Made by a program: the position numbers and the translations under genes
Assembly: GCA_021802825.1 (NCBI GenBank)
Contig: JAJZRG010000012.1
Location: 1-64,000 of the forward strand
Direction of reading: 5' to 3'
Length of the DNA stretch: 64,000 nucleotides
Origin: Chloroflexota bacterium
GTDB taxonomy: Bacteria; Chloroflexota; Limnocylindria; Limnocylindrales; CSP1-4
Shown here: positions 1 to 64,000 of the stretch, one piece after another
Numbering within the stretch: the first letter of the stretch is position 1
Layout of the letters: each line of letters starts with the position of its first letter
The notes under the pieces: model-generated
Seen by the model: the letters and a program-made list of their open reading frames with translations, nothing else
Told to the model about the DNA's origin: nothing
Database searches by the model: none

Positions 1-1
1 C

Positions 2-496
2 GTCGAGGCCGACCTCGTCGACTGCATGGTCGCGCTTCCCGGCCAGCTCTTCTACTCCACCCAGATCCCGGTCTGCCTCTGGTTGCTCGCCCGCGACAAG
101 CGCAACGGCCGCTTCCGCGACCGGCGGGGCGAGACCCTGTTCATCGACGCACGGAAGCTGGGCTCGCTGGTGGACCGGACCCACCGCGAGCTGAACGACG
201 CGGAGATCGCCCGCATCGCCGGCGTCTACCACGCGTGGCGCGGCGACCCAGACGCTGCCGAGTACGCCGACGAGCCGGGCTTCTGCCGCTACGCGACGCT
301 TGAGGACATCCGCGGCCACGGCTATGCCCTGACGCCGGGCCGCTACGTGGGGGCGGCGGATGCGAGGGAAGACGACGAGCCGTTCGAGGAGAAGATCGTT
401 CGCCTGTCCGGGACCTTACGCGACCACGTGACCGAGGGCCGCCGGCTCGACGGGCTGATCGAGACGAGCCTGCGGGATCTCGGCTTTGGTGGGTGA
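2..496 (+). CDS. hsdM: Type I restriction-modification methyltransferase subunit, 3' end (partial)
   Basis: This is the C-terminal part of an N6-adenine methyltransferase (HsdM) that methylates host DNA in complex with HsdS. The frame is open from base 2, so the start and the catalytic NPPF-type motif lie outside the window. The visible residues [18 protein letters not shown] and the later FIDARKLG segment are typical of the region after the catalytic domain in HsdM. The stop TGA at 494-496 overlaps the start of hsdS by 11 bp, as is usual in an hsdMS operon. About 164 residues are visible. The identification rests on family pattern and on the hsdS and hsdR genes downstream. Confidence 0.9.
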
Positions 497-1607
497 GTGG
501 CCGCAGGTCGCACTTGGCGATCTCGTCGTGAACCTCGATGGCCGTCGGATCCCCGTCAAGGAGGCCGACCGCCGCCCGGGGCCCTATCCCTACTACGGAG
601 CGTCCGGCGTGGTGGACCACGTGGATGACTTCCTGTTCGACGGCACTCATCTCCTAGTCGCCGAGGATGGCGAGAACCTCCGAAGTCGCAAGACTCCAGT
701 GGCGTTCCTTGCCACGGGGCGGTTCTGGGTCAACAACCACGCACACGTCCTCCAAGCGAACGAGCGTGCCGATACCCGCTACCTGGCCTACGCGCTCAGC
801 CGAGCAGAGATCGGGGGCTACCTAAGCGGATCCACGATGCCGAAGCTCACGCAGGCGAACCTCCATCGCATCCCGGTCCCAGCGCCGCCCCTCTCTGAAC
901 AGCGCCGCATCGCCGGAATCCTCGGCGCGCTCGACGACAAGATTCAGATGAACGTCCGGGCAAGCGAGACGCTAGAGGAAATTGCCCAAACCCTGTTCAT
1001 GTCCTGGTCTCCTGACTCAGAGTCGGATCCATATGACCAGGGCTCCCTCGGGGATGCGGTCGACCTACTTCGAGAGCCGGTGGATCCCCGGCGCGAGCCG
1101 GATACGGTCTTCCAGCACTACAGCCTGCCGGCCTTCGACGCCGGCCGCGAACCGATCTCCGAGCCCGGTGCGCAGATCAGGAGTTCGAAACTCGCCGTTC
1201 CCCAAGGATCGGTCCTTCTCTCCAAGCTGAACCCCGAGATCGCGCGCGTCTGGCTCCCCGACCTTCGGCCCTGGGACCGGGCAATCTGCTCAACCGAGTT
1301 CCTCGTGCTGAAGCCTCGTGCCGGAGTCGGGCGTGCGTTCGTCTACGAGTTCCTCAGAAGCGCCCCTTTTCGCAGCATGTTGACGTCGCTGGTCACAGGT
1401 ACTACCGGGAGTCATCAGCGGGCGCGCGCGGAGGCGATCCTGCAGGTGCCGATGCCGCTGCCTGGCCCAGCCCGGGCGGCGGAATTCGAACATGTCGTCC
1501 GGCCGATGCTTGATCGCGTTGCCGTTGCTCGACGGCAGTCGCGAGCGCTTGCTGAACTCAGGGACGCCCTGCTGCCCCGTCTCCTCTCTGGCGCGCGGCC
1601 CGCATGA
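486..1607 (+). CDS. hsdS: Type I restriction enzyme specificity subunit HsdS
   Basis: HsdS recognises the bipartite DNA target for both methylation and cleavage. At 373 residues it is of normal length and has the expected tandem organisation. A first target-recognition domain covers about residues 1-150 ([20 protein letters not shown] is characteristic). The first conserved helix follows ([19 protein letters not shown]). The second recognition domain covers about 185-330, and a second helix ends in [12 protein letters not shown]. The TTG start at 486 overlaps hsdM by 11 bp. A GTG one codon later is equally possible. The second recognition domain gives no obvious clue to the target sequence. 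Confidence 0.92.
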
Positions 1608-1636
1608 CGGCTGCAACGACACATCACTGAGAACCC

Positions 1637-2386
1637 ATGGCACGACTCGAGCCGGAACAAGAAGCCCTGCTGGTCACGATGGTGGAGATCCATCGCCAGG
1701 TGCCGCGCGAGGCACGTGGACCGTTCTTCCTCCTTCAAACGATGGGCGGTTCCCGGATCATCCATCCAGGTCTGCGCAACGGGTGGCAGGCCGAGGCGAG
1801 CAAATCGGACCTAGACATACTGGCGCGGTACGGCCTGCTCGCCTATGAGTGGGGCAAGACCCCCAAGTACTCGGTGACGCCCGAAGGCATCGGCTACTAC
1901 GAGGCCCTAAAGGCAGAGCGAGCCGGTCGCGTCGAACAAGTCGAGAGCGAGGTGACCCGCTATCTCGACAGTGAGGGATTCCAGCGGCGCCATCCACGCG
2001 CCTTTGAGTTGTGGTCGCAGGCCGACAGGAGCCTGTGGGGTAGTGACTCCCAGAAGCAGCTCACCACCATCGGCCATGTCATCCGCGAGGCGATGCAGGC
2101 ATTCGCTACGGAACTGGTGGCGCAACTAGGTGTCGAGGCAGACGCCAACCCAGCGCACGACATCGCGCGCATCCGCGCAGTACTTGCGGACCGGAGAGCG
2201 AAGCTCGCCGACACGCACGCGGCGATGCTCGACGCCCTGCTCGCGTACTGGGGCACGGTAAGCGACCTCGCTCAGCGCCAAGAACACGGCGCACAGCGAG
2301 AGGGCGAGGCACTCAGCTGGGAAGACGCGCGGCGACTCGTATTCCAGAGCGCCGTCGTGATGTACGAAGTTGACCGCAGCGTCTAG
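1637..2386 (+). CDS. Restriction-locus accessory protein with winged-helix-like N-terminus
   Basis: This is a 249-residue protein of unknown function lying 29 bp after hsdS in the same direction. Residues about 50-90 (DILARYGLL, then PKYSVTPEGIGYYEAL) read like a winged-helix DNA-binding domain. The rest is charged and helical with no transmembrane segment. It ends inside the start of the TOPRIM gene, a 17-bp overlap that implies coupled translation. Position suggests a role linked to the restriction system or to the TOPRIM protein, for example as a regulator or partner, but this is inferred from context only. ATG at 1637 is the natural start. Confidence 0.75.
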   Translation: MARLEPEQEALLVTMVEIHRQVPREARGPFFLLQTMGGSRIIHPGLRNGWQAEASKSDLDILARYGLLAYEWGKTPKYSVTPEGIGYYEALKAERAGRVEQVESEVTRYLDSEGFQRRHPRAFELWSQADRSLWGSDSQKQLTTIGHVIREAMQAFATELVAQLGVEADANPAHDIARIRAVLADRRAKLADTHAAMLDALLAYWGTVSDLAQRQEHGAQREGEALSWEDARRLVFQSAVVMYEVDRSV

Positions 2387-4139
2387 AACGCGCATCGAGC
2401 CGAACGGCAGGCGGGGCGGCAAGCCCGGACCGCTCGAGGTCGTCGACGTGCCGCTGGTCTTCACGCAACGCCATATTCTCGATCGGCGCAAGTTCCGCGA
2501 CGAGGGACGCCTCCGCGGCGTTTGGCTCGATGACCTGGCCCTGGACGTGCTCGACCGGCACCGCATCGTGACGCCGTTGTTCCGCGCGCGACGGCCGCTC
2601 ACGGGCGTCCGCGCAGCCATCCGCGCCAGCGAACTGCACACGTGGCCGCGCTATCCGGAGTGGGTCTTCGCGGGCGACGCCGATGGACTCCGCTCCGACC
2701 GAGATCGTGGCTTCCTTCGAAGCGGTCCTGATTCTCCGCCCATCTCGAGCCGCGCGTTCTTCCAGGAGCTTGAGGGCGTCTCCGTTCAGGTTCACGAGGC
2801 TCTCTACTCTCCGTACCAGTTGCTCGATCTCAGGGATGCGGTGGAACTCCTGCCAACACTCGGCGCCCTGAAGAGGAGCGCGGCCGGAAGGGCCCGCGTC
2901 GAGGCCGCGCAGCGGGCGGCGGCTCGAGCTGTGGACAGGGCTGTGCTGCTGACCGCGCTGGAGCCCCGTTACTACCATCGCGTCGTTCGGAACCTCACGA
3001 TGCAGGCCCATATCGGTTTCGAGGCCTGGGACGCTGCGGACCGTAAGTTCGACGCCAAGGCGCTGTTGAAGTGGTCTGGCTGGACGCCCTCGGAGATCTT
3101 GGAGGAGGCGCGTCGCCTCCTGTTCCGCGCTTGGTCGATCGACCCACTGAGGGACTGGGTCGACCTCGTTAGGTTCGTCGGCTCCTCGCGATGGAAGAAG
3201 CTCCGCGGCGATGCCCTCCTGGCAATCGAGCTCCGGATCGCTGCAGAGATGCTGCTGCGCTTCCATGAGGCTCTGCATCGGGCGAAGGCGGCCCCGCCCT
3301 TGCCGACGCGGCAGTCGCGCTTGCACGATGACCTCGACGACCGGTTGAAGTTCGATCCCGACGAACTCGACTCGACGCTCGCCACCTACGGCCTCTCCCC
3401 CCACCCGGCCGTCCTGATCATCGCGGAGGGCCAGACCGAGATGGCCGTCCTGCCGCGCGTCATGGCCGAGCTCGGCATCAAACGGGCTGACAGCTACATC
3501 AAGATCCTCAACGCGCACTCGGAGAACGAGAAGCACTCGCTGCTGGCTACCTACGCCGCGCTCCCGAAGCTGGGCCCGATCGAAGGGGACACTGCTGAGT
3601 TCCTTCGACCGCCCACTCGCTACCTCATCGCGGTGGATGGCGATCACACCTACCGGACGCAGCAGGCACGAGATGCCGAGCGAGACCGGCTCGTCGACAT
3701 GCTTGCCGCAGAACTGGCTCCGGAGTACGACACGCCGGCGGCGCGCGACGACCTCCGGTCGCTGATCCTGGTCGAGGCGTGGGCAGACGGGCTGGACTTC
3801 GAGCGAGCGCACTTCAGCGACCGCGAGCTTGCTGACGCCATCATGGCGCTCGGCACCCCGCCCGCGGGGACATCCGCCGGGGCCGTCGAGGCGCTGCTGG
3901 CTGCCCAACGGCAGAGCGCACTCACCGGTCATGCCCGCGGACTCGACGCGATCTGGCGAGGATGGCCTCACAAGCCTAGCAAGGTGGAGCTCGCCGTCCA
4001 CCTGTGGCCAACTCTTCGCAAGCGCATCCGGCGCCAGCGCTCGCGAGCGGGATTGGACCGAATACCCGTCGCCCGGGTCCTGCTCCTGGCGCGCGACCTC
4101 GCCGAACGGCCGCGAGGGATCCTGGTGATGCGGATCTAG
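2370..4139 (+). CDS. TOPRIM-domain protein embedded in type I restriction locus
   Basis: This 589-residue protein carries a C-terminal TOPRIM-type nuclease fold. A hydrophobic strand precedes EGQTE (E353, E357), and about 70 residues later comes AVDGDH with D423 and D425. This acidic triad layout is that of OLD-family and related TOPRIM nucleases, where the residues bind divalent metal. The first 330 residues are helical and unrecognised; no Walker A motif is seen, so it is not a full OLD ATPase-nuclease. The TTG start overlaps the previous gene by 17 bp. A GTG at residue 27 is an alternative start. Its place between hsdS and hsdR suggests an accessory defence nuclease. That function is inferred. 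Confidence 0.72.
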   Translation: MTAASRTRIEPNGRRGGKPGPLEVVDVPLVFTQRHILDRRKFRDEGRLRGVWLDDLALDVLDRHRIVTPLFRARRPLTGVRAAIRASELHTWPRYPEWVFAGDADGLRSDRDRGFLRSGPDSPPISSRAFFQELEGVSVQVHEALYSPYQLLDLRDAVELLPTLGALKRSAAGRARVEAAQRAAARAVDRAVLLTALEPRYYHRVVRNLTMQAHIGFEAWDAADRKFDAKALLKWSGWTPSEILEEARRLLFRAWSIDPLRDWVDLVRFVGSSRWKKLRGDALLAIELRIAAEMLLRFHEALHRAKAAPPLPTRQSRLHDDLDDRLKFDPDELDSTLATYGLSPHPAVLIIAEGQTEMAVLPRVMAELGIKRADSYIKILNAHSENEKHSLLATYAALPKLGPIEGDTAEFLRPPTRYLIAVDGDHTYRTQQARDAERDRLVDMLAAELAPEYDTPAARDDLRSLILVEAWADGLDFERAHFSDRELADAIMALGTPPAGTSAGAVEALLAAQRQSALTGHARGLDAIWRGWPHKPSKVELAVHLWPTLRKRIRRQRSRAGLDRIPVARVLLLARDLAERPRGILVMRI

Positions 4140-4197
4140 AGCGACCTCCGCCGTTTCACGGATCGGCCGCTGTTGGGGACATCACCGGGGCCATGGC

Positions 4198-4240
4198 GTT
4201 CTTCACAGCCATTGTGAAGAACGGCGATTCTGTAAAGAAC
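4198..4240. promoter_or_regulatory. Operator-like inverted repeat plus extra half-site upstream of Schlafen-like gene
   Basis: GTTCTTCACA at 4198-4207 and TGTGAAGAAC at 4213-4222 form a perfect 10-bp inverted repeat with a 5-bp spacer. A further direct half-site, TGTAAAGAAC, follows at 4231-4240, 18 bp from the preceding one. The arrangement looks like a dimeric regulator site with an added half-site. The downstream gene begins at 4396. Confidence 0.5.
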
Positions 4241-4329
4241 GGTCCCGGGCAGGCGCCGGGGGCTCAGATCCCGGTGTCGGCCTCCGCGTATGCGGCTCTG
4301 GGGTGGTGCCGGGACGGCAGGTTTGTCCC

Positions 4330-4370
4330 GAGTTTAGCAGTTGCGCATGACGCGCAGTCTCGCTAAACTC
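4330..4370. repeat. Nested inverted repeat in leader of Schlafen-like gene
   Basis: GAGTTTAGC (4330-4338) pairs with GCTAAACTC (4362-4370). Inside it TGCGC (4342-4346) pairs with GCGCA (4352-4356) around ATGAC. Together they could form a two-part hairpin or cruciform 25 bp upstream of the GTG start at 4396. There is no T-run, so a simple terminator is unlikely. A leader structure or protein-binding site is more plausible. Confidence 0.45.
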
Positions 4371-4395
4371 CGGGGAAACCGCCGATGAGGGGATA

Positions 4396-6153
4396 GTGGC
4401 CGTCGACGTCGCGAGGATCCTGACCGAGATCGACAGCGGGCGAACCCCGGCGGAGCTCGAGAGCCAGACCCTGGAGTTCAAGCAGGACAAGCGCCTGCCC
4501 GAGGACACCGAGCGGCTCATCGTCGAAGCCGCCGTGTGCTTCGCGAACGGCGCGGGCGGGACGATCGTGCTCGGCGTCGCCGATCGAGGGACAGGCCCGC
4601 AGGCGTTCCTGGGAACGTCGCTCGCGATCGACCAGCTCCGCCAGTCCGTCTACGCCTCGACGCAGCCGGGGCTGCTGGTCGAGGTCCAGGAGCTCATCCA
4701 TCAAGGGGCGCGGCTGCTCCTCATCCGCGTGCCCGAAGGGGTCGACGTCTACGCCGACTCGAAGGGGCGCCCATACCAGCGCATCGGCAACCAGTGCCAG
4801 CCGATGCCGGTCGCCGAGGCGACGAGGTTGCGCGAGGAGCGCCTCGGGCACGACTGGTCCGCCGAGGCATCGGATCGGGTGCCGGGCGACGTCTCGGCGG
4901 CGACCCTCGAAACGGTCAGGACCGTCCTGTCCGCCCTGCCCGACGACCGACGCCGCCTCGTGTCGCTGTCCGACCTCGACCTGCTCCGGGCGCTCGACCT
5001 TCTGGCGGGTGAGCGCCTGAACCGCGCCGGCACGCTCCTGCTGCTGCCGGCCGAGGCGGATCGGCCCCGGCTCGTGTACCAGTTCCGCCCGACGCCTGGC
5101 GGCGAGCCCACGTTCTCGGAACGCCTCGAGGGACCGCTCGTCTCGGCGTTCGCCCGGGTGATGGAGGTCGTGCGCACCCGGCTCAACAGCGCCCCCCTCA
5201 ACCTGCCCGACGGGCAGCAGATCCAGCTCCAGGACTTCCCGGAGCTGGCGGTCCGCGAGGCCATCGCCAACGGCCTCGTGCACCGCGACTACCGACTTCC
5301 CGGGCCCGTCGCCATCGAGCACTCGCCGGCCGTCTTCGCGGTCACGTCACCTGGGCCGCTCGTGGCGGGCGTCACGCCCGAGAACATCCTCACCCACCCG
5401 CCCAAGCCCCGGAACCGCACGCTGGCGAACGCAGCGCGCAAGCTCGGGTTCGCAGAGGAGTTCGGGCGCGGCATCGACCGGATCTACATCTCGCTGATCC
5501 GGGCCGGGAGGGGCCTCCCGGTCATCGAGAACGATCCGGGGCAGGTCGCAGTCCGCATGGTCGGGGGCGCGCCCAATGTGCACATCGCCCGGTTTGTAGC
5601 GTCGCTGCCCTCGGTCGAGCGCGACGACACCGACGCCCTGCTGGTCCTGTACCGCCTGTGCTCGACTCGGGTGGTCTCGCCGCCGACGATCGCGCCGCTC
5701 CTTCAGCGGTCGGAGGCCGAGGCCGCGACGATCCTCGGCCGGCTCGCGGTGGATCCGCCCGGGATGATCGAGCGGACGCGCCCGGTGCGGGCGGGTGCTG
5801 GGCCTGCCTACAGACTGTCGGGCCCCGCCATGGCCGCCCTCGGGCCGGCCGTGACGTACCAGGTGCGGAGCATCTCGGACACCGACAGAAAGGTCGTCGC
5901 CCACGTCGTGGAGTACGGGAAGATCACTAACCGGACGGTCCAGAACCTGTTCGACGTGACCGTGCACCCGGCGAACGCCATCATCGACGACCTCGTGCGC
6001 CGGGAGATTCTTGTCAAGACGTCCGTCCAACAGCGCGGACCCGGCGTGGAGTACGGACCGGGATCGAAGTTCCCGCATCGCGCCCGTGCCGCACGGAAGC
6101 GGCGGGGGTCGAAGGTGGACGACGCGACCCTGTGGGACGAGCAAGAGCCGTGA
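4396..6153 (+). CDS. Schlafen-like AlbA_2 / HATPase ATP-binding protein
   Basis: This 585-residue protein has an N-terminal AlbA_2 (Schlafen-like) nucleic-acid-binding domain: LEFKQ near residue 27 and [12 protein letters not shown] around 55-66. A GHKL-type C-terminal ATPase module follows, with [12 protein letters not shown] near 289-300 and FGRGIDRIY near 355-364. A helix-turn-helix-like tail covers about 480-560 ([21 protein letters not shown]). Genes of this class often sit inside type I restriction loci, but their role is not settled. The GTG start at 4396 has a GAGGGGA ribosome site just upstream. Its stop codon overlaps the GTG start of hsdR by 4 bp, so the two are co-translated. Confidence 0.85.
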
Positions 6154-9100
6154 CGACCTTCACCGAGTCGATCGTCGAGGAGGCGGCGCTCGCCGTCCTC
6201 GGCCGTCTGGGCTGGGCGGTCCTCCACGGCCCGGAGATCGCGGCCGGGATGGCGGCTGCCGAGCGCTCGGACCCCGGGTACCGCGACGTCATCCTCGAGC
6301 GGCGACTGCGGGCCGCGCTCGCGCGCCTGAACCCTGGGCTGCCGGTCAGCGCCGTCGAGGACGCGTTCCGCAAGCTCACGCGGGTGGCCGGGCCGACGCT
6401 CATCGAGCGCAACCGGGCACTCCACCGGATGCTCGTGGACGGCGTGACGGTGGAGTACCGCCGGCCGGACGGCTCGATCGCCGGCGCGCAGGCCCGGGTC
6501 GTCGACTACGAGCGGCCGGAGGCAAACGACTGGCTCGCGGTCAACCAGTTCACCGTCGTCGATGGCGGGCATGAGCGCCGGCCGGACGTCGTGCTGTTCC
6601 TCAACGGCCTGCCGATCGCGGTGATCGAGCTGAAGAACCCGGCCGACGAGCAGGCGACGATCCACACCGCGTACCGCCAGCTGGTCACGTACCAGGCCCA
6701 GATCCCCGCCCTCTTCGAGGCGAACGCGGTCCTGGTCACCTCCGACGGGACCACGGCCCGGATCGGCGCCCTGGGCGCGGGCGCGGAGTGGTTCAAGCCC
6801 TGGCGGACGATCGAGGGCACGGCCGATGCACCGCCGGCGATGCCGCAGCTCCGCGTGCTGCTCGAGGGCGTCTTCGAGCACCGCCGGTTCCTCGACCTGC
6901 TGCGCCACTTCGTCGTGTTCGAGGACGCGGGCGGCGGGGCGATCGCGAAGAAGATCGCCGGGTACCACCAGTTCCACGCGGTCAACGCCGCGGTCGAGGA
7001 GACGATCCGGGCGACCGGCGTGCTCTCGGAGCCGCACCTCCGCGCCGCCGAGGAGCGCGGCCGGTACGAGACGCCGTCCGGCCCAGGGGGTGAGCGCGGC
7101 GACCGGCGGGTCGGCGTCATCTGGCACACGCAGGGGTCGGGCAAGAGCCTGACCATGGCCTTCTACGCGGGGCGCATCGTCCTCGAGCCGGCGATGGCCA
7201 ACCCGACGCTCGTCGTGCTGACCGACCGCAACGACCTCGACGACCAGCTGTTCGGGACGTTCGCCCGCTGCCGCGACCTCCTGCGCCAGGAGCCGGTCCA
7301 GGCGCAGGACCGCGCGGACCTGCGCGCGAAGCTCGCCGTCGGCTCCGGCGGGGTCGTGTTCACGACGATCCAGAAGTTCTTCCCCGACGAGCGGGGCGAC
7401 GCGCACCCGGTCCTCTCGGACCGCCGGAACATCGTCGTGATCGCGGACGAGGCGCACCGGAGCCAGTACGACTTCATCGACGGCTTCGCGCGCCACCTGC
7501 GCGACGCACTGCCGGGCGCCTCGTTCATCGGCTTCACCGGCACCCCGATCGAGGCCGCCGACGCCAACACCCGCTCGGTGTTCGGCGACTACATCAGCGT
7601 CTACGACATCGAGCGGTCGGTCCGCGACGGCGCCACAGTCCCGATCTACTACGAGAGTCGGCTCGCGAAGCTCGCGCTTGCCGAGGCCGAGCGCCCCAGG
7701 ATCGACCCCGCCTTCGAGGAGGTCACCGAGGGCGAGGAGGTCGACCACAAGGAGCGGCTCAAGAGCCGCTGGGCGCAGCTCGAGGCCCTCGTCGGGGCCG
7801 AGCACCGGGTCCGCCTCGTCGCCGCCGACCTGGTCGCCCATTTCGAGGACCGCCTCGCGACGATGGACGGCAAGGCCATGGTCGTCGCGATGAGCCGGCG
7901 GATCGCGATCGACCTGTACCGAGAGATCGCCGCGCTCCGGCCCGAGTGGGTCGGGACGGGCGACGACGAAGGCGCGCTCAAGGTCGTGATGACCGGGTCG
8001 GCGTCGGACCCGCTCGACTGGCAGGACCACATCCGCAACAAGCCGCGGCGCGAGGCGCTCGCCGCCCGCTTCCGGGACCCTGCCGACCCGTTCGGGGTCG
8101 TGATCGTGCGCGACATGTGGCTGACCGGGTTCGACGCGCCGAGCCTCCACACGATGTACCTCGACAAGCCGATGCGGGGCCACGGGCTGATGCAGGCGAT
8201 CGCGCGGGTCAACCGGGTATTCCGCGACAAGCCGGGCGGGCTCGTCGTGGACTACCTGGGCATCGCCGACGAGCTGCGCAGGGCGCTCGCCGCGTACACG
8301 GAGTCCGGCGGGACGGGCAAGGCCGCGATCGACCAGGCCGAGGCCGTCGCCCTGATGCTCGAGAAGCACGAGGTCTGCGCGGGGCTGTTCCACGGCTTCG
8401 ACCACCGCGCCTGGGTGACGGGGGACGCTGAGGAGCGGCTCGCCCTGCTCCCGGGCGCGCAGGAGCACATCCTCGCCCAGGAGGACGGCAAGGCGCGCCT
8501 GCTCCAGGCTGTGACCGAGCTCTCGGCGGCGTTCGCGCTGTCCGTCCCGGCCGACGAGGCGATCGCGATCCGCGACGACGTCGGCTTCTACCAGGCCGTC
8601 CGCGCGGTGCTCGCCAAGAGCGTCACGGGTGAGCGGAAGACCGACGAGCAGCTCGACCACGCGATCCGCCAGATCGTGAGCCAGGCGATCGTGTCCGAGG
8701 AGGTCATCGACATCTTCGCCGCGGCCGGCCTGCGGAAGCCGGACATCTCGATCCTGTCCGACGAGTTCCTCGCCGACGTCCGGGGCCTGCCGCAGCGCAA
8801 CGTGGCCGTCGAGCTGCTGCGCAAGCTGCTCGCGGGCGAGATCAAGGCCCGCAGCCGGCGGAACGTCGTCCAGGCGCGCTCGTTCGCCGACCTCCTCGAG
8901 CAGGCCCTCCGCCGCTACCAGAACCGCGCGATCGAGACCGCGCAGGTCATCGAGGAGCTCATCGCGCTCGCCAGGGAGCTGCGGGCGGCGTCGGCCCGAG
9001 GGGAGCAGCTCGGCCTGACCGAGGACGAGCTCGCCTTCTACGACGCCCTCGGGACGAACGACAGCGCGGTCGCGGTCCTCGGCGAGCCCGAGCTCCTCGC

Positions 9101-9302
9101 AATCGCCCGGGAGCTCACCGAGCAGGTCCGCGCCAACGTCACGATCGACTGGACCGTGCGCGAGAACGTCCGCGCCCAACTCCGCGTGCTCGTGAAGCGC
9201 ATCCTGCGCAAGCACGGCTACCCGCCGGACAAGCAGGAGCGGGCGACGCAGCTCGTGCTCGAGCAGGCCGAGGTTCTCAGCGAGCTGTGGGCAGTCGCAT
9301 GA
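6150..9302 (+). CDS. hsdR: Type I restriction endonuclease motor/nuclease subunit HsdR
   Basis: HsdR is the ATP-dependent translocase and nuclease of the type I enzyme and works with HsdM and HsdS. It is 1050 residues long, which is normal. The PD-(D/E)xK nuclease appears as [10 protein letters not shown] followed by VIELKNPAD (lysine near residue 160). Walker A TQGSGKS is near 327-333, the DEAD-type box [11 protein letters not shown] near 431, and motif III GFTGTP near 461. GTG at 6150 overlaps the previous stop (GTGA). It yields the conserved start [14 protein letters not shown], so it is preferred over the GTG at 6132. All motifs are intact, so the enzyme should be active. Confidence 0.95.
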
Positions 9303-9358
9303 CGCGGCGCGGACAGCCCGAGATCGTCGTGCAGCGGATCCACTTCGAGGGTCGGTGA
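9299..9358 (+). pseudogene. Short coupled ORF after hsdR, possible truncated gene remnant
   Basis: ATG at 9299 overlaps the hsdR stop as ATGA and opens a 19-codon frame ending at 9358. The tight overlap is typical of a coupled downstream gene, yet the frame closes almost at once. It may be the first codons of an accessory gene lost when the locus was joined to the dnaG region, or a chance frame. The peptide is too short to assign to a family. Confidence 0.3.
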
Positions 9359-9500
9359 GTCCGTCCGGGGGCGCCAAGACATGGTGGGTGCTGGCGCTTG
9401 CACGACATCGTCACCGGGACAGGTCTGAGGACAGGTTCGCGCAAAGTCACAACGAACGCCGGGTCGCGACTCGCCGCGCCGAGCCCCCTAGACACGAGTT

Positions 9501-9516
9501 TGTCAACCCCTTGACA
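9501..9516. promoter_or_regulatory. Operator-like palindrome 1 upstream of dnaG
   Basis: TGTCAA-CCCC-TTGACA is a perfect inverted repeat with 6-bp arms. The same arms occur in the longer palindrome centred about 43 bp downstream, which suggests a two-site operator in front of the dnaG-rpoD unit. TTGACA also resembles a -35 hexamer, but no convincing -10 lies 16-18 bp further on. Confidence 0.5.
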
Positions 9517-9540
9517 TGGGGGTACAGTCCCCCGTCACGT

Positions 9541-9563
9541 GGCTTGTCAAGACTTGACAAGCC
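9541..9563. promoter_or_regulatory. Operator-like perfect palindrome 2 upstream of dnaG
   Basis: GGCTTGTCAAG, one central A, then CTTGACAAGCC make a perfect 11-bp-arm inverted repeat. The core repeats the TGTCAA/TTGACA arms of palindrome 1. It lies about 50 bp before the likely dnaG start at 9614, which supports treating the longer in-frame extension of dnaG as untranslated leader. Confidence 0.55.
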
Positions 9564-9613
9564 CGTACGTGTATCCGCCGGGGGCCGGCGGACAGCGGGG
9601 ATTGGAGCAGCGA

Positions 9614-11563
9614 TTGGCCGTCGGCGTCGTGGCCGAGATCAAGGGCCGCCTCCCCGTCGCGGACGTGGTTGGGGAGACCGTCCAGCTGAAGAAGGCTGGT
9701 ACCACCCTCAAGGGGCTGTGCCCGTTCCACGGCGAGAAGACCCCGTCCTTCGTGGTGACGCCCGCCCGCGACACCTGGCACTGCTTCGGCTGCGGCAAGC
9801 ACGGCGACATCTTCACGTTCCTCATGGAGCGCGACGGCCTGGCCTTCCCCGAGGCGCTCGCCCAGCTGGCCGCCCGGGCCGGCGTCGAGCTCGATGAGCG
9901 CACCAAGCGTGAGGATGCCCGCAATGCGCGCCTGCGCGAGGTCATGGAGGCGGCGATCGCCTTCTACCACGCGGTGCTGATGAGCTCGAAGCAGGGCGAG
10001 CCGGCCCGAGACTACCTGCGCGGGCGCGGCTTCACCGATGCGATCATCGAGAGGCAGCAGCTGGGCTGGGCGCCCGGCGGCTGGGACACACTGGCCCGAA
10101 ACCTGGCCCGCAAGCGCCAGGTCACGCCGCAGGAACTCCTGGACGCTGGCTTGGCGAGCCCCCGCCAGCGCGGCGGCGGCGTGTACGATCGCTTCCGCGA
10201 GCGCGTCATCTTCCCGATCCGCGACGCGAACGGCCACGCCGTGGGCCTCGGCGGAAGGATCCTGGGCAAGGAGGGGACGGACGAGGACGGCCGCGACCAC
10301 GGGCCCAAATACCTCAACTCGCCCGCGACCACCCTGTTCGACAAGAGCCGCACGCTGTACCTCATCGACCGCGCCAAGTCGGCCATCCGCAAGACCGGCC
10401 AGGCCGTCATCGTCGAGGGCTACACCGACGCGCTGATGGCCCACCAGGGCGGCTTCGAGAACGTCGTCGCCAGCCTGGGCACCGCGCTCACGCCCGGCCA
10501 GGTCGCCCTGATCACCCGCTACGCCAAGCGGATCGCGCTCGCGTACGACGTGGACGCGGCGGGCGAGAAGGCCGGCACCTTCGGCGCCACGGCACTCGAG
10601 GAGCTGATCCGCCAGTTGGCTCGCGACGACAGCGGCGTCGAGCTCGACGACGTGCGCGTCGTCCGGCTGCCCGAGGGCAAGGACCCCGACGAGGTGGTCC
10701 GCGACGAGCCCGACCGCTGGCGCGAGGAGGTCCGGACGGCCCGCCCCATCGTTGACCACCTGATCGACGTCCACGCGCGCGCCCACGACCTGCGCACGCC
10801 CGGCGGCCAGGCCCGCTTCGTGGACGCGGTGCTGCCGATCATCCGCAACCTCCCCAACCCGGTCATGCGCGACGCCTACCTCGCCCGCGTCCGCCAGATC
10901 AGCGGGGTGGAGGAGCGGACGCTGCTCGAGGCGATGCACCGCCGCCCGGACCGAGACGGCGGCCGACAGGACGGCCACGGCGGCCGGGACCGCTTCAGCG
11001 CCCAGGCGGTCACCGGCGCCGCCGACGCGCTGCCGGTCAACGACATCCTGCGCGGCGTCTCGCCCACCGAGCAGCGCCTGCTGCGCCTGGTCCTGCTCGT
11101 CCCCGAGGCGCACGACCAGCTGCTCGACGGCCTCGGCCCGGACCGCCTCCCGTCCCAAGTCGCCCGCGAGCTGTTCCGCGCCGTCGTTGAGTCGCGCGCC
11201 CCCGACGACCACGGTGTCCGTCCGGCGTGGTCCCTCTCGAAGGTGCTCGAGGGCACCGACCCCGAGAGCCGCGCCCTGGGCCAGGCGCTCGTCTCCCGCG
11301 AGGGCCCCAACCCGCGCGACCTCTCCGACCGCTCCCTGTCCTACGAGGTGGAGCGCCTGATCCTCGAGCTCGAGGACGCCGAGTGGCACGAGCGCTCGGC
11401 GTTCAACCACGACGCCACCGCCGAGGCCGAGCGCGACGGCGACCGTGCGGTCGTCGATCGCCTCCTGCAAGAGCGGCGCGAGCTCAACGAGCAGCGCCGG
11501 TCGCTCGACCGGCGCCGCAACGACACCCGCCTCCTCGGCCGAGCGGAGGTACCCGCCCGCTGA
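9614..11563 (+). CDS. dnaG: DNA primase
   Basis: DnaG makes RNA primers at the replication fork. The N-terminal zinc-binding domain is complete: CPFH with C36, then CFGCG with C57 and C60. The RNA-polymerase/TOPRIM core shows VIVEGYTD with E268 and AYDVDAAG with D312 and D314. The length (649 residues) is usual. Three starts are in frame: GTG 9539, TTG 9602 and TTG 9614. TTG 9614 is chosen because GGAG lies 6 bp upstream and the protein then begins close to the normal family start. GTG 9539 would translate through the palindrome. It is followed 97 bp later by rpoD in the same direction, an old macromolecular-synthesis pairing. Confidence 0.95.
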
Positions 11564-11660
11564 CAGCACAGCCGCCGACGCCACCGCCGGCCCGTCTCAC
11601 CCAGACCGTACCCAGCGCCCCGTGCGTCCCCACAGCGACACTTCCGGAGGTCCCACGGCG

Positions 11661-13652
11661 ATGACCGATCCCCTGGACAAGCAGCTCGTCGAGGCCGTGC
11701 TCACCGCCCGCCCGCGGCGGACGAAGCGCGAGACCGAAGAGGTCAGGCTGGCCTCGGCGCGCCCGCGCAAGGGTGGCCTGGCGGACGTGGGCGCCGACGG
11801 CCTGGCGCTGAGCGATGAGCCGGACGCTGACCTCGACGAGGACATCGATGCGGACGCGGAGCCCGACGCAGAGCTGCTGAGCGCCGAGGCCGACGAGCCG
11901 GGCGCGGCCGAGCTCTCGATCGAGCTGGTGGGTGAGGTGGCGCTGGAGGGCGTCCCGGTGCCGTCCGGCGTGGACGTCCCGGCGGGCCTCTCGGCGGCCG
12001 AGGTCGAGGAGCCGTCGGCCGAGGAGCTCGAGGCGCTCAACGCCGACATGATCGGGATCGACGACCCGGTCAGGATGTACCTCAAGGAGATCGGCAAGGT
12101 CGCCCTGCTCACCGCCGAGGAGGAGGTGGTCCTGGCCAAGGCCATCGAGCTCGGCGAGCAGATCATCGTCGAGCCCTGGAAGGCCGTCGTCTCGCTCCAC
12201 GAGTGGACGCTTCATGAGACCGAGCGCAAGACGCGCACCGCGAAGCCGCAGCACCGCCTGCCGTTCGGGCCTGAGACCCACCGCATGGTGGCCGACGGGA
12301 TCGCCGACCCGGCCGCCGCCGACCTCCTGACCGAGCCGCCCGACTTCCACCTGATCAAGGCCGGCAAGGACGCGCAGTCCGAGGGGACGCACGCCCTGCT
12401 CAAGGAGGCGCGCGCGCTGGTCAACGCCTACACCAGCGCGCCCACGGCCGAGCACTTCGTCACGCTGCTCGACTGGTCGTACCACTCGGTCCACAACGGT
12501 GACCTCGACTCGCGCGACAACGTCGGCCTGCGCGCCATCTACAACTGGACGCGCGACGACGTCGCCTTCCCGGCGCTCCAGCGCTGGATCGAGGCGGGCA
12601 ACGACGCCGAGCTGCTCAAGCGCATGGGCTTCGACCCCGAGGTCCCGCCGCAGACCAAGATGCGCGACCGCAAGGGCGAGATCGTCAAGATCGGCCGCGA
12701 CGCGCGCGAGCAGCTCACCTCGGCGAACCTGCGGCTCGTGGTCTCAATCGCCAAGAAGTACATCGGGCGCGGGATGTCGTTCCTGGACCTCATCCAGGAG
12801 GGCAACATCGGCCTGATCAGGGCGGTCGAGAAGTTCGACTTCGAGAAGGGCTTCAAGTTCTCCACCTACGCCACGTGGTGGATCCGCCAGGCGATCACGC
12901 GCGCGATCGCCGACCAGGCCCGCACCATCCGGATCCCGGTCCACATGGTGGAGACGATCAACCGACTCATCCGCGTCTCGCGCCAGCTGCTCCAGGACCT
13001 CGGCCGCGAGCCGACGGTCGAGGAGATCGCGATGGCGATGACGCTGGGCTCGGAGAACGCGAACAAGATCTTCGGCGCCGTCGGCGGCCGGGACAACATC
13101 CTCTCGTTCGAGATCCGGGGCGAGAAGGTTCCCATCCTGCGCCTCGGTCTGAGCGACCCGTCGCTGGTGTCGATGGAGGAGCTCGACGAGGAGGGGTTCG
13201 TCGTCCAGCACCACGGCCGCGACCTGGACATCGAGCTGCCCAAGAAGAAGGAGCGCGAGTCCGAGGCGGTCGTCGTGGTCACGCCCGAGAAGGTCCGCGA
13301 GATCATCAAGGTCAGCCAGGAGCCGGTCTCGCTCGAGACGCCCATCGGCGAGGAGGAGGACTCGCACCTCGGCGACTTCATCGAGGACCGCGGTGCGCTG
13401 GCCCCGGCCGAGGCGGCGTCGCACCAGCTGCTCAAGGAGCAGGTCGAGGCGGTGCTCGACTCTCTGACCGGCCGCGAGCGGCGCGTGCTCCAGCTCCGGT
13501 TCGGCCTCGAGGACGGGCGCGCCCGGACCCTCGAGGAGGTGGGCAAGGAATTCAACGTGACCCGGGAGCGGATCCGCCAGATCGAGGCGAAGGCGCTGCG
13601 CAAGCTGCGCCACCCGTCGCGGAGCCGCAAGCTCAAGGACTACCTCGAGTAG
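11661..13652 (+). CDS. rpoD: Primary sigma factor RpoD (sigma-70) with insertion in region 3
   Basis: This is the housekeeping sigma factor, 663 residues long. An acidic N-terminal stretch precedes region 1.2 ([14 protein letters not shown]). A long non-conserved segment follows, then region 2 ([34 protein letters not shown]). Region 4 closes the protein ([18 protein letters not shown]). The oddity lies in region 3: after [14 protein letters not shown], about 80 residues intervene before [15 protein letters not shown]. Standard RpoD proteins have only two or three residues there. The insert is at about residues 461-540 and is charged, with a KKK cluster. ATG 11661 has GGAGG about 10 bp upstream. 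An upstream in-frame extension overlaps dnaG and is rejected. Confidence 0.95.
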
Positions 13653-13870
13653 GGCGAAACCGAGGCGTACCCGGAGGAACTCCTGAGAACCCGGGGCGAA
13701 CCGCGGGCAACCCGCGCTCGCTGGACGGATCTGCGGGCAGGGCGCATGCTGGCGCTTCTGGATGAGGCGCGAGCCGACGCCCATCCCGTGGGCGTCCCGC
13801 CGGGCGGCTTCAACCGCCGACTCTCCTCACGCAATGGCGGCACATCGCGCAGCCGCGCAGGGAGGTCGGC

Positions 13871-14620
13871 ATGTCCGTCCTGGCAGGCCCCGATCTGGCA
13901 GAACCGGGCCCCCGGGGGCCCTTCGAGCACAGTCCCGTCGCCGCGCGGCAGGTCCGCATCCTCGTCGTGGACGACCACGAGGTGGTCCGGCGCGGTCTGG
14001 TCGCGTTCCTCGAACGGCGCGAGCAGTTCCAGGTTGTCGCCGAGGCGGGCAGCTGCGCCGAGGCCATCGCGCAGGCGCGGCGATTCCGGCCTGAGCTGGT
14101 GCTGCTCGACATCTCGCTGCCCGACGGCTCGGGGACCGAGGCCTGTGCCGCGCTCCTCGGCGAGTTCCCGGACCTCCTCGTCGTGTTCCTGACCAGCTCT
14201 CCCGACGGGCTCGACGTGATGGCTGCGATCACCGCCGGCGCCCGCGGCTACGTCCTCAAGCAGACACGCTCTTCCGCGCTCGTGCGGACGCTGGACGCGG
14301 TCGTCCGAGGCGAGTCCCAGTTCGACGCGGCGGTGACCGGCATGGTCCTCGAGCGGATCCGGCGAATGGCCTCCGGCGGCTACCCGGAGGACGTCGCGGG
14401 GCTCACGGCTCGGGAGCTCGAGATCGTGCCGCTCATGGCCGACGGCAGGACGAACAAGGAGATTGCCGCCGAGGTGTTCCTCTCGGACAGGACCGTGAAG
14501 AACTACGTCAGCTCGATCCTGGGCAAGCTGGGCCTGAGCCATCGGGCGCAGGTCCCGGCCTACGTCGCCAGCCACGACATGCCGCGACCGAGGGCGAGTC
14601 AGACCACAGACAGGAGCTGA
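13871..14620 (+). CDS. NarL/LuxR-family response regulator
   Basis: This 249-residue two-component response regulator has a receiver domain at about residues 27-145. The acidic pocket is D34/D35, the phosphoacceptor is D80 (LVLLDISLPDGSG), and a conserved lysine sits in YVLKQ. The LuxR-type helix-turn-helix covers about 175-235 (LTARELEIVPLMADGRTNKEI). A 25-residue N-terminal extension precedes the receiver. ATG 13871 has GGAGG 6 bp upstream. No sensor kinase is adjacent, so the partner must be elsewhere. It lies 218 bp after rpoD in the same direction and is probably an independent unit. Confidence 0.92.
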   Translation: MSVLAGPDLAEPGPRGPFEHSPVAARQVRILVVDDHEVVRRGLVAFLERREQFQVVAEAGSCAEAIAQARRFRPELVLLDISLPDGSGTEACAALLGEFPDLLVVFLTSSPDGLDVMAAITAGARGYVLKQTRSSALVRTLDAVVRGESQFDAAVTGMVLERIRRMASGGYPEDVAGLTARELEIVPLMADGRTNKEIAAEVFLSDRTVKNYVSSILGKLGLSHRAQVPAYVASHDMPRPRASQTTDRS

Positions 14621-15212
14621 CCCCCTGGCCCAGCGTGGCCGGCATCAGCCCGCCATCAACGCAGCGGCGGCCATCAACGCTAGGGCCCCGACGCGAGGGG
14701 GGTCAACGCCGGGGCCGCGGCGAATGTAGCACCGTGCTCGCCCTCGCCCCAAGACGGTGCGGACCTCGGGCCAGGGCCGGGTGGGGCAGGCGTCCATCGG
14801 CGCTGCAGTGCATCCTTGCCCAACGCCACATTCCGCCCCTCCGCGGGTGGCAACGGCAATCGCGGGCGCCGGAGCAGGGCGGCGGGCGAACCCGCCGCCA
14901 CGAGAGCGTCGGCGGGCCTCGAACGCCGGCCCCATCCGCAGGTGACGCGAACCGGGCGAGGCGCGGGCAGCGGCGCGCGTCGGCCCCGGATGCGGCTGCG
15001 GTGAGGAGCGTCGCGCGTTGGCTCAGGACGCCAACCGCACCGGACCGCACTGCTGGGAGCCGGACCGAACGGGTCCTGGTACCGGGACCGTGACCATCAA
15101 ACCCCACCGGCCCCTGACCGTCGGGCGATCGCTCGCGAGGCCTCCCGGGTCGAGTCTTCGGATGTACGCAGTTGTGCCCCTGCGACGCTCCCCCGAAGGT
15201 GCCGACATCCCG
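14621..15212. other. Gene-poor gap between response regulator and protease
   Basis: No convincing gene is seen. The segment contains two copies of GGCCATCAACGC-like sequence within 14650-14690. The overlapping frames here have low-complexity Arg/Pro/Ala composition, typical of GC-rich non-coding DNA. The promoter of the downstream protease should lie within it, but no clear hexamers were found. Confidence 0.4.
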
Positions 15213-17426
15213 ATGCTCAAGACCCTGCAAGCCCTCGTCGCATGCGCGCTCGTGCTCCTGATCACGTCACCTGCCGGGGCCGTCGGATCGACCGGTGGAA
15301 TTGTCACGCTCACCGGCATCCTGAACTCGGTTCACGAGGATTCGCTGGGCATTCACCGCGAGACGCACCAGTACTTCCTGACCTCCGGCGGCGAACGGTA
15401 TGTCCTCCGGTTCGCCGATGGCGGCCCCGAGGGTCAGAACGGCGCCGAGGTGACCGTCACCGGGCGCCTCGCAGGCCACACGCTCGCCGTGGCAGGCTCA
15501 CACGGCAGCAGCTTCCGGATCCGCAAGGAGGGGCCCGTCTCTGCCGTGACCAGCGGCACGGCCACCACGGGGACGACGTCCACGAGTGGGACGGGTACGG
15601 TGTCGCCGTCGATCTCCGCCGGCACCACCCGGGCAGCCTCGGTCGCCGCGGTGCTGGTCAACCTGACGGACCTCAACTCGCAGCCGTACACGACCTCGCA
15701 GGTCGCCTCGGCCGTGTACGGCGCCACGGGGAGCGTGAAGGCGTTCTTCGAGGAGGAGTCGAAGGGCCGGATGACCGTCACCGGCTCCGTCTTCGGCTGG
15801 TACACGATCAACGCCACCTCGACCAACTGCAACTGGTCCACCTGGGTGTCCCTCGCCAACACCGCGGCCAACGCCGCCGGCGCGAACCTCTCGTCGTTCA
15901 CCAACGTGATGTACATCTTCCCGTACACCTCGCAGTGCGGGTTCGCGGGCCTCGGCTACGTTCCGGGGACGGTGAGCGTCCTCAACGGCACGATCTCGGT
16001 GCAGGTGATGACCCACGAGCTGGGCCACAACTTCGGCCTCGGCCACGCCAACGGAATCAACTGCGCGGTCAACGGGACGCGCGTCGCGCTCTCGACCGCC
16101 GCCAACTGCTCCGAACAGGCCTACGTCGATCCGTTCAGCACCATGGGCAACAACGCCCTGCGCCACAACCAGGGCTCGCAACTGGGCGAGCTCGGCTGGC
16201 TCTCGAGCAGCGAGAAGGTGATCGGGGCACCAGGGCACACGTACGCGATCAGCCCGTACTTCAGCAGCGGCGCGGTCAAGCTCGTGCGGATCCCGCGCGG
16301 CGACGGCACGTACTTCGACCTCGACTTCCGAACGACCTACGGCAACGTCGACAACTTCGCCGCAGGGTCGCCAGCGGTCAGTGGCGTCACGATCCGTATC
16401 GGCAAGGGGACGGCCAGCCCCACCAACTCCCCGCAGCCGACCGACCTCATCGACACCACTCCCTCGACGAGCTCCTGGGCCGACGCGCCGCTGCTCGTGG
16501 GCAGGACGTTCACCGACCCTGTCTCGAAGATGTCGTTCACGACGATGGCCATCACGAATGGCGCCGTGCAGGTCCGCGTCCGCGAGCTCGTCGCTCCCTC
16601 GGCGCCCGGGGCCGCGACGGCCACTGCCGCTGCCGACGGCGCGTCCGTCGCCCTCGCCTGGGGCGCGGCCACGGACAACGTCGCGGTCGCGGGCTACGCG
16701 ATCAGCCGCAATGGCACCACCGTGGCCAACGCGGACGCCGGGACGCTCACCTGGACCGACACCGCAGCCGCACTGGGCGGCAACTACACCTACAGCGTCG
16801 TCGCGGTGGACACCTCGGGCAACGAGGGCCCGGGCGCAACCGCGACGGTGAGCATGCCCGCCGACCCCAACGCGGTCTCGGTGCCGCCATCGGCGGACCA
16901 GCCGCCCACGGCACCCCAGCCGCTCAGCGCCGCGCCCGCCACGACGTCGATTCGCCTGACCTGGGGCGCCTCGAGCGACGACCACGGTGTCAGCGGCTAC
17001 GTGGTGGCCCGCAACGGCGCGGCCGTCGCCACCATCACCGGGACCACCTGGACCGACACGGCACGAATCCCGAACACCGCCTACACGTACAGCGTCCGGG
17101 CGAGGGACACGGCCGGCAACCTGAGCGCAGCGACCAGTGTCAAGGCGACGACGACGCGCGACACCATCGCCCCGACGGCGCCCAAGTACTTCCACAAGGC
17201 CCGCCAATGGGGGCGCTACGTGACCTTCGCCTGGGTCCGCTCAGGCGACAACGTGCGAGTCGTGCGGTACCTCGTCTACCGGTACGGCCGCTCCACGCCG
17301 ATCGCGCAGACCTCGAATGCGTGGATCCGGATCTACACGACGCGGGGCATGCGCTACTACATCCGGGCCGTGGACGCGGCGGGCAACAGGAGCGCCATGT
17401 CAGGCGTGGTGCGGATCTCGTACTGA
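15213..17426 (+). CDS. Secreted M11 (gametolysin-like) zinc metalloprotease with fibronectin III domains
   Basis: This 737-residue secreted protease starts with a signal peptide (MLKTLQALVACALVLLI, cleavage near AGAVG). The catalytic domain carries HELGHNFGLGH at about residues 267-277, the HExxHxxGxxH zinc signature of gametolysin-like proteases. Three fibronectin type III modules follow (about 455-550, 560-650 and 655-735), each beginning with a PSAP/PTAP-like segment. These modules usually bind polysaccharide or space the enzyme from a surface. ATG 15213 is chosen because it begins the signal peptide directly; ATG 15162 is an in-frame alternative. There is no sortase motif or C-terminal membrane anchor, so release into the medium is likely. 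Confidence 0.85.
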   Translation: MLKTLQALVACALVLLITSPAGAVGSTGGIVTLTGILNSVHEDSLGIHRETHQYFLTSGGERYVLRFADGGPEGQNGAEVTVTGRLAGHTLAVAGSHGSSFRIRKEGPVSAVTSGTATTGTTSTSGTGTVSPSISAGTTRAASVAAVLVNLTDLNSQPYTTSQVASAVYGATGSVKAFFEEESKGRMTVTGSVFGWYTINATSTNCNWSTWVSLANTAANAAGANLSSFTNVMYIFPYTSQCGFAGLGYVPGTVSVLNGTISVQVMTHELGHNFGLGHANGINCAVNGTRVALSTAANCSEQAYVDPFSTMGNNALRHNQGSQLGELGWLSSSEKVIGAPGHTYAISPYFSSGAVKLVRIPRGDGTYFDLDFRTTYGNVDNFAAGSPAVSGVTIRIGKGTASPTNSPQPTDLIDTTPSTSSWADAPLLVGRTFTDPVSKMSFTTMAITNGAVQVRVRELVAPSAPGAATATAAADGASVALAWGAATDNVAVAGYAISRNGTTVANADAGTLTWTDTAAALGGNYTYSVVAVDTSGNEGPGATATVSMPADPNAVSVPPSADQPPTAPQPLSAAPATTSIRLTWGASSDDHGVSGYVVARNGAAVATITGTTWTDTARIPNTAYTYSVRARDTAGNLSAATSVKATTTRDTIAPTAPKYFHKARQWGRYVTFAWVRSGDNVRVVRYLVYRYGRSTPIAQTSNAWIRIYTTRGMRYYIRAVDAAGNRSAMSGVVRISY

Positions 17427-17520
17427 GGCTGGCCGGCGGCACCGACGCCCGCCGCTTCCTTCGCGCCTGACGGCGGGCGCCTGACGGCGGGCCTGCGCGA
17501 TCCTCGCTACTCTGCCGCGC

Positions 17521-17841
17521 ATGTCACCCCAATACGCCCTGTTCCTCACACTCACCGCGCTTGCCGTCGCGCTCGGGATCGCCGCCACGCAGGTCGTGGC
17601 GCGCCTCGCCGGCGGTCCGCGCACCATCCTCGCCCACGTCATCCCGGTGCTGACTGCCTTCGCCACGATGGGCGCGCTGGGCCATTCGCTGGGCGCCCAT
17701 TTCGGGCCGACGGTGCCGCTGTACGGCTTCGAGGTCTCGCTGCCCTGGGACATGGCGATCGGGCTCGGCGGGGGTCTCGTGGGCGCTGGCGTGCAGCTGG
17801 CCGTGGTCCGCGCGCTTCGCGGGCGGTCGCGCTCGGCCTGA
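17521..17841 (+). CDS. Small hypothetical membrane protein
   Basis: This is a 106-residue protein with three predicted membrane segments at about residues 5-27, 36-55 and 73-95 and a basic C-terminal tail (RALRGRSRSA). No family is recognised. It starts with ATG at 17521. Just upstream, GCGCCTGACGGCGGGC-like units are repeated in tandem (about 17460-17495). It converges on the rhodanese gene. Confidence 0.65.
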   Translation: MSPQYALFLTLTALAVALGIAATQVVARLAGGPRTILAHVIPVLTAFATMGALGHSLGAHFGPTVPLYGFEVSLPWDMAIGLGGGLVGAGVQLAVVRALRGRSRSA

Positions 17842-17893
17842 TCGCGGCGGGCCCCCGTCATCCATCACCGGCCTCGATTCGCTCAGCCGCCGG

Positions 17894-18724
17894 TCAGGCC
17901 GGCATCGACCCCGGCTCGTCGCCTGTTGCCACGGGCATCCCGCAGCGCGTCCAGTCACTGTACGAGCCCTCGTAGAGGAGGGGAGCGGGCATTCCCGCGA
18001 CGCGCATCGCCAGCGCGGCATGGCAGGCGTTGACGCCACTGCCGCAGCTGGCCACGACCTCGTCCCCGAGCGGGGCGAACCGCTCGCGGAGGGCATCGGG
18101 CGGCAGCAGCCGGCCGTCGGGTCCGATGCTCCCGGCCAGCGGCAGGTTGACCGCGGTCGGGATGTGGCCCGCATACGCGTCCACCGGCTCGAGATCGCCG
18201 CGGTACCGCTCGTGGGCGCGGACGTCGATCAGCGCCACGCTGCCCAGCCTCGAGGTCAGCGTCGCGCGGTCGATGACGCGGTTCCACCGTCTCGCGAGCG
18301 TGAGGTGCCCAGGCTCCGGCGTCGCGATGGCCGTCGTGACGGGCAGCCCGGCCGCCGACCAGGCGACGAACCCGCCGTCGAGGACGCGCACCGACCGGTG
18401 GCCGAGGTCATCGAGCATCCACCACAGCCGCGCCGCGATGGTGGCGCCGGCGTCGTCGTACACAACCACGTCGGCATCGTTCGCCACGCCCAGCTCGGCC
18501 ATCCGGGCGGCGAAGGCGACAGGGTCGGGGAGCGGGTGGCGGCCCGGGCCCTCGGGGGCTGTAAGGTCGCGGTCGAGGTCCACCCAGACGGCGCCGGGGA
18601 GGTGCGCCGTGAGGTAGTCCCTGTGGCCGCGGCTGGGCTCGGTGAGCCACCAGCGCACGTCGAGCACGCGCAGCGCGGGGTCGTCGAGGCGCCTTGCGAG
18701 CGCCTCTGGGGAGATCAGGCACAT
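17894..18724 (-). CDS. Two-domain sulfurtransferase (rhodanese)
   Basis: This 276-residue enzyme transfers sulfane sulfur from thiosulfate or 3-mercaptopyruvate. It has an inactive N-terminal rhodanese domain (residues about 1-130) and a catalytic C-terminal domain (about 150-270). The active-site loop is CGSGVNA with C227. The usual mercaptopyruvate/thiosulfate loop is CGSGVTA, so the substrate cannot be decided from this alone. The paired signatures AHLPGAVWVDLD and AGHIPTAVNLP are in the expected places. The start codon is ATG at 18724. It is a single-gene unit next to the tRNA-Asn gene on the opposite strand. Confidence 0.92.
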   Translation of the reverse strand: MCLISPEALARRLDDPALRVLDVRWWLTEPSRGHRDYLTAHLPGAVWVDLDRDLTAPEGPGRHPLPDPVAFAARMAELGVANDADVVVYDDAGATIAARLWWMLDDLGHRSVRVLDGGFVAWSAAGLPVTTAIATPEPGHLTLARRWNRVIDRATLTSRLGSVALIDVRAHERYRGDLEPVDAYAGHIPTAVNLPLAGSIGPDGRLLPPDALRERFAPLGDEVVASCGSGVNACHAALAMRVAGMPAPLLYEGSYSDWTRCGMPVATGDEPGSMPA

Positions 18725-18790
18725 GCCCGCAGGATACTCGCGGGGCGGTGCTGTGCTGGCCGTCGCCGGGCCTCGTCGGCGGTCGCCTCC

Positions 18791-18799
18791 TGCTATGAT
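18791..18799 (+). promoter_or_regulatory. Extended -10 promoter of tRNA-Asn
   Basis: TGCTATGAT forms an extended -10 element (TGn-TATGAT) about 30 bp before the tRNA. The -35 region is not recognisable, as is common for extended -10 promoters. Confidence 0.5.
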
Positions 18800-18828
18800 C
18801 CCGCCTCGGCGCCGCGAGGCGTCTTCGC

Positions 18829-18904
18829 TCCGGCGTAGCTCAGTTGGTAGAGCGGGTGACTGTTAATCACTTGGTCGTAGGTTCGAGTCCTACCGCCGGA
18901 GCCA
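18829..18904 (+). tRNA. tRNA-Asn (GTT)
   Basis: A complete cloverleaf can be read. The acceptor strands TCCGGCG (18829-18835) and CGCCGGA (18894-18900) pair perfectly. The D-arm contains AGCTCAGTTGGTAGAGC. The anticodon loop CTGTTAA has GTT at 18862-18864, closed by GTGA/TCAC. The T-arm is GTAGG-TTCGAGT-CCTAC. Discriminator G is followed by an encoded CCA at 18902-18904. The last 15 bases overlap the end of the serine recombinase gene on the other strand, which marks this tRNA as the integration site of the adjacent island. Confidence 0.97.
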
Positions 18905-18928
18905 ACCGCTTACTGAATCCAAGCGGTT
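18890..18928. other. Probable attachment site junction (tRNA 3' end / recombinase 3' end)
   Basis: The recombinase reading frame uses TAG on the minus strand (18890-18892) inside the tRNA T-arm as its stop. Immediately outside the tRNA, AACCGCTT (18904-18911) and AAGCGGTT (18921-18928) form a perfect inverted repeat with a 9-bp spacer. Together they look like the att junction at one end of the integrated element. A matching second tRNA fragment at the far end was not found in the window. Confidence 0.55.
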
Positions 18929-20437
18929 AACACTTCCCTCGTCCGAGGGTGACCTCCAGACCGCGACCGCACGCTCCTCGCGGCTGTCGACGTCGATCCG
19001 CTCGAACAGGTCGCGGACCCAGGCGACGCGCGTGTCGAGCGCTGCGTGCTCGAGCAGCCCTGACATCTCGCCGATCGTGTCCCGGATGAGCTTGGGCGTG
19101 ACCGACATCGGCTGCTGGACCTCCTCGAGCTGCTCGAGGCGGAGCTGCGCCTGGCGGAGCTCGGCCGCGACCTCGTCGATCTCGAGGGTGATCCGCTCGG
19201 CCGCGTTGGGCCTGGCCGACCTCAGGGCGCGCCGCAGGTTGGCGTCCTGCTTCTGCAGATCGTGGACGGCGGCTGTCGCCCGCTTGACCGCGGGCTCGTG
19301 CTCCGCGCCCCGGAGGCGGATGTCGTCGTTGATGATCTCGACCATCTCGCGGACGGCCTTCGGGGTGATCAGGCTGCGCCGGATGAGGTCCATCACGCCG
19401 TCGTCGAGCTGGTCCGCCCGGACGTGCGGGCGGCCGCAGCGGGCGGTGCATCGGTAGTAGCGGTAGGAGCGCGAGTTCGTGCCGGCCATCCGCCCGCCGC
19501 AGGCGCAGCGCAGCAGCTCCGTGAGCGCGTAGCCGCCGGCGTAGCGCTGGGGCGCCAGGCGGTTGACCCGCCGCTGGGCGAGGATCTCCTGCACCCGGTT
19601 CCACAGCTGCTCGGGGACGAGCGGCTCGACCTCGCTGCTCACGATCTCCTGGTCGGGGTTGCGACGGCGCTTGCGGCCGTGCTCGCCCTCGACGCGCGCC
19701 TCGCGGTTGAAGGCCTTGACGCCCCGGTACATCGGGTTGGCGAGGATCGTGGCCAGGCTCGACTTGTTTCGGCAGATGCCGGTGGCCGCCACGATCTCGT
19801 CGTACGCCACCCCCTCGGCGGCCATCTGGAATGCCTGGACCACCTTCGGCGCTGTCGCGGCGTCGGGCGTCCAGCGAACGCGGGTCAGCGGGGTCCCGTC
19901 ATAGCGCGTGCCGACCACGACCGGCTCGCGCCGGTACCCCACCGGCGGCCGCCCGCCGGCCGAGAAGCCCTGGCGCGCGAGCTCCTTCTGGGAGCGCAGC
20001 ACGTCCGCCGCCGTTGCGGCCGCGTAGAACTGGTCGACCGCCATCAGGACGTGGGTGATGAGCTGCCCGAGCGGGCCCTCGGGGATCGGCTCCTTGAAGC
20101 TGATGAGCTCGATCTCCTTGCGGCGGAGGACCGCCCGGTAGATGAGCCCCTCCTCGATGTCGCGCCCGAACCTGCTCAGCTTCCAGACCAGGACCCATTG
20201 GAAGTTCGGCTTCGGCTCGCGGGCGCGGGCGACGATCTCCTGGAGACCGGGCCGGTGCTCGAAGTCGGTGCCGCTGATGCCGGCGTCCTTGACGACCTCG
20301 CAGGTCGCGCCGGCGGCCGTGACGGCGGCGGTGAGCTCGGCGATCTGGGAGTCGACAGGCAGCTCGTCCTCTGCCTGGTGGGCAGTGGAGACGCGGACGT
20401 AGACGATCCCGTGGGAGCCGGCGGGTACCTTGATCAT
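18890..20437 (-). CDS. Large serine recombinase (integrase)
   Basis: This 515-residue site-specific recombinase has an N-terminal resolvase catalytic domain with YVRVSTAHQ (nucleophile S17) and the conserved WKLSRFGRD. A recombinase domain covers about 165-280, and a zinc ribbon about 315-340 (CACGG, then CTARCGRPH). A coiled-coil C-terminal region follows (about 380-450, rich in Leu, Glu and Arg). This is the layout of phage-type and ICE-type large serine integrases. The start is ATG at 20437. The last codons and the stop run into the tRNA-Asn gene, so the C-terminus was shaped by the integration event. It probably mobilised the defence genes downstream. Confidence 0.93.
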   Translation of the reverse strand: MIKVPAGSHGIVYVRVSTAHQAEDELPVDSQIAELTAAVTAAGATCEVVKDAGISGTDFEHRPGLQEIVARAREPKPNFQWVLVWKLSRFGRDIEEGLIYRAVLRRKEIELISFKEPIPEGPLGQLITHVLMAVDQFYAAATAADVLRSQKELARQGFSAGGRPPVGYRREPVVVGTRYDGTPLTRVRWTPDAATAPKVVQAFQMAAEGVAYDEIVAATGICRNKSSLATILANPMYRGVKAFNREARVEGEHGRKRRRNPDQEIVSSEVEPLVPEQLWNRVQEILAQRRVNRLAPQRYAGGYALTELLRCACGGRMAGTNSRSYRYYRCTARCGRPHVRADQLDDGVMDLIRRSLITPKAVREMVEIINDDIRLRGAEHEPAVKRATAAVHDLQKQDANLRRALRSARPNAAERITLEIDEVAAELRQAQLRLEQLEEVQQPMSVTPKLIRDTIGEMSGLLEHAALDTRVAWVRDLFERIDVDSREERAVAVWRSPSDEGSVNRLDSVSGWLRR

Positions 20438-20763
20438 GGTCGCCGAATCCTAGTCCCGGTCCGCAACTGCGCGAACGTGGGCAGGCGGACCGAGGATCGA
20501 CGCTCGATCCAGAATCAAACTGACGCAAGTCAGGCGGATCGCCAGCGCCCGACCCCGAACTCACGTTCAGGAGCCCCTGTTTCGACGGCTCCTCCGTCGC
20601 TCCGCGCCGTCAGATTCCAGGGGTGTCATGCGAACGTCCCCGCGAGAGTCATGCGCACTGACCGGCCCGACTGGACATCAGACGGACTTCGGGTGCGTCT
20701 CCGGATGGTACGCCAGGGGCGCGAGGGCGGTCCCCCTCGAGGAGCTGCGGGCGAGAGCGGTCA
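20438..20763. other. Intergenic gap between recombinase and TIR operon
   Basis: No gene is evident. The segment contains the small inverted repeat CTGAC-GCAA-GTCAG close to the recombinase start, a possible operator. It also holds the end of the three-gene TIR operon, without a clear hairpin terminator. Confidence 0.35.
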
Positions 20764-21300
20764 TCAGTCGCAGGAGTCACGTTCACGCTGCGGTATCGCC
20801 GCGTTCACGATCTTGTCCGAGTGCGACGCGCGCCGATCGAAGGCCCCCTGGATCGCGGAGAGTACGCGTCCATCATCCTTCGTGAGAGAGCTCCATGTGT
20901 ACAACTTCGCGTACCCAGAATCGACGTTGGCGTCGAGGCGCCTCGGGATATCGTCGCCGCGGTATTTGCCATCCGTGGTCAGCGCGAACGTGGGGAGGAG
21001 GATCCCAAGGAGCCCCGAGTAGCCGCCGACCTTCTTGTTGAGGCCCGCCGAGATCTCCCAGTCCACGTGCTTCCGGCACTTGGTCTTCGGCCCGACGAGC
21101 ACGATGACAACGCTGGCGTCCTCGAGGTAGCCCTCGCGGATGAGCCGCTTGATGTACTGGTCGGAGTTCTCGCTGGCGATCGCGCCGTCCTGCACGCTCT
21201 TCGCGATGAAGAGATGCCCGAAGTCGCGCTCGAACTTGACGCGGTACCGCTCGTCATCCTTGTGATAGAAGCTGATGAAGACCCTGTGCCGAGTCGCCAC
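20764..21300 (-). CDS. ThsB-like TIR domain protein (MTH538 family)
   Basis: This 178-residue single-domain protein matches the TIR-like MTH538/ThsB fold. It has an N-terminal strand HRVFISFYHKDD, then IKRLIREGYLEDASVVIVLVG (about 50-70), and the segment HVDWEISAGL, whose E82 is at the position of the catalytic glutamate. In Thoeris defence, ThsB senses infection and makes a cyclic ADP-ribose-type signal from NAD+. It is the last gene of a three-gene operon, 13 bp after the SLOG gene, which would be the natural receptor. The signal-producing role is inferred from the family. The start is ATG at 21300. Confidence 0.8.
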   Translation of the reverse strand: MATRHRVFISFYHKDDERYRVKFERDFGHLFIAKSVQDGAIASENSDQYIKRLIREGYLEDASVVIVLVGPKTKCRKHVDWEISAGLNKKVGGYSGLLGILLPTFALTTDGKYRGDDIPRRLDANVDSGYAKLYTWSSLTKDDGRVLSAIQGAFDRRASHSDKIVNAAIPQRERDSCD

Positions 21301-21313
21301 TTGCCGATTCCCC

Positions 21314-22174
21314 TCACTCTTTGGGCGGGTGTGCCGCCGCGTCCGTCAAGCGCCTGAGGCCTCGCAGCACAAGCGCCACGACCTCATCCGCGTCGTCGGT
21401 TTCCATCAGCCACTCGTTCTCGTCGTCCTCAAGCCCGTTCAGCAGGCCCGAGGAGCCCGCCTGGTGAAGCCTCTCGACGACGGCGGCAAGCACCGAGCTT
21501 GCGTTGCCCTCGAGGTCCAGCCGATCGTAGTCCGGCGTATGCCCTCTCTGGAAGCCGGCGGTCAGTTCAATGGGCGACGCGCCACGTAGCGTCTCTGCAA
21601 CGAGCGTCGCCGCGCCACCGTAGCCGCCGGCGACGAACACTGGCAGGCCACCCGCGATCGCAATATCCGCCTCGGCGACCACCCCGGGTACGGGGCCGCG
21701 CTGGCCCCACGTTCTTCCGCCGATGACAACGCGGGCGTCGATCTCGCTGGTCATTCGCGACCGCATCGCCTCTACGCAGAGGGCGATGGTCGGCGGGTCT
21801 TCGCGCAGCCTGCCGTTCGAGATGTCTACGCCGGGCGGCGCGTCGACCTCCACGAGCGTCGCGATGTTCGCCAGGTCGGCGCGCTGCTTCGGCGTCAGGT
21901 CCGCCCAGACCGGCCAGTGCAGGTACGAGCGGACGCGCTCCGGGCCGGCGAGGTCCCGCCGGTTGTAGGTCCGAACGAGATCGAACAGCGCCTCCGTGTA
22001 CCCGGCCCTCCGGAGGTCGCCGCCGTAGGCGACGTCCCATCCAGAGGCAAGGACGTGCCGGACGAGCTCGATGAACACGTGGCGGATGTGGTGCTCACTC
22101 AGGCCGAGTCGCACCAGCTCCGGCTGCGCCGGTGACGACACGGAGATCCCGATGGTGTAGCGCGTATCTCCCAT
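21314..22174 (-). CDS. SLOG-domain protein, putative nucleotide-signal sensor
   Basis: This 286-residue protein is built on a SLOG/LOG-type Rossmann fold. It has AYGGDLRRAGYTEAL near residues 49-63, IGGRTWGQRG near 151-160 and VAGGYGGAATLVAE near 181-194, the glycine-rich loops that bind nucleotide ligands. SLOG domains form the sensor half of ThsA in Thoeris and occur in many nucleotide-based conflict systems. Here SLOG stands alone instead of being fused to SIR2 or a membrane domain. It sits 8 bp after the TIR-TIR gene and 13 bp before the ThsB-like gene, so the three should be expressed together. No other catalytic motif is seen. The start is ATG at 22174. Confidence 0.8.
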   Translation of the reverse strand: MGDTRYTIGISVSSPAQPELVRLGLSEHHIRHVFIELVRHVLASGWDVAYGGDLRRAGYTEALFDLVRTYNRRDLAGPERVRSYLHWPVWADLTPKQRADLANIATLVEVDAPPGVDISNGRLREDPPTIALCVEAMRSRMTSEIDARVVIGGRTWGQRGPVPGVVAEADIAIAGGLPVFVAGGYGGAATLVAETLRGASPIELTAGFQRGHTPDYDRLDLEGNASSVLAAVVERLHQAGSSGLLNGLEDDENEWLMETDDADEVVALVLRGLRRLTDAAAHPPKE

Positions 22175-22182
22175 CCGGTGCC

Positions 22183-23298
22183 TTAGCCCGTGAGGAGGGC
22201 AGTCGGAGTCACCGGCCGCAGTGCCGGGTCCAGCTCGGCGAGCACCGCGAGCTCCTCAGCGCCCAGCGGTGGGTCGGGATAGAGCACCCAGTTACCGGAA
22301 TCGACATCCGACGCTGGCCCACGGAGGGCGAGCGCGGTCAGGAGCTCAGGCGGATGCGAGAGGACTTGTCTCTCAGCGTCGAGCCCGTGCAGGCGGCACA
22401 GCGACTCCACGCGGCGAGGGAAGTAGCGGCTGCGGAGCACCTCGCGGAGAACGGCGCCCGCGACAGCGGCGGCAGTCTCGGGCCCGCGCCACCGGATCAC
22501 CGGCAGGTTCCCCATGTAGGGGAAGGACCTCGCCTCGCCGCGCTCGACTGCCGCGAGGACGACGATCGGGACGCGTCGCCTCTTGGCCTCGAGCACCTCG
22601 ACGCGGCACCACTCCCGCGATCCGTAGGTGTCCGTCTGGATCGCGAGCAGGGCATGGCTCGAGCCAGCCGAAGCCAAGATGAACTCGCCGAACCTCACGC
22701 CGTCGGGCAAGTCCGCCGCGTCGAAGAAGTCGTCAAGACGGTCCTCGTCGTGCAGGTGGGCCCGCACGGTCGTCGCGATGTCGAGCCCGTCCTGCTTCGC
22801 GTGGCTGAGGAAGACCTTGACCTTCGCCCCCTCCGGGTCGAGGCACCTACACAGGTCGTGCAGGGCATCGCGTAGCAGCACGTCCTCATGAAGTTCAGTC
22901 GGCGCCTTGTCGAGCCGGATCGCCTCGAGGTTGGACAGGGCGGGCGGGAGGTTCGAGCAGTCGCTGATGGCAACTGGCACGACTAGGTCGGGCTCGCCCG
23001 CATCAGCGACAAGCTGCGAGCAGTAGTCGCGCCACGAAGCCGACGCGACGAGGAAGTCGTCCGCAAGCACAAATACCACGGTTCGTCGAGATCGCCCGAA
23101 CGGGACTGGAGCCGGGACGTCGTCACGACCTAGTGCCGTGCGGAACCTCACCGGCATCCCGAGGCCCCGCCGGCCCGGGTAGTCGGGGTCCGCGCACAGC
23201 TCCTTGAACATAGCTGCCGCGAGATCGCCCGCGTGGGTAGCATCTGGGTGCCAAGCGATGAAGACGCTGAGGACCGGTCGCGGAAGGTCAGCACTCAC
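22183..23298 (-). CDS. Double TIR-domain protein, putative NADase effector
   Basis: This 371-residue protein has two TIR-like domains in tandem. The N-terminal one (about 8-150) begins LSVFIAWHPDA and has a SWRDYCSQLV segment. The C-terminal one (about 159-290) begins VKVFLSHAKQDG and contains SREWCRVEV, where E234 after W230-C231 matches the catalytic Glu of TIR NADases. A tail of about 80 residues is unassigned. GTG 23298 is chosen because it directly precedes the first TIR strand. The frame continues open to 23505, but that extension is Arg/Cys-rich and unlike protein. It is the first gene of the operon and the likely executioner that depletes NAD+. Confidence 0.78.
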   Translation of the reverse strand: MSADLPRPVLSVFIAWHPDATHAGDLAAAMFKELCADPDYPGRRGLGMPVRFRTALGRDDVPAPVPFGRSRRTVVFVLADDFLVASASWRDYCSQLVADAGEPDLVVPVAISDCSNLPPALSNLEAIRLDKAPTELHEDVLLRDALHDLCRCLDPEGAKVKVFLSHAKQDGLDIATTVRAHLHDEDRLDDFFDAADLPDGVRFGEFILASAGSSHALLAIQTDTYGSREWCRVEVLEAKRRRVPIVVLAAVERGEARSFPYMGNLPVIRWRGPETAAAVAGAVLREVLRSRYFPRRVESLCRLHGLDAERQVLSHPPELLTALALRGPASDVDSGNWVLYPDPPLGAEELAVLAELDPALRPVTPTALLTG

Positions 23299-23556
23299 TG
23301 CATAAGCCTGCCACGGGAGGTCCTGTGCCGCCGGGCGATCTGGGATCGCTCTTGGCGGGCAAAGTACGCGTGCGACCACGCGTCGCCCGAAGTGTACGGC
23401 CAGCGGGGTCGGCGCCCGCGTATGCCCCATTGAGCGCCAACATCGTTTTCGGGCAGCTCGACACCAGCTACTGAGGAGCGCCCTTCGTTCGCAACGCCTC
23501 TTCACGTGCCCCGACGATCACTGCGACAAGCTCCGCCGCACTCGGGCACGCCGACA

Positions 23557-24138
23557 TCAACTGAGAGGCTTGGACCGCGGAGTGGTGCAGCGGCGATACG
23601 CGCGCGGTCCGGGCTGACCCGGAACCCAGTCCGGGTGCCTCTCCAGCCAGCGACGGGCAGCTCCTACACCGCGGCCGTCGCGCGTAAGCGCCAGCAGGCT
23701 CTGCTCGTACTGGAGGCGGGCGAAGAAGGCGTGAAGCGGACCGGTCGGGGTCGACTCATGGTCATGGCGGTACCGTCGCATCGTGCGATCGGGCCACCCA
23801 TGGACCATCTCGCCGAGGAAGTCATATTCACCCGGCTGACGACCGGCCCCGACGTTGCGGAGCATGTGGAAGACGAGCCCGACGGCGGACTCGTGGTCGG
23901 GCGGGGTCGGTTCTCGACCGAACATAGCCATGGTGTCGGCTACGTCGATGCAGTCGAGCTCGAGTTGCCAGTGCGCCTCCGCCCAGGCGGCCAGCTTCGA
24001 CGCGAACGCCAGCTCCTCCGTCCAGGGGCGCTCCCGCTCGACGAGGGCGCACAACGCGGACCGCGCCGGCCCGGGGATGATCCCGGCGCACTCTCGATTG
24101 TCGCAATCTGGCCGACCGACACCACCAAACTCTGGCAC
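23557..24138 (-). CDS. Hypothetical protein in defence island
   Basis: This is a 193-residue protein of unknown family. The middle part (VGLVFHMLRNVGAG, then YDFLGEMVHGWPDRTMRRYRHDHES) looks like true protein sequence with a helical, amphipathic pattern. Both ends are rich in Arg, Cys and Pro and may be over-extended. It has no signal peptide and no transmembrane segment. It lies 258 bp upstream of the TIR operon on the same strand and could be its first gene or a separate defence gene. Confidence is limited because no homologous motif is seen. Confidence 0.5.
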   Translation of the reverse strand: MPEFGGVGRPDCDNRECAGIIPGPARSALCALVERERPWTEELAFASKLAAWAEAHWQLELDCIDVADTMAMFGREPTPPDHESAVGLVFHMLRNVGAGRQPGEYDFLGEMVHGWPDRTMRRYRHDHESTPTGPLHAFFARLQYEQSLLALTRDGRGVGAARRWLERHPDWVPGQPGPRAYRRCTTPRSKPLS

Positions 24139-24610
24139 GGCCCGATTCTAGGCCCGGCAACGGCAGCCAGATCGCCGAAGCAGGGGCCTCGCACGGCCAG
24201 AGGCCGGCGGGTCCGAGGAGACAGGGGTCGACGATGCGCCAATCGAATGAGCCTCTCCGGCTCGTGGTCAGGCGGCACCGACGACACACCGTTGTCGAGT
24301 TCCGACTGGAGCTGGGATGGCGGCCGGCTGCCGTTGCGGCCTCGGCTCTGCTCCTGACTGTTGGTCGGCTGCTGGGCATCTGGCAATGACCGGTCGGGGA
24401 CGCCCGGGCCTCCGCCGTCCGTTTGCCCTGTGATGGGCGTGGCCGGTGGGTGGATTGAGAGGAGTTCGTCACGGGCGCCTCCGCGAGACACGCCGTCGAT
24501 CCGTGGACGCCCCGATCTGTCAGTCCGTTGTTGGCCGCAGTCGACAGGGCCTGAGGCGCCCTGGCTCAGGCAGCGAGCGGCCGGTGAACCGACCCGCGCG
24601 AAACCCGGGA
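24139..24610. other. Gene-poor stretch inside defence island
   Basis: No supportable gene is present. The open frames are short, overlap on both strands and are dominated by Arg, Pro, Ser and Gly. There are no clear repeats or promoter elements. It separates the hypothetical gene from the HNH/HEPN pair and may be decayed DNA. Confidence 0.4.
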
Positions 24611-25189
24611 CTAGCCAGCGTCACGAGAAGACGCGTCGACGATCGCCTCGTCGTAGAGCGCTTGAGCCACCCTCGGATCGATGCCAAGACTCTCGGCCAG
24701 CGGGCGGCGAATAGCGGTCGCCGCCTCATCGGCAGCGCTGAACAGCGCGATCGCAGCGCGGAGCTCGTCGATCATCTCGCGGCGGCCGGCGCGCGACAGG
24801 AAATCCGTCGCATGGGCGGCGAAGAACCGATGGATCAGTCGGTTGCGCTCGCGCAGGGCTTCCGCCAGAAGACCATCCAGATCGTCGGGAACGGTCATCA
24901 ATGCGCGAGCCTCGTGCAGGATCGACCCGAATGTCTTCGCCTCGATACGATCCATCAGCGCGTTCACCCACTCCCCGGTCAGCGAGCCGGCGGCGCCCAT
25001 GTGGAGGACGGACGCGAGGAGCACCAGCTCCTGCTCTAGGATCTGCGCGCCGTACGCGGCGAGTCCGAAGAAGGCGTAGACCTCCTTCGGGTCGTCGTAG
25101 TCGGGGTCCGGGATTTCGAGGGGCATGGTGGCCCACCGCCCCTCGAAGGACGGCCGGTCATTGGGTCCCATCGGTGTCGGCGACGCCAT
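24611..25189 (-). CDS. HEPN-like protein with RNxxxH motif, putative RNase
   Basis: This 192-residue, mainly helical protein contains ALRERNRLIHRFF, in which R115-N116-x3-H120 is the canonical HEPN RNase motif R[N/D]xxxH. The motif sits late in a four-helix arrangement, preceded by helical segments at about 35-65 and 75-100. HEPN proteins commonly act as RNA-cleaving toxins in abortive infection. The start (ATG 25189, or ATG 25171 which fits better) overlaps the end of the HNH gene, so the two are translated in step. The protein could alternatively be a non-toxic HEPN homologue, because only the motif and fold pattern are visible. Confidence 0.68.
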   Translation of the reverse strand: MASPTPMGPNDRPSFEGRWATMPLEIPDPDYDDPKEVYAFFGLAAYGAQILEQELVLLASVLHMGAAGSLTGEWVNALMDRIEAKTFGSILHEARALMTVPDDLDGLLAEALRERNRLIHRFFAAHATDFLSRAGRREMIDELRAAIALFSAADEAATAIRRPLAESLGIDPRVAQALYDEAIVDASSRDAG

Positions 25190-26477
25190 GCGCGTCCTGA
25201 GGTTCGCCCAGCCAGAACGACAGGATCCGGACCCCGTCGACCTCGTCGGGCATCCTCACCGGCGACGGCTCGAGGCTTAGGCCGAGCTCGAGCCCAAAGA
25301 GGTTCAGAGCCACGAGGGTGCCTTCGGCCGACGGCTGCCACCAGGTGCGGATCTGTCCATGGGGCTTGGCGGTAGGGACCATCACCAAGTGGGTCGCGAA
25401 CGGCGCCCCGGTCATGACGAAGGCGCGGGCGGCGTCATAGCGAGGGTCGAGCGCCGCGGCCGACCCGGCGTCGTGCGCGACGAGCCCCAGCGCGATCTTG
25501 ACCAGCGCCCGGCCCAGGAGAACAGGATCCGCGGGCTTCGTCCCCATCCCGGTGACGGTGAAGCGCACCGACCCGTCCTCCTCCCGCGCGGGGGCGGGGA
25601 GCGGCTTCCCGGTCTTCTGGGTGATTCGGACGTGCCTGGGCGCCGTCCGCTCGATGTCGATGTCCCTCAAGCGCGCCTTGGGGAACTTCCCCTTCTTCGT
25701 CATTGGCCCGAACACGGCGCGAAGCATCGCGAGCGGCTGGAAGTCGAGGAGCGCCTTGTCCAGCGTCGAGAGCCGATTGTTGCAGCCAGCGCAAACGCAG
25801 TTGCGAATGACCACCGCGTCACCGCCAAGCGACTCCGGGATCACGTGCTCCTCAGGGCCGAAGTCGCCGTCGGAGCCTCGGCAGTAGATACAGGTCCGAA
25901 GGCCAGGACCGGCCTCTCCGGATTCGGGCAGCTGGCCCTCGCACTCGAGGAGGGCGTCGAGGACGGCGAAGACCACGGCGCTGAAGCCGGCACAGGCGTC
26001 ATGGAACAGCAGCTGAACGAGCTGCGGCATCGGGCCAACCGACATGGCGACGAGCCTCGCGCGGGCGACCTCGTCCTCCCGGAAGTACTCGCCCTCACCG
26101 TAGGCGAAGTAGACGTCGCGCGCGGAGAGGTTCTCGCCGTTGACTGCGACCGGGAATGTCAGGGCCTCCGATGCGGCGAACGCAGCCTCGACCTCGGCGA
26201 CCCTGGGAGCCCCGATGAGTCCGAGGGCAAGAAGCCGCGTCCACACCGCCCGCAGCTCAATCGGCGAGCTGGGATCCATGAACGGGCGGAGCAGGACGGC
26301 ATGCCGATCCACGCCGGCGCCCGCCGAGAACTCGCCCGAGGTTGGACGATCCTTGCCCGCGGTGAGGCGGAAGGCGATCTCGAGGTCCTGCGTCGGTCCC
26401 TGCAGGACGTCGCGCAGGAGTGACGCCGCCCGCTTGTAGGTGCGGAAGACTGCTCGCAGTTCCTGGGTATCGCTCAC
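25158..26477 (-). CDS. HNH endonuclease domain protein
   Basis: This 439-residue protein has a central HNH_5-like nuclease motif. CIYC (C196, C199) is followed by EEHVIPESLGG (H211) and CAGCNN (C229, C232). The four cysteines would hold a structural zinc, while His211 and the Asn residues form the metal-dependent active site. The flanking 190 and 200 residues are unrecognised. GTG 26477 has a strong AGGGGAG ribosome site 4 bp upstream. The frame reaches 26846, but the extra part is low complexity. It overlaps the HEPN gene downstream, forming a two-gene operon that looks like a defence or toxin pair. Confidence 0.78.
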   Translation of the reverse strand: MSDTQELRAVFRTYKRAASLLRDVLQGPTQDLEIAFRLTAGKDRPTSGEFSAGAGVDRHAVLLRPFMDPSSPIELRAVWTRLLALGLIGAPRVAEVEAAFAASEALTFPVAVNGENLSARDVYFAYGEGEYFREDEVARARLVAMSVGPMPQLVQLLFHDACAGFSAVVFAVLDALLECEGQLPESGEAGPGLRTCIYCRGSDGDFGPEEHVIPESLGGDAVVIRNCVCAGCNNRLSTLDKALLDFQPLAMLRAVFGPMTKKGKFPKARLRDIDIERTAPRHVRITQKTGKPLPAPAREEDGSVRFTVTGMGTKPADPVLLGRALVKIALGLVAHDAGSAAALDPRYDAARAFVMTGAPFATHLVMVPTAKPHGQIRTWWQPSAEGTLVALNLFGLELGLSLEPSPVRMPDEVDGVRILSFWLGEPQDAHGVADTDGTQ

Positions 26478-26547
26478 CTGCTCCCCTGGCCTTGCCCACC
26501 CATCCCACGAATATCCGAACTGTCGAGGAATCTGACGCTGTGGGCGC

Positions 26548-26562
26548 GACAGGTTGTCTGTC
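26548..26562. promoter_or_regulatory. Inverted repeat upstream of HNH gene
   Basis: GACAG-GTTGT-CTGTC is a perfect 5-bp-arm repeat about 70 bp upstream of the GTG start at 26477. It is extended imperfectly by CGC/GCG on both sides. It could be an operator of the HNH/HEPN operon. Confidence 0.3.
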
Positions 26563-26679
26563 ACGCGACCCAGTTTGACGCCCACACGTTCCTCGGTTGG
26601 CTCGGCGAGCTGCCTGACCACGTCGTCGGCCGTCGCGCGGCCGTGCCTCTGAGCCTCCGACCTCAATCTGGAGAATGGG

Positions 26680-27000
26680 TCTCCCGCGTCAGCTCGAATT
26701 TCGGGCACGTGATCGCGCCCTGGCGCGGGCGACGGCGGCCCGGCTTCGATCGGCCCTGAGGAGAGCCCGGCAGTCCGCGCAGTGCCGCTGGGCGGGCGAA
26801 CGGCGTTCCGCGACCCGGTGGCAGCAGGCGCACTCGAGCAGCGCAACCTCGAGCCAGCCGCGCGAGCGACCGCGGTGGGGGAGCGGGACCACGCTCTCGC
26901 CCTCTCCCCGACGATTCAGCACACGGCCCGCGCCGGCCCGCCGGAGCCAGCTATTTCTGGGTAGCACGTTTCCACGGCCGATCCTGATCACGAATCCGCT
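26680..27000. repeat. Dispersed cassette, copy A
   Basis: This stretch is recognisably related to 48440-48790. Shared blocks in the same order include CGCAGTGCCGC, CTCGAGCCAGCCGCG, GGAGCGGGACC, GATTCAG and GCCAG followed by ATTTCTGG. Similarity covers about 320 bp and extends beyond the small zinc-ribbon frame, so the unit is a DNA cassette, not only a gene family. Confidence 0.55.
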
Positions 27001-27003
27001 CAA
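26689..27003 (-). CDS. Small zinc-ribbon-like protein of cassette copy A
   Basis: This 104-residue frame is supported by its paralogue at 48409-48678. The C-terminal half is conserved between the two: CHRVAERRSPAQRHCADCR here against CHEVVDAGRWPARHCAECR there, followed by an Ala/Arg-rich tail. Cysteines in CACCH and CADC suggest a zinc ribbon. The N-terminal half is low complexity and the true start is unclear, perhaps near residue 50. The function is unknown. Confidence 0.35.
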   Translation of the reverse strand: MSGFVIRIGRGNVLPRNSWLRRAGAGRVLNRRGEGESVVPLPHRGRSRGWLEVALLECACCHRVAERRSPAQRHCADCRALLRADRSRAAVARARARSRARNSS

Positions 27004-27075
27004 CCGTATCGGCTGGGGCGCCCGCAGGGTCGTGACGTCAACGGGTTCGCCTGATGACAGCTGTCATCCCGCATC

Positions 27076-27104
27076 TTGACGCGGCCTGCCGCGTTGTGTA
27101 GGCT
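27076..27104 (+). promoter_or_regulatory. Promoter of cupin/tetR operon
   Basis: TTGACG (27076-27081), a 17-bp spacer and TAGGCT (27099-27104) make a plausible sigma-70 promoter. The operator at 27103-27132 overlaps its -10 and start region, so the bound repressor would block it. Confidence 0.5.
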
Positions 27105-27132
27105 CCGACTAGACCGATCGGTCTAGTCGGAG
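27103..27132. promoter_or_regulatory. Perfect 30-bp TetR-family operator (NemR-like box)
   Basis: The half-site CTCCGACTAGACCGA and its exact complement form an uninterrupted 30-bp palindrome centred at 27117.5. The core TAGACCGATCGGTCTA matches the box used by NemR-type TetR repressors. It lies 27 bp before the cupin start, so the TetR gene in the same operon very likely regulates itself here. Confidence 0.8.
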
Positions 27133-27158
27133 AGACCGCAGCGGAGAGGAGCAGCGGC

Positions 27159-27548
27159 ATGCGCGTCGCGAAAGACGATGTCGAGGTCAGGATGGCGATT
27201 CCCGGTGCCGTGATCCGTCAGCGACGCGGTTTTGGCGACGCGGGCGCATTCGGCACGATCAGCGGGGAGTACTTCACCCTCGCGGCGGGCGTCGACACGA
27301 CACCCCTTTTCCAGGGACTGGAAGGCGATCTCTGCCAGTGCCCCCACTGGGGCTTCGTCTTGAGCGGGCAGCTGACGACGACCGATGCGGGCGGCGCGCG
27401 TGAGACGGTCGGAGCGCATGACCTCTTCTACTGGCCGTCCGGGCACAACGTGAAGGTCGACGCTGACGCGGAGATCGTGATGTTCAGCCCCCAGCGCGAG
27501 CACAGCCACGTCATCGAGCACATGATCGGGAAGGTGAGTGCCGGTTGA
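27159..27548 (+). CDS. Cupin-domain protein
   Basis: This small cytoplasmic protein (129 residues) has a cupin-type beta-barrel pattern. HWGFVLSGQL near residues 62-71 is the first cupin motif, and YWPSGHNVKV near 97-106 belongs to the second. Such proteins bind small ligands or metal. It is the first gene of an operon with a TetR repressor, behind a perfect operator, so it is probably induced by the compound the repressor senses. The substrate is unknown. ATG 27159 is preceded by GAGAGGAG about 9 bp upstream. Confidence 0.7.
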   Translation: MRVAKDDVEVRMAIPGAVIRQRRGFGDAGAFGTISGEYFTLAAGVDTTPLFQGLEGDLCQCPHWGFVLSGQLTTTDAGGARETVGAHDLFYWPSGHNVKVDADAEIVMFSPQREHSHVIEHMIGKVSAG

Positions 27549-27558
27549 TGTGCCCGCG

Positions 27559-28155
27559 ATGAGCGCGACCGCGGAGCCGATGCACTCGACGAAGCAGCGC
27601 CTGCTCGACGCGGGCTTGCCGATGCTCCTGGAGCATGGCTACAACGATCTGGGCATTCAGGCGCTGCTCGCCGCCACGGGTATCCCGAAGGGCTCCTTTT
27701 ACCACCATTTCGCGGACAAGGAGGACTTCGCGCTCCTGGTCGTCGAGCAGTACATGTACGCGGTGCATGCCGGGCTCGATGCCTGCCTGGGGGACACGAG
27801 CCGTCCTCCGCTCGAGCGAGTGCGCTGCTTCTTCGAGACGACACAGCAGCACTACCGGCGAGAGGGATACATGGGCTGCCTGTTGGGTGGGCTGGGACAG
27901 GAGCTGTCAGGCGTGAGCGAGCGGTTCCGGCGCACGATCGAGGACTGCTTCTCCGGCATCGCCGAGCGGATCGCCGTCGGTCTGGAGGAGGCCCGGCAGC
28001 GAGGCGACATCGCAGCGGACTCCGATGCTCGGCAGCTGGCGAACCTGCTGGTCGACTGCTGGGAGGGCGCGGCGCTCCGCAGCCGGCTGCGGCGCGATCC
28101 CGCTCCGCTGGACGCGATGCTCGACTTCTACTTCCGTTCGGCGGTCGTTCGCTGA
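27559..28155 (+). CDS. TetR-family transcriptional repressor
   Basis: This 198-residue repressor has an N-terminal helix-turn-helix (KQRLLDAGLPMLLEHGYNDLGIQALLAATGIPKGSFYHHF), typical of the AcuR/NemR-like branch. The C-terminal ligand-binding domain contains YMGCLLGGLGQEL. ATG 27559 lies 10 bp after the cupin stop. An in-frame GTG at 27538 would overlap the cupin gene and cannot be excluded. It most likely binds the 30-bp palindrome upstream of the cupin gene and controls its own operon. The inducer is unknown; NemR-type relatives sense electrophiles. Confidence 0.9.
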   Translation: MSATAEPMHSTKQRLLDAGLPMLLEHGYNDLGIQALLAATGIPKGSFYHHFADKEDFALLVVEQYMYAVHAGLDACLGDTSRPPLERVRCFFETTQQHYRREGYMGCLLGGLGQELSGVSERFRRTIEDCFSGIAERIAVGLEEARQRGDIAADSDARQLANLLVDCWEGAALRSRLRRDPAPLDAMLDFYFRSAVVR

Positions 28156-28581
28156 GCCGCGGGTCAAGCCGCTGTGGGGGGCTGGCCCAGGATCCCCCGC
28201 ACCTCGAGACGAGGAGAACGAATCGTTGACCTGCGGCGACCCGCGCCCGAGGTGTTCGGTTTCGCCGACGTGGTGAGCGTCCAGATCGCCTGGTAATCAC
28301 TCGGTCCGTCATGCGGCCGGCGGGCGTGGTGACCACTGGGGACGGCGGACGTCTGGCCGGCCGAACGGCGGATCCCGTGCCGAAACCCGGCCCGACGCGC
28401 AGCAGACCCGCAGCGCCTCGCGGGTCCAGTCGCCGGTCGCGGCGTCCTCCACCGTCTCGGCCACGAACGACGGCGAGCCCGCCGGACCTCCAAGTCAGCC
28501 GAAACCGCTCGGCGTCGGCCGAAACCGCTCGGCGTCGGCTGACGTATCCGCGGCATCGACGTTCCGCATGGAGGACATCCC
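28156..28581. other. Gap with gene remnant and short tandem repeat
   Basis: Near 28215-28296 an open stretch ends in VFGFADVVSVQIAW and a stop codon. It looks like the tail of a lost gene. At 28498-28540 a 20-bp unit, GAAACCGCTCGGCGTCGGC plus one base, occurs twice in tandem. No intact gene is seen. Confidence 0.4.
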
Positions 28582-28827
28582 ATGAAGCGACTCGCGCTCC
28601 TCGCCGGGCTTGTCTCGGCGCTGGCCCTGCCGGCACCGGTCGGCGCGTTCCATCACGTCTTCCTGCCCGATCCGGCGCTCGACTGCGCGAACCCGGCTCC
28701 GATCGCCGGGAACAACCCGGCCGCAGCCGCTGCGATCCGGGACCGGAACCCCGTTTTCAACCCCGGTGTCGCGATGCCGCCGAGCGGCCGCGAGAACGCG
28801 CCCGACGATATGGCGCACTGCGGCTAG
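28582..28827 (+). CDS. Small secreted protein
   Basis: This 81-residue exported protein begins with the signal peptide MKRLALLAGLVSALALPAPVGA. The mature part of about 58 residues has two Cys (one near the start of the mature chain, one penultimate) that could form a disulfide. ATG 28582 has GGAGG 7 bp upstream. No family is recognised. It stands alone between a relic region and a decayed regulator fragment. Confidence 0.6.
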   Translation: MKRLALLAGLVSALALPAPVGAFHHVFLPDPALDCANPAPIAGNNPAAAAAIRDRNPVFNPGVAMPPSGRENAPDDMAHCG

Positions 28828-28896
28828 GGTCGCAGCCGGGCTCCCGAGCGAACAGCGCATGGTGGGTGGACGCTCGTCGGACAGGTAGTGCCGGCT

Positions 28897-29124
28897 TCAC
28901 GCCGGCACGTCCCTTGGTCTTCTCTGTTCGTCAGCGCCCGTAACGCCCGGCTCACGGAGCCGGTAACCGAGGCCGAGGGTTGTCTCGATCCGCGAAGCCT
29001 GGTCACCCAGCTTCTTCCTGAGCGACCGGACCTTCGCCTCGATGACGATGCCCCCACCGGCACCGTAGCCCGAGGCCTGTCGGAGCATGTCAAACCGGGG
29101 AACGACCGGCCGCCTGATGCTCAC
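28897..29124 (-). pseudogene. Fragment of OmpR-family response regulator (winged-helix end)
   Basis: The 75-residue frame contains KVRSLRKKLGDQASRIETTLGLGYRLREP. This is the hallmark end of an OmpR/PhoB-type DNA-binding domain, preceded by FDMLRQASGYGAGGGIV. The receiver domain and the first helices of the winged helix are missing, and the join between FDMLR and SGYG looks like an internal deletion. It is best read as a relic and not a functional regulator. Confidence 0.65.
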
Positions 29125-29252
29125 GAGGCTAGCTGATCACTTCGAACTCGAACTTGGTCAGATCGATCCGGAACAGCAGCGCAGGTGCGACCCGATCAGC
29201 ACCCCCGTGTCTGCCCCATCGAAATCGTCGGCGTTTCAGGGCCGCTCTGGCA

Positions 29253-32039
29253 TCAGCGGCGGGCTTGGCGAGCGCCCGCGAGGTCCGGAGGGAGCGCGGC
29301 GATCGTCGCGCCCAGCTCGGCCCGCGAGTGGATGCCCAGCTTGCCGTAGACCCGCTCGAGTACGCTCTCGACGCTCTTGGGGGCGAGGAACGCCCGCGCG
29401 GCGACCTCCCGGTTGGTGAGGCCGGAGGCAGCGAGCTCGGCGACGCGCCGCTCGGTCTCGGACAGGTGGTCGGGAGTGGATGCCGGGTGGCCCACGCGAC
29501 CGAGTTCGGCGCGGGCTCGCGTGGCCCAGAGCTGCGCACCGAGTCCCTCGAAGATCTCGAGGCTCGCCTTGAATGCCTCTCGAGCTGCACCCTTCTGACG
29601 CGCGCGCCGGAGGAGCTCCCCGCGGATCAGCAGCGTCCGGCCGCGCTCCAGGGGGATCGGCAAGGAGTCGCTCGCCTCGAGGGCCTCGTCGATCGCATCG
29701 AGTGCGACGTTGAGCCGTCGGCGCGCTGCCTCAACTAGCGCACGAGAACGGGCGGCGAGGGCCCGGTTCCACTGCCGGTGGGCGATCAGGCGGGGATTCT
29801 GGATCGCCGCCGTGAGCCGTTCGGCTCGCTCGATCTCGCCGATCTCGAGGAGTGCCTCGATGGCGTCGGGCACGAAGAAGCCCGTCGCGAAATCGACGCG
29901 TCCGACCGCTTCGACCGGGCCGAGGAGGGATTCGAGAACCCGTGCCGCCTCGACCGGGGCTCCGCGGGACAGGGCAAGTGTGCCGAGCGCGGCCATCGAC
30001 CACTGCGCCCCCACGAGCCAGCCGGTCCGCTCCGCCAGCTGCAGCCCCTCACGCGCGTCGGCTTCGGCCTCCGGCCGGCCTTGCTGTGCGCCGACGAGCG
30101 CTCGCATCGCGAGGGCAAAGCCCCGCATCGTCTGTGCAGCCGACAGCTCCGCTGCCTCGAGGGCCTCATTGACGCTATGGCGGGCGCGGGCCAGCTCGCC
30201 GGCCAAGACGTCCACCCAGGCCAGATTCACGAGCACAAACGGAAGGTCGCTGTCCTCGCCTCGATCCCGCATCAGGTCACGCAGCGAGAGGAGCATTCGC
30301 CGGGCGTCGGCAAGGTCGGCCGTGTAGAGGTGGAGCAGCGCCGCGATGAGGGTCGGCCTGAACCACAGAGCGCCTTGACGATCGATGTCCTCGAGACGCA
30401 ACGCGCGATCGAGGGCGACACCATCGAGCACGCCTGTCGCGAGAAAGTGCGCCATCGTCCGCACGGCCAGGGCTTCCGCGAGAAAGGGCTCGTCGCCGCA
30501 GGCCTCGCCGAACTCCGTGGCCCTGGTGGCGTGCCGCTCGGCTGCTGCGAAGTCGCCGCGCCCGATCTGCACGAAGGCCACATCCAGAAGCAGTGGAGCC
30601 TCGGTCCCGCCGTCCTGGACGCAGGCCAGGGCTTCCTCGAATGACCGGCTCGCGTCCGAGTAACTGTCCTGGAGCCTCGCCTCGCCCAGCAACCGGAGGG
30701 CGCGCGCCCGAAGCGTCGCCGGCGGCGGGGTCGCGAGCACGCGCTGGGCAAGCTCGATGGCGCGCTCCCGATCCCCGGCATGGAGGCAGTGATCGGCGGC
30801 GCGCAACCAGCGCTCCCGCCGGACCGCCGGATCGTCCGGGAGTGTCCGGTCAGCCGCCTGCTGCTCGAGCTCCGCCGCAACCTCGGGTGCCCCCCGCCTG
30901 CGCGCCTCCTCGGCCGCCTCGTGCAGGACCGCCGCGACAACGGCGTCGGGCTCGGCCGACGCTCGGGTGAGATGACGAGCGCGCTCCATCACGTCCGGGG
31001 CGGTCTCGGCGAGCCTCGCATGGAGCCGTCGTCGTCGGGCCGGCGACGCCTGGGCGTAGGCCGCGGCGGCGAAAAGGGGATGGGTGAACTCGACGAGCCC
31101 CCCGCGCTCGATGACCACCCCGGCCGCCAAGGCGGGCTCGAGAGCGTCGAGATCGATGGCCTGGCTCGCTGCGCGGCCGCTCGCCGCGACGGTCAGCAGC
31201 GCGTCGTGGGTCGCTTCCGGCAGGGCCGAGATCTTGTCCGCGACCAGCGCGGCCAGGCTGTGCGGCAGCGGGAGCGGCTGGCCTGATGGCGGCACGCCCT
31301 CCCGTTCGAGCGCGCGGGCGATCTCGAGGGCGAACATCGGATTGCCGCGGGACGCCGAGTCGACCTTGAGCAGCATGGGGCGACTGAGAGTCAGGCCGAC
31401 CTGGTCGACGATGATCCCGAACAGCGCGGCCATGCTGAGCGGCCCCAGGCGAATGCGGGTCACTCGACCGTCAGGCGCTGCCCGCACGAAGGCCGGCGGA
31501 TCAGACTCCGGTCGCGAAGACACCACCATCCCGATCGGCATCCCGTCCACTCGCCGGGCCGCGAACTCCAGGACGCGGATCGATGCCGAGTCCAGCCACT
31601 GCGCATCGTCGACCGCAACGACGACCGCGGCGCGGCCGCCCAGGATCCCGAGGAGCGTCAGGAAACCAGTTGCAACCGCCCGCTGGTCAGGGGCGCCGCC
31701 GTCATGCTGGGCCCGCAACAGGGCCGCATCGAGGGCCCTGCGTTGCGGGCTGGGAAGGCGGGCCGTCAGTTCGTCGTAGGCCCCGCCGAGGAGGTCCGTC
31801 AGGCCGGCGTACGGGAGCGCCGCGTCGGAGGCCGTGGGTCGGGTCTGCAGCACACTGAGACCCCGCGCTGCGGCGAGCTCGAGGACGTTGTGCCAGTACG
31901 TGGTCTTGCCGATCCCCGCCTCACCCTCGATGTGGAGGGTGGCGTGGCTGTCCTGCAGGCCGTCGAGGAAGCTCGACGCGACGCCCAGCTCTCGATCTCT
32001 GCCGACGATGCGATAGGACGCCGCAGTCCGGGACCGCAT
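29253..32039 (-). CDS. LuxR-family ATPase (LAL) transcriptional regulator 1
   Basis: This large regulator of 928 residues has an N-terminal ATPase: Walker A GEAGIGKT at 39-46 and Walker B AVVVAVDDAQWLD near 138-150. A long helical TPR-like sensor region covers about 380-850. The C-terminal LuxR helix-turn-helix starts at LSETERRVAELAASGLTNREV near 858. LAL proteins bind a ligand and ATP and then activate a few target promoters. It is divergent from the DUF4242 gene at 32146, with a 106-bp intergenic region holding the palindrome at 32094-32111, the likely target. The start is ATG at 32039. Confidence 0.93.
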   Translation of the reverse strand: MRSRTAASYRIVGRDRELGVASSFLDGLQDSHATLHIEGEAGIGKTTYWHNVLELAAARGLSVLQTRPTASDAALPYAGLTDLLGGAYDELTARLPSPQRRALDAALLRAQHDGGAPDQRAVATGFLTLLGILGGRAAVVVAVDDAQWLDSASIRVLEFAARRVDGMPIGMVVSSRPESDPPAFVRAAPDGRVTRIRLGPLSMAALFGIIVDQVGLTLSRPMLLKVDSASRGNPMFALEIARALEREGVPPSGQPLPLPHSLAALVADKISALPEATHDALLTVAASGRAASQAIDLDALEPALAAGVVIERGGLVEFTHPLFAAAAYAQASPARRRRLHARLAETAPDVMERARHLTRASAEPDAVVAAVLHEAAEEARRRGAPEVAAELEQQAADRTLPDDPAVRRERWLRAADHCLHAGDRERAIELAQRVLATPPPATLRARALRLLGEARLQDSYSDASRSFEEALACVQDGGTEAPLLLDVAFVQIGRGDFAAAERHATRATEFGEACGDEPFLAEALAVRTMAHFLATGVLDGVALDRALRLEDIDRQGALWFRPTLIAALLHLYTADLADARRMLLSLRDLMRDRGEDSDLPFVLVNLAWVDVLAGELARARHSVNEALEAAELSAAQTMRGFALAMRALVGAQQGRPEAEADAREGLQLAERTGWLVGAQWSMAALGTLALSRGAPVEAARVLESLLGPVEAVGRVDFATGFFVPDAIEALLEIGEIERAERLTAAIQNPRLIAHRQWNRALAARSRALVEAARRRLNVALDAIDEALEASDSLPIPLERGRTLLIRGELLRRARQKGAAREAFKASLEIFEGLGAQLWATRARAELGRVGHPASTPDHLSETERRVAELAASGLTNREVAARAFLAPKSVESVLERVYGKLGIHSRAELGATIAALPPDLAGARQARR

Positions 32040-32093
32040 GGCCGCGCGCTTTCCTCTCTCCAGGACGCCCGACGGCGAGTCTACATCCGCACG

Positions 32094-32111
32094 AACCGGG
32101 AATCACCGGTT
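32094..32111. promoter_or_regulatory. Palindrome between LAL regulator 1 and DUF4242 gene
   Basis: AACCGG-GAATCA-CCGGTT is a perfect 6-bp-arm repeat in the divergent intergenic region, 35 bp before the DUF4242 start. It is a candidate binding site for LAL regulator 1. Confidence 0.45.
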
Positions 32112-32145
32112 TCCCTGACGACGCTCCGGCGTCCACCGTTCGACC

Positions 32146-32490
32146 ATGGGGACTGCGACGAGGGTCCGGAAGCGCCGGTCGGCCCGCACCTATCTCGTTG
32201 AGCGTTACTGGCCCGGCGTGTCGCGCGGCGATCTGATCGAGCGGCTCACCCGCGCAGTGGAGTGCGCCCAGGAAATGCGTGCCCAGGGCGCGCAGATCCG
32301 ATACGTCGAGACGATGCTCATCCCCTCTCAGGACACGGTCCTGTGCCTGTTCGAGGCCGATGGTCCGGATCGCGTGGCCAGGCTCAACCGAGTGGCCGAC
32401 CTGCCGTTCGACCGAATCAGCCGAGTCGACCAGCTCGGGCTGAAGGACGCCGAGGGATCAGGGCACGACACCGAGCGCACAGCGCCATGA
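32146..32490 (+). CDS. DUF4242-family protein 1
   Basis: This 114-residue small ferredoxin-like-fold protein matches the DUF4242 pattern: YLVERYWPGVSRGDLIERLTRA, then IRYVETMLIPSQDTVLCLFEADG, with a final conserved DRISRVDQL. A streptomycete member of the family binds nickel, but the general role is unknown. It is the first gene of an operon with two secreted proteins; its stop overlaps the next start (ATGA). It faces LAL regulator 1 across a shared promoter region. Confidence 0.75.
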   Translation: MGTATRVRKRRSARTYLVERYWPGVSRGDLIERLTRAVECAQEMRAQGAQIRYVETMLIPSQDTVLCLFEADGPDRVARLNRVADLPFDRISRVDQLGLKDAEGSGHDTERTAP

Positions 32491-35400
32491 GGTCACTGGG
32501 CAGGAACGCCAACACGAACCCTCGCCGCCTCGTCGTCGTCGGCCTCGTCGCGGTGGTCGTGGCAGCCATCGTGGCCGTTCAGGCCATCCAGCAGCCGACG
32601 GCGACCCCGACGCGCCCGGCCGACGCAGCGATCACCCCGCCCGTTCAGCCCCTGATCGCGAGCGTCGCCTACGTTCGGAGCAGCGGAGCCGACGGCCGGG
32701 TGTTGGCGGGCCGGCCGGTGACGGTCAGCGCCCACGCGCTGGGCGAGTCGGGCGTGGCGGCGCTCGAGCTGTGGGACGGCACCGAGCGGCTGGCCGCTCA
32801 GGGGGCCGGTTCTGCCCCGCCACGGCCCGCCTCATACGCCCGCTGGCAATGGACCCCTGCTGAGCCGGGGCTGCACACGCTGTTCGTGCGCGCCATCGAC
32901 CTGCGCGGGGGCGTGGTCCAGTCAAACGTGGTCCGGGTGCAGGTCGCACCCTCGCCGGCAGGCAGCTCAACGCGCGCGATGTGGGCGCTGGCCGGAAGCT
33001 CGACGCGCCTGATAGGCGGTGCGCTCGGGATCGCCAGCCGGGGCCGGCGGCTCGACCTCACGGCCACCTCGGCGACCCGCTATGCGATCGCGACGCCAAC
33101 GCTCCAGGCGACCCTGGAAGGCTGCGAGCTCCAGCTCAAGGTTGCCGCAATGCCCGCGCAGGCCACCGGTGTCCAGCTCGTGGGCCTGGCGCCGGCCGGA
33201 TCGGCCTTCACCCCACTCGTGGCGCTCGCCGCCGAGGCCTCAGCGACGACCCAGACCATCGACTTGGCCGCCGCCGGCTCCTTCCTGTTCGCCGCCTCCG
33301 CCTTCGACGCTTCGGTTGTTGCCTACAGTCAGCCGGTCGAGGTCCTTGCACCGGCCCGCTGCGAGGGTGGCGGCTGGAGCGGTGGCCTGTCGCTCGTCGC
33401 CGGGAAGCTGCTCGGTGGCCAGGCGGTCGACAAGGCCTACCTCTACCTGACCCAGGGCAGTGGTGCGGCGGTGCGCGTCCCAGCCGGGCAGAGCGAGTTC
33501 GTCGAGACGGACGGCAGCGGTGCGCTGGACTTCGGCCCAGTGCTCCCGGCGCTCGACGGGTCGCCTCTCGCCATCGAGGCATGGGGCTGGAAGGGAGACC
33601 AGCTCGTCAACCTCGGCAGCGGCTCGTTCACCCCCGCTCCCACGCCGTCGTCAGGCGCCAATGGCGCATCGAGTGGCGGCGCGACGATGACCTTCGGCGG
33701 CGGGCTCGAGAAGGTGGCCGGCACGCTCACGACGCTCAGGGTCATCAACAGAGTTCTGTCCAACGATGCGTCGGCACCGGCCGGCGTCGACTGCGTCGGT
33801 CCCAGCGAATTCTGCTACTACGAGGAAGCCGCCAGCTCCGGGACCATCGAGCGGCCGGCCGATGGCACCACCAAGCCGCTCCTCAAGAGGTTCCGGTGGA
33901 CGACCGTGCTGGCGAATGTCAATCAATTCGTGTGGCAGATCCTGCCCTATCCGCCTCCGAAGTCGGCCGATCTGACCCCCCCGTTCGTGGTCGACCAGGG
34001 GGTCGTCGTCGTGACCCCCGGCGAGCCCGAGGGTGAGTTCAGCATCGACTTCAACAAGTACTTCCTGCACACCACCCCGACGCTCTCTCTGGGCCTTTCG
34101 ACCACCCAGTCGTCTGGCGGACAGCTACAGCTGTTCGGCAATCTCGGCGGGTCGTCAAGCTCAACCGCCACGCCCGCGCCGAGCAAGAGCAGCACGATCG
34201 GCCAGTTCGCGTACGCCAGTCTCGACGCGCTGCAGCTCGCGGCGTTCGGCGACAAGTTCTACGTCCGGCTCGTGCCGATCGAGTTCAACTCCGCGTCGCC
34301 GCCCTCGAACGCCGTCACGCTCGATGTCGTCGAGCCGGCCGTAGCGATCGAGGTCATCGACCCGCACGCCGGCGAGGGCTGGAACCAGAACGCCTACACG
34401 GTCCAGTGGACGTTCGAACCGCCGGTCGGGCCGGATCCGGCGTACGCGCGCTGTGCCCTCGTGACCTCGGTTGATTTCGGCGTCGTCGGGCCGACCGCAG
34501 CGCTATACGAGGCGTATCGCCAGTCCGGCAAGCCCCTGTGCTACGAGCCGCCCAGCGACGACGGCTGGAGCGTATGGGACGCCTTCGACGCGTTCGTCGA
34601 GTTCGTGAGCGATGTCTGGGATTACGTCGCCGACGCCGCCGACTGGGTCAAGCAGCAGGTCGTCGCCGTCGTCCTCACCGCTGTTCCATGCAAGGAGATC
34701 GCCAGCGAGGAGGTCTGCAAGGGGATCGCCAACACGGCGCTCAACGCAGCTCTGATCTCGGTCGGCGTCCCGCCGACCCTGCCCGACTTCGACACCGTCG
34801 TCGCGGGCCTGAAGGGCGACCTCGAGACATTCATCGTCCAATCGGCGCAGTCCATACCCGGGGTGGCCGAGGCCTGCGGCCTGGCCGAGGCCGGCAATGC
34901 CGTGTCGAGCAAGGTCGAGACCTGCGAGGAGCTGGCCGGCGTCGCGATCGACGAGATCATCAGCCAGGTCAAGCAGGCTCGCAGCGACGCGGCGGGCCAG
35001 GCCTCGGGCTGGGCCGCGCCGGGCGTCACCTTCGAACCCGACCCCCGGGGCATCTGGCACCCGCCGGCCTTCAACCTCACCATCACCCGCACGAGCGACC
35101 CGGTCCTGCCCAAGACGTGCTCGCTCTGGACCTCGATGAAGTCGACCAAGAAGGGCTGGACGTTCCCGGAGCTCTGGAACGGCTACCCCAAGAACGTGAC
35201 GAGTGACGTCTCGGGTGTTCCGCTCACCGGGGCCGGCATGATCATCCCGCCGATGGCGCCGGGCAAGTCCATCACCCGCAAGCTGTGGCTCAGCCAGCCG
35301 ACGATCTGGTTCGAGTCGCAGCGCTCGGAGTGGTACTGGAAGTACTACCAGGCGCTCAACACGGACCTCGCCCAGTTCAGTCGCGCGTGGGTCCTCCTGA

Positions 35401-35501
35401 CCGGCGGCTCGGAGCTGACGTTCGGCGTGGGCAGCAACTGTGCCAAGGCTTCGGAGCAGGGCCCAGTGGTCCTGGCGAAGAGCGCATATGACAGCAACTG
35501 A
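32487..35501 (+). CDS. Large secreted or membrane-anchored surface protein
   Basis: This 1004-residue exported protein has a signal anchor (RRLVVVGLVAVVVAAIVAV, residues 13-31). Ig-like or beta-sandwich segments follow in the first half (VTVSAHALGESGVAALELWDG). A low-complexity linker lies near 370-400. The later region has several Cys pairs (CVGPSEFCYYEEAA, CKEIASEEVCKG, CGLAEAG) that suggest disulfides. ATG 32487 overlaps the DUF4242 stop by 4 bp; the frame open further upstream belongs to another phase. No enzyme motif is seen. A structural or adhesive role at the cell surface is inferred. Confidence 0.75.
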   Translation: MRSLGRNANTNPRRLVVVGLVAVVVAAIVAVQAIQQPTATPTRPADAAITPPVQPLIASVAYVRSSGADGRVLAGRPVTVSAHALGESGVAALELWDGTERLAAQGAGSAPPRPASYARWQWTPAEPGLHTLFVRAIDLRGGVVQSNVVRVQVAPSPAGSSTRAMWALAGSSTRLIGGALGIASRGRRLDLTATSATRYAIATPTLQATLEGCELQLKVAAMPAQATGVQLVGLAPAGSAFTPLVALAAEASATTQTIDLAAAGSFLFAASAFDASVVAYSQPVEVLAPARCEGGGWSGGLSLVAGKLLGGQAVDKAYLYLTQGSGAAVRVPAGQSEFVETDGSGALDFGPVLPALDGSPLAIEAWGWKGDQLVNLGSGSFTPAPTPSSGANGASSGGATMTFGGGLEKVAGTLTTLRVINRVLSNDASAPAGVDCVGPSEFCYYEEAASSGTIERPADGTTKPLLKRFRWTTVLANVNQFVWQILPYPPPKSADLTPPFVVDQGVVVVTPGEPEGEFSIDFNKYFLHTTPTLSLGLSTTQSSGGQLQLFGNLGGSSSSTATPAPSKSSTIGQFAYASLDALQLAAFGDKFYVRLVPIEFNSASPPSNAVTLDVVEPAVAIEVIDPHAGEGWNQNAYTVQWTFEPPVGPDPAYARCALVTSVDFGVVGPTAALYEAYRQSGKPLCYEPPSDDGWSVWDAFDAFVEFVSDVWDYVADAADWVKQQVVAVVLTAVPCKEIASEEVCKGIANTALNAALISVGVPPTLPDFDTVVAGLKGDLETFIVQSAQSIPGVAEACGLAEAGNAVSSKVETCEELAGVAIDEIISQVKQARSDAAGQASGWAAPGVTFEPDPRGIWHPPAFNLTITRTSDPVLPKTCSLWTSMKSTKKGWTFPELWNGYPKNVTSDVSGVPLTGAGMIIPPMAPGKSITRKLWLSQPTIWFESQRSEWYWKYYQALNTDLAQFSRAWVLLTGGSELTFGVGSNCAKASEQGPVVLAKSAYDSN

Positions 35502-36486
35502 GCGGCACGCGGCAGCTCCACGATCCCGCGTGCTCCGGTGGCTCGCGCCCTGGCTGGCGGCCCCACTGATCCTCGGGATCGCGGGGGCGGGCATGTCCGC
35601 CCCGTCCACGGTCGCCCGGGCCTGGTTCGACGAGCCGCTTCCTGGCGCCCACCTGCCGTTCGGTTCCGTCGAGATCGCGGTTCATGCGACCGCTCCCGGC
35701 GGCCTGGATGCAATCCGCATGTCCGTCGATGGCGCCGTCGTCGAGACGCGACCGGTGGCGGGCAAGCCTCGCCTGGCAACGGCCCGATTCGATTGGCTGC
35801 CGCAGGGGGAGATGGGCTACTGGCTGATCGTGCGTGGCCGGTCGGGCGAGACGTGGGGACTGGCGGCGGCGGTCTTCGTCATCGTCGGGAATCCGATCCC
35901 TGGCGCCGCGTCCGCATCCCCGTCGCCCTCCGCCGCCTCGCCGTCGCCGCTGGCAACGGCCAGTGCCGCGCCGTCCACGGCCACTCCCAGCGCGACGGCA
36001 GTATCGACACCGCGACCGACGCCGACGACCCGGGCGACACCCACGCCGACAGCTCTGGCGACTCCGAAGCCGAAGCCGACGCCGACGCCGGGGTCGACGC
36101 CGACGTCGACTCCCAGCCCAGCACCGACTCCCAGCCCCGCCGCGACGCCCAGCCCGAGTCCAACCCCCTGCCTGCCCCCGGCGCCGTTGCTCATCTCGCC
36201 GCCGGGCGGTGCGCTGCTCGCTGACGACACCCCGACGCTTTCGTGGGCCTACCGGATCGCGCCAACGTGTGACCCGACGCGCTTCCGGGTCCAGGTCTCG
36301 ACGGCCCGCGACCTCTCGTCGCCACTCCTCTCGGCGCAGGTTTCCGGCGGCACGTTCAGCTGGGATGTGCCTGCTTCCCTGGCGCCCTTCGTCACCTATT
36401 TCTGGCGCGTGAACCCGCAGGCGGCCGATGGGAGATACGGCCCGTCGTCCGATGTGTGGAGCTTCTGCGTCCGGGCCTGCCCGTGA
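35488..36486 (+). CDS. Secreted protein with Pro/Thr-rich linker and Ig-like domains
   Basis: This 332-residue protein overlaps the preceding gene by 14 bp. A signal segment (WLAPWLAAPLILGIAGAGMSA) is followed by an Ig-like domain (about 45-135). A long Pro/Thr/Ser-rich linker covers about 145-230, made of repeated TPTP and TPSP units. The C-terminal beta domain has CDPTRFRVQVS and FVTYFWRVNP, similar to fibronectin III-like wall proteins. The linker suggests a stalk spanning the cell envelope. It is co-transcribed with the large surface protein upstream. Confidence 0.75.
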   Translation: MTATERHAAAPRSRVLRWLAPWLAAPLILGIAGAGMSAPSTVARAWFDEPLPGAHLPFGSVEIAVHATAPGGLDAIRMSVDGAVVETRPVAGKPRLATARFDWLPQGEMGYWLIVRGRSGETWGLAAAVFVIVGNPIPGAASASPSPSAASPSPLATASAAPSTATPSATAVSTPRPTPTTRATPTPTALATPKPKPTPTPGSTPTSTPSPAPTPSPAATPSPSPTPCLPPAPLLISPPGGALLADDTPTLSWAYRIAPTCDPTRFRVQVSTARDLSSPLLSAQVSGGTFSWDVPASLAPFVTYFWRVNPQAADGRYGPSSDVWSFCVRACP

Positions 36487-36506
36487 GCAGACAACGGAGG
36501 TGACCC

Positions 36507-37100
36507 TTGGATGATCGGATGACCCGAGGGAGGCTGCTGCTGCGCACGCTGCTGACCGCGTCATTGCTCGCCGCCTGCGGCGGAGGCAGCGCGAGCGGAA
36601 GCGGGAGCACCGAGCCTCCTGCCAGCTTGACCCAGGACGCCTCCGCCCAGAGCACGGCCTCGACCCAATCGGGAGGCGGCAGCAACTTGGCCCTGGACGG
36701 CTGCACGATCGTCACCGCCGCCGACGCCCAGGCCATCTTCGGCATGCCGATGGCGAAGTCGGACGCCGGGACCACGACACCGCAGATCCTGGCGGCGTGC
36801 GTTTGGGACGGCGGGCCCGGCACGGGCACGATGGCGCTGGTCAGCAAGCTCCTGCAGTTCCGGGTGTGGGACGGCTCAGTGTTCTACGCACCCGACTCGT
36901 ACAAGGAGATGCCTGGCTTCGAGAAGATCGATAGCCTCGGCGATGGGGCGTATGCCTACGGAACTGGGTCGTTCGACCTGGTCATCCTGGTCGGCGAGCG
37001 AACGATCAGCCTCGGCGCCAGTGGCTTCCTCCCCAAGGATCGGGACCAGGTGCGGCAGGCGGTGCTCGGCTTGGCCCACGACGTCCTCGGCCGAATCTAG
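36507..37100 (+). CDS. Putative lipoprotein
   Basis: This 197-residue lipoprotein has the lipobox LLAAC near residues 19-23, followed by a Gly/Ser/Thr-rich spacer. The C-terminal domain begins at CTIVTAADAQAIFG, a pattern seen in DUF3558-like lipoproteins. TTG 36507 is chosen because GGAGGTGA lies about 5 bp upstream; ATG 36519 is the alternative. It closes the surface-protein operon that begins at 32146. Confidence 0.78.
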   Translation: MDDRMTRGRLLLRTLLTASLLAACGGGSASGSGSTEPPASLTQDASAQSTASTQSGGGSNLALDGCTIVTAADAQAIFGMPMAKSDAGTTTPQILAACVWDGGPGTGTMALVSKLLQFRVWDGSVFYAPDSYKEMPGFEKIDSLGDGAYAYGTGSFDLVILVGERTISLGASGFLPKDRDQVRQAVLGLAHDVLGRI

Positions 37101-37345
37101 GACACCCCACGGCTTCACGGCGTCCCCTCCTGCGCCCCTCCTCAGGCGCGAACCGGCGCCAGCCAGCAGCCGCGCCTCGCCGATCCCGGCCTCGCCGGCG
37201 AGGCGCAGCGACGCCCCACAGCCGCCCCGTGCCTCGGTCGCCCGGCACGCGGGCAGGCGGAGGAGGTCGTCCTCGTCCGAGGAGGATCGGGCACAGGGTG
37301 GGCGCGCCCGTGGCCCATGGGCCAAATCTAGTCCGATCACCGGAC
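37101..37345. other. Intergenic leader before DUF4242 operon 2
   Basis: No gene is seen. The segment is rich in Arg/Pro-coding frames on both strands. It leads to the operator at 37346-37373 and the DUF4242 gene at 37441. Confidence 0.35.
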
Positions 37346-37373
37346 AGTGCATCGGTCACCTGACCGATGCACT
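37346..37373. promoter_or_regulatory. Operator of LAL regulator 2, site 1
   Basis: AGTGCATCGGTCA and TGACCGATGCACT form a perfect 13-bp-arm repeat with a 2-bp centre. Its core GCATCGGTC-N4-GACCGATGC recurs upstream of LAL regulator 2 (41037-41058), 3.7 kb away. The shared site indicates one regulator controlling both, most simply LAL regulator 2. It lies 68 bp before the DUF4242 start. Confidence 0.7.
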
Positions 37374-37440
37374 CGCGGCGTCGTCGGCCGAACGTCGTGT
37401 CGAGCGCACCTGCGCAGCGATCGATGCTCTGGAGGCAAGC

Positions 37441-37689
37441 ATGGCGAAGTTCATGGACGTCCACACCGGCTTCTACGGGGTGACCGCCCAGCAGCTCCAG
37501 GAGGCCCACGAGAGCGACCTGGCGATCCAGGGCGACGAGGGCGTCGTGTTCGAGCGGGCCTGGCTGGATCCCGGGGCCGGCAAGGTCTTCTGCCTCGCGA
37601 CGGGGCCGTCGAAGGAGGCCGTGATGCGCACCCACGAGCGTGCCGGCCACCCGACGGCCGAGGTCTACGAGCTCCTGGTGGAGGTGTGA
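37441..37689 (+). CDS. DUF4242-family protein 2
   Basis: This 82-residue protein is a close match to the short SCO4226-like DUF4242 type. It contains VHTGFYGVTAQQLQEAHESD, VVFERAWLDPGAGKVFCLATG and HERAGHPTAEVYEL. The His, Glu and Cys residues are compatible with metal binding, but the biological role is unknown. ATG 37441 has GGAGG 6 bp upstream. It follows the palindromic operator shared with LAL regulator 2. The next gene starts on its stop codon, so the two are coupled. Confidence 0.85.
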   Translation: MAKFMDVHTGFYGVTAQQLQEAHESDLAIQGDEGVVFERAWLDPGAGKVFCLATGPSKEAVMRTHERAGHPTAEVYELLVEV

Positions 37690-38000
37690 TGATGCGTCGA
37701 CGACTCCTGGCCGCCGCGTCCGCGGTGGCCCTCGCGATCGGGGTGGCTGCGCCCGTGGCCGCCGCCGGAAGCCCGACCTGCAGCGAGCTGTTCGGCTACC
37801 CGCACGGCTACCACGTCGTGGCCGACTACGTGACCGGGATCGGCAGCGAGCTGCTCGGCGGCCCCGGCATCGACTGGCCGCCGACGGGCGTGAACGCCGC
37901 GGGGGGCGCTGCCCACCCGGGCGGGCCATACCACGGCGGGGTGATCGCGCCCGGCGCCTCGTTCTGCACCGACTCGAACTCGCCGGGCGCGCACCTCTAG
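37689..38000 (+). CDS. Small secreted protein coupled to DUF4242 gene
   Basis: This 103-residue exported protein has the signal peptide MMRRRLLAAASAVALAIGVAAPVAA. The mature part contains two Cys and a Gly/His-rich stretch (AAHPGGPYHGG). ATG 37689 shares one base with the DUF4242 stop (TGATG), and ATG 37692 is also possible. No family is recognised. It probably acts outside the cell under the same control as DUF4242 protein 2. Confidence 0.7.
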   Translation: MMRRRLLAAASAVALAIGVAAPVAAAGSPTCSELFGYPHGYHVVADYVTGIGSELLGGPGIDWPPTGVNAAGGAAHPGGPYHGGVIAPGASFCTDSNSPGAHL

Positions 38001-38018
38001 GCGGCTCGCGAACCGGTT

Positions 38019-38048
38019 GGCCGGCCCGCCCTCGTGGGTGGGCCGGCC
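38019..38048. terminator. Bidirectional terminator hairpin
   Basis: GGCCGGCCCGCCC (38019-38031), loop TCGT, and GGGTGGGCCGGCC (38036-38048) pair over 13 bp with one G-T wobble. It lies between convergent genes ending at 38000 and 38069. No strong T-run follows, as is usual in very GC-rich genomes. Confidence 0.7.
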
Positions 38049-38068
38049 GATTCGCGCCTCCGCCTATG

Positions 38069-41005
38069 TCAGCGGGCGGCCAGCGCGCCGCCGGAGACCG
38101 CGTCCCCGCCCGGCGAGGAAGGCGCCGCCGTCGCGACCGTCGCGACCCAGGCGGCGATCTCGGCTCGCCGCGCGGCGCCAAGCTTGGCCAGGATGTGCTC
38201 GACGTGGGCGCTGACGGTCTTGGGTGAGACGAACAGGGCTTCGGCGATCGCGGTGTTGGTGAGGCCTGCCGCGATGTGGCGGGCGACCTCGAACTCGCGG
38301 ACGGTGAGCGGATGCCACGGCTCCTGCTCGGCGCCGCGTCCACGCGCCGCGCGCTCCAGCTCGGCCACCCGGGTCAGCAGGGGCTGGCTCCGAAGCCCGG
38401 CGGCTGTGTCGCGCGCCGCGCCGAGGATGGGCAGTGCCGCCGCGTAGCGGCCGGCGCGCAGCAGGCAGGCCGCCAGGTCGAGCCGGGCCCACGTGGCCTC
38501 CCAGGCCCTGACGCGGGCATCCCAGCCGGCGACGGCTCGCTCGAGCGCCGAGCGGGCTGCGACGGTCGCGCCGGTTGACAGCCGAAGGAGGCCCTCGGCG
38601 TGGTCGAGCGCGGGAGCGGCAATCGCCCAGCCTTCGATCAGGGGCCGCACTCCAACGAGCCAACGCTCCGCGGCCTCGGGGCGGCGGTCGGCGAGGGCCG
38701 CCCGCACCGCCGTGACAACGAACGGCACGAGGTGCGCCCGCTCGCCGCTCGGGGCCGCAAGCTCCACAGCCTCCCAGCAGTGGTCCAGGGCGCGGCCCGG
38801 ATCACCGGCGACCAGAGCCGTCTCCGCGAGGCCCCAGAGCGGGGGCAGGACCAGGTCCACCTCGCCGCTCGGGCGACCGACGGCCAGGCAGGCATCCAGC
38901 AGCGTTCGGGCCCGATCGACCTCGCCCCGCCCGAAGGCGACGAAGGCGAGCGCGGCCCGGGAGCCCATCGTCCCGCGGCGACTTCCGCGCTGGACGAGCT
39001 CGAGCTCGGCCGCGGCCACGGCCTCGTCCCACCGCCCGTCGGCCCAGGCCACGAGCGCGGAGGTCGCGGCCAGGACGTGGCGGCAGTAGGACTGCTGGAT
39101 CTCGTCGGCGTAGCGGATGCCCTCCTCGATCCCGACGCGACACGCGGCGTGCTCCATCACCCGGAAGGCGACGTCGGCCGCCACGCGATAGGCCGTGACC
39201 GCGGTGCTCTCCATCTTGGCCTCGCGGGCCTCGCGGGCGATGGCCAGCATCTGTGGGAGCCCCACTTCGGGCCGCCCGGCGAGGATGTCGGCCTGGGCGA
39301 GCATGTAGTCGATGTCGAGCTCGCAGTTGCGCAGGGTCGCCGCGTCGAGCCCACCCTGGCGGACGAGGCGTCGGGATTCCTCGAACAGCGCACGGGCCTC
39401 CGGTAGCCGGACGGCATCGAGCTCCATGATGGCCTGCATGAGCCGAACCTCGGCGAGCGCCTCCGCGCGGGATGGCGACACTGGCAGGGCCAGGAGCTCG
39501 GCCTCCGCCCGGTCGAGGAGGGCCGCTCGTTCGCTGCGCGGCCGCACGTCGCGCCGGGCGTTGCTCGCGAGGGGAAGGAGCTGCCAGGCTGCCTCCAACA
39601 GTCGCCCGGCCTCCAGGAAGTACTGCCGGGCGAGGGTGGCGGTCTGCTCGATCAGCGCCACGTCATCCACGGCTAGGGCGGCCTCGCAGTACTCGCCGTA
39701 GAGGTCCCCGAGCTCGCTCGCCGACAGGCCGGCCGGCAGGTTCGCGACGGCCCGCCGGTAGAGCTCGGCAGCCTCATAGCGGCTCGAGATCGCGCCGGCC
39801 GCTCGGGCGCCGGACAGGGCCGTCCGGTAGGCCTGCTCGCGAAGCCCGGCCCGCTCGAAGTGGAGCGAGGCGTGGATCTCGGAGGCGCCGACAAGCGAGG
39901 CGCCGAACTCGGCAGCGCGGGCGTGCAGCCGGCGCAGGTCGCTCGCCGGCACGCTGTCGTACAGGGCATCCCTGAGCAACTGATGCCGGAAGTCGTAGAA
40001 GCCCCGGTCGACGTGCTCGAAGGGGTAGAGGATCGAAGCCTTGACGAGTTCCTCGAGCGGTGCGTCGAGGTCCGCGAGCTGACGGTCCATGATGCCGGCC
40101 AGCACCTCGGGCACGAAGCACCGGCCCATGACCGCGCCGGCTCGCGCGACGGCCTGGGCTTTCGGGCTGAGGCGGGCTACCCGCGCGAGGACCGCGTCCT
40201 CGATCGTCGAGGGCACGGCGGCGTCGCGGATGAGGCGGCCATCGGTGTCCGCGGCCTCGTCCAGCGCGCTCAGCAGCTCCTCGATGTGGAGCGGGATGCC
40301 GTTGGTCCGCTCGTGGACCGCCTGCGCGACCTCGCGCGGCGCCGGCAGGCCGGTCCCGAGCAGCAGGGTCGTGACAAGCGCCGTCTCGTCCGGCGACAGC
40401 CGCTCGAGCCGAACCTCCTGGGCCAGGCGCTGGGACAGCAGGCGGGCGCGCCACTCGCGGTGGATCGTCCCGGCGGGCAGGTCGTCGAGGCGATACGTCC
40501 CGAGCAGGAGGAGCGGCCGCTCGGCGGCGCCACGGGCCAGCTCGCTCACGACCTCCAGGCTGAGCTCGTCTGCCCACTGGAGATCCTCGAACGCCAGCAG
40601 GGTCGGATGATCGGCGGCGGCCAGAATCCGGTCCGCAATCTCCAGCACCAGCAGCCGACGCGACCCCAGCGAATCGAAACCGCGGCCTCCGCGGACCTGG
40701 AGCAGCTCCGGTCCGAGATCGCCGAACTCCTCGGCACGCATCGAGCGGGCGAGGTCGAGCACCGAGGCGAGCGGGACGAGCGCGTCCTGGGGTGACAGGT
40801 CGCCCTTGGCCCGCCGGAAGCCGAGCCCGCGCGCCTTCTGGATCACGGCCTGGAGCATCCGGCTCTTGCCGATCCCCGGCTCGCCGGCGAGGAGGATCAG
40901 GCCGCCACGTCCGCTTGCAGCCTCGCCGATACGCCGGTCGGCAAGGGCCAGGAGGTCGTCGCGACCGACGAGGAGCGGGCTCTGGATGAGTCGGGACGCG
41001 CTCAT
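38069..41005 (-). CDS. LuxR-family ATPase (LAL) transcriptional regulator 2
   Basis: This 978-residue regulator has the same plan as regulator 1. Walker A GEPGIGKS is at 41-48, followed by a Walker B region (LLAFEDLQWADELSLEV). A long TPR-like region comes next. The C-terminal LuxR helix-turn-helix contains LTVREFEVARHIAAGLTNTAI. ATG 41005 is preferred; the frame extends to 41077, but that would translate through the operator at 41037-41058. Its operator matches the one at 37346-37373, so it probably controls itself and the DUF4242 operon 2. The two genes converge on the terminator at 38019. Confidence 0.92.
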   Translation of the reverse strand: MSASRLIQSPLLVGRDDLLALADRRIGEAASGRGGLILLAGEPGIGKSRMLQAVIQKARGLGFRRAKGDLSPQDALVPLASVLDLARSMRAEEFGDLGPELLQVRGGRGFDSLGSRRLLVLEIADRILAAADHPTLLAFEDLQWADELSLEVVSELARGAAERPLLLLGTYRLDDLPAGTIHREWRARLLSQRLAQEVRLERLSPDETALVTTLLLGTGLPAPREVAQAVHERTNGIPLHIEELLSALDEAADTDGRLIRDAAVPSTIEDAVLARVARLSPKAQAVARAGAVMGRCFVPEVLAGIMDRQLADLDAPLEELVKASILYPFEHVDRGFYDFRHQLLRDALYDSVPASDLRRLHARAAEFGASLVGASEIHASLHFERAGLREQAYRTALSGARAAGAISSRYEAAELYRRAVANLPAGLSASELGDLYGEYCEAALAVDDVALIEQTATLARQYFLEAGRLLEAAWQLLPLASNARRDVRPRSERAALLDRAEAELLALPVSPSRAEALAEVRLMQAIMELDAVRLPEARALFEESRRLVRQGGLDAATLRNCELDIDYMLAQADILAGRPEVGLPQMLAIAREAREAKMESTAVTAYRVAADVAFRVMEHAACRVGIEEGIRYADEIQQSYCRHVLAATSALVAWADGRWDEAVAAAELELVQRGSRRGTMGSRAALAFVAFGRGEVDRARTLLDACLAVGRPSGEVDLVLPPLWGLAETALVAGDPGRALDHCWEAVELAAPSGERAHLVPFVVTAVRAALADRRPEAAERWLVGVRPLIEGWAIAAPALDHAEGLLRLSTGATVAARSALERAVAGWDARVRAWEATWARLDLAACLLRAGRYAAALPILGAARDTAAGLRSQPLLTRVAELERAARGRGAEQEPWHPLTVREFEVARHIAAGLTNTAIAEALFVSPKTVSAHVEHILAKLGAARRAEIAAWVATVATAAPSSPGGDAVSGGALAAR

Positions 41006-41036
41006 GCCAGCAAGTTTACGGCTGTCGCCATGTCGG

Positions 41037-41058
41037 GCATCGGTCGAATGACCGATGT
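41037..41058. promoter_or_regulatory. Operator of LAL regulator 2, site 2 (autoregulatory)
   Basis: GCATCGGTC, spacer GAAT, GACCGATGT. The half-sites are identical to site 1 (37349-37370) apart from the last base. It lies 32 bp before the regulator's ATG and 73 bp before the divergent FG-GAP gene, so it may serve both. Confidence 0.7.
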
Positions 41059-41130
41059 TCGCACCGGGTCCGTGCACGCATAGTGCCGACAGTAAGCGCC
41101 ACCCCCCGTCGACCCACGGAGGCTTGCCCG

Positions 41131-43578
41131 ATGCGCCCGACGTCCCGAGCCGCGATCGCGCTGGCTCTCAGCCTGATCGCCGGCATGGCACCGCCGCTCG
41201 TCGGCCTCTCGAGGGCCGCCGTAGCGAGTGCGACGCTGACCTCCTCGACTGGCAACGGCCTCGACACCTTCGGGAAGTCCGTCGCCGCCTCCGGCGACAT
41301 CGTCGCCGTCGGCGCGCCGCATCATGATGCCGGTGGCGACGTCAACAGCGACGAGGGCGCCGTCTTCGTGTACCAGCGCGGGCCGTCCGGCTGGGCGAGT
41401 GGCACCGAGATCGCGCAGCTGACCGCGTCGGACGCGCAGGTCAGGGACCAGCTCGGCTGGGCGGTCGCGATCTCCGGCGACGTCATCGCAGCGTCGGCCA
41501 TCCGCGCCAACGGCGGCGCGGGCGCCGTATACGTCTTCGTCAAGCCGGCCGGTGGCTGGACGTCGATGACCGAGACGGCCTACCTGCGCAGTTCCACGGG
41601 CGACTACCTCGACCTTGGCTGGTCCATCGCCATGTCCGGGTCGATGATCGTGGCCGGGGCTCCCAGCTATGACGTCGGCCTGAAGGACGACGCGGGGGCC
41701 GCCCTAGTGTTCGAGGAGCCGGCATCCGGATGGGGCCCGCGGTCGGCCGGGGACATTACGGAAACGGCCTTCCTGTCCCTCTCGACGCCACAGGCGCACG
41801 GCCAGTTCGGCGCCTCCGTGTCGGCTTCGGGCGGCACCATCGTCGTCGGCTCGCCGGGCGAGGGTCCGTATTCCGGCGCGGCGTACGTCTATCAGGCGGA
41901 CCTGACGATCGGGTGGGAGACGCTCACCCTGATGGCCAGGCTGGCGGCCTCGGACGGCGACTCGAACGATGCGTTCGGCTACTCCGTCGCCGTTCGCGGG
42001 CGACTCGTGGCTATTGGGGCGCCGTGCGACGACGATCTCGACGGGACGACCTGCTCCGGCGCGGCGGGCGAGCACAGCTGGGGCTCGGTGTACGTCTTCC
42101 GCGAGCCCTTCACGGGCTGGGCCTCCACCACCCAGCTCGCGCGTCTCCATGCAGCGACGCCGCACGCCTTCGAGAGCCTCGGCTTCTCGGTCGCGATCAC
42201 CGACGACGGGATCTACGCGGGTGCCCCTGGCTGGCCCACGGGCTCGAGCTCCAGCGGGCGCGTCTACCGGTTCGTCCAGCCGTCCGGCGGCTGGAGCGAC
42301 ACGACCGAGGCGAGCCTCGAGTACCAGGCGCGGGAACGCTTCGGCAAGGCGCTCGCGGGCGTGGGACACACGCTCGCGATCGCCGACTCGAGCGGCCTGC
42401 GTGGCGGCACCGTGACGGTCGAGGTCACCGACGAGACCGCGCCGGTGACGAGCATCGAGCTGACCCCCGAGACGCCCGACGGGTCTGTGGGCTGGTACGC
42501 CACCTCGCCCACGATCCGGGTCACGGCCTCGGATCCCGGCGGCAGCGGCGTTGCCGGCCTGCGCTGCACGGTCGACCCGGCGGTCGCGCCCTCGACCTTC
42601 GGCGACTTCCCGGCCAGCTGCCCCTTCGCCGATCCTGGCGACATCCTGGCAGTCGACGGTGCCCACACGGTGTATGCAGCCAGCATCGACGCTGCCGGGA
42701 ACGCTTCGGACGTCGTGAGCGCGACCGTCTCGTTTGATGGCGCCGCCCCGGTCACGACCATTTCCCTGACGCCGGAGGCGCCCGACGGCACGAACGGCTG
42801 GTACACCCAGCCCGTCTCGGCCGCCGTGTCGGCCACCGATGCCGGATCGGGCGTCGCCGAGACCCGCTGCGCCCTCGACCCCGCCGCGATGCCGACTAGC
42901 TTCGACGACCTCGCGGCGGGCTGCCCGTTCCTCGGCACGGGCGCCCCGATCTCCGGTGACGGCATCCACGTTCTGTACGCCGCGTCGCGCGACAGCGCAG
43001 GCCTGCTCGATCCGCCGGTCGGGCGGACGATCCGGGTCGACGGCACGGACCCGCAGCTGTCCTGCCGCCAGGCCGCCTTCGTCCTCGGCGGGACCGGCTC
43101 AGTCGTCGCCGACGTGTCGGATGCCAGCTCGGGTCCGGCCTCGGCCACCGCCTCCGCTGGCGCGGACACGAGCTCGGTCGGCGCCAGGTCGGTCTCGCTC
43201 ACGGCCTGGGACCTCGCCGGGAACAGCGCGACGGCGACGTGCCCGTACGTCGTGGGCTATGACGTCGTCGGGCCCATTGGCCTGAAGTCCGCGTATCGGG
43301 CCGGTTCGGTCGTCCCGGTCCGGATCGGCCTCGCCGCCGCGAGCGGCGCCCGGATCTCCGATGCCAGCGCGGCGACGGTCGCCGGGGCCTGCGGCGTCCG
43401 CGCAGCGGTTCGCGGCGGGGCCTGGGCGTGCGCGACCTATGACGCCAGGACGGACGAGTTCGTCGTCGCGCTGCGGAGCTCGCGGGCGCAGGCCCTCGGA
43501 CCGGCGACGCTCGTCGTCGAGGTCCGGGAGGGTGAGGTCGTGGTCAACACCCTGGAGGCAACGATCACCTTCCGCTGA
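41131..43578 (+). CDS. Secreted FG-GAP (integrin-like) repeat protein
   Basis: This 815-residue exported protein has the signal peptide MRPTSRAAIALALSLIAGMA. About six FG-GAP-like blades cover residues 30-430; each has a GxSVA.SGD.I..GAP pattern (for example FGKSVAASGDIVAVGAP). They form an integrin-alpha-like beta-propeller. Two Ig-like modules follow, each starting PVTSIELTPE or PVTTISLTPE and containing a CxxDP segment. A C-terminal beta domain ends the protein. ATG 41131 has GGAGG about 9 bp upstream. It is divergent from LAL regulator 2 and near its operator. It has no anchor motif. Confidence 0.82.
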   Translation: MRPTSRAAIALALSLIAGMAPPLVGLSRAAVASATLTSSTGNGLDTFGKSVAASGDIVAVGAPHHDAGGDVNSDEGAVFVYQRGPSGWASGTEIAQLTASDAQVRDQLGWAVAISGDVIAASAIRANGGAGAVYVFVKPAGGWTSMTETAYLRSSTGDYLDLGWSIAMSGSMIVAGAPSYDVGLKDDAGAALVFEEPASGWGPRSAGDITETAFLSLSTPQAHGQFGASVSASGGTIVVGSPGEGPYSGAAYVYQADLTIGWETLTLMARLAASDGDSNDAFGYSVAVRGRLVAIGAPCDDDLDGTTCSGAAGEHSWGSVYVFREPFTGWASTTQLARLHAATPHAFESLGFSVAITDDGIYAGAPGWPTGSSSSGRVYRFVQPSGGWSDTTEASLEYQARERFGKALAGVGHTLAIADSSGLRGGTVTVEVTDETAPVTSIELTPETPDGSVGWYATSPTIRVTASDPGGSGVAGLRCTVDPAVAPSTFGDFPASCPFADPGDILAVDGAHTVYAASIDAAGNASDVVSATVSFDGAAPVTTISLTPEAPDGTNGWYTQPVSAAVSATDAGSGVAETRCALDPAAMPTSFDDLAAGCPFLGTGAPISGDGIHVLYAASRDSAGLLDPPVGRTIRVDGTDPQLSCRQAAFVLGGTGSVVADVSDASSGPASATASAGADTSSVGARSVSLTAWDLAGNSATATCPYVVGYDVVGPIGLKSAYRAGSVVPVRIGLAAASGARISDASAATVAGACGVRAAVRGGAWACATYDARTDEFVVALRSSRAQALGPATLVVEVREGEVVVNTLEATITFR

Positions 43579-43762
43579 GGCCGCACCCACCTCCTCGCAG
43601 TACGGCGCGACAAGGGCAACCGCGCCGAAGTCGTGGCAGCCTCAACCGGTCGCTTCAGACGCGGGAAGGCGGCGCAGAGGCGGCCGACGGTCTCGAGCGT
43701 GACCCGCGCCGCTTGGTCGTCCGCCCAGGGTGCGCGCTCCGCAATCGGCTCCTGCGCAATGA

Positions 43763-43794
43763 TGTGGACACATCGCTGTGGTAGTGTGGCCACA
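43763..43794. promoter_or_regulatory. Twin operator of toxin-antitoxin module 1
   Basis: TGTGGACACA (43763-43772) and the perfect palindrome TGTGGCCACA (43785-43794) differ at one base and are spaced 22 bp centre to centre, two helical turns. The second touches the antitoxin ATG. This fits cooperative autorepression by the antitoxin. Confidence 0.6.
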
Positions 43795-44054
43795 TGGCAG
43801 ACGTCGGGATCCGCGAGCTGAAGCAGCGCCTCTCGGAGTACCTGGACCGCGCGGAGCGGGGAGAGGTCCTGCGCGTCACCGACCGCGGCCGGCCGAAGGC
43901 GGTGCTCGGGCCGGTGCCGGGCCGCGCGCGCATCGACGACGGCATCCGCGCCGGATGGATAGCGCCCGGCACGGGCTCGCCGCTCGGCCCGGCCCGCCGG
44001 TCGAGGGCCGCGCGGCGGGTGCTCGACGTGCTGGCCGAGGACCGCGGCGAGTGA
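43794..44054 (+). CDS. Phd/YefM-family antitoxin
   Basis: This 86-residue antitoxin has the Phd/YefM fold: VGIRELKQRLSEYLDRAERGEVLRVTDRGRPKAVL is diagnostic. The basic C-terminus (RRSRAARRVLDVLAEDRG) would bind the toxin. Its stop overlaps the GTG start of the PIN toxin by 4 bp (GTGA). It is probably an autorepressor acting on the twin TGTGG boxes upstream. Confidence 0.9.
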   Translation: MADVGIRELKQRLSEYLDRAERGEVLRVTDRGRPKAVLGPVPGRARIDDGIRAGWIAPGTGSPLGPARRSRAARRVLDVLAEDRGE

Positions 44055-44455
44055 GCGCCTACGTCGACTCGAGCGCCCTGCTCAAGCGCTACGTGGACGA
44101 GGCCGACTCGGCCGCCGCGGACGCGATGCTGCGGGGCGACCCCGCGCTCCTGACGGCCCGGCACACGGTCGTCGAGGTCCGCCGCAACCTCGCCCGCCTG
44201 TTCTCGGGACGGGACCTCGTCGCCGCGCGGGCAGCGTTCGCCGACGACCTGCGATCCATCTCGATCATTGAACTCGACGAGGCGACCTGCGAATCGGCGG
44301 CCTCGATCGCGGAGGCGACCGGCGTACGCACCCTCGACGCCCTCCACCTCGCGGCCGCGCAGCGGATCCACGAGCCGGGGGCAAGCTTCCTGACGTTCGA
44401 CCTGCGCCAGGCGCAGGCCGCTCGCGCGCTCGGCCTGACGGTCGTGACCGCCTGA
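44051..44455 (+). CDS. vapC: PIN-domain ribonuclease toxin (VapC-like)
   Basis: This 134-residue PIN-domain toxin has the acidic metal-binding residues in place: YVDSSALLKRY near the start, E in VVEVRRNLARL, TLDALHLAAA and LTFDLRQAQAA near the end. VapC-type PIN toxins cleave tRNA or rRNA. GTG 44051 is chosen for the 4-bp overlap with the antitoxin; the frame open to 43778 belongs to the antitoxin region. The gene appears intact. Confidence 0.9.
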   Translation: MSAYVDSSALLKRYVDEADSAAADAMLRGDPALLTARHTVVEVRRNLARLFSGRDLVAARAAFADDLRSISIIELDEATCESAASIAEATGVRTLDALHLAAAQRIHEPGASFLTFDLRQAQAARALGLTVVTA

Positions 44456-44580
44456 CCCGCGCGAGCGGCCGGGCGAGAAGCCGGCCCCCCGGGGGCTCCG
44501 CTGTCGGGATAGACCCGGGATCAGCCGGCGACGCCCTCGGCCGAGCATGCCGCCGGAGCCAGCCGGATCCGCTCCACGCT

Positions 44581-44618
44581 GAGGTCGGTCGGGGAGGGCC
44601 AATCCCTCTCGCCCCGAC
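44581..44618. repeat. Imperfect hairpin repeat, related to 45408 and 48379 elements
   Basis: This element begins with GAGGTCGGT and ends in CCCTCTCGCCCCGAC. The layout GAGGTCGGT-GG-rich-CTCTCGCCC-GACC is shared in part with the 45408-45458 element. GGTCG and CGACC can pair at the base of a stem. It lies just before toxin-antitoxin module 2. Confidence 0.4.
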
Positions 44619-44668
44619 CCGATCCCAAGAGACATCGAAGCCAGCTGTCATTCGCACGTGCGTGTTGT

Positions 44669-44680
44669 GCATCATGATGC
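44669..44680. promoter_or_regulatory. Operator-like palindrome of toxin-antitoxin module 2
   Basis: GCATCATGATGC is a perfect 12-bp palindrome ending 12 bp before the antitoxin ATG. A further partial copy, GATGATGCCGTCATGAC, overlaps the start. Ribbon-helix-helix antitoxins commonly repress through such tandem sites. Confidence 0.5.
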
Positions 44681-44692
44681 GATGATGCCGTC

Positions 44693-44914
44693 ATGACGAA
44701 GGTGCGCACGACCCTGACGATCGATCCCGAGGTGCTCCGCGCGGTGAAGGTCCGTGCCGCCCGGCTGGGAAAGGGCGATAGTGACGTGATCGAGGAGGCC
44801 CTGCGCCGCGATCTGGGTCTCGATCTCCTCGACCGCCTCTGGGCCGCCACCGACCTCGACGAGGACGCGGCGCTCATGCTCGCCGTCGAGGCCCAGCACC
44901 GGACACGCGGCTGA
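44693..44914 (+). CDS. Ribbon-helix-helix antitoxin
   Basis: This 73-residue antitoxin begins with the strand and helices of the RHH fold (RTTLTIDPEVLRAVKVRAARLGKGDSDVIEEAL). A C-terminal acidic segment (ATDLDEDAALMLAVEAQ) should wrap the toxin. It sits 11 bp before a PIN toxin in the same direction. The start is ATG 44693. Confidence 0.82.
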   Translation: MTKVRTTLTIDPEVLRAVKVRAARLGKGDSDVIEEALRRDLGLDLLDRLWAATDLDEDAALMLAVEAQHRTRG

Positions 44915-44925
44915 CCCGCTCACCG

Positions 44926-45354
44926 GTGCGGGCCGTTCTCGACGCCAACGTCCTGATCTCCGCGGTGCTCTCCCCGCGAGGCACCCCGGCCCGCCTGCTC
45001 CTCGCCTGGCAGGCCGGGGCCTTCGAGCTCGTGGTCTCGCCCCAGCTGCTGGCCGAGCTTCGACGCGCTCTCGCCTACCCGAAGCTCGCGAGGCTCGTGC
45101 CGCCGGCCGACGCCGACGCCTTCGCCGCCTGGCTGGGCCGCGCCGCGCAGCTCGCCGCCGACCCGCCGGGCCCGCCCCCGGTCCGGTCCGAGGACCCGGC
45201 TGACGACTACCTGGTCGCCCTCGCCGCTGCGGGGCGGGCGGTCCTCGTCTCGGGTGACGGCCACCTGACGGCCCTGGCCGGTCGGATCCCGGTGCGCACG
45301 CCCGCCGAGTTCCTGGCCGAGCTCGAGTCCCTCTCCGCATCGGAGCCTGGATAG
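44926..45354 (+). CDS. PIN-domain toxin (COG1569-like)
   Basis: This 142-residue PIN-domain protein is of the type annotated as putative toxin component of a PIN family. It has AVLDANVLISAVLSPRGTPARLL at the N-terminus, SPQLLAELRRAL (acidic residue two) and DPADDYLVALAAAG (the later acidic cluster). These Asp/Glu residues coordinate metal for RNA cleavage. GTG 44926 is the natural start after the antitoxin. This is the second toxin-antitoxin pair within 1.6 kb. Confidence 0.85.
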   Translation: MRAVLDANVLISAVLSPRGTPARLLLAWQAGAFELVVSPQLLAELRRALAYPKLARLVPPADADAFAAWLGRAAQLAADPPGPPPVRSEDPADDYLVALAAAGRAVLVSGDGHLTALAGRIPVRTPAEFLAELESLSASEPG

Positions 45355-45704
45355 GTTCCCCGCACGCGCTCGGCAGCGCCACGGCGACGCGACACCGGAG
45401 CAGCCAGACCGGGACAAAGAGGTCGGTGCTGGCGGCTCGACTCCTCTCGCCCTGACCAGTACGCATGTTCTATTTGCCTCCGCGACTCTGGCGCGAAGCG
45501 GCGGTTCGGTTCCTACAAGAACCCTACGCGCGGACCGGTCACGGGGTCGACGCAATATGTGTACGCGTTTGCGTACGAACCCAGGCTCCATCAGTTGCGA
45601 CGGGGTGGCGACCGGCCCCGGCTGGTTAGCTGGCGCTAGACGGAGGGAGGGGCGCTGCGGCGCACTGGTGCGTCGACCCCTCCGCCCTCAATGCTCGCGG
45701 AGTA
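45355..45704. other. Intergenic gap with direct repeat and small palindrome
   Basis: The gap holds the 45408-45458 repeat and the inverted repeat GTACGC-GTTT-GCGTAC (45561-45576). No gene is supported. Confidence 0.4.
45408..45458. repeat. Direct repeat, left copy
   Basis: Bases 45408-45432 are identical over 25 bp to 48379-48403 (starts ACCGGGACAAAGAGG, ends GGTGCTGG). Both then continue with GG, four variable bases and ACTCCTCT. The two copies are in the same orientation and bracket a 3.0-kb segment. Confidence 0.7.
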
Positions 45705-46223
45705 TCAGGGCTCGTAGCCGGGCGCGAACGCCCAGTCAAGCTGGCTCACTACCCATTGCCCGCCGACGCGATCGAGGACAAGGTGGTAGACCATCTCGGA
45801 CTCGGAGTAGTTGACGACCTTGCCACTCTGCATGTTGGCCAGCTTCTGGTGGGCCTGCAGATCGACCCTGACGGAGGTCGAGGTGCCGGACATGCCCAGG
45901 ACCCGCACATTCGAGAATTCGTTTGATCCCGGGTACATCTGGCCAGCCGCCGCATTCGCGCGCTGCTGGGCGATCATCGCCATCATCCCGTCGGCGGCCG
46001 CCCCTCGAAAACGCGGGTTGGAGGCCGCCGCGGCCGTGGCCGTCATGGAAGGGGTCCCCGCCGACACCGCATCATTCTGGTGGCTGAGCGCGTCCAGGGC
46101 GGCTGTTGTGACTTCGGACGGGTTGTAGGGGCTCGCCGATACGGCCATGACGCCGACGGCCGCGAGGGCGATGATCGCCAGTGCAGCGATGAAGCCCGCT
46201 CGAGCACCGCTTCGCCTGCTCAT
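45705..46223 (-). CDS. Exported hypothetical protein
   Basis: This 172-residue protein has an N-terminal membrane segment or signal peptide (GFIAALAIIALAAVGVMAVSA). The extracellular domain ends in VGGQWVVSQLDWAF, a pattern typical of small beta-rich domains in secreted proteins. ATG 46223 has AGGGGG about 10 bp upstream. It follows the broken amidase gene by 54 bp on the same strand and was probably co-transcribed with it. Confidence 0.75.
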   Translation of the reverse strand: MSRRSGARAGFIAALAIIALAAVGVMAVSASPYNPSEVTTAALDALSHQNDAVSAGTPSMTATAAAASNPRFRGAAADGMMAMIAQQRANAAAGQMYPGSNEFSNVRVLGMSGTSTSVRVDLQAHQKLANMQSGKVVNYSESEMVYHLVLDRVGGQWVVSQLDWAFAPGYEP

Positions 46224-46277
46224 ACTCTGTAACCCCCTGCTTGGATTGTGCATGCCTATGACGATCGGGCGCGCTGC

Positions 46278-46907
46278 CTAGGCGCGGAAGTGGAGAACCT
46301 CGATGTAGGTGTATTGCCAGTTCGCGTTGTAGCGATAGAGAGACCAGTACTCCTTGTGGCGAGGATTGCTGTGCGCGTCAACCAGTGCGCCCACGTCGCC
46401 GTAGTGCGTCGCCGTGCCGCTCGTGACTACGATGAGAGCCTCGTGCGGATCCGTGTCGAAGTTGCGGTCGCCCCGCCAGTCGTAGTAGACGATGTCCCCG
46501 GCGACTCCGCCGATCGAGTGCGTCGAGACGCCGTAGAACGTGTTGACGATGTACCCGCCGGGGTGCGTGTCGTTGAGGAAGAAGCCCCGGTTGTAGGCCA
46601 CGATGCGCCACGACAGGCTGTAGGCATGACCCGCGCCATACTCCGCGTACCAGGGGTTCGTTTGCGTGTAGCTCATTGGGACGCCACCCGCGAACGCCGA
46701 CTGAGAAACGAAGTTCGCGCAGTCGTTGTCGAACGTCTACCAGAACGTGTTGTGGGTGCTCCACCACTGCTCAGCGTAGTTGACCGCGTTTCCTCGCGTG
46801 TAGGCGCTCGCACTTCCGGCGAAGGCAAATTCCAGTGCAAGCGCAACGGTCACGGCCGTCCGGATCTGGCGCTTCGACGCGGCCCATAGGCGTAGCAAGA
46901 CGCTCAT
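46278..46907 (-). pseudogene. Amidase-domain secreted protein interrupted by in-frame amber codon
   Basis: Read through one TAG, the frame encodes 209 residues. First comes a signal peptide (VTVALALEFAFAGSASA). Then comes the amidase-domain signature, NAVNYAEQWWSTHNTFW, the stop, then TFDNDCANFVSQSAFAGG with the likely catalytic Cys. The domain continues intact through WRIVAYNRGFFLND and GDIVYYDWRGDRNFDTDPHEALIV to the natural end. The TAG is at 46737-46739, where family members usually carry Tyr or Phe, so a single TAC-to-TAG change would explain it. No other damage is seen. It is either a very recent pseudogene, a readthrough gene or a sequencing error. Confidence 0.85.
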
Positions 46908-47110
46908 TGCTCGGACACCCCCTTCATGCACCACTCCACCCCGACGGTGCGTCTTGGCACGGGTCGTGCCAAGCCGCCAACACCACTGGGCGGCAAGACT
47001 GAACTCGCCGAGAGGATCGGTAAGATGCAGATGGCCCGTCACAGGCGGGCCATCTGGGCCGAAGGCTGCGCCACGCTGGCTGCCGCGGCCAGGGCCAGAG
47101 GTTCACACCC

Positions 47111-47446
47111 TCAAGGCGTCGTACCCCCGGTTGTCTTGGGCGCACTCGTTCCTGCGATCCGGAGTCTGCCCCGAAACTGGCGGAAAGACCGAGGACAGTC
47201 AGACGTAACTGCGCGGATCGGCGGTCGGCTCCTCGACGCTTCCGCGTCGCGAGTAAGGGCCAGCCGCGTGATGTACGCCCGCCTGGCCGCGTCGGCACGG
47301 CGGAGGCGCTCACGGCCTGGGAGACGATGATCCGGGTCGACCTGGTCCACGAAGCGGATGTTGAACGCGACACGAGCGGCCATGGTCGTTTCGCGCGGGT
47401 CGTGGCGCGCGTGGAGCATGAACGCAGCCATCCGAGCGCATGACAC
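47111..47446 (-). CDS. Small conserved hypothetical protein of actinobacterial type
   Basis: The part reading FMLHARHDPRETTMAARVAFN, VDPDHRLPGRERLRRADAA and RRAYITRLAL matches a small protein family that is common in Actinobacteria and has no known function. The pattern is HA-x-x-DxRETT, then FxxxVDPxxxLPxxER, then RRAxxARRAYxxRLAL. The frame is open to 47536. GTG 47446 is taken as the likely start, giving 111 residues. The last 40 residues are unlike the family and may be frame-shifted. Its neighbourhood is decayed, so it may not be expressed. Confidence 0.5.
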   Translation of the reverse strand: MSCARMAAFMLHARHDPRETTMAARVAFNIRFVDQVDPDHRLPGRERLRRADAARRAYITRLALTRDAEASRSRPPIRAVTSDCPRSFRQFRGRLRIAGTSAPKTTGGTTP

Positions 47447-47882
47447 GCTCGCTGGGGGACAGGGCTTCGCGCCTCGTCGAACCGCCTCGGCGATGCCCTC
47501 GCCGTCCGCAGCCGCATGATCCTTCCTGTGTCGCATGGGCGTCGGAAGTCCGAGCGATCGGGGACGCCGGGCGCGGGCGCAGATTCGGGAACCAGTGACC
47601 TCACGCGCGCCGCTGGCGTCAGGCCTCGGGACTGGGCACCCAATCGCCCCATGGCCGACACAAGGGCCTCCAGGCCCTCAGTCAACGCCAGATGCGTACG
47701 CAACTGTGGACGCGCCGCTGCCCCGGCAGATGGCCGCAGCGTGTCGGCTCGCCTACGACTTGGCCCGCGACGCTCTGGTACGCCCGTCCTCACCATCAGC
47801 GGGCCTGACTTCCCGGATCGGGTCGATACTGCCATGGCTTCCGCACGGGGATCCTGCGGGCCATCCGCGCTCTGGACGGCCC

Positions 47883-48301
47883 GCCGCGCCACGCGATCAC
47901 GCCGAGGCCGCCTCGGACAGGCTCGCGCCCTTCGCGAGGTTCGCCCGCGTGGAGCTGTACGTCACGGCCCGCGCACTGTGGGACGAGGCCCTCCAGCTCA
48001 CATCGGTCGCCCGAGGTCGGCCTGCTCATCACCGGCGCCAACGTGCCCGCGGCGGAGCTCGAGGCCCTGCGCGCGGCGGGCCGGGAGATCCAGCTCGCTC
48101 CTCCCGAGCCGCCGGCCGCGAGCCCGGAGGCGGTGCGCGCGCGAGGTTCTGGCTTAGACAACCTTCACCTCCGGTAGCGGGCGTCTGGCCGAGGACAATG
48201 CCGAGCAAGTCGCGCAGATCCGGACGATCCTCGAGGTCCCCATTCTCTCGGGCCTCCAGCTCGTGCTGGCGGGCGTCGAGACGATGCTCGGGCGGGGATG
48301 A
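47883..48301 (+). pseudogene. Frame-shifted gene remnant
   Basis: Three protein-like segments occur in different frames. One near 47915-48000 reads APFARFARVELYVTARALWD. A second, near 48013-48175, reads VGLLITGANVPAAELEALRA. A third, near 48178-48301, reads VPILSGLQLVLAGVETMLGR and ends in TGA. They look like one gene broken by at least two frameshifts. No family is assigned. Confidence 0.4.
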
Positions 48302-48378
48302 CCCTGGCGGCGAGCACCTAGGCGGCGCCTCGGGCAGCGCCGGCCGGTCTGACCACGCGGATCGCCAGGGGCCATCTC

Positions 48379-48430
48379 ACCGGGACAAAGAGGTCGGTGC
48401 TGGAGGTTTCACTCCTCTTGAACCACCGAC
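48379..48430. repeat. Direct repeat, right copy
   Basis: This is the right-hand partner of 45408-45458, with 25 identical bases at 48379-48403 followed by the same GG-N4-ACTCCTCT layout. It abuts cassette copy B. Confidence 0.7.
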
Positions 48431-48678
48431 ATCACCTCCCCAAGGCTCGTGATCGACCAGCCTGAATGCCGAGCCTGTCGACGAGTCGCTCTGGCGCGGG
48501 CAACGGCGTCGCTGCTGTGCGCGAGGTCCAAGGATCGCCGGCACTCGGCGCAGTGCCGCGCTGGCCAGCGACCTGCGTCCACCACTTCGTGGCACCGGGA
48601 GTACGCGAGCAGCACGCCTCGAGCCAGCCGCGAGATCGACGGGGGGAGGGGAGCGGGACCTGGCTCGAAACGCCCCAA
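48409..48678 (-). CDS. Small zinc-ribbon-like protein of cassette copy B
   Basis: This 89-residue frame is a paralogue of 26689-27003. It shares CHEVVDAGRWPARHCAECR and an Ala/Arg-rich helix, but the first Cys pair of copy A (CACCH) is reduced to SRCH, so zinc binding may be impaired. The last residues run into the direct repeat at 48379-48430. It may be a decayed copy. Function unknown. Confidence 0.35.
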   Translation of the reverse strand: MGRFEPGPAPLPPSISRLARGVLLAYSRCHEVVDAGRWPARHCAECRRSLDLAHSSDAVARARATRRQARHSGWSITSLGEVMSVVQEE

Positions 48679-48790
48679 CCCCTCGCCGATTCAGTAGACG
48701 ACCAGCTACCCGCACCCGCCGGGGCCAGTCATTTCTGGCTCCGAGTTCCCGCGGCCGGCTCTGAGCACGGATTGGCTCCGCGGCGCGTCG
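48440..48790. repeat. Dispersed cassette, copy B
   Basis: This copy is related to 26680-27000 in the same orientation. The blocks GCAGTGCCGC, CTCGAGCCAGCCGCG, GGAGCGGGACC, GATTCAG and GGCCAGTCATTTCTGG appear in the same order. Similarity continues past both ends of the small frame. Confidence 0.55.
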
Positions 48791-48933
48791 TGGTGGCTCT
48801 GTCGAGGTCCGGGATCCAGCGATGGCTCGTGCGGAGGGACCTCCGCGTCGTCGATCCCGGCGCGCCGGCCATGCCCGCACGCCACGCGACGCGCCCGGCC
48901 GAGGGCCAGAAGGCCCGGCGCAGTTCGCCGAGC

Positions 48934-51900
48934 TCACGCGGGTCGCGGAGTCACGCCAGAGGCTCCCGCCGCTGGGGCGGGAGGGAGTGCCTCGAGGGCG
49001 AGAGCCAGCGCGTCGGCGATCGACAGGACCTCGCCGAACCGCCACTCCGCGTCGAACGCGACGGCATCGAGCTGGCGCCGAACCCTGGCCGCGGTCTCGT
49101 CGGTGATCCCCGCCACCAGCGCACGCCGACCGCCGATCTCCTGACGCAGCGTGGACAGGCTTGCGAGCAGCCGGAGGGCGGCGCCCGGTTTCCCCGTCAT
49201 GGCCAGGACGCGTGCGGCCCGGGCCAGGTCGACGGCGCTGTCGAGATGATCGCCCTGCTCAGCATGGATTCGCAGGCTCTCCCGAAGCATCCACAGTGAG
49301 TCGCTGAGGCGACCCTCGTCGTACGCATGGGTGCCGAGTGTGCCCAGGAAGCTGGCCTCGAGACGCGGGTTGTGCGCGGCGCGAGCGAGCCGGAGCGAGT
49401 CCGCCAGCAGGGCCGCTGCACGCGCCCGATCACCAGAGTCCTCGAGGCTGCTGGCCAGGCTCCGCGTGGCCAGCAGCGCGGAGTGCTCGTCAGCCAGCTC
49501 GCGGAACACCCGGATGCTGTCCTCGAACAGCGCCTGTGCCCGCGGCGTGTCGCCCGCGGCGTCGGTGGCGTTGCCGAGCATGAACCCGCAGTACGCGGCG
49601 CTCCATCGATCGCCGAGCGATCGATGGAGCGACAGGCCCTCCTGTGCCCGGCGCATGGCGGCGTTCGTATCCCCGAGGTTCATGGCCATCACGGCCGCGC
49701 CGATGAGCGCCTTGCCCCTCGCCGGCGTCGGCCGCGGATCTCGCTCCAGGGCGGCCTCAAGCCGCGAGCGGCCCTCGCTCAGGTGCCCGCGGAGGTACCA
49801 GAAGCGCCACAGCGCGCCGGCCAGCGCCTGCTGTGCCTCGGCGTCACCTTCCGCCGCAAGGTGGCCCAGCGCCGCGCGCAGGTTGTCGAGGTTGATCTCG
49901 AGGCGGTCGAGCCACCCGCCGGGGTCTCCGCGCAGGTGTGGCTCGGCGCGCTCGGCGAGTGAGAGGAAATGGCCGGCGTGGCGGCCGCGCACCTCCCGGG
50001 CCGATCCGCCCTCGAGGAGCAGCTCCGCGGCGAAGCCACGGATCGTGTCCAGCATCGAGAACCTGGGGCGCTGCACGTCGCCGCCGGCGCGGACCAGGCT
50101 CAGGTCCACGAGGCTTGCCAAAGCCCGGACGACGTCGATGCCGTCGCCACACACCGCTTCGACCGCCTCCAGGTCAGCGCCGCCGGCGAAGACGGCCAGT
50201 CGCTCGAAGAGTCGACGTTCGCGCTCCTCGAGCAGGTCGTAACTCCAGGCGATCGTCGCGCGCAGGTTCTCGTGTCGGGGTGAGGCCGCTCGCAGCCCGG
50301 CGTCGAGCAGCTCGAGGCGGTGGTCCAGGCGCTCAGTGAACGCCGCCGGCGGGAGCACTGCCACCCGGGACGCGGCCAGCTCGATCGCGAGCGGGAGGCC
50401 GTCGAGGGAGACGCACAGCTCGGCGACCGCCCGGGCATTGGCGGCGTTCACCGCGAACTCCGGTCGCAGGGCGCGGGCGCGGTCCGTGAACAGCACCACC
50501 GAGTCGAATGCCATGAGGCGAGCCGGGTCGTCGATGTCGGGAGGGGTCGCGAGCGGCCCGATCCCGTAGACCCGCTCGCCCGGGATCTGGAGCGGGGCCC
50601 GGCTCGTGACGAGGAACCGGACGAGCGGGGATTCCCGCGCCAGCCGACCGATGGCCGGCGCGGCGGCCAGCAGGTGCTCGAAGTTGTCGAGCACCAGCAG
50701 CAGCTCGAGGTCCTCCAGCTCAACCGGTCTTCCCCGCACGGCGGTCGCGCTCGTCCTGCCAGTGTCCAGGGCGCGGGAGACGGTTGGCCCCACGAGCGAC
50801 GCGTCAGCGAGCGGCGCAAGCTCGACCAGGCGGATCCCGTCTGGGAACCGATCCACCAGCTCGGCTGCGGCGTGCAGCGCGAGCCTCGTCTTGCCGGTCC
50901 CCCCGGGACCCGTGAGCGTCACGATCCGCTCGGCGCCGCTGGCCACCAGTTCCGCGATCGCGTCGGTTTCCAGTTCCCGACCGACGAGGGATGTTGGCTG
51001 CGGCGGCAGGCTGACCCCCCTTACCTCGAGGCTGAGGATCGGCGGGTAGCGCGACGGTCGGCGGGGATCGTCCAGCTGGTACACATGTCGCGCCGGGGCC
51101 AAATCCGTGAGGAGGTGCTCTCCGAGGTCGACGATCCCGAGGTCGCGGCGAGCCGTGTCCTCGAGCAGGCGGCGGGTTGCCCCCGAGACCAGAGTCTGGC
51201 CCGGGTGGGCGGCTCGGCGGAGATGGCCGGCGCTGCGCGCGCCGGGTTCCCGGCGCCACTCGCCACGCCCGGATGCTGCGGCCGAGTCCAGACCGATGCG
51301 CGGTCGGGCGTCGAGATGCCGCGTCGCCGCCTGCATGTCGAGGGCGGCGTCGGCGGCATCCGAGGAGCGACGGAAGGCCGCCGTGAGGGGGTCCTCGGCG
51401 ATCAGGACGCCGTGGTGGCGTGGGACGACCGCTCGCAGGGATTGGCTGCCCTCGACGTGCGCGCCACGCCGCGATTGTCCGTGTCGGTGTAGCGGGGCGA
51501 GATCGGCTGACAGGAACGTCAAGATCGAGCCCGGTGCGGGAGGCTCGATCGCGATCGCGGGTCCCGGCGCCTCGAGGCCAGGGTCCTGCTCGAGGATCTG
51601 GCGCTCGAGACGTTGCAGGGACGGGCTTGGGTCGATCCCGAGTTCGTCAGCCAGTGCCCGTCTGCCCTGCTGGGCGACCTGCAGCGCATCCGCCTGCCTG
51701 CTCGCGCGGTACAAGGCGAGCATCAGCTGCTCTCGGAGCCGTTCCCGAAGAGGGTGCTCGCCGAGCATCTGCTGGAGTTCGGGAATCAGCTCCTCGTGCC
51801 GGCCCAGCGTCAGGTCGGCCGTTGCCTTCTGCTCGAGGATGTCCAGCTGGAGGTCCTCCAAACGGGCCACCGGCCCGGCGAGGTCGGCGCCGCCCAGGCG

Positions 51901-52299
51901 CAGGTCGGCCAGGGGCTCCCCGCGGAACAGCGCGAGGGCCGCGGCCAGGCGCTCGGACTGCTGGAGGGGCGCTGCCGTTCGCGCACCCGCCGCGAGGCTC
52001 TCGACGCGATGGACATCGACATCGTCGTCCGGATGCAGCTGGAGTCGATAGCCCGGCGCGACCGTCTCGAGTCGCGAGCCGAGCAGCTTCCGCAGCGCTG
52101 AGATGTAGCCGTGCAGCGCGGTGCGTGCGGTCGGCGGCGGCTCTCCGCCCCACAGCAGCTCGATCAGCTCGTCGGTCGGGACGACCTCACCGGCGCGGAG
52201 CAGGAGAATCGCAAGCAGGGCGCGCGGCTTCGGCCGAGCGGGCGCGAGCTCCGCCCCGCCGTCCTCCACCTCAAGCCTGCCGAGGAGACGGAACTGCAT
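48934..52299 (-). CDS. SARP/AfsR-type giant transcriptional regulator with degenerate cyclase-like domain
   Basis: This 1121-residue regulator has an N-terminal OmpR-type winged helix (about 1-95, RALLAILLLRAGEVVPTDEL) and a bacterial transcriptional activation domain (about 95-245). A region at about 265-420 resembles a class III nucleotide cyclase (LTFLSADLAP, then ILIRPRIGLD-like and DLGEHLLTDLAPARHVYQL) but lacks the metal-binding Asp pair, so it is probably inactive. An ATPase follows (Walker A TGPGGTGKT near 460), then a TPR-rich C-terminus. SARPs activate secondary metabolism or secreted-product genes. The start is ATG 52299, and it is divergent from the small HTH gene at 52503. Confidence 0.9.
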   Translation of the reverse strand: MQFRLLGRLEVEDGGAELAPARPKPRALLAILLLRAGEVVPTDELIELLWGGEPPPTARTALHGYISALRKLLGSRLETVAPGYRLQLHPDDDVDVHRVESLAAGARTAAPLQQSERLAAALALFRGEPLADLRLGGADLAGPVARLEDLQLDILEQKATADLTLGRHEELIPELQQMLGEHPLRERLREQLMLALYRASRQADALQVAQQGRRALADELGIDPSPSLQRLERQILEQDPGLEAPGPAIAIEPPAPGSILTFLSADLAPLHRHGQSRRGAHVEGSQSLRAVVPRHHGVLIAEDPLTAAFRRSSDAADAALDMQAATRHLDARPRIGLDSAAASGRGEWRREPGARSAGHLRRAAHPGQTLVSGATRRLLEDTARRDLGIVDLGEHLLTDLAPARHVYQLDDPRRPSRYPPILSLEVRGVSLPPQPTSLVGRELETDAIAELVASGAERIVTLTGPGGTGKTRLALHAAAELVDRFPDGIRLVELAPLADASLVGPTVSRALDTGRTSATAVRGRPVELEDLELLLVLDNFEHLLAAAPAIGRLARESPLVRFLVTSRAPLQIPGERVYGIGPLATPPDIDDPARLMAFDSVVLFTDRARALRPEFAVNAANARAVAELCVSLDGLPLAIELAASRVAVLPPAAFTERLDHRLELLDAGLRAASPRHENLRATIAWSYDLLEERERRLFERLAVFAGGADLEAVEAVCGDGIDVVRALASLVDLSLVRAGGDVQRPRFSMLDTIRGFAAELLLEGGSAREVRGRHAGHFLSLAERAEPHLRGDPGGWLDRLEINLDNLRAALGHLAAEGDAEAQQALAGALWRFWYLRGHLSEGRSRLEAALERDPRPTPARGKALIGAAVMAMNLGDTNAAMRRAQEGLSLHRSLGDRWSAAYCGFMLGNATDAAGDTPRAQALFEDSIRVFRELADEHSALLATRSLASSLEDSGDRARAAALLADSLRLARAAHNPRLEASFLGTLGTHAYDEGRLSDSLWMLRESLRIHAEQGDHLDSAVDLARAARVLAMTGKPGAALRLLASLSTLRQEIGGRRALVAGITDETAARVRRQLDAVAFDAEWRFGEVLSIADALALALEALPPAPAAGASGVTPRPA

Positions 52300-52385
52300 A
52301 TGGCGCCATTCTCACATCGGTGTCACGCGTGTTAGCGCCGCCTCAGGTTCGCGTTAGTCCCCGGCCCCAGGGTTCGGATGCGGCG

Positions 52386-52487
52386 ATGGTCCCCTCGGCG
52401 CCAGACCGCGCCAAGGCCATCCCGGTCTCGGAGGAGGTGCGAATGCGACTCGACGCCTGGCATCGACTGGCGGACGGGGCCGCCTGA
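52386..52487 (+). CDS. Possible short peptide upstream of HTH gene
   Basis: A 33-codon frame starts with ATG 52386 and ends 16 bp before the HTH gene. It is mostly hydrophilic with one basic/acidic helix (SEEVRMRLDAWHRLADG). It may be a leader peptide or chance; no family is known. Confidence 0.3.
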   Translation: MVPSAPDRAKAIPVSEEVRMRLDAWHRLADGAA

Positions 52488-52502
52488 CCCGCGCAGGCGG
52501 AC

Positions 52503-52781
52503 ATGACATTGACGGGGCAGGTGGCCGACGTGCCGATCTCGGATCTATCGCTGATCGAGGAGCGCATCGTGCGACTCATCCTCGCCGGGCGAGGCATCGC
52601 CGAGATCGCAGAAGAGCTCGGAACCGATCGCCGACTCGTCATCTGGCACATCGACCGAGCCATGGGAAAGCTCGGGAAAGCCAGGGCGGTGCACTCCCGG
52701 CTCAGGCGAGCGTTGTCGGCCGAGCCATCCCTGGTGCGACCGGACACCCAAGCCCACGTCGCAGACCGCCGTGCGCCCTGA
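52503..52781 (+). CDS. Small LuxR-type helix-turn-helix protein
   Basis: This 92-residue protein consists almost wholly of a GerE/LuxR helix-turn-helix. LSLIEERIVRLILAGRGIAEIAEELGTDRRLVIWHIDRAMGKLG replaces the usual SxRTVxxHxxxIxxKLG. It has no receiver or ligand domain, so it may act as a stand-alone DNA binder or as an antagonist of larger LuxR proteins. It faces the SARP regulator and precedes a small secreted protein, the likely target. Confidence 0.75.
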   Translation: MTLTGQVADVPISDLSLIEERIVRLILAGRGIAEIAEELGTDRRLVIWHIDRAMGKLGKARAVHSRLRRALSAEPSLVRPDTQAHVADRRAP

Positions 52782-52932
52782 CCTATCGACTGGAAGCGAG
52801 GTGCTTGGTGGAAGGGGTGGCCCCGAGCGCGGGGCTCCACGCCCGATCTCGTCGAGCGGCCCCGACCGGCGCCAGGCGCCGATAGTCGTCGGCGCTTGAG
52901 GGCGCCGGTGCAAGAGAGACAAGGAGAATGGG

Positions 52933-53181
52933 ATGAATCGAACGTCTAGGCGGCGCCGGCTGGCGCTCACGACCGGCCTCGTGGCGATTTGCCTCGGCGT
53001 CTTCGCCGGGACTGCGTCGGCGGCCCCGAACCCAACCCCGAATGGGTACTGCGGAGCGCTGAACATGGTTCAGTCGTGGGGTGTCGGAGCCCAGGGCGGC
53101 ATGGCGAACGCGATGTCGCGCGACAACGAGAACGGCAACGCTGGCATGTTCACCGCGGTCGGCAACTCGAGCTGCTCCTGA
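52933..53181 (+). CDS. Small secreted protein
   Basis: This 82-residue protein has a basic N-terminus and signal peptide (RRLALTTGLVAICLGVFAGTASA). The mature domain of about 50 residues has two Cys (one early, one penultimate) and is rich in Asn, Gly and Met. ATG 52933 has AAGGAG about 7 bp upstream. It resembles the other short exported proteins of the window (28582, 37689) in size and Cys placement only. It ends before a strong terminator. Confidence 0.7.
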   Translation: MNRTSRRRRLALTTGLVAICLGVFAGTASAAPNPTPNGYCGALNMVQSWGVGAQGGMANAMSRDNENGNAGMFTAVGNSSCS

Positions 53182-53213
53182 CGGGAGCCTCGCGCCCGTC
53201 CGCCGACTGATGG

Positions 53214-53246
53214 CCCGGCCGACCCTCATCGCGTGGGTCGGCCGGG
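53214..53246 (+). terminator. Terminator after small secreted protein
   Basis: CCCGGCCGACCC (53214-53225) and GGGTCGGCCGGG (53235-53246) pair perfectly over 12 bp with a 9-base loop, 33 bp after the stop codon at 53181. A second hairpin, GCCCGCG-TTGA-CGCGGGC, follows at 53374-53391. Confidence 0.75.
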
Positions 53247-53437
53247 TTCAGGTGCGCCACGCCCGGCGTGTGGGCGGTCCAGTTGGGGGAGCCGGGATGC
53301 CTCGACGAACGGCGTGGTGGCCGCGGAGGCCCCAGCGCCGCCTGGGGCCGTGCCACCCGGCGTCACAGAAGAGGCCCGCGTTGACGCGGGCGCAAACCCT
53401 CGGGCCCGGGGCGCCCGCCGGTTGATAGCCTTGGGGC

Positions 53438-54109
53438 GTGCCCAGACCGTCTCGCCGGTTCGACGCCGTGCTGTTCGACATGGATGGCGTGCTCGTGGAC
53501 AGCGGGCACCGCTGGAACGAGGTGCGGGCCGCGTATGCCGCGGCCCGCGGCCAGTCCTGGGATGTCGATGCCGAGCACGCTGTCATGGGCGCGAACTCGA
53601 TCCAGTGGGCGACGTTCATGCGCGACCGGCTCGCGCTCGACGGCGTGCCCGTGGACCGGATCCTGGCCGAGGTGGTGGCAGGCGTCGTGAGCGGGTTCCG
53701 GGAGGGCAGCGTGCCCGTGATCCCCGGTGCCCCGGAGGCGGTGCGCAGGATCGCCACGCGCTGGCCGGTTGCCATCGCCTCCTCGTCGCACCCCGAGGTC
53801 ATCGCCGCGGCGCTGGACCTCCTGGGCCTCCGCGATGTGCTCGGCGCGGTGGTCTCGTCCGATGAGGTCGCACACGGCAAGCCCGAGCCCGATGTCTACC
53901 GGCTCGCCGCCGGGCGGCTGGGGGTAGCGGCGGAGCGGTGCCTCATCGTGGAGGACTCGACGAACGGCATCCTCGCGGGCAAGGCTGCCGGGGCGTACGT
54001 CGTCCTGATCCCGAACCCGACCACGCTGCCCGCCCCGCACGCGGTCAGCGCCGCCGATGCGACCATCGAGCGGATCGAGGACCTCGACCCGGACGCGCTC
54101 CCCACCTGA
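53438..54109 (+). CDS. HAD-superfamily phosphatase (beta-phosphoglucomutase-like)
   Basis: This 223-residue HAD hydrolase has the nucleophile motif FDMDGVLVDS (D14, D16). A cap domain covers about 20-90. Motif II is IASSSHPE (about 111-118), and motif III/IV is GKPEPDVY followed by VEDSTNGILAGKAAG. The substrate is probably a sugar phosphate, but subfamily members range from beta-phosphoglucomutase to phosphatases. GTG 53438 places the first strand at the normal distance. It is the first gene of a run of housekeeping genes on the plus strand. Confidence 0.9.
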   Translation: MPRPSRRFDAVLFDMDGVLVDSGHRWNEVRAAYAAARGQSWDVDAEHAVMGANSIQWATFMRDRLALDGVPVDRILAEVVAGVVSGFREGSVPVIPGAPEAVRRIATRWPVAIASSSHPEVIAAALDLLGLRDVLGAVVSSDEVAHGKPEPDVYRLAAGRLGVAAERCLIVEDSTNGILAGKAAGAYVVLIPNPTTLPAPHAVSAADATIERIEDLDPDALPT

Positions 54110-54181
54110 GCCCGCACACGCCGGCCCCCGCCTCCGCTCGTTCCGCCCTCCTCAGGCATCCGCCCGCGCCATACTCAACCC

Positions 54182-54967
54182 GTGCCCGAGATGCTGCTCC
54201 CCGAGCCCCAATACCGGGCCTTCCGTGTGCCGCTTCTGCGGCTCGCCTGCCGGGTGGTGCTCGGCGGCCTGCTCCGCATTCGCGTCGAGCACCCGGAGCG
54301 GTGGGCGACCGCCCCGGCCATCTACTGCTTCAACCACCTCAACTGGGTGGACCCACTGGTGCTGCTCGCGGTCCTGCCGCTCCGGCCCCACTACGCCATG
54401 TTCGGGCCGAAGGAGGCCGACATGCACACTGGGGCGCGCAACCGGCTCATCTCGTGGGCTGGCTTCGGCATCGCCTACCGCCCTGAGAAGAGCGACCTGC
54501 TGCCCACTACCCGCAGGGTCGGCAACGTGCTGGGGCGGGGCTGGGTCATCGCGATCGCCGGGGAGGGGAGGATCCACCGTGGCGAGCGCGAGCTGACGCC
54601 ACTGGCCGACGGCACCGCCTATTTCGCCCTCCGCGCGGGCGTGCCGGTGGTGCCCATCGCGATCAACGGGACCTCGTGGCTGGCGTTTCGTCGCGGCGTC
54701 CGGGTGCGCCTGGGCGAGCCGATCCGGCCTGAGGGTCGCGCGACCCGGCCGGCGATCGACGCCCTGACGCGCCAGATCGAGTCAGCGCTGCTCGCCATGA
54801 CGGCCGATTTCCCGGACCCGCCGCCCTCGCGCGGCCTGTTCGGGCGCCTGACCGAGTGGTTCAACGACTGGCCGGAGGGCCATCGGCCGGAGCTGGGCGA
54901 GGGCGACGGCGCCGCGTACACCCGAACGCTGAGCGAGCGCGATGCCGCAGAGGGCGCCGCGGGGTGA
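54182..54967 (+). CDS. plsC: 1-acyl-sn-glycerol-3-phosphate acyltransferase
   Basis: This 261-residue PlsC-family membrane-associated enzyme adds the second acyl chain in phospholipid synthesis. The catalytic NHxxxxD motif is NHLNWVD (N51, H52, D57). The glycerol-phosphate-binding motif is GEGRIHRG near 119-126, followed by AGVPVVPIAINGT. GTG 54182 is the start. The C-terminal tail is Asp/Arg-rich. No partner lipid gene is adjacent. Confidence 0.88.
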   Translation: MPEMLLPEPQYRAFRVPLLRLACRVVLGGLLRIRVEHPERWATAPAIYCFNHLNWVDPLVLLAVLPLRPHYAMFGPKEADMHTGARNRLISWAGFGIAYRPEKSDLLPTTRRVGNVLGRGWVIAIAGEGRIHRGERELTPLADGTAYFALRAGVPVVPIAINGTSWLAFRRGVRVRLGEPIRPEGRATRPAIDALTRQIESALLAMTADFPDPPPSRGLFGRLTEWFNDWPEGHRPELGEGDGAAYTRTLSERDAAEGAAG

Positions 54968-55018
54968 CCCCGGTCTGTGGCATCCTGCGATCGACACCGC
55001 ACACCATGGAGATCCTGC

Positions 55019-55384
55019 GTGGGAGCCACCGGCCTCTCAGCCGACCGTACCGAGTATCGCGCCCGCCTGGGGGAGCAGCCCGACCCCCAGATCGACAGCT
55101 GGGCCGCTGAGATGATGCGCGACGTCGCCATCCGTCGCGGCGTCGTGCGGGTGATCGAGGATTTCCGCGCGGCCGCCAAGCTCAATGAGCGAGAATTCGA
55201 ACGGGTGTTCGCATCTGGCGGCGGCCCGCCCGCGATGCTCGGCCACGATGCGCAGGGGCGGCTCCTAGTGCCTGCGGTGGCGCTCTGGGCGCTCGTGCCC
55301 GGGATCCGCTCGCAGGTGCCCGACGGGCGCGACCGGCTGATCGAGTACCTTGTCGCCTCGTTCGACGAGCTCGTCTACGTCTGA
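55019..55384 (+). CDS. Hypothetical protein
   Basis: This is a 121-residue soluble protein of unknown family, helical and charged (MMRDVAIRRGVVRVIEDFRAAAKLNEREFERVF). It ends with LIEYLVASFDELVYV. GTG 55019 has GGAG 7 bp upstream and is preferred over GTG 54977. It lies between the acyltransferase and the prenyltransferase genes in the same direction. Confidence 0.65.
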   Translation: MGATGLSADRTEYRARLGEQPDPQIDSWAAEMMRDVAIRRGVVRVIEDFRAAAKLNEREFERVFASGGGPPAMLGHDAQGRLLVPAVALWALVPGIRSQVPDGRDRLIEYLVASFDELVYV

Positions 55385-55592
55385 TCGCCGCAGGATCGCG
55401 GCGTCCCTCCGGCAGGCCCACCCGATCGGGGAGGCACCGCCACCCGACGTCCCTGCCCCGGGCAGCCCGGCGCTGACACGCGTCGCGGCAAAGTCTGACA
55501 TCCTGACGGGCACTCCGTCGCCTGTTGCGGCGCCACCGCGTCCCGCTGCCTTGCCCGGCGTCGGATCGAGCAACGGATCGTCTGAGAAGCGG

Positions 55593-56480
55593 ATGGAGGT
55601 CCCCGTCGTGGCAGGGCGCCGGCGCGGCCCCCTGGGCCGGACGCTCACCGTGGTCCGGCTTGTGCACCCCTTCCCGTCGCTGCTCGACGCGGCGGTCGTC
55701 GCGGTGGTCGCCCTCGTCGCCGGAGGGCCGCCCGATCGGGCCGCTGTGCTCGGTCTCGCCACGGCGTCCGTCCAGTTCTCGATCGGCACCCTGAACGATG
55801 TCGTTGACGCGCACGACGACGCCGCGACACGGACGGGCAAGCCGATCCCGGAGGGGCTGGTCAGCGAAGGCGTGGCGAAGGCGATGGCCGCGTCGTTCGG
55901 CCTGGTCGGCCTGGTGCTGGCGGCATCGGCGGGTCCGGTGCTGCTCGTCGTGGCTGGGATCGGGCTCGCGATTGGTCTGTGGTATGACCTCGGGGCAGCG
56001 GGAACTCGGTGGTCATGGCTGCCACTCGCGCTGGGCGTTCCCTTGCTGCCGGTGTTCGGGTGGTACGGGGCGACCGCCAGCCTCCCGACGTCGTTCGCGG
56101 TGCTGGTGCCCGCGGCGGCTCTCGCCGGGTCGGCCCTCGCGATCGCCAACGCCGCCGTGGACGTCGAGCGCGACGTGTCGGTGGGGTCCACCTCCCTCGC
56201 CGTCGCCCTAGGGCCGCGCGCCGCGGGTGCCCTGGTGCTCCTCCTGGAGATTCTCGTCGGTGCGCTCGCCGTCGGCTCCGCGAGCGGCGAGGGACGGGCC
56301 GGGCCGTGGCTCGGGGCAACCGCCGCCACGGCCGCGATCCCCGTCGCGGGCGCCCTGCTGGGGGTCCTGCGGGCGCGCAGCGGTCCCGGACCCCGCGAGG
56401 CCGCCTTCGAGCTTCAGGCGGTTGGCCTCGGGCTGCTGGCGGTCGCCTGGGTGAATGCGCTGAACGCCGCAGCTGCCTGA
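55593..56480 (+). CDS. UbiA-family prenyltransferase
   Basis: This 295-residue integral membrane prenyltransferase has about eight membrane segments. Its first Asp-rich motif is NDVVDAHDD (N68, D69, D72, D75), which binds Mg-prenyl diphosphate. The second motif appears as NAAVDVERD in the later half. UbiA enzymes attach a prenyl chain to an aromatic ring in quinone, haem or lipid synthesis; the acceptor is not evident here. ATG 55593 is chosen, although the frame is open to 55350. It is a stand-alone gene in a plus-strand run. Confidence 0.85.
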   Translation: MEVPVVAGRRRGPLGRTLTVVRLVHPFPSLLDAAVVAVVALVAGGPPDRAAVLGLATASVQFSIGTLNDVVDAHDDAATRTGKPIPEGLVSEGVAKAMAASFGLVGLVLAASAGPVLLVVAGIGLAIGLWYDLGAAGTRWSWLPLALGVPLLPVFGWYGATASLPTSFAVLVPAAALAGSALAIANAAVDVERDVSVGSTSLAVALGPRAAGALVLLLEILVGALAVGSASGEGRAGPWLGATAATAAIPVAGALLGVLRARSGPGPREAAFELQAVGLGLLAVAWVNALNAAAA

Positions 56481-56656
56481 CAAGCTGCCTGAAACCTTTG
56501 GTGGCTGAGCTGCCTCAGGGTGGTGCAAGGCACTTGGTGCAATCCCGAGGACCCCAAGGTCCTGAGGCGGGGCGGACGACCGTACCCCTAACGCACCGCC
56601 TTCCATGCCCGTTACCCTATGTGTCAGTCACCACGCTCGGAGGACACCAGCGTCTC

Positions 56657-57196
56657 ATGTCATCCATGCTTCGTCAGTTCCGGGGTCTCGGCATTGCCCT
56701 GACCGTGCTCGCGCTCTCGGCCGGGGCAGTCTTCGCCGCCGCGCCGTCACTCCAGCTCACCTCGAGCCACGGGACAACCAGCGCGTCGGTCGATGCGTCC
56801 GAGTCGGCAGAGCCCTCCGACTCTCCGGAGGCGTCCAAGTCTGCCGAGCCCAGTGAGACCGCGGAGCCGAGCGACTCGCCCTCGGAGAGCGCTGAGCCCT
56901 CGGAGAGCCCGTCTCAGAATGCTGCACTCGGCGCCAGCCCCAGCCCGGACACCCACGGCGCCCTTGTCTCGACGGCCGCGCAGATGCCGACGCCAAGCGG
57001 CTTCCCGAACCACGGCGCGTTCGTGTCCTGTGTCGCGCATCTTGACGCATCGGTGACGGGCTTCAGCTGGGCCACCGTCACCCCCCAGTCCTGCGGCATC
57101 ACCCCCTCGGCACCGGCCGCCAAGCCGAACGCCAGTCACGGCCACGGCAACGGCCATGGCAACAACGGCCAGGGCCACGGGCCGAACGGCCACTGA
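56657..57196 (+). CDS. Secreted Ser/Glu/Pro-repeat protein with Gly/His-rich tail
   Basis: This 179-residue exported protein has a signal peptide (GLGIALTVLALSAGAVFAA). It is followed by a low-complexity stretch of SAEPS and DSPEAS units (about 45-95). A short conserved segment, HGAFVSCVAHLD, lies in the C-terminal half, and the tail is Gly/His/Asn-rich (GHGNGHGNNGQGHG). Such proteins are common in GC-rich Chloroflexota and may coat the cell or bind metal; the role is inferred. ATG 56657 is the start. A hairpin AGGACC-CCAA-GGTCCT lies in the leader (56548-56563). Confidence 0.7.
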   Translation: MSSMLRQFRGLGIALTVLALSAGAVFAAAPSLQLTSSHGTTSASVDASESAEPSDSPEASKSAEPSETAEPSDSPSESAEPSESPSQNAALGASPSPDTHGALVSTAAQMPTPSGFPNHGAFVSCVAHLDASVTGFSWATVTPQSCGITPSAPAAKPNASHGHGNGHGNNGQGHGPNGH

Positions 57197-57233
57197 GAAG
57201 CCCCGCCTGGGTGACGATCCGGGCAGCCTAGAC

Positions 57234-57266
57234 GACAGAGCCGGCGCCAGTGGCGCCGGCTCTGTC
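57234..57266. terminator. Strong bidirectional terminator
   Basis: GACAGAGCCGGCGCC (57234-57248), loop AGT, and GGCGCCGGCTCTGTC (57252-57266) pair perfectly over 15 bp. It lies between the secreted protein gene and the convergent parB gene. Confidence 0.85.
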
Positions 57267-57320
57267 ATGTCCAGCGCGACGATCCCATCCCGCAGTCCGC
57301 GAGCTGCGCCCGAGGTACGA

Positions 57321-57350
57321 AGGAGCCGGCGCCCCTCGGCGTCGGCTCCT
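57321..57350. terminator. Second terminator hairpin after parB
   Basis: AGGAGCCGGCGCC (57321-57333), loop CCTC, and GGCGTCGGCTCCT (57338-57350) form a 13-bp stem with one G-T pair. It is 30 bp past the parB stop on the minus strand. Confidence 0.7.
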
Positions 57351-57379
57351 GTTCGTTGGCGACTGGCGGGCCTTGTCGT

Positions 57380-58396
57380 CTAGCGGTCCGGGTCCCCGCT
57401 GCGGACGACGGCGATCGCGTTCTCCAGGCGGAGCTTGGCGATGGTCAGGTACTTCGCCAGGTTGGCCCGGTCCGTCGTGCCGATCGACTCGAGGAGGCGA
57501 GGGTCGCGGATGACGCCGAGGAGCTCCTCGACAGCCTCATTGAGCTGGGTCTTGGCGGAGTAGAGGCTGTCGTCCTTGAGTGCCTCGTGGGACCCGGCCG
57601 CTGTCCAGCCGACTTCGTCCGCCGGGCTGGCGGCGGGTGCCGGCGCGGATGCAGCCGCCGGGGTGGCCGCATCCTCACCGTCATCGGGCTGGCGGGCCGG
57701 CCGACCCTCGATCTTCTCGCGCAGCTTGACCAGCGACAGCTCATTGCGAGCGACCGCGTCGGCCAGGCGCCGGCGCTTCTTGGGGTCGGCGACCTTCATG
57801 AGCTCGTACGCGTGGGACAGGGTGTCCTTGCGTAAAGACACGAGCTCGCGAACCTCCGGGGGAGCGTCGGCGAGGCGGAGGCGGTTCTCGAGGTACCCCT
57901 TGTCCTTGCCCAGTTTGTCGGCGAGGCGGCGGATGCTGTAGCCGTGCTCCTTGATCATCCGGTCGTACATCGACGCCTCGTCGAGCGGCGAGATGTCCTC
58001 CCGCTGGAGGTTCTCGATGATCGAGATCTCGAGCGCGGTGGAGTCGTCGATGTCCTCGACAAGAGCGGGGATCGACGCCATGCCCGCCAGCTTCGACGCG
58101 CGCCAACGGCGCTCGCCGGCAATGAGCTGGAAGTGGTTCTCGCCGATGGGCCGGACGAGGATTGGCTGGAGGACGCCATGCTCACGGATCGAGGACGCCA
58201 GCTCCATGAGCGTGGTCTCGTCGAACGCGAGTCGCGGCTGCTCCGGATTGGACTCGATGCGCTCCAGCGGGATGACCTTGACGCCCGTCGTACGGTGCGT
58301 CGTCTCCGGCGACAGGAGGCTCACGATGGCGGGGGAGAGTTCGCGCTCCTCCGACAGCCGCCGAGCGGCTGCGGCACGGAAGTCAGGCCTGGCCAA
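57380..58396 (-). CDS. parB: Chromosome partition protein ParB
   Basis: ParB is a CTP-dependent clamp that loads at parS sites. Here it is 338 residues, with the N-terminal CTP-binding motif GERRWRA at 94-100. A helix-turn-helix contains YSIRRLADKLGKDKGYLENRLRLA, and an Ala/Pro-rich linker leads to a C-terminal dimer helix. TTG 58396 is chosen because GAGG lies about 9 bp upstream and the frame overlaps parA by 14 bp; the extension to 58456 is Arg-rich. A palindrome close to the candidate parS sequence lies within its coding region (57824-57839). Confidence 0.93.
   Translation of the reverse strand: MARPDFRAAAARRLSEERELSPAIVSLLSPETTHRTTGVKVIPLERIESNPEQPRLAFDETTLMELASSIREHGVLQPILVRPIGENHFQLIAGERRWRASKLAGMASIPALVEDIDDSTALEISIIENLQREDISPLDEASMYDRMIKEHGYSIRRLADKLGKDKGYLENRLRLADAPPEVRELVSLRKDTLSHAYELMKVADPKKRRRLADAVARNELSLVKLREKIEGRPARQPDDGEDAATPAAASAPAPAASPADEVGWTAAGSHEALKDDSLYSAKTQLNEAVEELLGVIRDPRLLESIGTTDRANLAKYLTIAKLRLENAIAVVRSGDPDR
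57824..57839. repeat. parS-like 16-bp palindrome, copy 1 (inside parB)
   Basis: GTCCTTGCGTAAAGAC differs from the perfect palindrome GTCTTTGCGCAAAGAC at two positions. It is one of four such sites within about 5.1 kb around parAB. Confidence 0.5.
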
Positions 58397-59153
58397 GCTC
58401 AATGACCTCCCGGGCGAGCTCGCGGTACGTCTTCGCCGCCTCCGACGATCCGGCATAGGCGGTGATCGGACGGCCCGCGAGCGGCGCCTCTCCCAGCTTC
58501 ACGCTGGTTCGGATGATGGTGGTGAAGACGTGGTGGTCGCCGACGATCCTCAGTTCCTCGAGCATGTCGCGCGCGAGGTTGGTCCTGCCGTCGTAGAACG
58601 TCGGCAGGAGGCCCAGGATCTTGAGGTCGCGGTTCAGTTTGTGGCGGATGGCGCTGATGACCTTGACGAGGTTGTTGAGGCCCTTCATGGCGTAGAACTG
58701 GGTCTGCACCGGGATGATGACGCTGTCGGCGGCGACCAGCCCGTTGACGGTGAGCAGGCCCAGGTTGGGCGGGCAGTCGATGAGCACGTAGTCGTACGCG
58801 TCGATGCTCTCGCGCATCGCCTCGCGCAGGATCGCCTCGCGGCCCAGGGCCGTGAACAGCTCGCCCTCGGTGCTCGCGAGATCGATGTGGGCGGGCGCGA
58901 CGTCGATGCCCGCTGTCTCGGTGGGGAGGATCACTTCGGGGAGCGTCGCCCGTCCGTCGGCGAGCACGTCCGCCATTGAGCGCGCGACCGTGTTGAGGTT
59001 GATCCCCACCCCCGCGGTAAGGTTGGCCTGGGGGTCCATGTCCACGAGGAGGATCCGGCGCCCCTCCTCAGCCAGCGCGCCCGCGAGATTGATCGCGGTC
59101 GTTGTCTTTCCAACGCCCCCCTTCTGGTTGGCGATCGCGATCACGTGCGTCAA
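58383..59153 (-). CDS. parA: Chromosome partition ATPase ParA (Soj)
   Basis: This 256-residue ParA/Soj ATPase moves origin regions together with ParB. The deviant Walker A motif KGGVGKTT is at 11-18, and [11 protein letters not shown] follows near 39-49. [14 protein letters not shown] is the Walker B region. TTG 59153 is chosen because GAGGTGAA lies directly upstream and gives the usual [13 protein letters not shown] start; GTG 59162 is an alternative. It overlaps parB. No rsmG or mnmG gene is next to it, unlike many bacteria. Confidence 0.93.
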
Positions 59154-59522
59154 GGGCTTCACCTCGATGGGACCGCATCCGCGAAGGACGGTGCGGAGGT
59201 GCCCGAATGCTACCGCGCCGAGCAAAGCCGCGGTGGTGCCCTTTTCCACAACCGACCCGAGTTGTGCACCATTCTGTGGATATGTCGGGCGCCGAAGAGA
59301 GCGTCTGGGGATCTCCGCCGACGGAGTTCACGACGCGTTCACACGGCGGTTACAGGGGGACCGAGGCGTGCTCGACAGGCACATGGGCTGCGCCGGGACA
59401 GTGGGCCCACGGTTGTGCCACGTCACGGCGCCTATGATGTGCCGATCGCTCACGTCCTCGCGCAGCATCGCCCTACGTCTTTGCGCAAAGACGAATCACC
59501 CCCGAACGGAGGCAAGCCTGGC
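59154..59522. other. parA upstream region with DnaA-box-like sites
   Basis: This region between divergent parA and the carboxylase operon contains TTTTCCACA (59242-59250) and TGTGGATAT (59275-59283, complement ATATCCACA), each one base from the DnaA box TTATCCACA. It also holds parS-like copy 2. It could be a small part of an origin region or only a regulatory site of parAB. Confidence 0.4.
59477..59492. repeat. parS-like 16-bp palindrome, copy 2
   Basis: GTCTTTGCGCAAAGAC, perfect, extended to 18 bp by flanking C and G (59476-59493). It lies in the intergenic region between parA and the carboxyltransferase gene. Confidence 0.6.
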
Positions 59523-61076
59523 GTGTCCACGAATGCCGAGCGAATCGAGCGCCTGGAGCGGATGCGGGCGGAAGCGCGGTTGGGCGGCGGACCCGCCCGC
59601 ATCGAGCGCCAGCACGCGTGGGGCAAGCTGACCGCGCGCGAGCGCCTTGAGTTGCTGCTCGACGCAGGATCGTTCGTCGAGCTCGATGCGTTCGTCACGC
59701 ACCGGGCCACGGAGTTCGGCCTCGACCGCCAGCGTTTCCTGGGTGATGGCGTGGTCACGGGCCACGGGACGATCGACGGGCGCCTGGTCTTCGTGTTCAG
59801 CCAGGACTTCACCGTGTTCGGCGGGTCCCTGTCCGAGGCGTACGCCGAGAAGATCTGCAAGATCATGGACCTGGCGATGAAGGTCGGCGCCCCTGTGATC
59901 GGGCTCAACGACTCCGGTGGCGCGCGTATCCAGGAGGGTGTCGCATCGCTCGGTGGCTACGCCGAGATCTTCCTGCGCAACGTCCTCGCGTCCGGCGTGG
60001 TGCCGCAGATCTCCGTCATCCTCGGCCCCTGCGCGGGCGGTGCCGTGTACTCGCCTGCGATGACGGACTTCACCGTCATGGTGGAGGGGACGAGCTACAT
60101 GTTCGTCACGGGACCGAATGTCGTGAAGGCCGTGACCCACGAGGAGGTGGACTCCGAGGCACTGGGCGGCGCGGGCGTGCACACAGGGCGCAGCGGCGTA
60201 GCGCATCTCGCGGCGCGCGACGAGGCAGAGGCGCTCGAGCACGTGAAGCGGTTACTGTCACACCTGCCCCAGAACAACCTTGCGGACGTCCCGCGGGTTC
60301 CGACCCAGGATCCCCCCGACCGCATGGACCCCGATCTCGACACGGTGGTGCCGGACGACCCCCAGAAGCCGTACGACATGCACGACGTTCTGCGTCGCGT
60401 CGTGGACGACGGCGACGTCCTGGAGATCCAGCCGGCGTGGGCGGCGAACATCATCATCGGCTTTGCGCGCATCGGCGGCCGCGCAGTCGGGATCGTCGCG
60501 CAGCAGCCCTCGGTGCTCGCGGGCGCGCTCGACATCGACGCGTCGGTCAAGGCCGCTCGCTTCGTACGCACGTGCGACGCGTTCAACGTCCCGCTGGTCA
60601 CCTTCGTTGACGTGCCCGGCTTCCTGCCCGGCGTTGCGCAAGAGCACGGCGGCATCATCAAGCACGGCGCGAAGCTCCTGTACGCCTACTGCGAGGCCAC
60701 GGTGCCCAAGGTGACGATCATCACGCGCAAGGCATACGGCGGCGCGTACGACGTCATGAGCAGCAAGCACATCCGGGGCGACATGAACTTCGCCTGGCCC
60801 ACGGCGGAGATCGCCGTGATGGGCGCCGAGGGCGCCGTCAACATCATCTTCAAGGACGCGATCGCGGGTGCCGAGGACCCGGTTGGGGAGCGCAAGCGCC
60901 TCGTCGCCGAATACGAGCAGGAATTCTCGAGCCCGTACGTCGCCGCCGCGCGCGGGTACATCGACGAGGTCATCCTGCCGCGCGAGACACGCCCCCGCCT
61001 CGTGCGCGCTCTGGAGATGCTCTCCGACAAGCGCGACACCAACCCGCGGAAGAAGCATGGCAACATCCCGCTCTGA
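59523..61076 (+). CDS. pccB: Acyl-CoA (propionyl-CoA) carboxylase, carboxyltransferase subunit
   Basis: This 517-residue carboxyltransferase is of standard length. It moves CO2 from carboxybiotin to acyl-CoA, forming methylmalonyl-CoA if propionyl-CoA is the substrate. Family hallmarks are [14 protein letters not shown] near 36, [12 protein letters not shown] near 130, [17 protein letters not shown] near 163-179 and the later [13 protein letters not shown]. The start is GTG 59523, with GGAGG about 10 bp upstream. It is the first gene of an operon with biotin carboxylase, biotin carrier and methylmalonyl-CoA mutase, which favours propionyl-CoA as substrate. Confidence 0.95.
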
Positions 61077-61088
61077 ACTGCGCCGCCC

Positions 61089-61104
61089 GTCTTTGCGCAA
61101 AGAC
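61089..61104. repeat. parS-like 16-bp palindrome, copy 3
   Basis: GTCTTTGCGCAAAGAC, perfect, again extended by C and G to 18 bp (61088-61105). It lies in the 48-bp gap between the carboxyltransferase and biotin carboxylase genes. Confidence 0.6.
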
Positions 61105-61124
61105 GTTCCCGCCGGGAGCCCCCG

Positions 61125-62705
61125 ATGACATCCGAACCGACCCCGTTCCGGCGCGTGCTCATTGCGAACCGCGGAGAGATCGCGGTCCGCATCATTCGCG
61201 CCTGCCACGAGATGGGCATGGAGGCCGTCGCGGTGTACAGCGACGCCGACGCCGAGGCCGCCCACGTCCGTCTCGCGGACATGGCGGTGCGCCTCGGGCC
61301 CGCCGCGCCGTCCGAGAGCTATCTGCGCATCGACCGGGTCATCGAGGCCGCCGCGGCGACGGGCGCCGAGGCGATCCATCCCGGCTATGGATTCCTCGCC
61401 GAGCGGGCTGCGTTCGCGCGAGCGGCCGAGGACGCGGGCATCGTCTTCGTCGGGCCGTCCTCGGACGCGATCGAGGCACTCGGAGACAAGCTCAACGCGC
61501 GGCGACTCGCGGCGAGGGTGGGCGTCCCGGCGGTGCCCGGAACGCTGGAGCCCGCGCCCGTCGATCATCCCGATCGCGTTGCTGACCTCACCACGACCGC
61601 GCGGCGGATCGGCTTCCCGCTATTGGTCAAGGCGGCGGCGGGCGGCGGCGGTCGGGGCATGCGGCGCGTGGAGCGAGAGGAAGACCTTTCGGCGGCCCTC
61701 GTGTCGGGTTCGCGCGAGGCGCTCTCGGCGTTCGGCGACGGATCGGTGTACCTGGAGCGCGAGATCCTGCCGGCTCGCCACGTCGAGGTGCAGTTGCTGG
61801 CCGATCACCACGGCAGGGTCGTCGCCCTGGGCGAGCGCGATTGCTCGCTGCAGCGTCGCCACCAGAAGCTTGTCGAGGAGGCGCCCGCGCCCGGGCTCAA
61901 CGAGGAGCGGCGGCGACACCTCCACGCGCTCGCCGTGACGATGGGCTCCGCGGCGGGTCTCCGAAACGCGGCGACCTGCGAGTTCCTCCACGATCCTGCC
62001 GGCAACTTCTGGTTCCTCGAGGTGAACACGCGACTGCAGGTGGAGCACGGCGTGACCGAGCTCGTGTCCGGCATCGACATCGTGCGCGAGCAGTTCCGCA
62101 TCGCCGCAGGTCTGCCGCTGAGCCCCGAGGTGGTCGAGGCCGGGGAACGCGCGGCGCGGCCGGCGAGCCACGCCATCGAGGTCCGCCTCTCCGCGGAGGA
62201 CCCGGCGCACGCGTTCGCGCCCACACCCGGGCGCGTCGGGCGGTGGGTGATGCCGTCCGGTCCCGGGATTCGCGTGGACACGCATATCGAGGCCGGCGAT
62301 CGCGTGCCCGCCGAGTACGACAACCTGATCGCCAAGCTGCTGGTCTACGCGCTTGACCGCGACGCGGCGATCGACCGGCTGCGACGCGCGCTCGACGAGA
62401 CGGAGATCGGCGGCGTCCAGACGACGCTGCCGTTCCACCGGGCCGTCGCGACGAGCGACGCGTTCCGCGACGCGGAGCTGTCCACGGGCTGGGTGGAGGA
62501 GCACTGGGACGGCGAGGCGGCCCGCGCCGCAGCCGCGCGTCGGGCCCTGCTCGCGACGGGGCTCGCGGCGATCGGCTCCGGCTTCGCTTCGACCGGCGCA
62601 TCGGCGGCAGCTTGGGAGAAGCCGCACGTGGCCGCGGGGCCAGCAGCCAGGAACGGTTGGCGGAGCAGCGGTCGGGCCAACGGAGTTGACCGATGGCCGA
62701 GCTGA
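61125..62705 (+). CDS. accC: Biotin carboxylase subunit of acyl-CoA carboxylase
   Basis: This 526-residue biotin carboxylase has the N-terminal domain [20 protein letters not shown]. The ATP-grasp core contains [14 protein letters not shown] near 169-182 and [14 protein letters not shown] near 302-315. The C-terminal domain carries [11 protein letters not shown] near 400. It is about 60 residues longer than bacterial AccC because of an Ala/Arg/Gly-rich tail (about 480-526) of low complexity. It carries no biotin domain, since the carrier is encoded separately. Its end overlaps the carrier gene by 13 bp. Confidence 0.95.
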
Positions 62706-63421
62706 CCAAGCAGGTTGAGCCAGTGGCTGCGGCGGATGGGAGCAACGCCGCCCAATCGCCGACGATCCCCGACGACCCGCGCGCCGTGCGCGTCCGGCTG
62801 GCCGCGCCATCGCGCACCGGCGAGGAGCCGGCCATGCGCGTCGCGCCCGCGCCCGCGCCCGAGCCGCTGCGCACGACGAACCCGACAGTCGGCACAGGTC
62901 CCCTCGGTGGCGCGTCCATGACCCCAGAACGGCCGGGCGACGGTGTCCTTGCGCAAAGACAGGTCCTTGTGGACGGCGAGCTGAGCGACGCGTCGGTCCA
63001 GACCCTGGGCGCCGGCCGCCACGCGCTCCGCGAGGGCGGGGCCGTGACGCGGCTGGTCATCGAACCGGACACGCGGGGCGAGGGAGGCAGCCGCGTCCGC
63101 GAGGTCCTTGTGGACGGGTTCCGGTTCCTGGTGGAGACGGAGCCCGAGCGGATCGCCGCCCTGCGCGAGCGGGCGACCAAGGGACGCGCGACCGCAGCCC
63201 ACACCGGCCAGCTCCAGGTCAAGGCCATCATCCCCGGCAAGGTGGTGGCCATCTTGGTCGCGGTCGGGGACACCGTCACCGCGGGGCAGCAGCTGCTGGT
63301 TGTCGAGGCGATGAAGATGCAGAACGAGCTGCGTGCGCCGAAGGATGGCACCATCGAGCGCCTCGGGGTCGCGGTAGGTGTCAATATCGAGATCGGCGAC
63401 CTGTTGGTGGTGATCAGCTGA
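62693..63421 (+). CDS. Biotin carboxyl carrier protein with long N-terminal region
   Basis: This 242-residue carrier has a C-terminal biotinyl domain with EAMKMQN (biotinylated K208) flanked by the usual beta-barrel ([26 protein letters not shown]). The N-terminal 160 residues are partly disordered. They then contain [18 protein letters not shown], which may act like the BT linker domain that joins carboxylase and carrier in propionyl-CoA carboxylases. The start overlaps the biotin carboxylase gene by 13 bp. A parS-like palindrome lies inside the coding region. Confidence 0.9.
62945..62960. repeat. parS-like 16-bp palindrome, copy 4 (inside biotin carrier gene)
   Basis: GTCCTTGCGCAAAGAC, one mismatch to the perfect palindrome, flanked by T and A. 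It lies in a coding region. Confidence 0.55.
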
Positions 63422-63432
63422 CGGAGGACTGG

Positions 63433-64000
63433 GTGAACGACGAGGCGAGGGCCACCGCTGACGGCGCTGGTGAGGGCACGGGTGCCGCGAGCGGGGGAGG
63501 GGACCCGGCAGTCGAGCGCTGGCGTGCCACCACCCGAGCCAAGGCGGTTGCGGCGTCGCCCGAACGCCGGGACACGTTCACGACCACCTCGGAGATCCCG
63601 ATCGCGGACGTCTACACCGCTGCCGACGTGGCCGCACTCGACCCCGTCGCGGACCTCGGGCTGCCGGGCGAGTACCCGTTCACGCGGGGCGTCCAGGCGA
63701 CGATGTACCGCTCCCGCTTCTGGACGATGCGCCAGTACGCGGGGTTCGCCACGGCCACCGAGACCAACGAGCGGTTCCGCTATCTGCTGGAGCAGGGTCA
63801 GACCGGGCTGTCGGTCGCCTTCGACCTGCCAACGCAAATGGGCTACGACGCGGACGCGCCCGAGGCGGCGGGCGAGGTCGGCCGCGTGGGCGTGCCCATC
63901 AGCTCGCTCGCCGACATGGAGGCGCTGTTCGACCGGATCCCGCTCGGCAAGGTCAGCACGTCCATGACCATCAACGCGACGGCGCCCATCCTGCTGGCGC
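63433..64000 (+). CDS. Methylmalonyl-CoA mutase large subunit, 5' part (partial)
   Basis: The frame opens with GTG 63433 (GGAGG 6 bp upstream) and runs off the window, giving about 189 residues. After a disordered N-terminus, [20 protein letters not shown] is the hallmark of the substrate domain of methylmalonyl-CoA mutase. [34 protein letters not shown] and [16 protein letters not shown] follow in the family order. The enzyme is B12-dependent and converts methylmalonyl-CoA to succinyl-CoA. The B12-binding domain lies beyond the window. It continues the carboxylase operon, so the pathway is propionyl-CoA assimilation. Confidence 0.95.

What the first reader, a model, noticed from the sequence alone, without database searches (positions are those of the whole stretch)
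1637..4139. Winged-helix-like protein and TOPRIM protein inserted between hsdS and hsdR
The 589-residue protein has E353 and D423/D425 in a TOPRIM layout but no ATPase, unlike OLD nucleases. It is translationally coupled to a 249-residue unknown and lies inside a type I restriction operon. It may be an unrecognised accessory nuclease or a regulator of the complex.
Basis: partly seen in the sequence, partly recalled or inferred. Interest (0 to 1): 0.65.

Follow-up and report, generated by a model that had tools for sequence, protein, structure and literature searches.

The report
HEPN–TOPRIM defence cassette in restriction operon
Two genes sitting inside a bacterial DNA-restriction operon look like a swappable anti-virus cassette (a HEPN-fold protein plus a nucleic-acid-cutting TOPRIM enzyme of the OLD type that lacks the usual ATPase), because close relatives carry other anti-virus genes, or nothing, in the same slot.

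Summary
The two genes are real. Protein B (589 aa) has a C-terminal TOPRIM nuclease domain of the OLD type: fold search, sequence profile and profile-profile comparison agree, and E353, G354, E357, D423 and E478 are invariant in 13 diverse homologs. It has no ATPase. Protein A (249 aa) is not simply "winged-helix-like": its C-terminal half models as a HEPN domain, though the canonical Rx4-6H motif is absent.

In orthologous type I loci of the same bacterial family and class (hsdR 65–94% identical) the hsdS-to-hsdR slot is variable. It is empty, or holds only the AlbA gene, in several genomes. In a same-genus genome an AbiJ-like gene stands in for A–B and ends at the same junction. Elsewhere it holds SIR2–HerA, E1/JAB, Mrr-type or AbiE-like modules. 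A–B is best read as exchangeable anti-phage cargo, not a subunit or regulator of the restriction complex.

B homologs also occur alone, beside other HEPN or SIR2 genes, and once more in a type I operon; A and B were seen together only here. Defence genes embedded between hsdS and hsdR are a known theme (PrrC, DarTG2). New are the ATPase-less OLD-type family and its HEPN-fold neighbour. Substrate, trigger and A–B interaction are inferred, not shown.

The parts
2..496 (+). hsdM, C-terminal part only (the contig begins inside the gene)
   Evidence: 73-84% identical to HsdM ends in orthologous family loci; window = contig C61 from base 1
486..1607 (+). hsdS, type I specificity subunit
   Evidence: Pfam Methylase_S 1.8e-22; PADLOC Specificity_I
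1637..2386 (+). Protein A (249 aa): N-terminal ~90 residues possibly wHTH-like, C-terminal ~150 residues HEPN-like fold
   Evidence: AlphaFold model with 4 sequences; Foldseek HEPN hits 2hsb, 4nqf, 1ufb, 8xeh; H147 and H217 conserved in 4 of 4, Rx4-6H absent
2370..4139 (+). Protein B (589 aa; start TTG 2370 or GTG 2448): N-terminal and helical regions of unknown function, C-terminal OLD-type TOPRIM nuclease domain
3402..3983 (+). TOPRIM plus following helical part of B (residues about 345-538) with E353, E357, D423, D425, E478, K538
   Evidence: correspondence to Bp OLD E400, E404, D455, D457, E508, K562 (PMC6755086); hhalign to five OLD proteins 97.3%
4190..4245 (+). Remnant of the 5' end of an AbiEi-like cargo gene, with a perfect inverted repeat at 4198-4222
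   Evidence: aligns with the start of the intact gene in L123, L124 and L135 and with the same remnant in L121
4396..6153 (+). SLFN_AlbA_2 + HATPase_c_4 protein, another passenger of the hsdS-hsdR slot (present in some orthologous loci, absent in others)
   Evidence: Pfam; 90-92% identical in L121 and L122, 65% in L129, absent in L127, L128, L130, L133
6132..9302 (+). hsdR, type I restriction subunit (start GTG 6132 or slightly downstream)
   Evidence: Pfam HSDR_N, SWI2_SNF2, T1RH-like_C; TIGR00348

Best explanation
A-B is an exchangeable anti-phage cassette that occupies the hsdS-hsdR slot of a type I restriction operon as cargo and does not form part of the restriction enzyme. B is most likely a two-metal TOPRIM nuclease of the OLD type that is kept inactive until infection and then cuts DNA or tRNA to stop the phage or the infected cell. 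A, a HEPN-fold protein, is most likely its partner (sensor, inhibitor or co-effector). Shown by computation: relationship of B to OLD TOPRIMs, conserved catalytic residues, HEPN-like fold of A, variable slot with swapped defence modules. Inferred: defence role, nuclease activity, functional coupling of A and B, trigger and substrate.
For: B: OLD TOPRIM by fold (top five PDB hits, prob 0.97-1.00), by profile against PDB sequences (6njv E=0.0025, 6nk8 E=0.01) and by hhalign to real OLD proteins (97.3%, E=1.6e-11); five catalytic-region residues invariant in 13 of 13. A: HEPN hits at ranks 1, 2, 3, 5 and 6. Slot: L122 and L130 lack A-B; L121 (same genus) has an AbiJ-like gene there, and homology to the window resumes at the stop codons of both cargos; L133 SIR2-HerA, L129 E1-E2/JAB, L127 PDC-S11, L128 PDC-S02/Mrr, L123/L124/L132 AbiE-like. 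Precedents for defence genes between hsdS and hsdR or inside a type I operon: DarTG2 (PMC12255303), TgvAB, which protects without HsdR (PMC11411939), PrrC (PMC3710099).
Against: No experiment. A and B are adjacent only in this window; A homologs elsewhere have no B beside them. A lacks the canonical HEPN catalytic motif. Fold E-values are modest (0.068 for B, 0.027 for A) and the models rest on few sequences. The slot is also open to non-defence genes in principle.
Confidence: 0.6

Rival explanations
1. PrrC-like guard: A-B is cargo, but it is physically silenced by the type I complex and released when a phage anti-restriction protein disables that complex, so it acts as second-line suicide.
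For: Same position and logic as PrrC, which sits with hsdMSR of EcoprrI and is silenced by it (PMC3710099, PMC2610378); A is HEPN-like and the slot in a sister genome holds AbiJ, also a HEPN Abi protein; a B homolog also lies in a second type I operon (L016).
Against: Most B homologs have no type I genes nearby, so the complex is not generally needed to control B; TgvAB in the same kind of slot works without HsdR.
Confidence: 0.15
2. B alone is the defence gene; A is an unrelated neighbour that arrived separately.
For: B homologs occur as solitary genes, for example as an AT-rich single-gene insert in L088/L089; A homologs occur without B; A and B differ slightly in GC3.
Against: The two genes overlap or nearly touch and were exchanged as one block relative to L121 and L122; HEPN genes also precede B homologs in L011 and (weak match) L020.
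Confidence: 0.12
3. One reading: B (with A) is an accessory nuclease or regulator of this type I complex, for example trimming DNA ends made by HsdR.
For: Located inside the operon; OLD-type TOPRIMs can degrade DNA (PMC6755086); a distant B homolog directly follows hsdR in L016.
Against: Orthologous hsd systems with up to 94% identical HsdR lack A-B; the slot holds unrelated modules instead; lower GC3 than hsdR.
Confidence: 0.08

Closest known systems
OLD family nucleases (P2 Old, Bp OLD, GajA of Gabija)
   Same: TOPRIM fold with the OLD-type catalytic set, including the metal-B glutamates and the helical-domain lysine
   Different: No ABC ATPase domain; different, mostly helical N-terminal region; no counterpart of T506
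AriB of PARIS, JetD of Wadjet and the retron-Eco2 TOPRIM
   Same: TOPRIM effector not fused to its own ABC ATPase (PMC10568477; PMC12409363; PMC12405507 listed)
   Different: Those work with a separate ABC/SMC ATPase or a reverse transcriptase; here the neighbour is a HEPN-fold protein and no ABC ATPase gene is adjacent
PrrC / EcoprrI and the Campylobacter rlo genes
   Same: Extra gene carried within a type I hsd locus; HEPN-type protein involved
   Different: PrrC fuses an ABC ATPase to HEPN; A has no ATPase and no canonical HEPN motif; silencing by the restriction complex not shown here
TgvAB and DarTG2 embedded in type I operons
   Same: Two-gene defence module within a type I operon
   Different: Unrelated proteins (GmrSD-like; ART toxin-antitoxin)
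AbiJ / ApeA HEPN abortive-infection proteins
   Same: HEPN fold; an AbiJ-like gene takes the place of A-B in a sister genome; an ApeA gene directly precedes a B homolog
   Different: A has no detectable sequence similarity to that AbiJ-like protein and lacks Rx4-6H

Membership tests
OLD family nuclease (B) | TOPRIM domain with E, DxD and OLD-type metal-B residues | tested here: met
   E353, E357, D423, E478 invariant in 13/13; position 425 D/E in 11/13; K538 in 10/13; fold and profile matches
OLD family nuclease (B) | N-terminal ABC ATPase domain on the same protein | tested here: not met
   No Pfam ATPase match, no Walker A motif
OLD family nuclease (B) | Metal-dependent nuclease activity | not testable with these tools
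   Needs purified protein
PARIS (AriA/AriB) | AriA-type ABC ATPase gene next to the TOPRIM gene | tested here: not met
   Neighbours are A (no ATPase family), hsdS and an SLFN_AlbA_2/HATPase_c_4 gene; no PARIS model matched A or B
Lamassu (LmuC-like A) | Confident LmuC match with LmuA and LmuB (SMC) genes nearby | tested here: not met
   Only a 15-bit LmuC hit over about 55 residues of A (E=0.0035), nothing for B or the AlbA gene
HEPN superfamily (A) | HEPN helical-bundle fold | tested here: met
   Predicted only: Foldseek 2hsb prob 1.00, 4nqf 0.97, 1ufb 0.95, from a model with pLDDT 71
HEPN superfamily (A) | Catalytic Rx4-6H motif | tested here: not met
   H217 conserved but the position five before it is A or V; alternative H147 conserved. 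Some HEPN families lack the canonical motif (PMC3710099)
Defence module embedded in a type I operon | Lies between hsd genes and is absent or replaced by other defence genes in orthologous loci | tested here: met
Defence module embedded in a type I operon | Protects against phage | not testable with these tools
   Needs plating experiments
PrrC-type guard of a type I complex | Activity silenced by the HsdMSR complex and released by anti-restriction proteins | not testable with these tools
   Needs genetics; only the position is comparable

The most novel reading that the evidence does not exclude
A and B form a new two-component immune system in which a HEPN-fold protein with a non-canonical active site controls an ATPase-free OLD-type TOPRIM nuclease, so that the OLD active site is gated by a HEPN partner instead of an ABC ATPase; unrelated HEPN partners (ApeA-type) do the same beside other B homologs.
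Probability: 0.2. Interest if true: 0.68.

Novelty: new variant of a known kind. Interest (0 to 1): 0.48.

Why it matters
In the described OLD classes the TOPRIM nuclease comes with an ABC ATPase, on the same protein or, in PARIS, on a partner gene. A family that keeps the OLD active site without any ATPase of its own, found in defence contexts in at least two phyla, makes it testable what else can control such a nuclease. The series of orthologous type I loci with empty, swapped and repeat-flanked cargo also shows the hsdS-hsdR slot to be a productive place to look for new defence genes in Chloroflexota and to study how such cargo is exchanged.

Tried and rejected
Plasmid and phage collections: no match to A or B. 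Viral contigs: no relatives of A or of B; the BFVD fold search for B gave no credible match. The PADLOC LmuC hit to A (E=0.0035) was not taken as membership: short stretch, no LmuA/LmuB here. Sequence similarity of A to the AbiJ-like cargo of L121 was tested and not found. The genome-contig scan gave only 7 loci, several of them genomes already found. A survey centred on E. coli could not be run, so occurrence outside Chloroflexota and Actinomycetota is untested. Hits confined to about 40 TOPRIM positions include genuine ATPase-TOPRIM OLD proteins (those read), and similar hits were therefore not counted as B homologs. A HEPN identity for the divergent neighbour gene in L012/L024 (an RHRVAH motif) was not confirmed by Pfam and is not used.

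Full report
What is there. The window starts inside hsdM at the edge of a contig and reads hsdM - hsdS - A - B - SLFN_AlbA_2 gene - hsdR on the + strand, followed by ORFs that read as DnaG primase and a sigma-70 factor (the last two named from sequence, not searched). A is 1637-2386 (249 aa). B runs from TTG 2370, or possibly GTG 2448, to 4139. GC3 is 0.76 for A and 0.82 for B, against 0.91-0.97 for hsdM, the AlbA gene and hsdR; hsdS is also low at 0.76. This fits horizontal acquisition but does not prove it.

Protein B. Pfam gives one sub-threshold hit, OLD-like_TOPRIM (18.8 bits, cut-off 23.2). Homologs found by whole-genome searches share E353, G354, E357, D423 and E478 in 13 of 13 and K538 in 10 of 13 aligned sequences; two of the homologs scanned pass the Pfam cut-off (L013, L015). 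The AlphaFold model (mean pLDDT 69) has an alternating strand-helix core at 348-470, and the best five PDB fold matches are OLD C-terminal regions, 6nk8 and 6njv/6njw/6njx (prob 0.97-1.00, E 0.07-0.15). A profile search of PDB sequences returns the same two OLD proteins first (E 0.0025 and 0.01). An hhalign comparison with five OLD-type ATPase-TOPRIM proteins gives 97.3% probability and E=1.6e-11. In Bp OLD the active site is E400, D455, D457 (metal A), E404, T506, E508 (metal B) and K562 (PMC6755086). B has counterparts of all but T506 by alignment. There is no Walker A motif. B therefore probably works like an OLD TOPRIM, but it is not an OLD protein by domain architecture.

Protein A. No family matches A convincingly. 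With four aligned homologs the model shows a low-confidence N-terminal region and a C-terminal helical bundle. The fold search returns HEPN domains at ranks 1, 2, 3, 5 and 6 (2hsb prob 1.00, 4nqf 0.97, 1ufb 0.95, 8xeh 0.85; 1ufb is identified as HEPN from my own knowledge). The canonical Rx4-6H is missing: H217 is conserved, but the position five residues before it is A or V; a second conserved histidine, H147, lies upstream. A review of the superfamily describes families without the canonical motif that keep a histidine upstream, among them the 2hsb type (PMC3710099). Whether A is catalytic is open. The N-terminal region of A also matches the start of a CAP12-TIR protein in another genome (L041).

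The location is a variable slot. A search with HsdR found orthologs up to 94% identical in genomes of the same family. Comparing those loci shows: L122, no cargo except the AlbA gene, with 91% DNA identity to the window from 4320 onward; L130, hsdS followed by hsdR; L136 (another family of the class), also hsdS followed by hsdR; L121 (same genus), a 288-aa AbiJ-like gene where A-B is, with homology to the window resuming at the stop codons of B and of the AbiJ-like gene; L133, SIR2 and HerA; L129, E1-E2/ThiF and JAB; L127, PDC-S11; L128, Mrr-type PDC-S02; L123 and L124, a large NTPase with AbiE-like genes; L132, AbiEii-like genes; L131, an AlbA-type gene. The stretch 4190-4245 of the window resembles the start of the AbiEi-like cargo gene that is intact in L123, L124 and L135, as if that cargo had once been here. 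A-B is thus one of several cargos that have occupied this slot.

Relatives elsewhere. With the 13-sequence profile, 12 of 400 Chloroflexota genomes have a long match (about 240 profile positions or more); with the earlier 9-sequence profile, 3 of 247 genomes drawn from the phylum of a Solirubrobacteraceae genome do. Contexts: directly after hsdR in an hsdMSR operon (L016); directly after an ApeA HEPN gene (L011) and after a gene with a weak Apea-HEPN match (L020); beside a SIR2 gene (L052); near large helicase/methylase-like genes named from sequence only (L085); and alone, including an AT-rich single-gene insert (L088/L089). A homologs are rare, 4 of 301 genomes including this one and 3 of 247, some partial, and the ones inspected are not next to B; genomes with B homologs that were tested had no A.

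Interpretation. Defence genes inside type I operons are established: PrrC, the TgvAB pair that protects without HsdR (PMC11411939), and DarTG2 between hsdS and hsdR, where the site was proposed as a recombination hotspot (PMC12255303). By that logic A-B is most likely an anti-phage module with a TOPRIM nuclease effector. TOPRIM effectors can cut tRNA (AriB) or DNA (Bp OLD), so the substrate cannot be decided here. The pairing with a HEPN-fold protein is the most interesting and least secure element.

Limits. The models rest on 9 and 4 sequences. Gene calls in compared loci come from a simple script. The survey covers samples of two phyla. Nothing has been tested experimentally.

Noticed in passing
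L135 (own genome, contig C52) 112-240 and 4192-4320: A 129-bp direct repeat (96.9% identical) of the 5' end of hsdR flanks a different cargo block (a PDC-S27-like ATPase and others), which suggests cargo arrives or is exchanged by recombination at the hsdR 5' end; it may be a second locus or a strain variant in the assembly.
   Followed up: partly
L132 2244-2410, 5923-6569, 8957-9259: Three truncated copies of the hsdR 5' part (83-87% identical in DNA to the intact gene at 11365) lie between cargo genes, as if cargo had accumulated in steps.
   Followed up: partly
window 4198-4222: Perfect inverted repeat GTTCTTCACAgccatTGTGAAGAAC at the remnant of an AbiEi-like gene start; a near-perfect form (TTCTTTACA...TGTGAAGAA) is kept in L121. 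Possibly an old operator.
   Followed up: partly
window 4396-6153: SLFN_AlbA_2 + HATPase_c_4 gene overlapping hsdR; it comes and goes between orthologous loci, so it is probably cargo too.
   Followed up: partly
L014 (G238) and L090 (G252): Two genomes carry, between the same flanking genes, B-family proteins that match each other's family profile only at the N-terminus in L090, as if the C-terminal effector part had been exchanged at this site.
   Followed up: no
L041 8509-9897: A CAP12/Pycsar-type TIR protein begins with a region similar to the N-terminus of A, hinting at a portable domain shared by different effectors.
   Followed up: partly
L020 5246-6520 and L053 10487-11752: An uncharacterised protein family (FDKSALQ...LDEAVW type start) lies near B homologs in two different genomes.
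   Followed up: no

What the first reader, a model, noticed from the sequence alone, without database searches (positions are those of the whole stretch)
9501..9563. Two matching palindromes control the dnaG-rpoD unit
TGTCAA-N4-TTGACA and GGCTTGTCAAG-A-CTTGACAAGCC share arms and are about 43 bp (four helical turns) apart. A dedicated operator in front of primase and the primary sigma factor is unusual and could link replication and transcription to a stress or cell-cycle regulator.
Basis: partly seen in the sequence, partly recalled or inferred. Interest (0 to 1): 0.5.

Follow-up and report, generated by a model that had tools for sequence, protein, structure and literature searches.

The report
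Private switch of sigma-factor genes
A family of uncultured soil and sediment bacteria carries, in front of the genes for its main transcription factor and its DNA primase and almost nowhere else that was found, a strictly conserved set of DNA sites and an RNA hairpin, which looks like a private control switch for the two machines that copy and read the genome.

Summary
The genome is a Chloroflexota MAG of class Limnocylindria, family CSP1-4. In that family the second palindrome (9541-9563) precedes dnaG in all 82 loci whose upstream sequence can be read (3 of 85 end at a contig end or an assembly gap), and 19 further RpoD-type sigma genes. It lies just inside the predicted transcript. Its outer pairs change together on the tree, so it is probably also a 5'-end RNA hairpin. 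Its hexamer TTGACA/TGTCAA recurs 167 times in 77 promoters (1.9 expected), on one face of the helix, with its own flank (TTGACAnG) and, but for one, no -10 at the right distance. That points to a DNA-binding regulator in addition to the hairpin. The first palindrome is mainly the -35 region plus a half-site and is seldom conserved as a palindrome. LexA is excluded. In 50 of 85 dnaG promoters, not the window's own, there is also a CsoR-type (copper-sensor) box like that before csoR. The regulator, the sign of control, the transcription start and the hairpin's job are inferred. I call it a new, dedicated control module of the macromolecular-synthesis operon with an unidentified regulator.

The parts
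9500..9528 (+). predicted sigma-70-type promoter: -35 TTGTCA (9500-9505), 17-bp spacer, -10 TACAGT (9523-9528)
   Evidence: 1 found, 0.1 expected in shuffles; the -10 region is moderately conserved in the anchored family alignment
9501..9516 (.). first palindrome TGTCAA-CCCC-TTGACA: two half-sites, the left one inside the -35 element
   Evidence: kept as a palindrome in 7 of 85 loci; a TGTCAA at -43/-44 in 28 of 75 leaders
9541..9563 (.). second palindrome GGCTTGTCAAG-A-CTTGACAAGCC; core 9545-9559; predicted 5'-end mRNA hairpin (10 bp, 3-nt loop)
9564..9581 (+). conserved tail after the hairpin (family consensus about CCnTAGnCATGTCCGG)
   Evidence: role unknown; by my own arithmetic not in helical phase with the half-sites
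9574..9592 (+). second, GC-rich hairpin predicted in the leader RNA of the window; sequence not conserved in the family
   Evidence: (fold of 9534-9625, z -2.74)
9614..11563 (+). dnaG (primase), TTG start, GGAG at 9605-9608
   Evidence: TIGR01391, 389.5 bits
11661..13652 (+). rpoD (primary sigma factor), start inferred at MTDPLDKQ

Best explanation
The region is a two-layer control module dedicated to genes of RpoD-type sigma factors (dnaG-rpoD, and a separate second rpoD-like gene). Layer 1, DNA: a sequence-specific protein binds half-sites (C/A)TTGACA-n-G that sit on one face of the helix over the -35 region, the -35/-10 spacer and the first transcribed bases. From these positions it most likely represses, and from the lack of other sites it is most likely dedicated to these promoters. 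Layer 2, RNA: the palindrome at 9541-9563 is transcribed as the 5'-terminal hairpin of the mRNA. It probably tunes mRNA stability or early elongation, or is itself read by the regulator. Shown here: conservation, near-uniqueness, phasing, the distinct flank, joint change of the outer pairs, and presence before two kinds of sigma gene. Inferred: the transcription start (about 9535-9538), repression, the regulator, and what the hairpin does.
For: All 82 of 85 dnaG upstream regions that can be read have TGTCAA-Nn-TTGACA: 77 as TGTCAAGN(C/G)TTGACA in the alignment, L046 likewise beside an assembly gap, and four with a 4- or 5-base centre. L085 and L089 end at contig ends, and L041 has a 100-N gap there. 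The core is found in 78 of 126 order genomes, 1-2 copies each, and the reversed control 0 times. Direct repeats TGTCAAGN3-6TGTCAAG occur in 12 of 107 genomes, at dnaG except for one tandem array in G059; the reversed control gave 1. 167 half-sites in 77 promoters against 1.9 in shuffles; only 1 of 167 has TANNNT 16-18 bp on in its own direction. Phase: R 0.67 over 44 distinct arrangements against at most 0.294 in 2000 random placements. Flank: G at +7 in 126 of 167 against 6 of 29 ordinary TTGACA promoters. Hairpin: 99.3% of cells paired, 46 cells changed on both sides, 0 of 500 shuffles reach any measure (57 of 81 sequences, thinned by hand). On the tree position -1 changes 16 times, +15 15 times and the pair only 17 times. 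Pair probability over 0.9 in 71 of 77 leaders. The 15 further full-length model hits that I fetched precede RpoD-type genes, as do L107, L155, L158 and L305; all 19 fold, at 20 to 24 nt.
Against: No regulator was found. TTGACA is also the ordinary -35 hexamer of this organism (41 TTGACA-N16-18-TANNNT against 0 in the reversed control), and 45 of the 167 half-sites lie in the -35 zone. The joint change of outer pairs could in part come from palindrome-correcting template switches in DNA, and the tree tool's own sign tests had too few pairs to reach 0.05. In six of 77 leaders the hairpin probability is 0.9 or less, the lowest 0.0008. In L087 the centre is 5 nt and the outer pairs are broken. Two further RpoD-like genes lack the element (L306, L307). 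In second sigma genes the spacing of the two half-sites varies by 4 bp, which a rigid protein dimer would not bear. Nothing was measured.
Confidence: 0.58

Rival explanations
1. RNA only: the palindrome works solely as a 5'-end mRNA hairpin, and the upstream TTGACA/TGTCAA are ordinary -35 elements of overlapping promoters.
For: Joint changes of outer pairs; stem kept while centre length varies in second sigma genes and in L015, L023, L068; the predicted hairpin starts within a few bases of the predicted start (inferred); TTGACA is the normal -35 hexamer.
Against: Only 1 of 167 half-sites has a TANNNT at 16-18 bp in its own direction, 84 of 167 face the other way, and they carry a flank (+7 G) that ordinary promoters lack. 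The six inner pairs never vary in 57 leaders; a stem alone would let them covary.
Confidence: 0.2
2. Autogenous sigma control: RpoD itself (free, or as holoenzyme) binds the surplus -35 hexamers of its own promoter and of its paralogue's, and blocks it.
For: The half-site core is exactly the -35 hexamer used in this genome. The element precedes sigma genes and the sigma operon. Both sigmas keep region 4. A sigma factor acting as a direct repressor has a precedent, sigma-E of Streptomyces (PMC10771440, passages read).
Against: Half-sites have their own flank, unlike ordinary -35s. Housekeeping sigmas carry an autoinhibitory domain against DNA binding without core, as that paper says. Two RpoD-like genes lack the element.
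Confidence: 0.15
3. SOS control by LexA, as at the E. coli rpsU-dnaG-rpoD operon (recalled).
For: Same operon; lexA is present in 10 of 11 genomes searched.
Against: 10 of 10 lexA loci carry a GAACN4GTTC SOS box before the gene, but only 1 of 85 dnaG upstream regions has one; the lexA upstream regions hold no TGTCAA and at most one TTGACA.
Confidence: 0.01
4. The whole module is CsoR control: the CsoR-like copper sensor is the regulator and the TTGACA sites are secondary.
For: A TACYCCNNNGGRGTA box (at most 1 mismatch) in 50 of 85 dnaG upstream regions against 0.2 in shuffles, and in 6 of 18 second sigma promoters; the same box before 15 of 18 csoR genes; it fits the published TAC-X9-GTA rule (PMC3902906, passages).
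Against: The dnaG promoters of g1 (the window's genus), g6, g14, g15, g17, g19, g22 and g26 lack the box within 1 mismatch but keep the palindrome. csoR loci with the box have no TTGACA/TGTCAA arrays.
Confidence: 0.05

Closest known systems
[quoted passage not shown] coli and its Gram-positive versions (dnaG-sigA)
   Same: Primase and primary sigma factor in one unit, under special control of transcription (PMC2824700, passages read; the LexA site of E. coli is recalled).
   Different: No SOS box in 84 of 85 dnaG upstream regions; a family-specific phased array and 5' hairpin, shared with second sigma genes.
CsoR/RicR-type copper-sensing operators (TAC-X9-GTA, G-tracts)
   Same: Box TACYCCNNNGGRGTA in 50 of 85 dnaG upstream regions of the family and before csoR.
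   Different: Absent from the window's own dnaG promoter. CsoR control of primase or of the primary sigma factor is not known to me; no literature search of mine joined CsoR with dnaG or rpoD.
Phased direct-repeat operators of OmpR/PhoB-type response regulators (11-bp period; recalled)
   Same: TGTCAA half-sites repeated at about 11 bp on one face in some genera.
   Different: Both orientations occur, and a 10-bp inverted pair is the invariant core; no response regulator was linked here.
5'-terminal stabilising mRNA hairpins (ompA type; recalled)
   Same: Hairpin within a few bases of the predicted start.
   Different: The inner stem is invariant in sequence and coincides with a pair of DNA half-sites.

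Membership tests
LexA/SOS operator | SOS box of this organism (GAACN4GTTC) in the promoter | tested here: not met
   10 of 10 lexA loci have it, 1 of 85 dnaG upstream regions (L063), not the window's
CsoR-type operator | TAC-X9-GTA with G-tracts, as before csoR | tested here: not met
   Not in the window's own dnaG promoter (best 4 mismatches); met in 50 of 85 dnaG upstream regions of the family with at most 1 mismatch
Known structured RNA (Rfam) | Match to a curated family | tested here: not met
   Window 9000-10000: one sub-threshold match elsewhere; six loci with the element: none
Base-paired RNA element | Compensatory changes keeping a stem | tested here: met
   broken outer pairs in L087
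dnaG-rpoD operon (macromolecular synthesis operon) | dnaG followed by rpoD behind one promoter | tested here: met
   co-transcription itself not testable here
OmpR-type response-regulator site | Binding by a response regulator | not testable with these tools
   No binding data
Sigma autoregulation | RpoD binds its own promoter's extra hexamers | not testable with these tools
   Sequence is compatible but the flank differs

The most novel reading that the evidence does not exclude
The primary sigma factor controls its own supply: RpoD and its paralogue bind an array of surplus -35 hexamers placed on one helical face of their own promoters, with the same sequence folded again as a 5' hairpin in their mRNA. 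In many genera a copper or thiol sensor of the CsoR family is wired into the same promoter, so that primase and the housekeeping sigma factor answer to both sigma level and metal stress.
Probability: 0.12. Interest if true: 0.82.

Novelty: new variant of a known kind. Interest (0 to 1): 0.6.

Why it matters
How bacteria set the amount of their housekeeping sigma factor and primase is little known outside a few model species. Here is a control element that appears private to those genes, kept through a whole family of uncultured soil and sediment bacteria, with a DNA layer and an RNA layer that can be separated by compensatory mutations. In many genera it is joined to a CsoR-type box, which would tie primase and sigma to metal or thiol stress. 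It gives a short, testable DNA bait for an unknown regulator.

Tried and rejected
LexA was rejected: SOS boxes lie before lexA, not before dnaG. Chance was rejected. A scattered genome-wide operator was rejected. A known Rfam element was not found. A terminator was not found in 9200-9800. A promoter read leftwards from the half-sites was rejected: 1 of 167 half-sites has TANNNT at 16-18 bp in its own direction. An upstream reading frame through the hairpin was set aside: the frame is open in the window but stopped by TAG in many g12 leaders (read by eye). A third half-site in the tail (TGTCCGG) was set aside because by my arithmetic it lies on the other face of the helix. The literature searches listed no paper whose title or shown abstract describes this element; none of them joined CsoR with dnaG or rpoD. 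Papers PMC13212565, PMC10771440, PMC2824700, PMC11077062 and PMC3902906 were seen in passages only, the rest as search listings. The regulator was not found: family-wide searches for the upstream box and for direct repeats gave the dnaG and second-sigma loci, one tandem array (G059) and one unclear contig end (G089).

Mended on re-check. G031 was first taken as lacking the element; its sequence is a 100-N assembly gap at that place, so it is no counter-example. L046 was first counted with an altered centre; it has the exact core beside a 2-N gap. Only one dnaG upstream region of the sister family was read (L310), not two.

Limits of the counts. Listings were cut, so further copies may be missed; one search used stricter filters. 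A2 and model R1 use 57 of 81 sequences, thinned by hand; alignment A1 (all 81) was not used for pair counts. CsoR genes were sought in 22 chosen genomes, RpoD genes in 20. Eight of the 85 dnaG upstream regions are not in the 77-row alignment: L015, L023, L068, L087 (other centre), L046 (beside a gap), L041 (gap), L085 and L089 (contig ends). The general box TACYCCNNNGGRGTA was not counted genome-wide.

Full report
WHAT IS THERE. The two palindromes are exact and at the stated coordinates. Neither is expected by chance in the window. In the 3.93-Mb genome the second has no other copy within 2 mismatches (two places with 3) and the first none within 1. They lie between an hsdR-type gene (6132-9302) and dnaG (9614-11563, TTG start), which is followed by rpoD. 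The only promoter-like site in 9200-9800 is TTGTCA-17-TACAGT at 9500-9528. The first palindrome therefore overlaps the -35 element, and the second (9541-9563) begins 12 bases after the -10, that is, just inside the predicted transcript.

WHICH ORGANISM. A scan of named genomes with the palindrome gave 79 loci, most of them Chloroflexi MAGs, among them 'Chloroflexi bacterium CSP1-4'. That contig has the same length (32,043) as contig C30 of G027, a member of the window's family in the unnamed set. The family is therefore taken to be CSP1-4 of class Limnocylindria, sister to Limnocylindraceae (PMC13212565, passages).

CONSERVATION. DnaG was found in 91 of 107 family genomes, and an upstream region was taken for 85. 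Seventy-seven have TGTCAAGN(C/G)TTGACA. L046 has it too, beside a 2-N gap that hides the start of dnaG. Four have the same hexamers with a 4- or 5-base centre (L015, L023, L068, L087). The other three cannot be read: L085 and L089 end at contig ends 94 and 148 nt upstream, and L041 (G031) has a 100-N gap there. So 82 of 82 readable loci have it. Outside the family, 0 of 19 genomes of the other family of the order have the core, and the covariance model R1 found none in the 70 class genomes outside the family (86 of 177 match, all in the family, stricter filters). The one dnaG upstream region of that other family that I read (L310, 334 nt) has a single TTGACA and no palindrome; L309 holds only the end of dnaG and rpoD.

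THE FIRST PALINDROME is not the conserved thing. A TGTCAA-N4-6-TTGACA at about -44 is seen in 7 of 85 loci (L005, L006, L007, L009, L017, L020, L087). What is often kept is a TGTCAA at -43/-44 (28 of 75 leaders with enough upstream sequence), which is at once the -35 element TTGTCA and a half-site.

DNA LAYER. In the 105 bp upstream of the 77 palindromes there are 167 TTGACA/TGTCAA hexamers against 1.9 after shuffling; every promoter has at least one and 73 have two or more. They lie at about whole helical turns from the palindrome: R 0.86 at 10.75 bp for the TGTCAA orientation but only 0.53 for the TTGACA orientation, and R 0.67 over 44 distinct arrangements against at most 0.294 in 2000 random placements. 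Only 45 lie in the -35 zone, and only 1 of 167 has TANNNT 16-18 bp on in its own direction, so they are not a row of ordinary promoters. Their flank, G at +7 in 126 of 167 and A at +6 in 88 of 167, differs from ordinary promoters of the window's genome (6 of 29 and 2 of 29; 29 of the 30 loci given for the 41 places). The hexamer itself equals the ordinary -35 (41 places against 0 in the control). Direct repeats of the half-site occur in 12 of 107 genomes, at dnaG leaders apart from one tandem array in G059; the reversed control gave 1.

RNA LAYER. The outer pairs of the palindrome are of several kinds. The pair at -1/+15 is C-G 36, G-C 17, T-A 16, T-G 6, T-C 2; the pair at -3/+17 is G-C 58, C-G 15, others 4. 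On a DnaG tree the two sides of the first pair change 16 and 15 times, but the pair as a unit only 17 times, so nearly all changes are double. The tool's sign tests on well-supported branches had too few pairs to reach 0.05. On 57 of the 81 collected sequences 99.3% of cells pair, with 46 double changes and 0 of 500 shuffles reaching the observed values. The hairpin has probability over 0.9 in 71 of 77 leaders, the lowest being 0.0008. In L087 the outer pairs are broken. The six inner pairs never vary in the 57, as expected if they are also DNA half-sites. A tail of about 18 bases after the hairpin is conserved too; its role is unknown.

SECOND SIGMA GENES. Model R1 gave further full-length hits. 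The 15 that I fetched, one of them in the window's own genome (G000:C75:14509-14566), all precede a gene that I recognised as RpoD-type from its sequence; the RpoD model confirms it for the seven of these genomes that were searched (G000, G009, G013, G015, G023, G024, G026). So do L107, L155 and L158 and L305. In G001, G008 and G010 dnaG itself was not found, so 'second' is an inference there. The protein in the window's genome is 45% and 60% identical to the window's RpoD over the two aligned stretches, with regions 1.2, 2, 3 and 4. In these 19 the stem GGCGTGTC...GACACGCC is kept, but the element is 20 to 24 nt long, which suits a hairpin and not a rigid protein dimer. Two other RpoD-like genes (L306, L307) lack the element.

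A CsoR-TYPE BOX IN RELATIVES. Just upstream, many dnaG promoters carry TACYCCNNNGGRGTA, often with TGTCAA or TTGACA beside it. With at most one mismatch it is in 50 of 85 upstream regions against 0.2 in shuffles, at fixed places (-50, -58/-59, -70 to -74), and in 6 of 18 second sigma promoters; it is not in the window's own dnaG promoter. With its GTCAA flank it was found in 35 of 107 genomes, at dnaG or second sigma genes except for one unclear contig end (G089:C186). The same box stands upstream of 15 of 18 main csoR-like genes of the family. Those proteins keep a Cys-x24-His-x3-Cys spacing (9 aligned), match the RicR model below its curated cut-off (3 tested) and match solved CsoR chains (1 tested). 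The box fits the published TAC-X9-GTA rule for CsoR operators (PMC3902906, passages). The two do not always go together: g17 and g19 lack it at both places, g9 has it at dnaG but not at csoR, and g1 and g6 have it at csoR but not at dnaG.

MECHANISM. The best-supported reading is a promoter-leader module private to RpoD-type sigma genes: an unknown protein binds phased TTGACAnG half-sites over the promoter and start region, most likely as a repressor, and the same palindrome is read again as a 5'-terminal hairpin. Binding, its sign, the start site and the hairpin's job are inferences. A sigma factor as its own repressor is possible, given that the hexamer is its own recognition site and that sigma-E of Streptomyces can repress (PMC10771440, passages), but the flank argues for another protein. 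LexA is excluded by sequence.

NOVELTY. The operon and special control at it are known (PMC2824700, passages). The element is not in Rfam, and none of my searches listed a paper that describes it. I therefore call it a new variant of a known kind, with an unusual degree of dedication and two superposed layers.

Noticed in passing
dnaG and second rpoD promoters of relatives (for example L042, L029, L231, L240); csoR loci L373-L394: A CsoR-type box (TACYCCNNNGGRGTA, at most 1 mismatch) in 50 of 85 dnaG upstream regions of the family and before 15 of 18 csoR-like genes; it suggests copper or thiol control of primase and primary sigma factor in many genera, not in the window's own copy.
   Followed up: partly
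window about 13038-13280: RpoD of the window has an insertion of about 75 residues inside sigma region 3 that the second RpoD of the same genome lacks; the RpoD model also breaks in two in G007 and G009.
   Followed up: no
lexA loci L362-L371: lexA of this family carries a canonical SOS box GAACN4GTTC before the gene in 10 of 10 loci.
   Followed up: yes
csoR loci, for example L385 (box 1393-1407, ATG 1420): The csoR box seems to overlap a -10 (GGGGTATCAT or GGGGTATGAT) with an ATG about 10 bases on, so the csoR mRNA may be leaderless and autorepressed (read).
   Followed up: no
L144 about 2082 (G009:C2): An exact core palindrome between what look by eye like upp and a Mu-like transposase gene, without the conserved tail.
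   Followed up: no
L120, L128, L178: Contigs binned as Sulfotelmatobacter, Actinobacteria and a g1 genome carry dnaG leaders of CSP1-4 type; probably mis-binned (not tested).
   Followed up: no
L096, L119, L137: The relaxed palindrome also hits Leptolyngbya, Ideonella (two copies about 2.8 kb apart) and an Elusimicrobium bin, in other contexts.
   Followed up: no
G059:C319:2092-2138: A tandem 10-bp repeat TGTCAAGTSG, the only half-site array found outside dnaG leaders.
   Followed up: no
L071, L077, L078, L082 (genus g19): Two copies of the core palindrome 139-150 bp apart upstream of dnaG.
   Followed up: no
window 4396-9302: An hsdR-type type I restriction gene sits directly upstream of dnaG, preceded by a 585-aa ORF without an NCBIfam match.
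   Followed up: no
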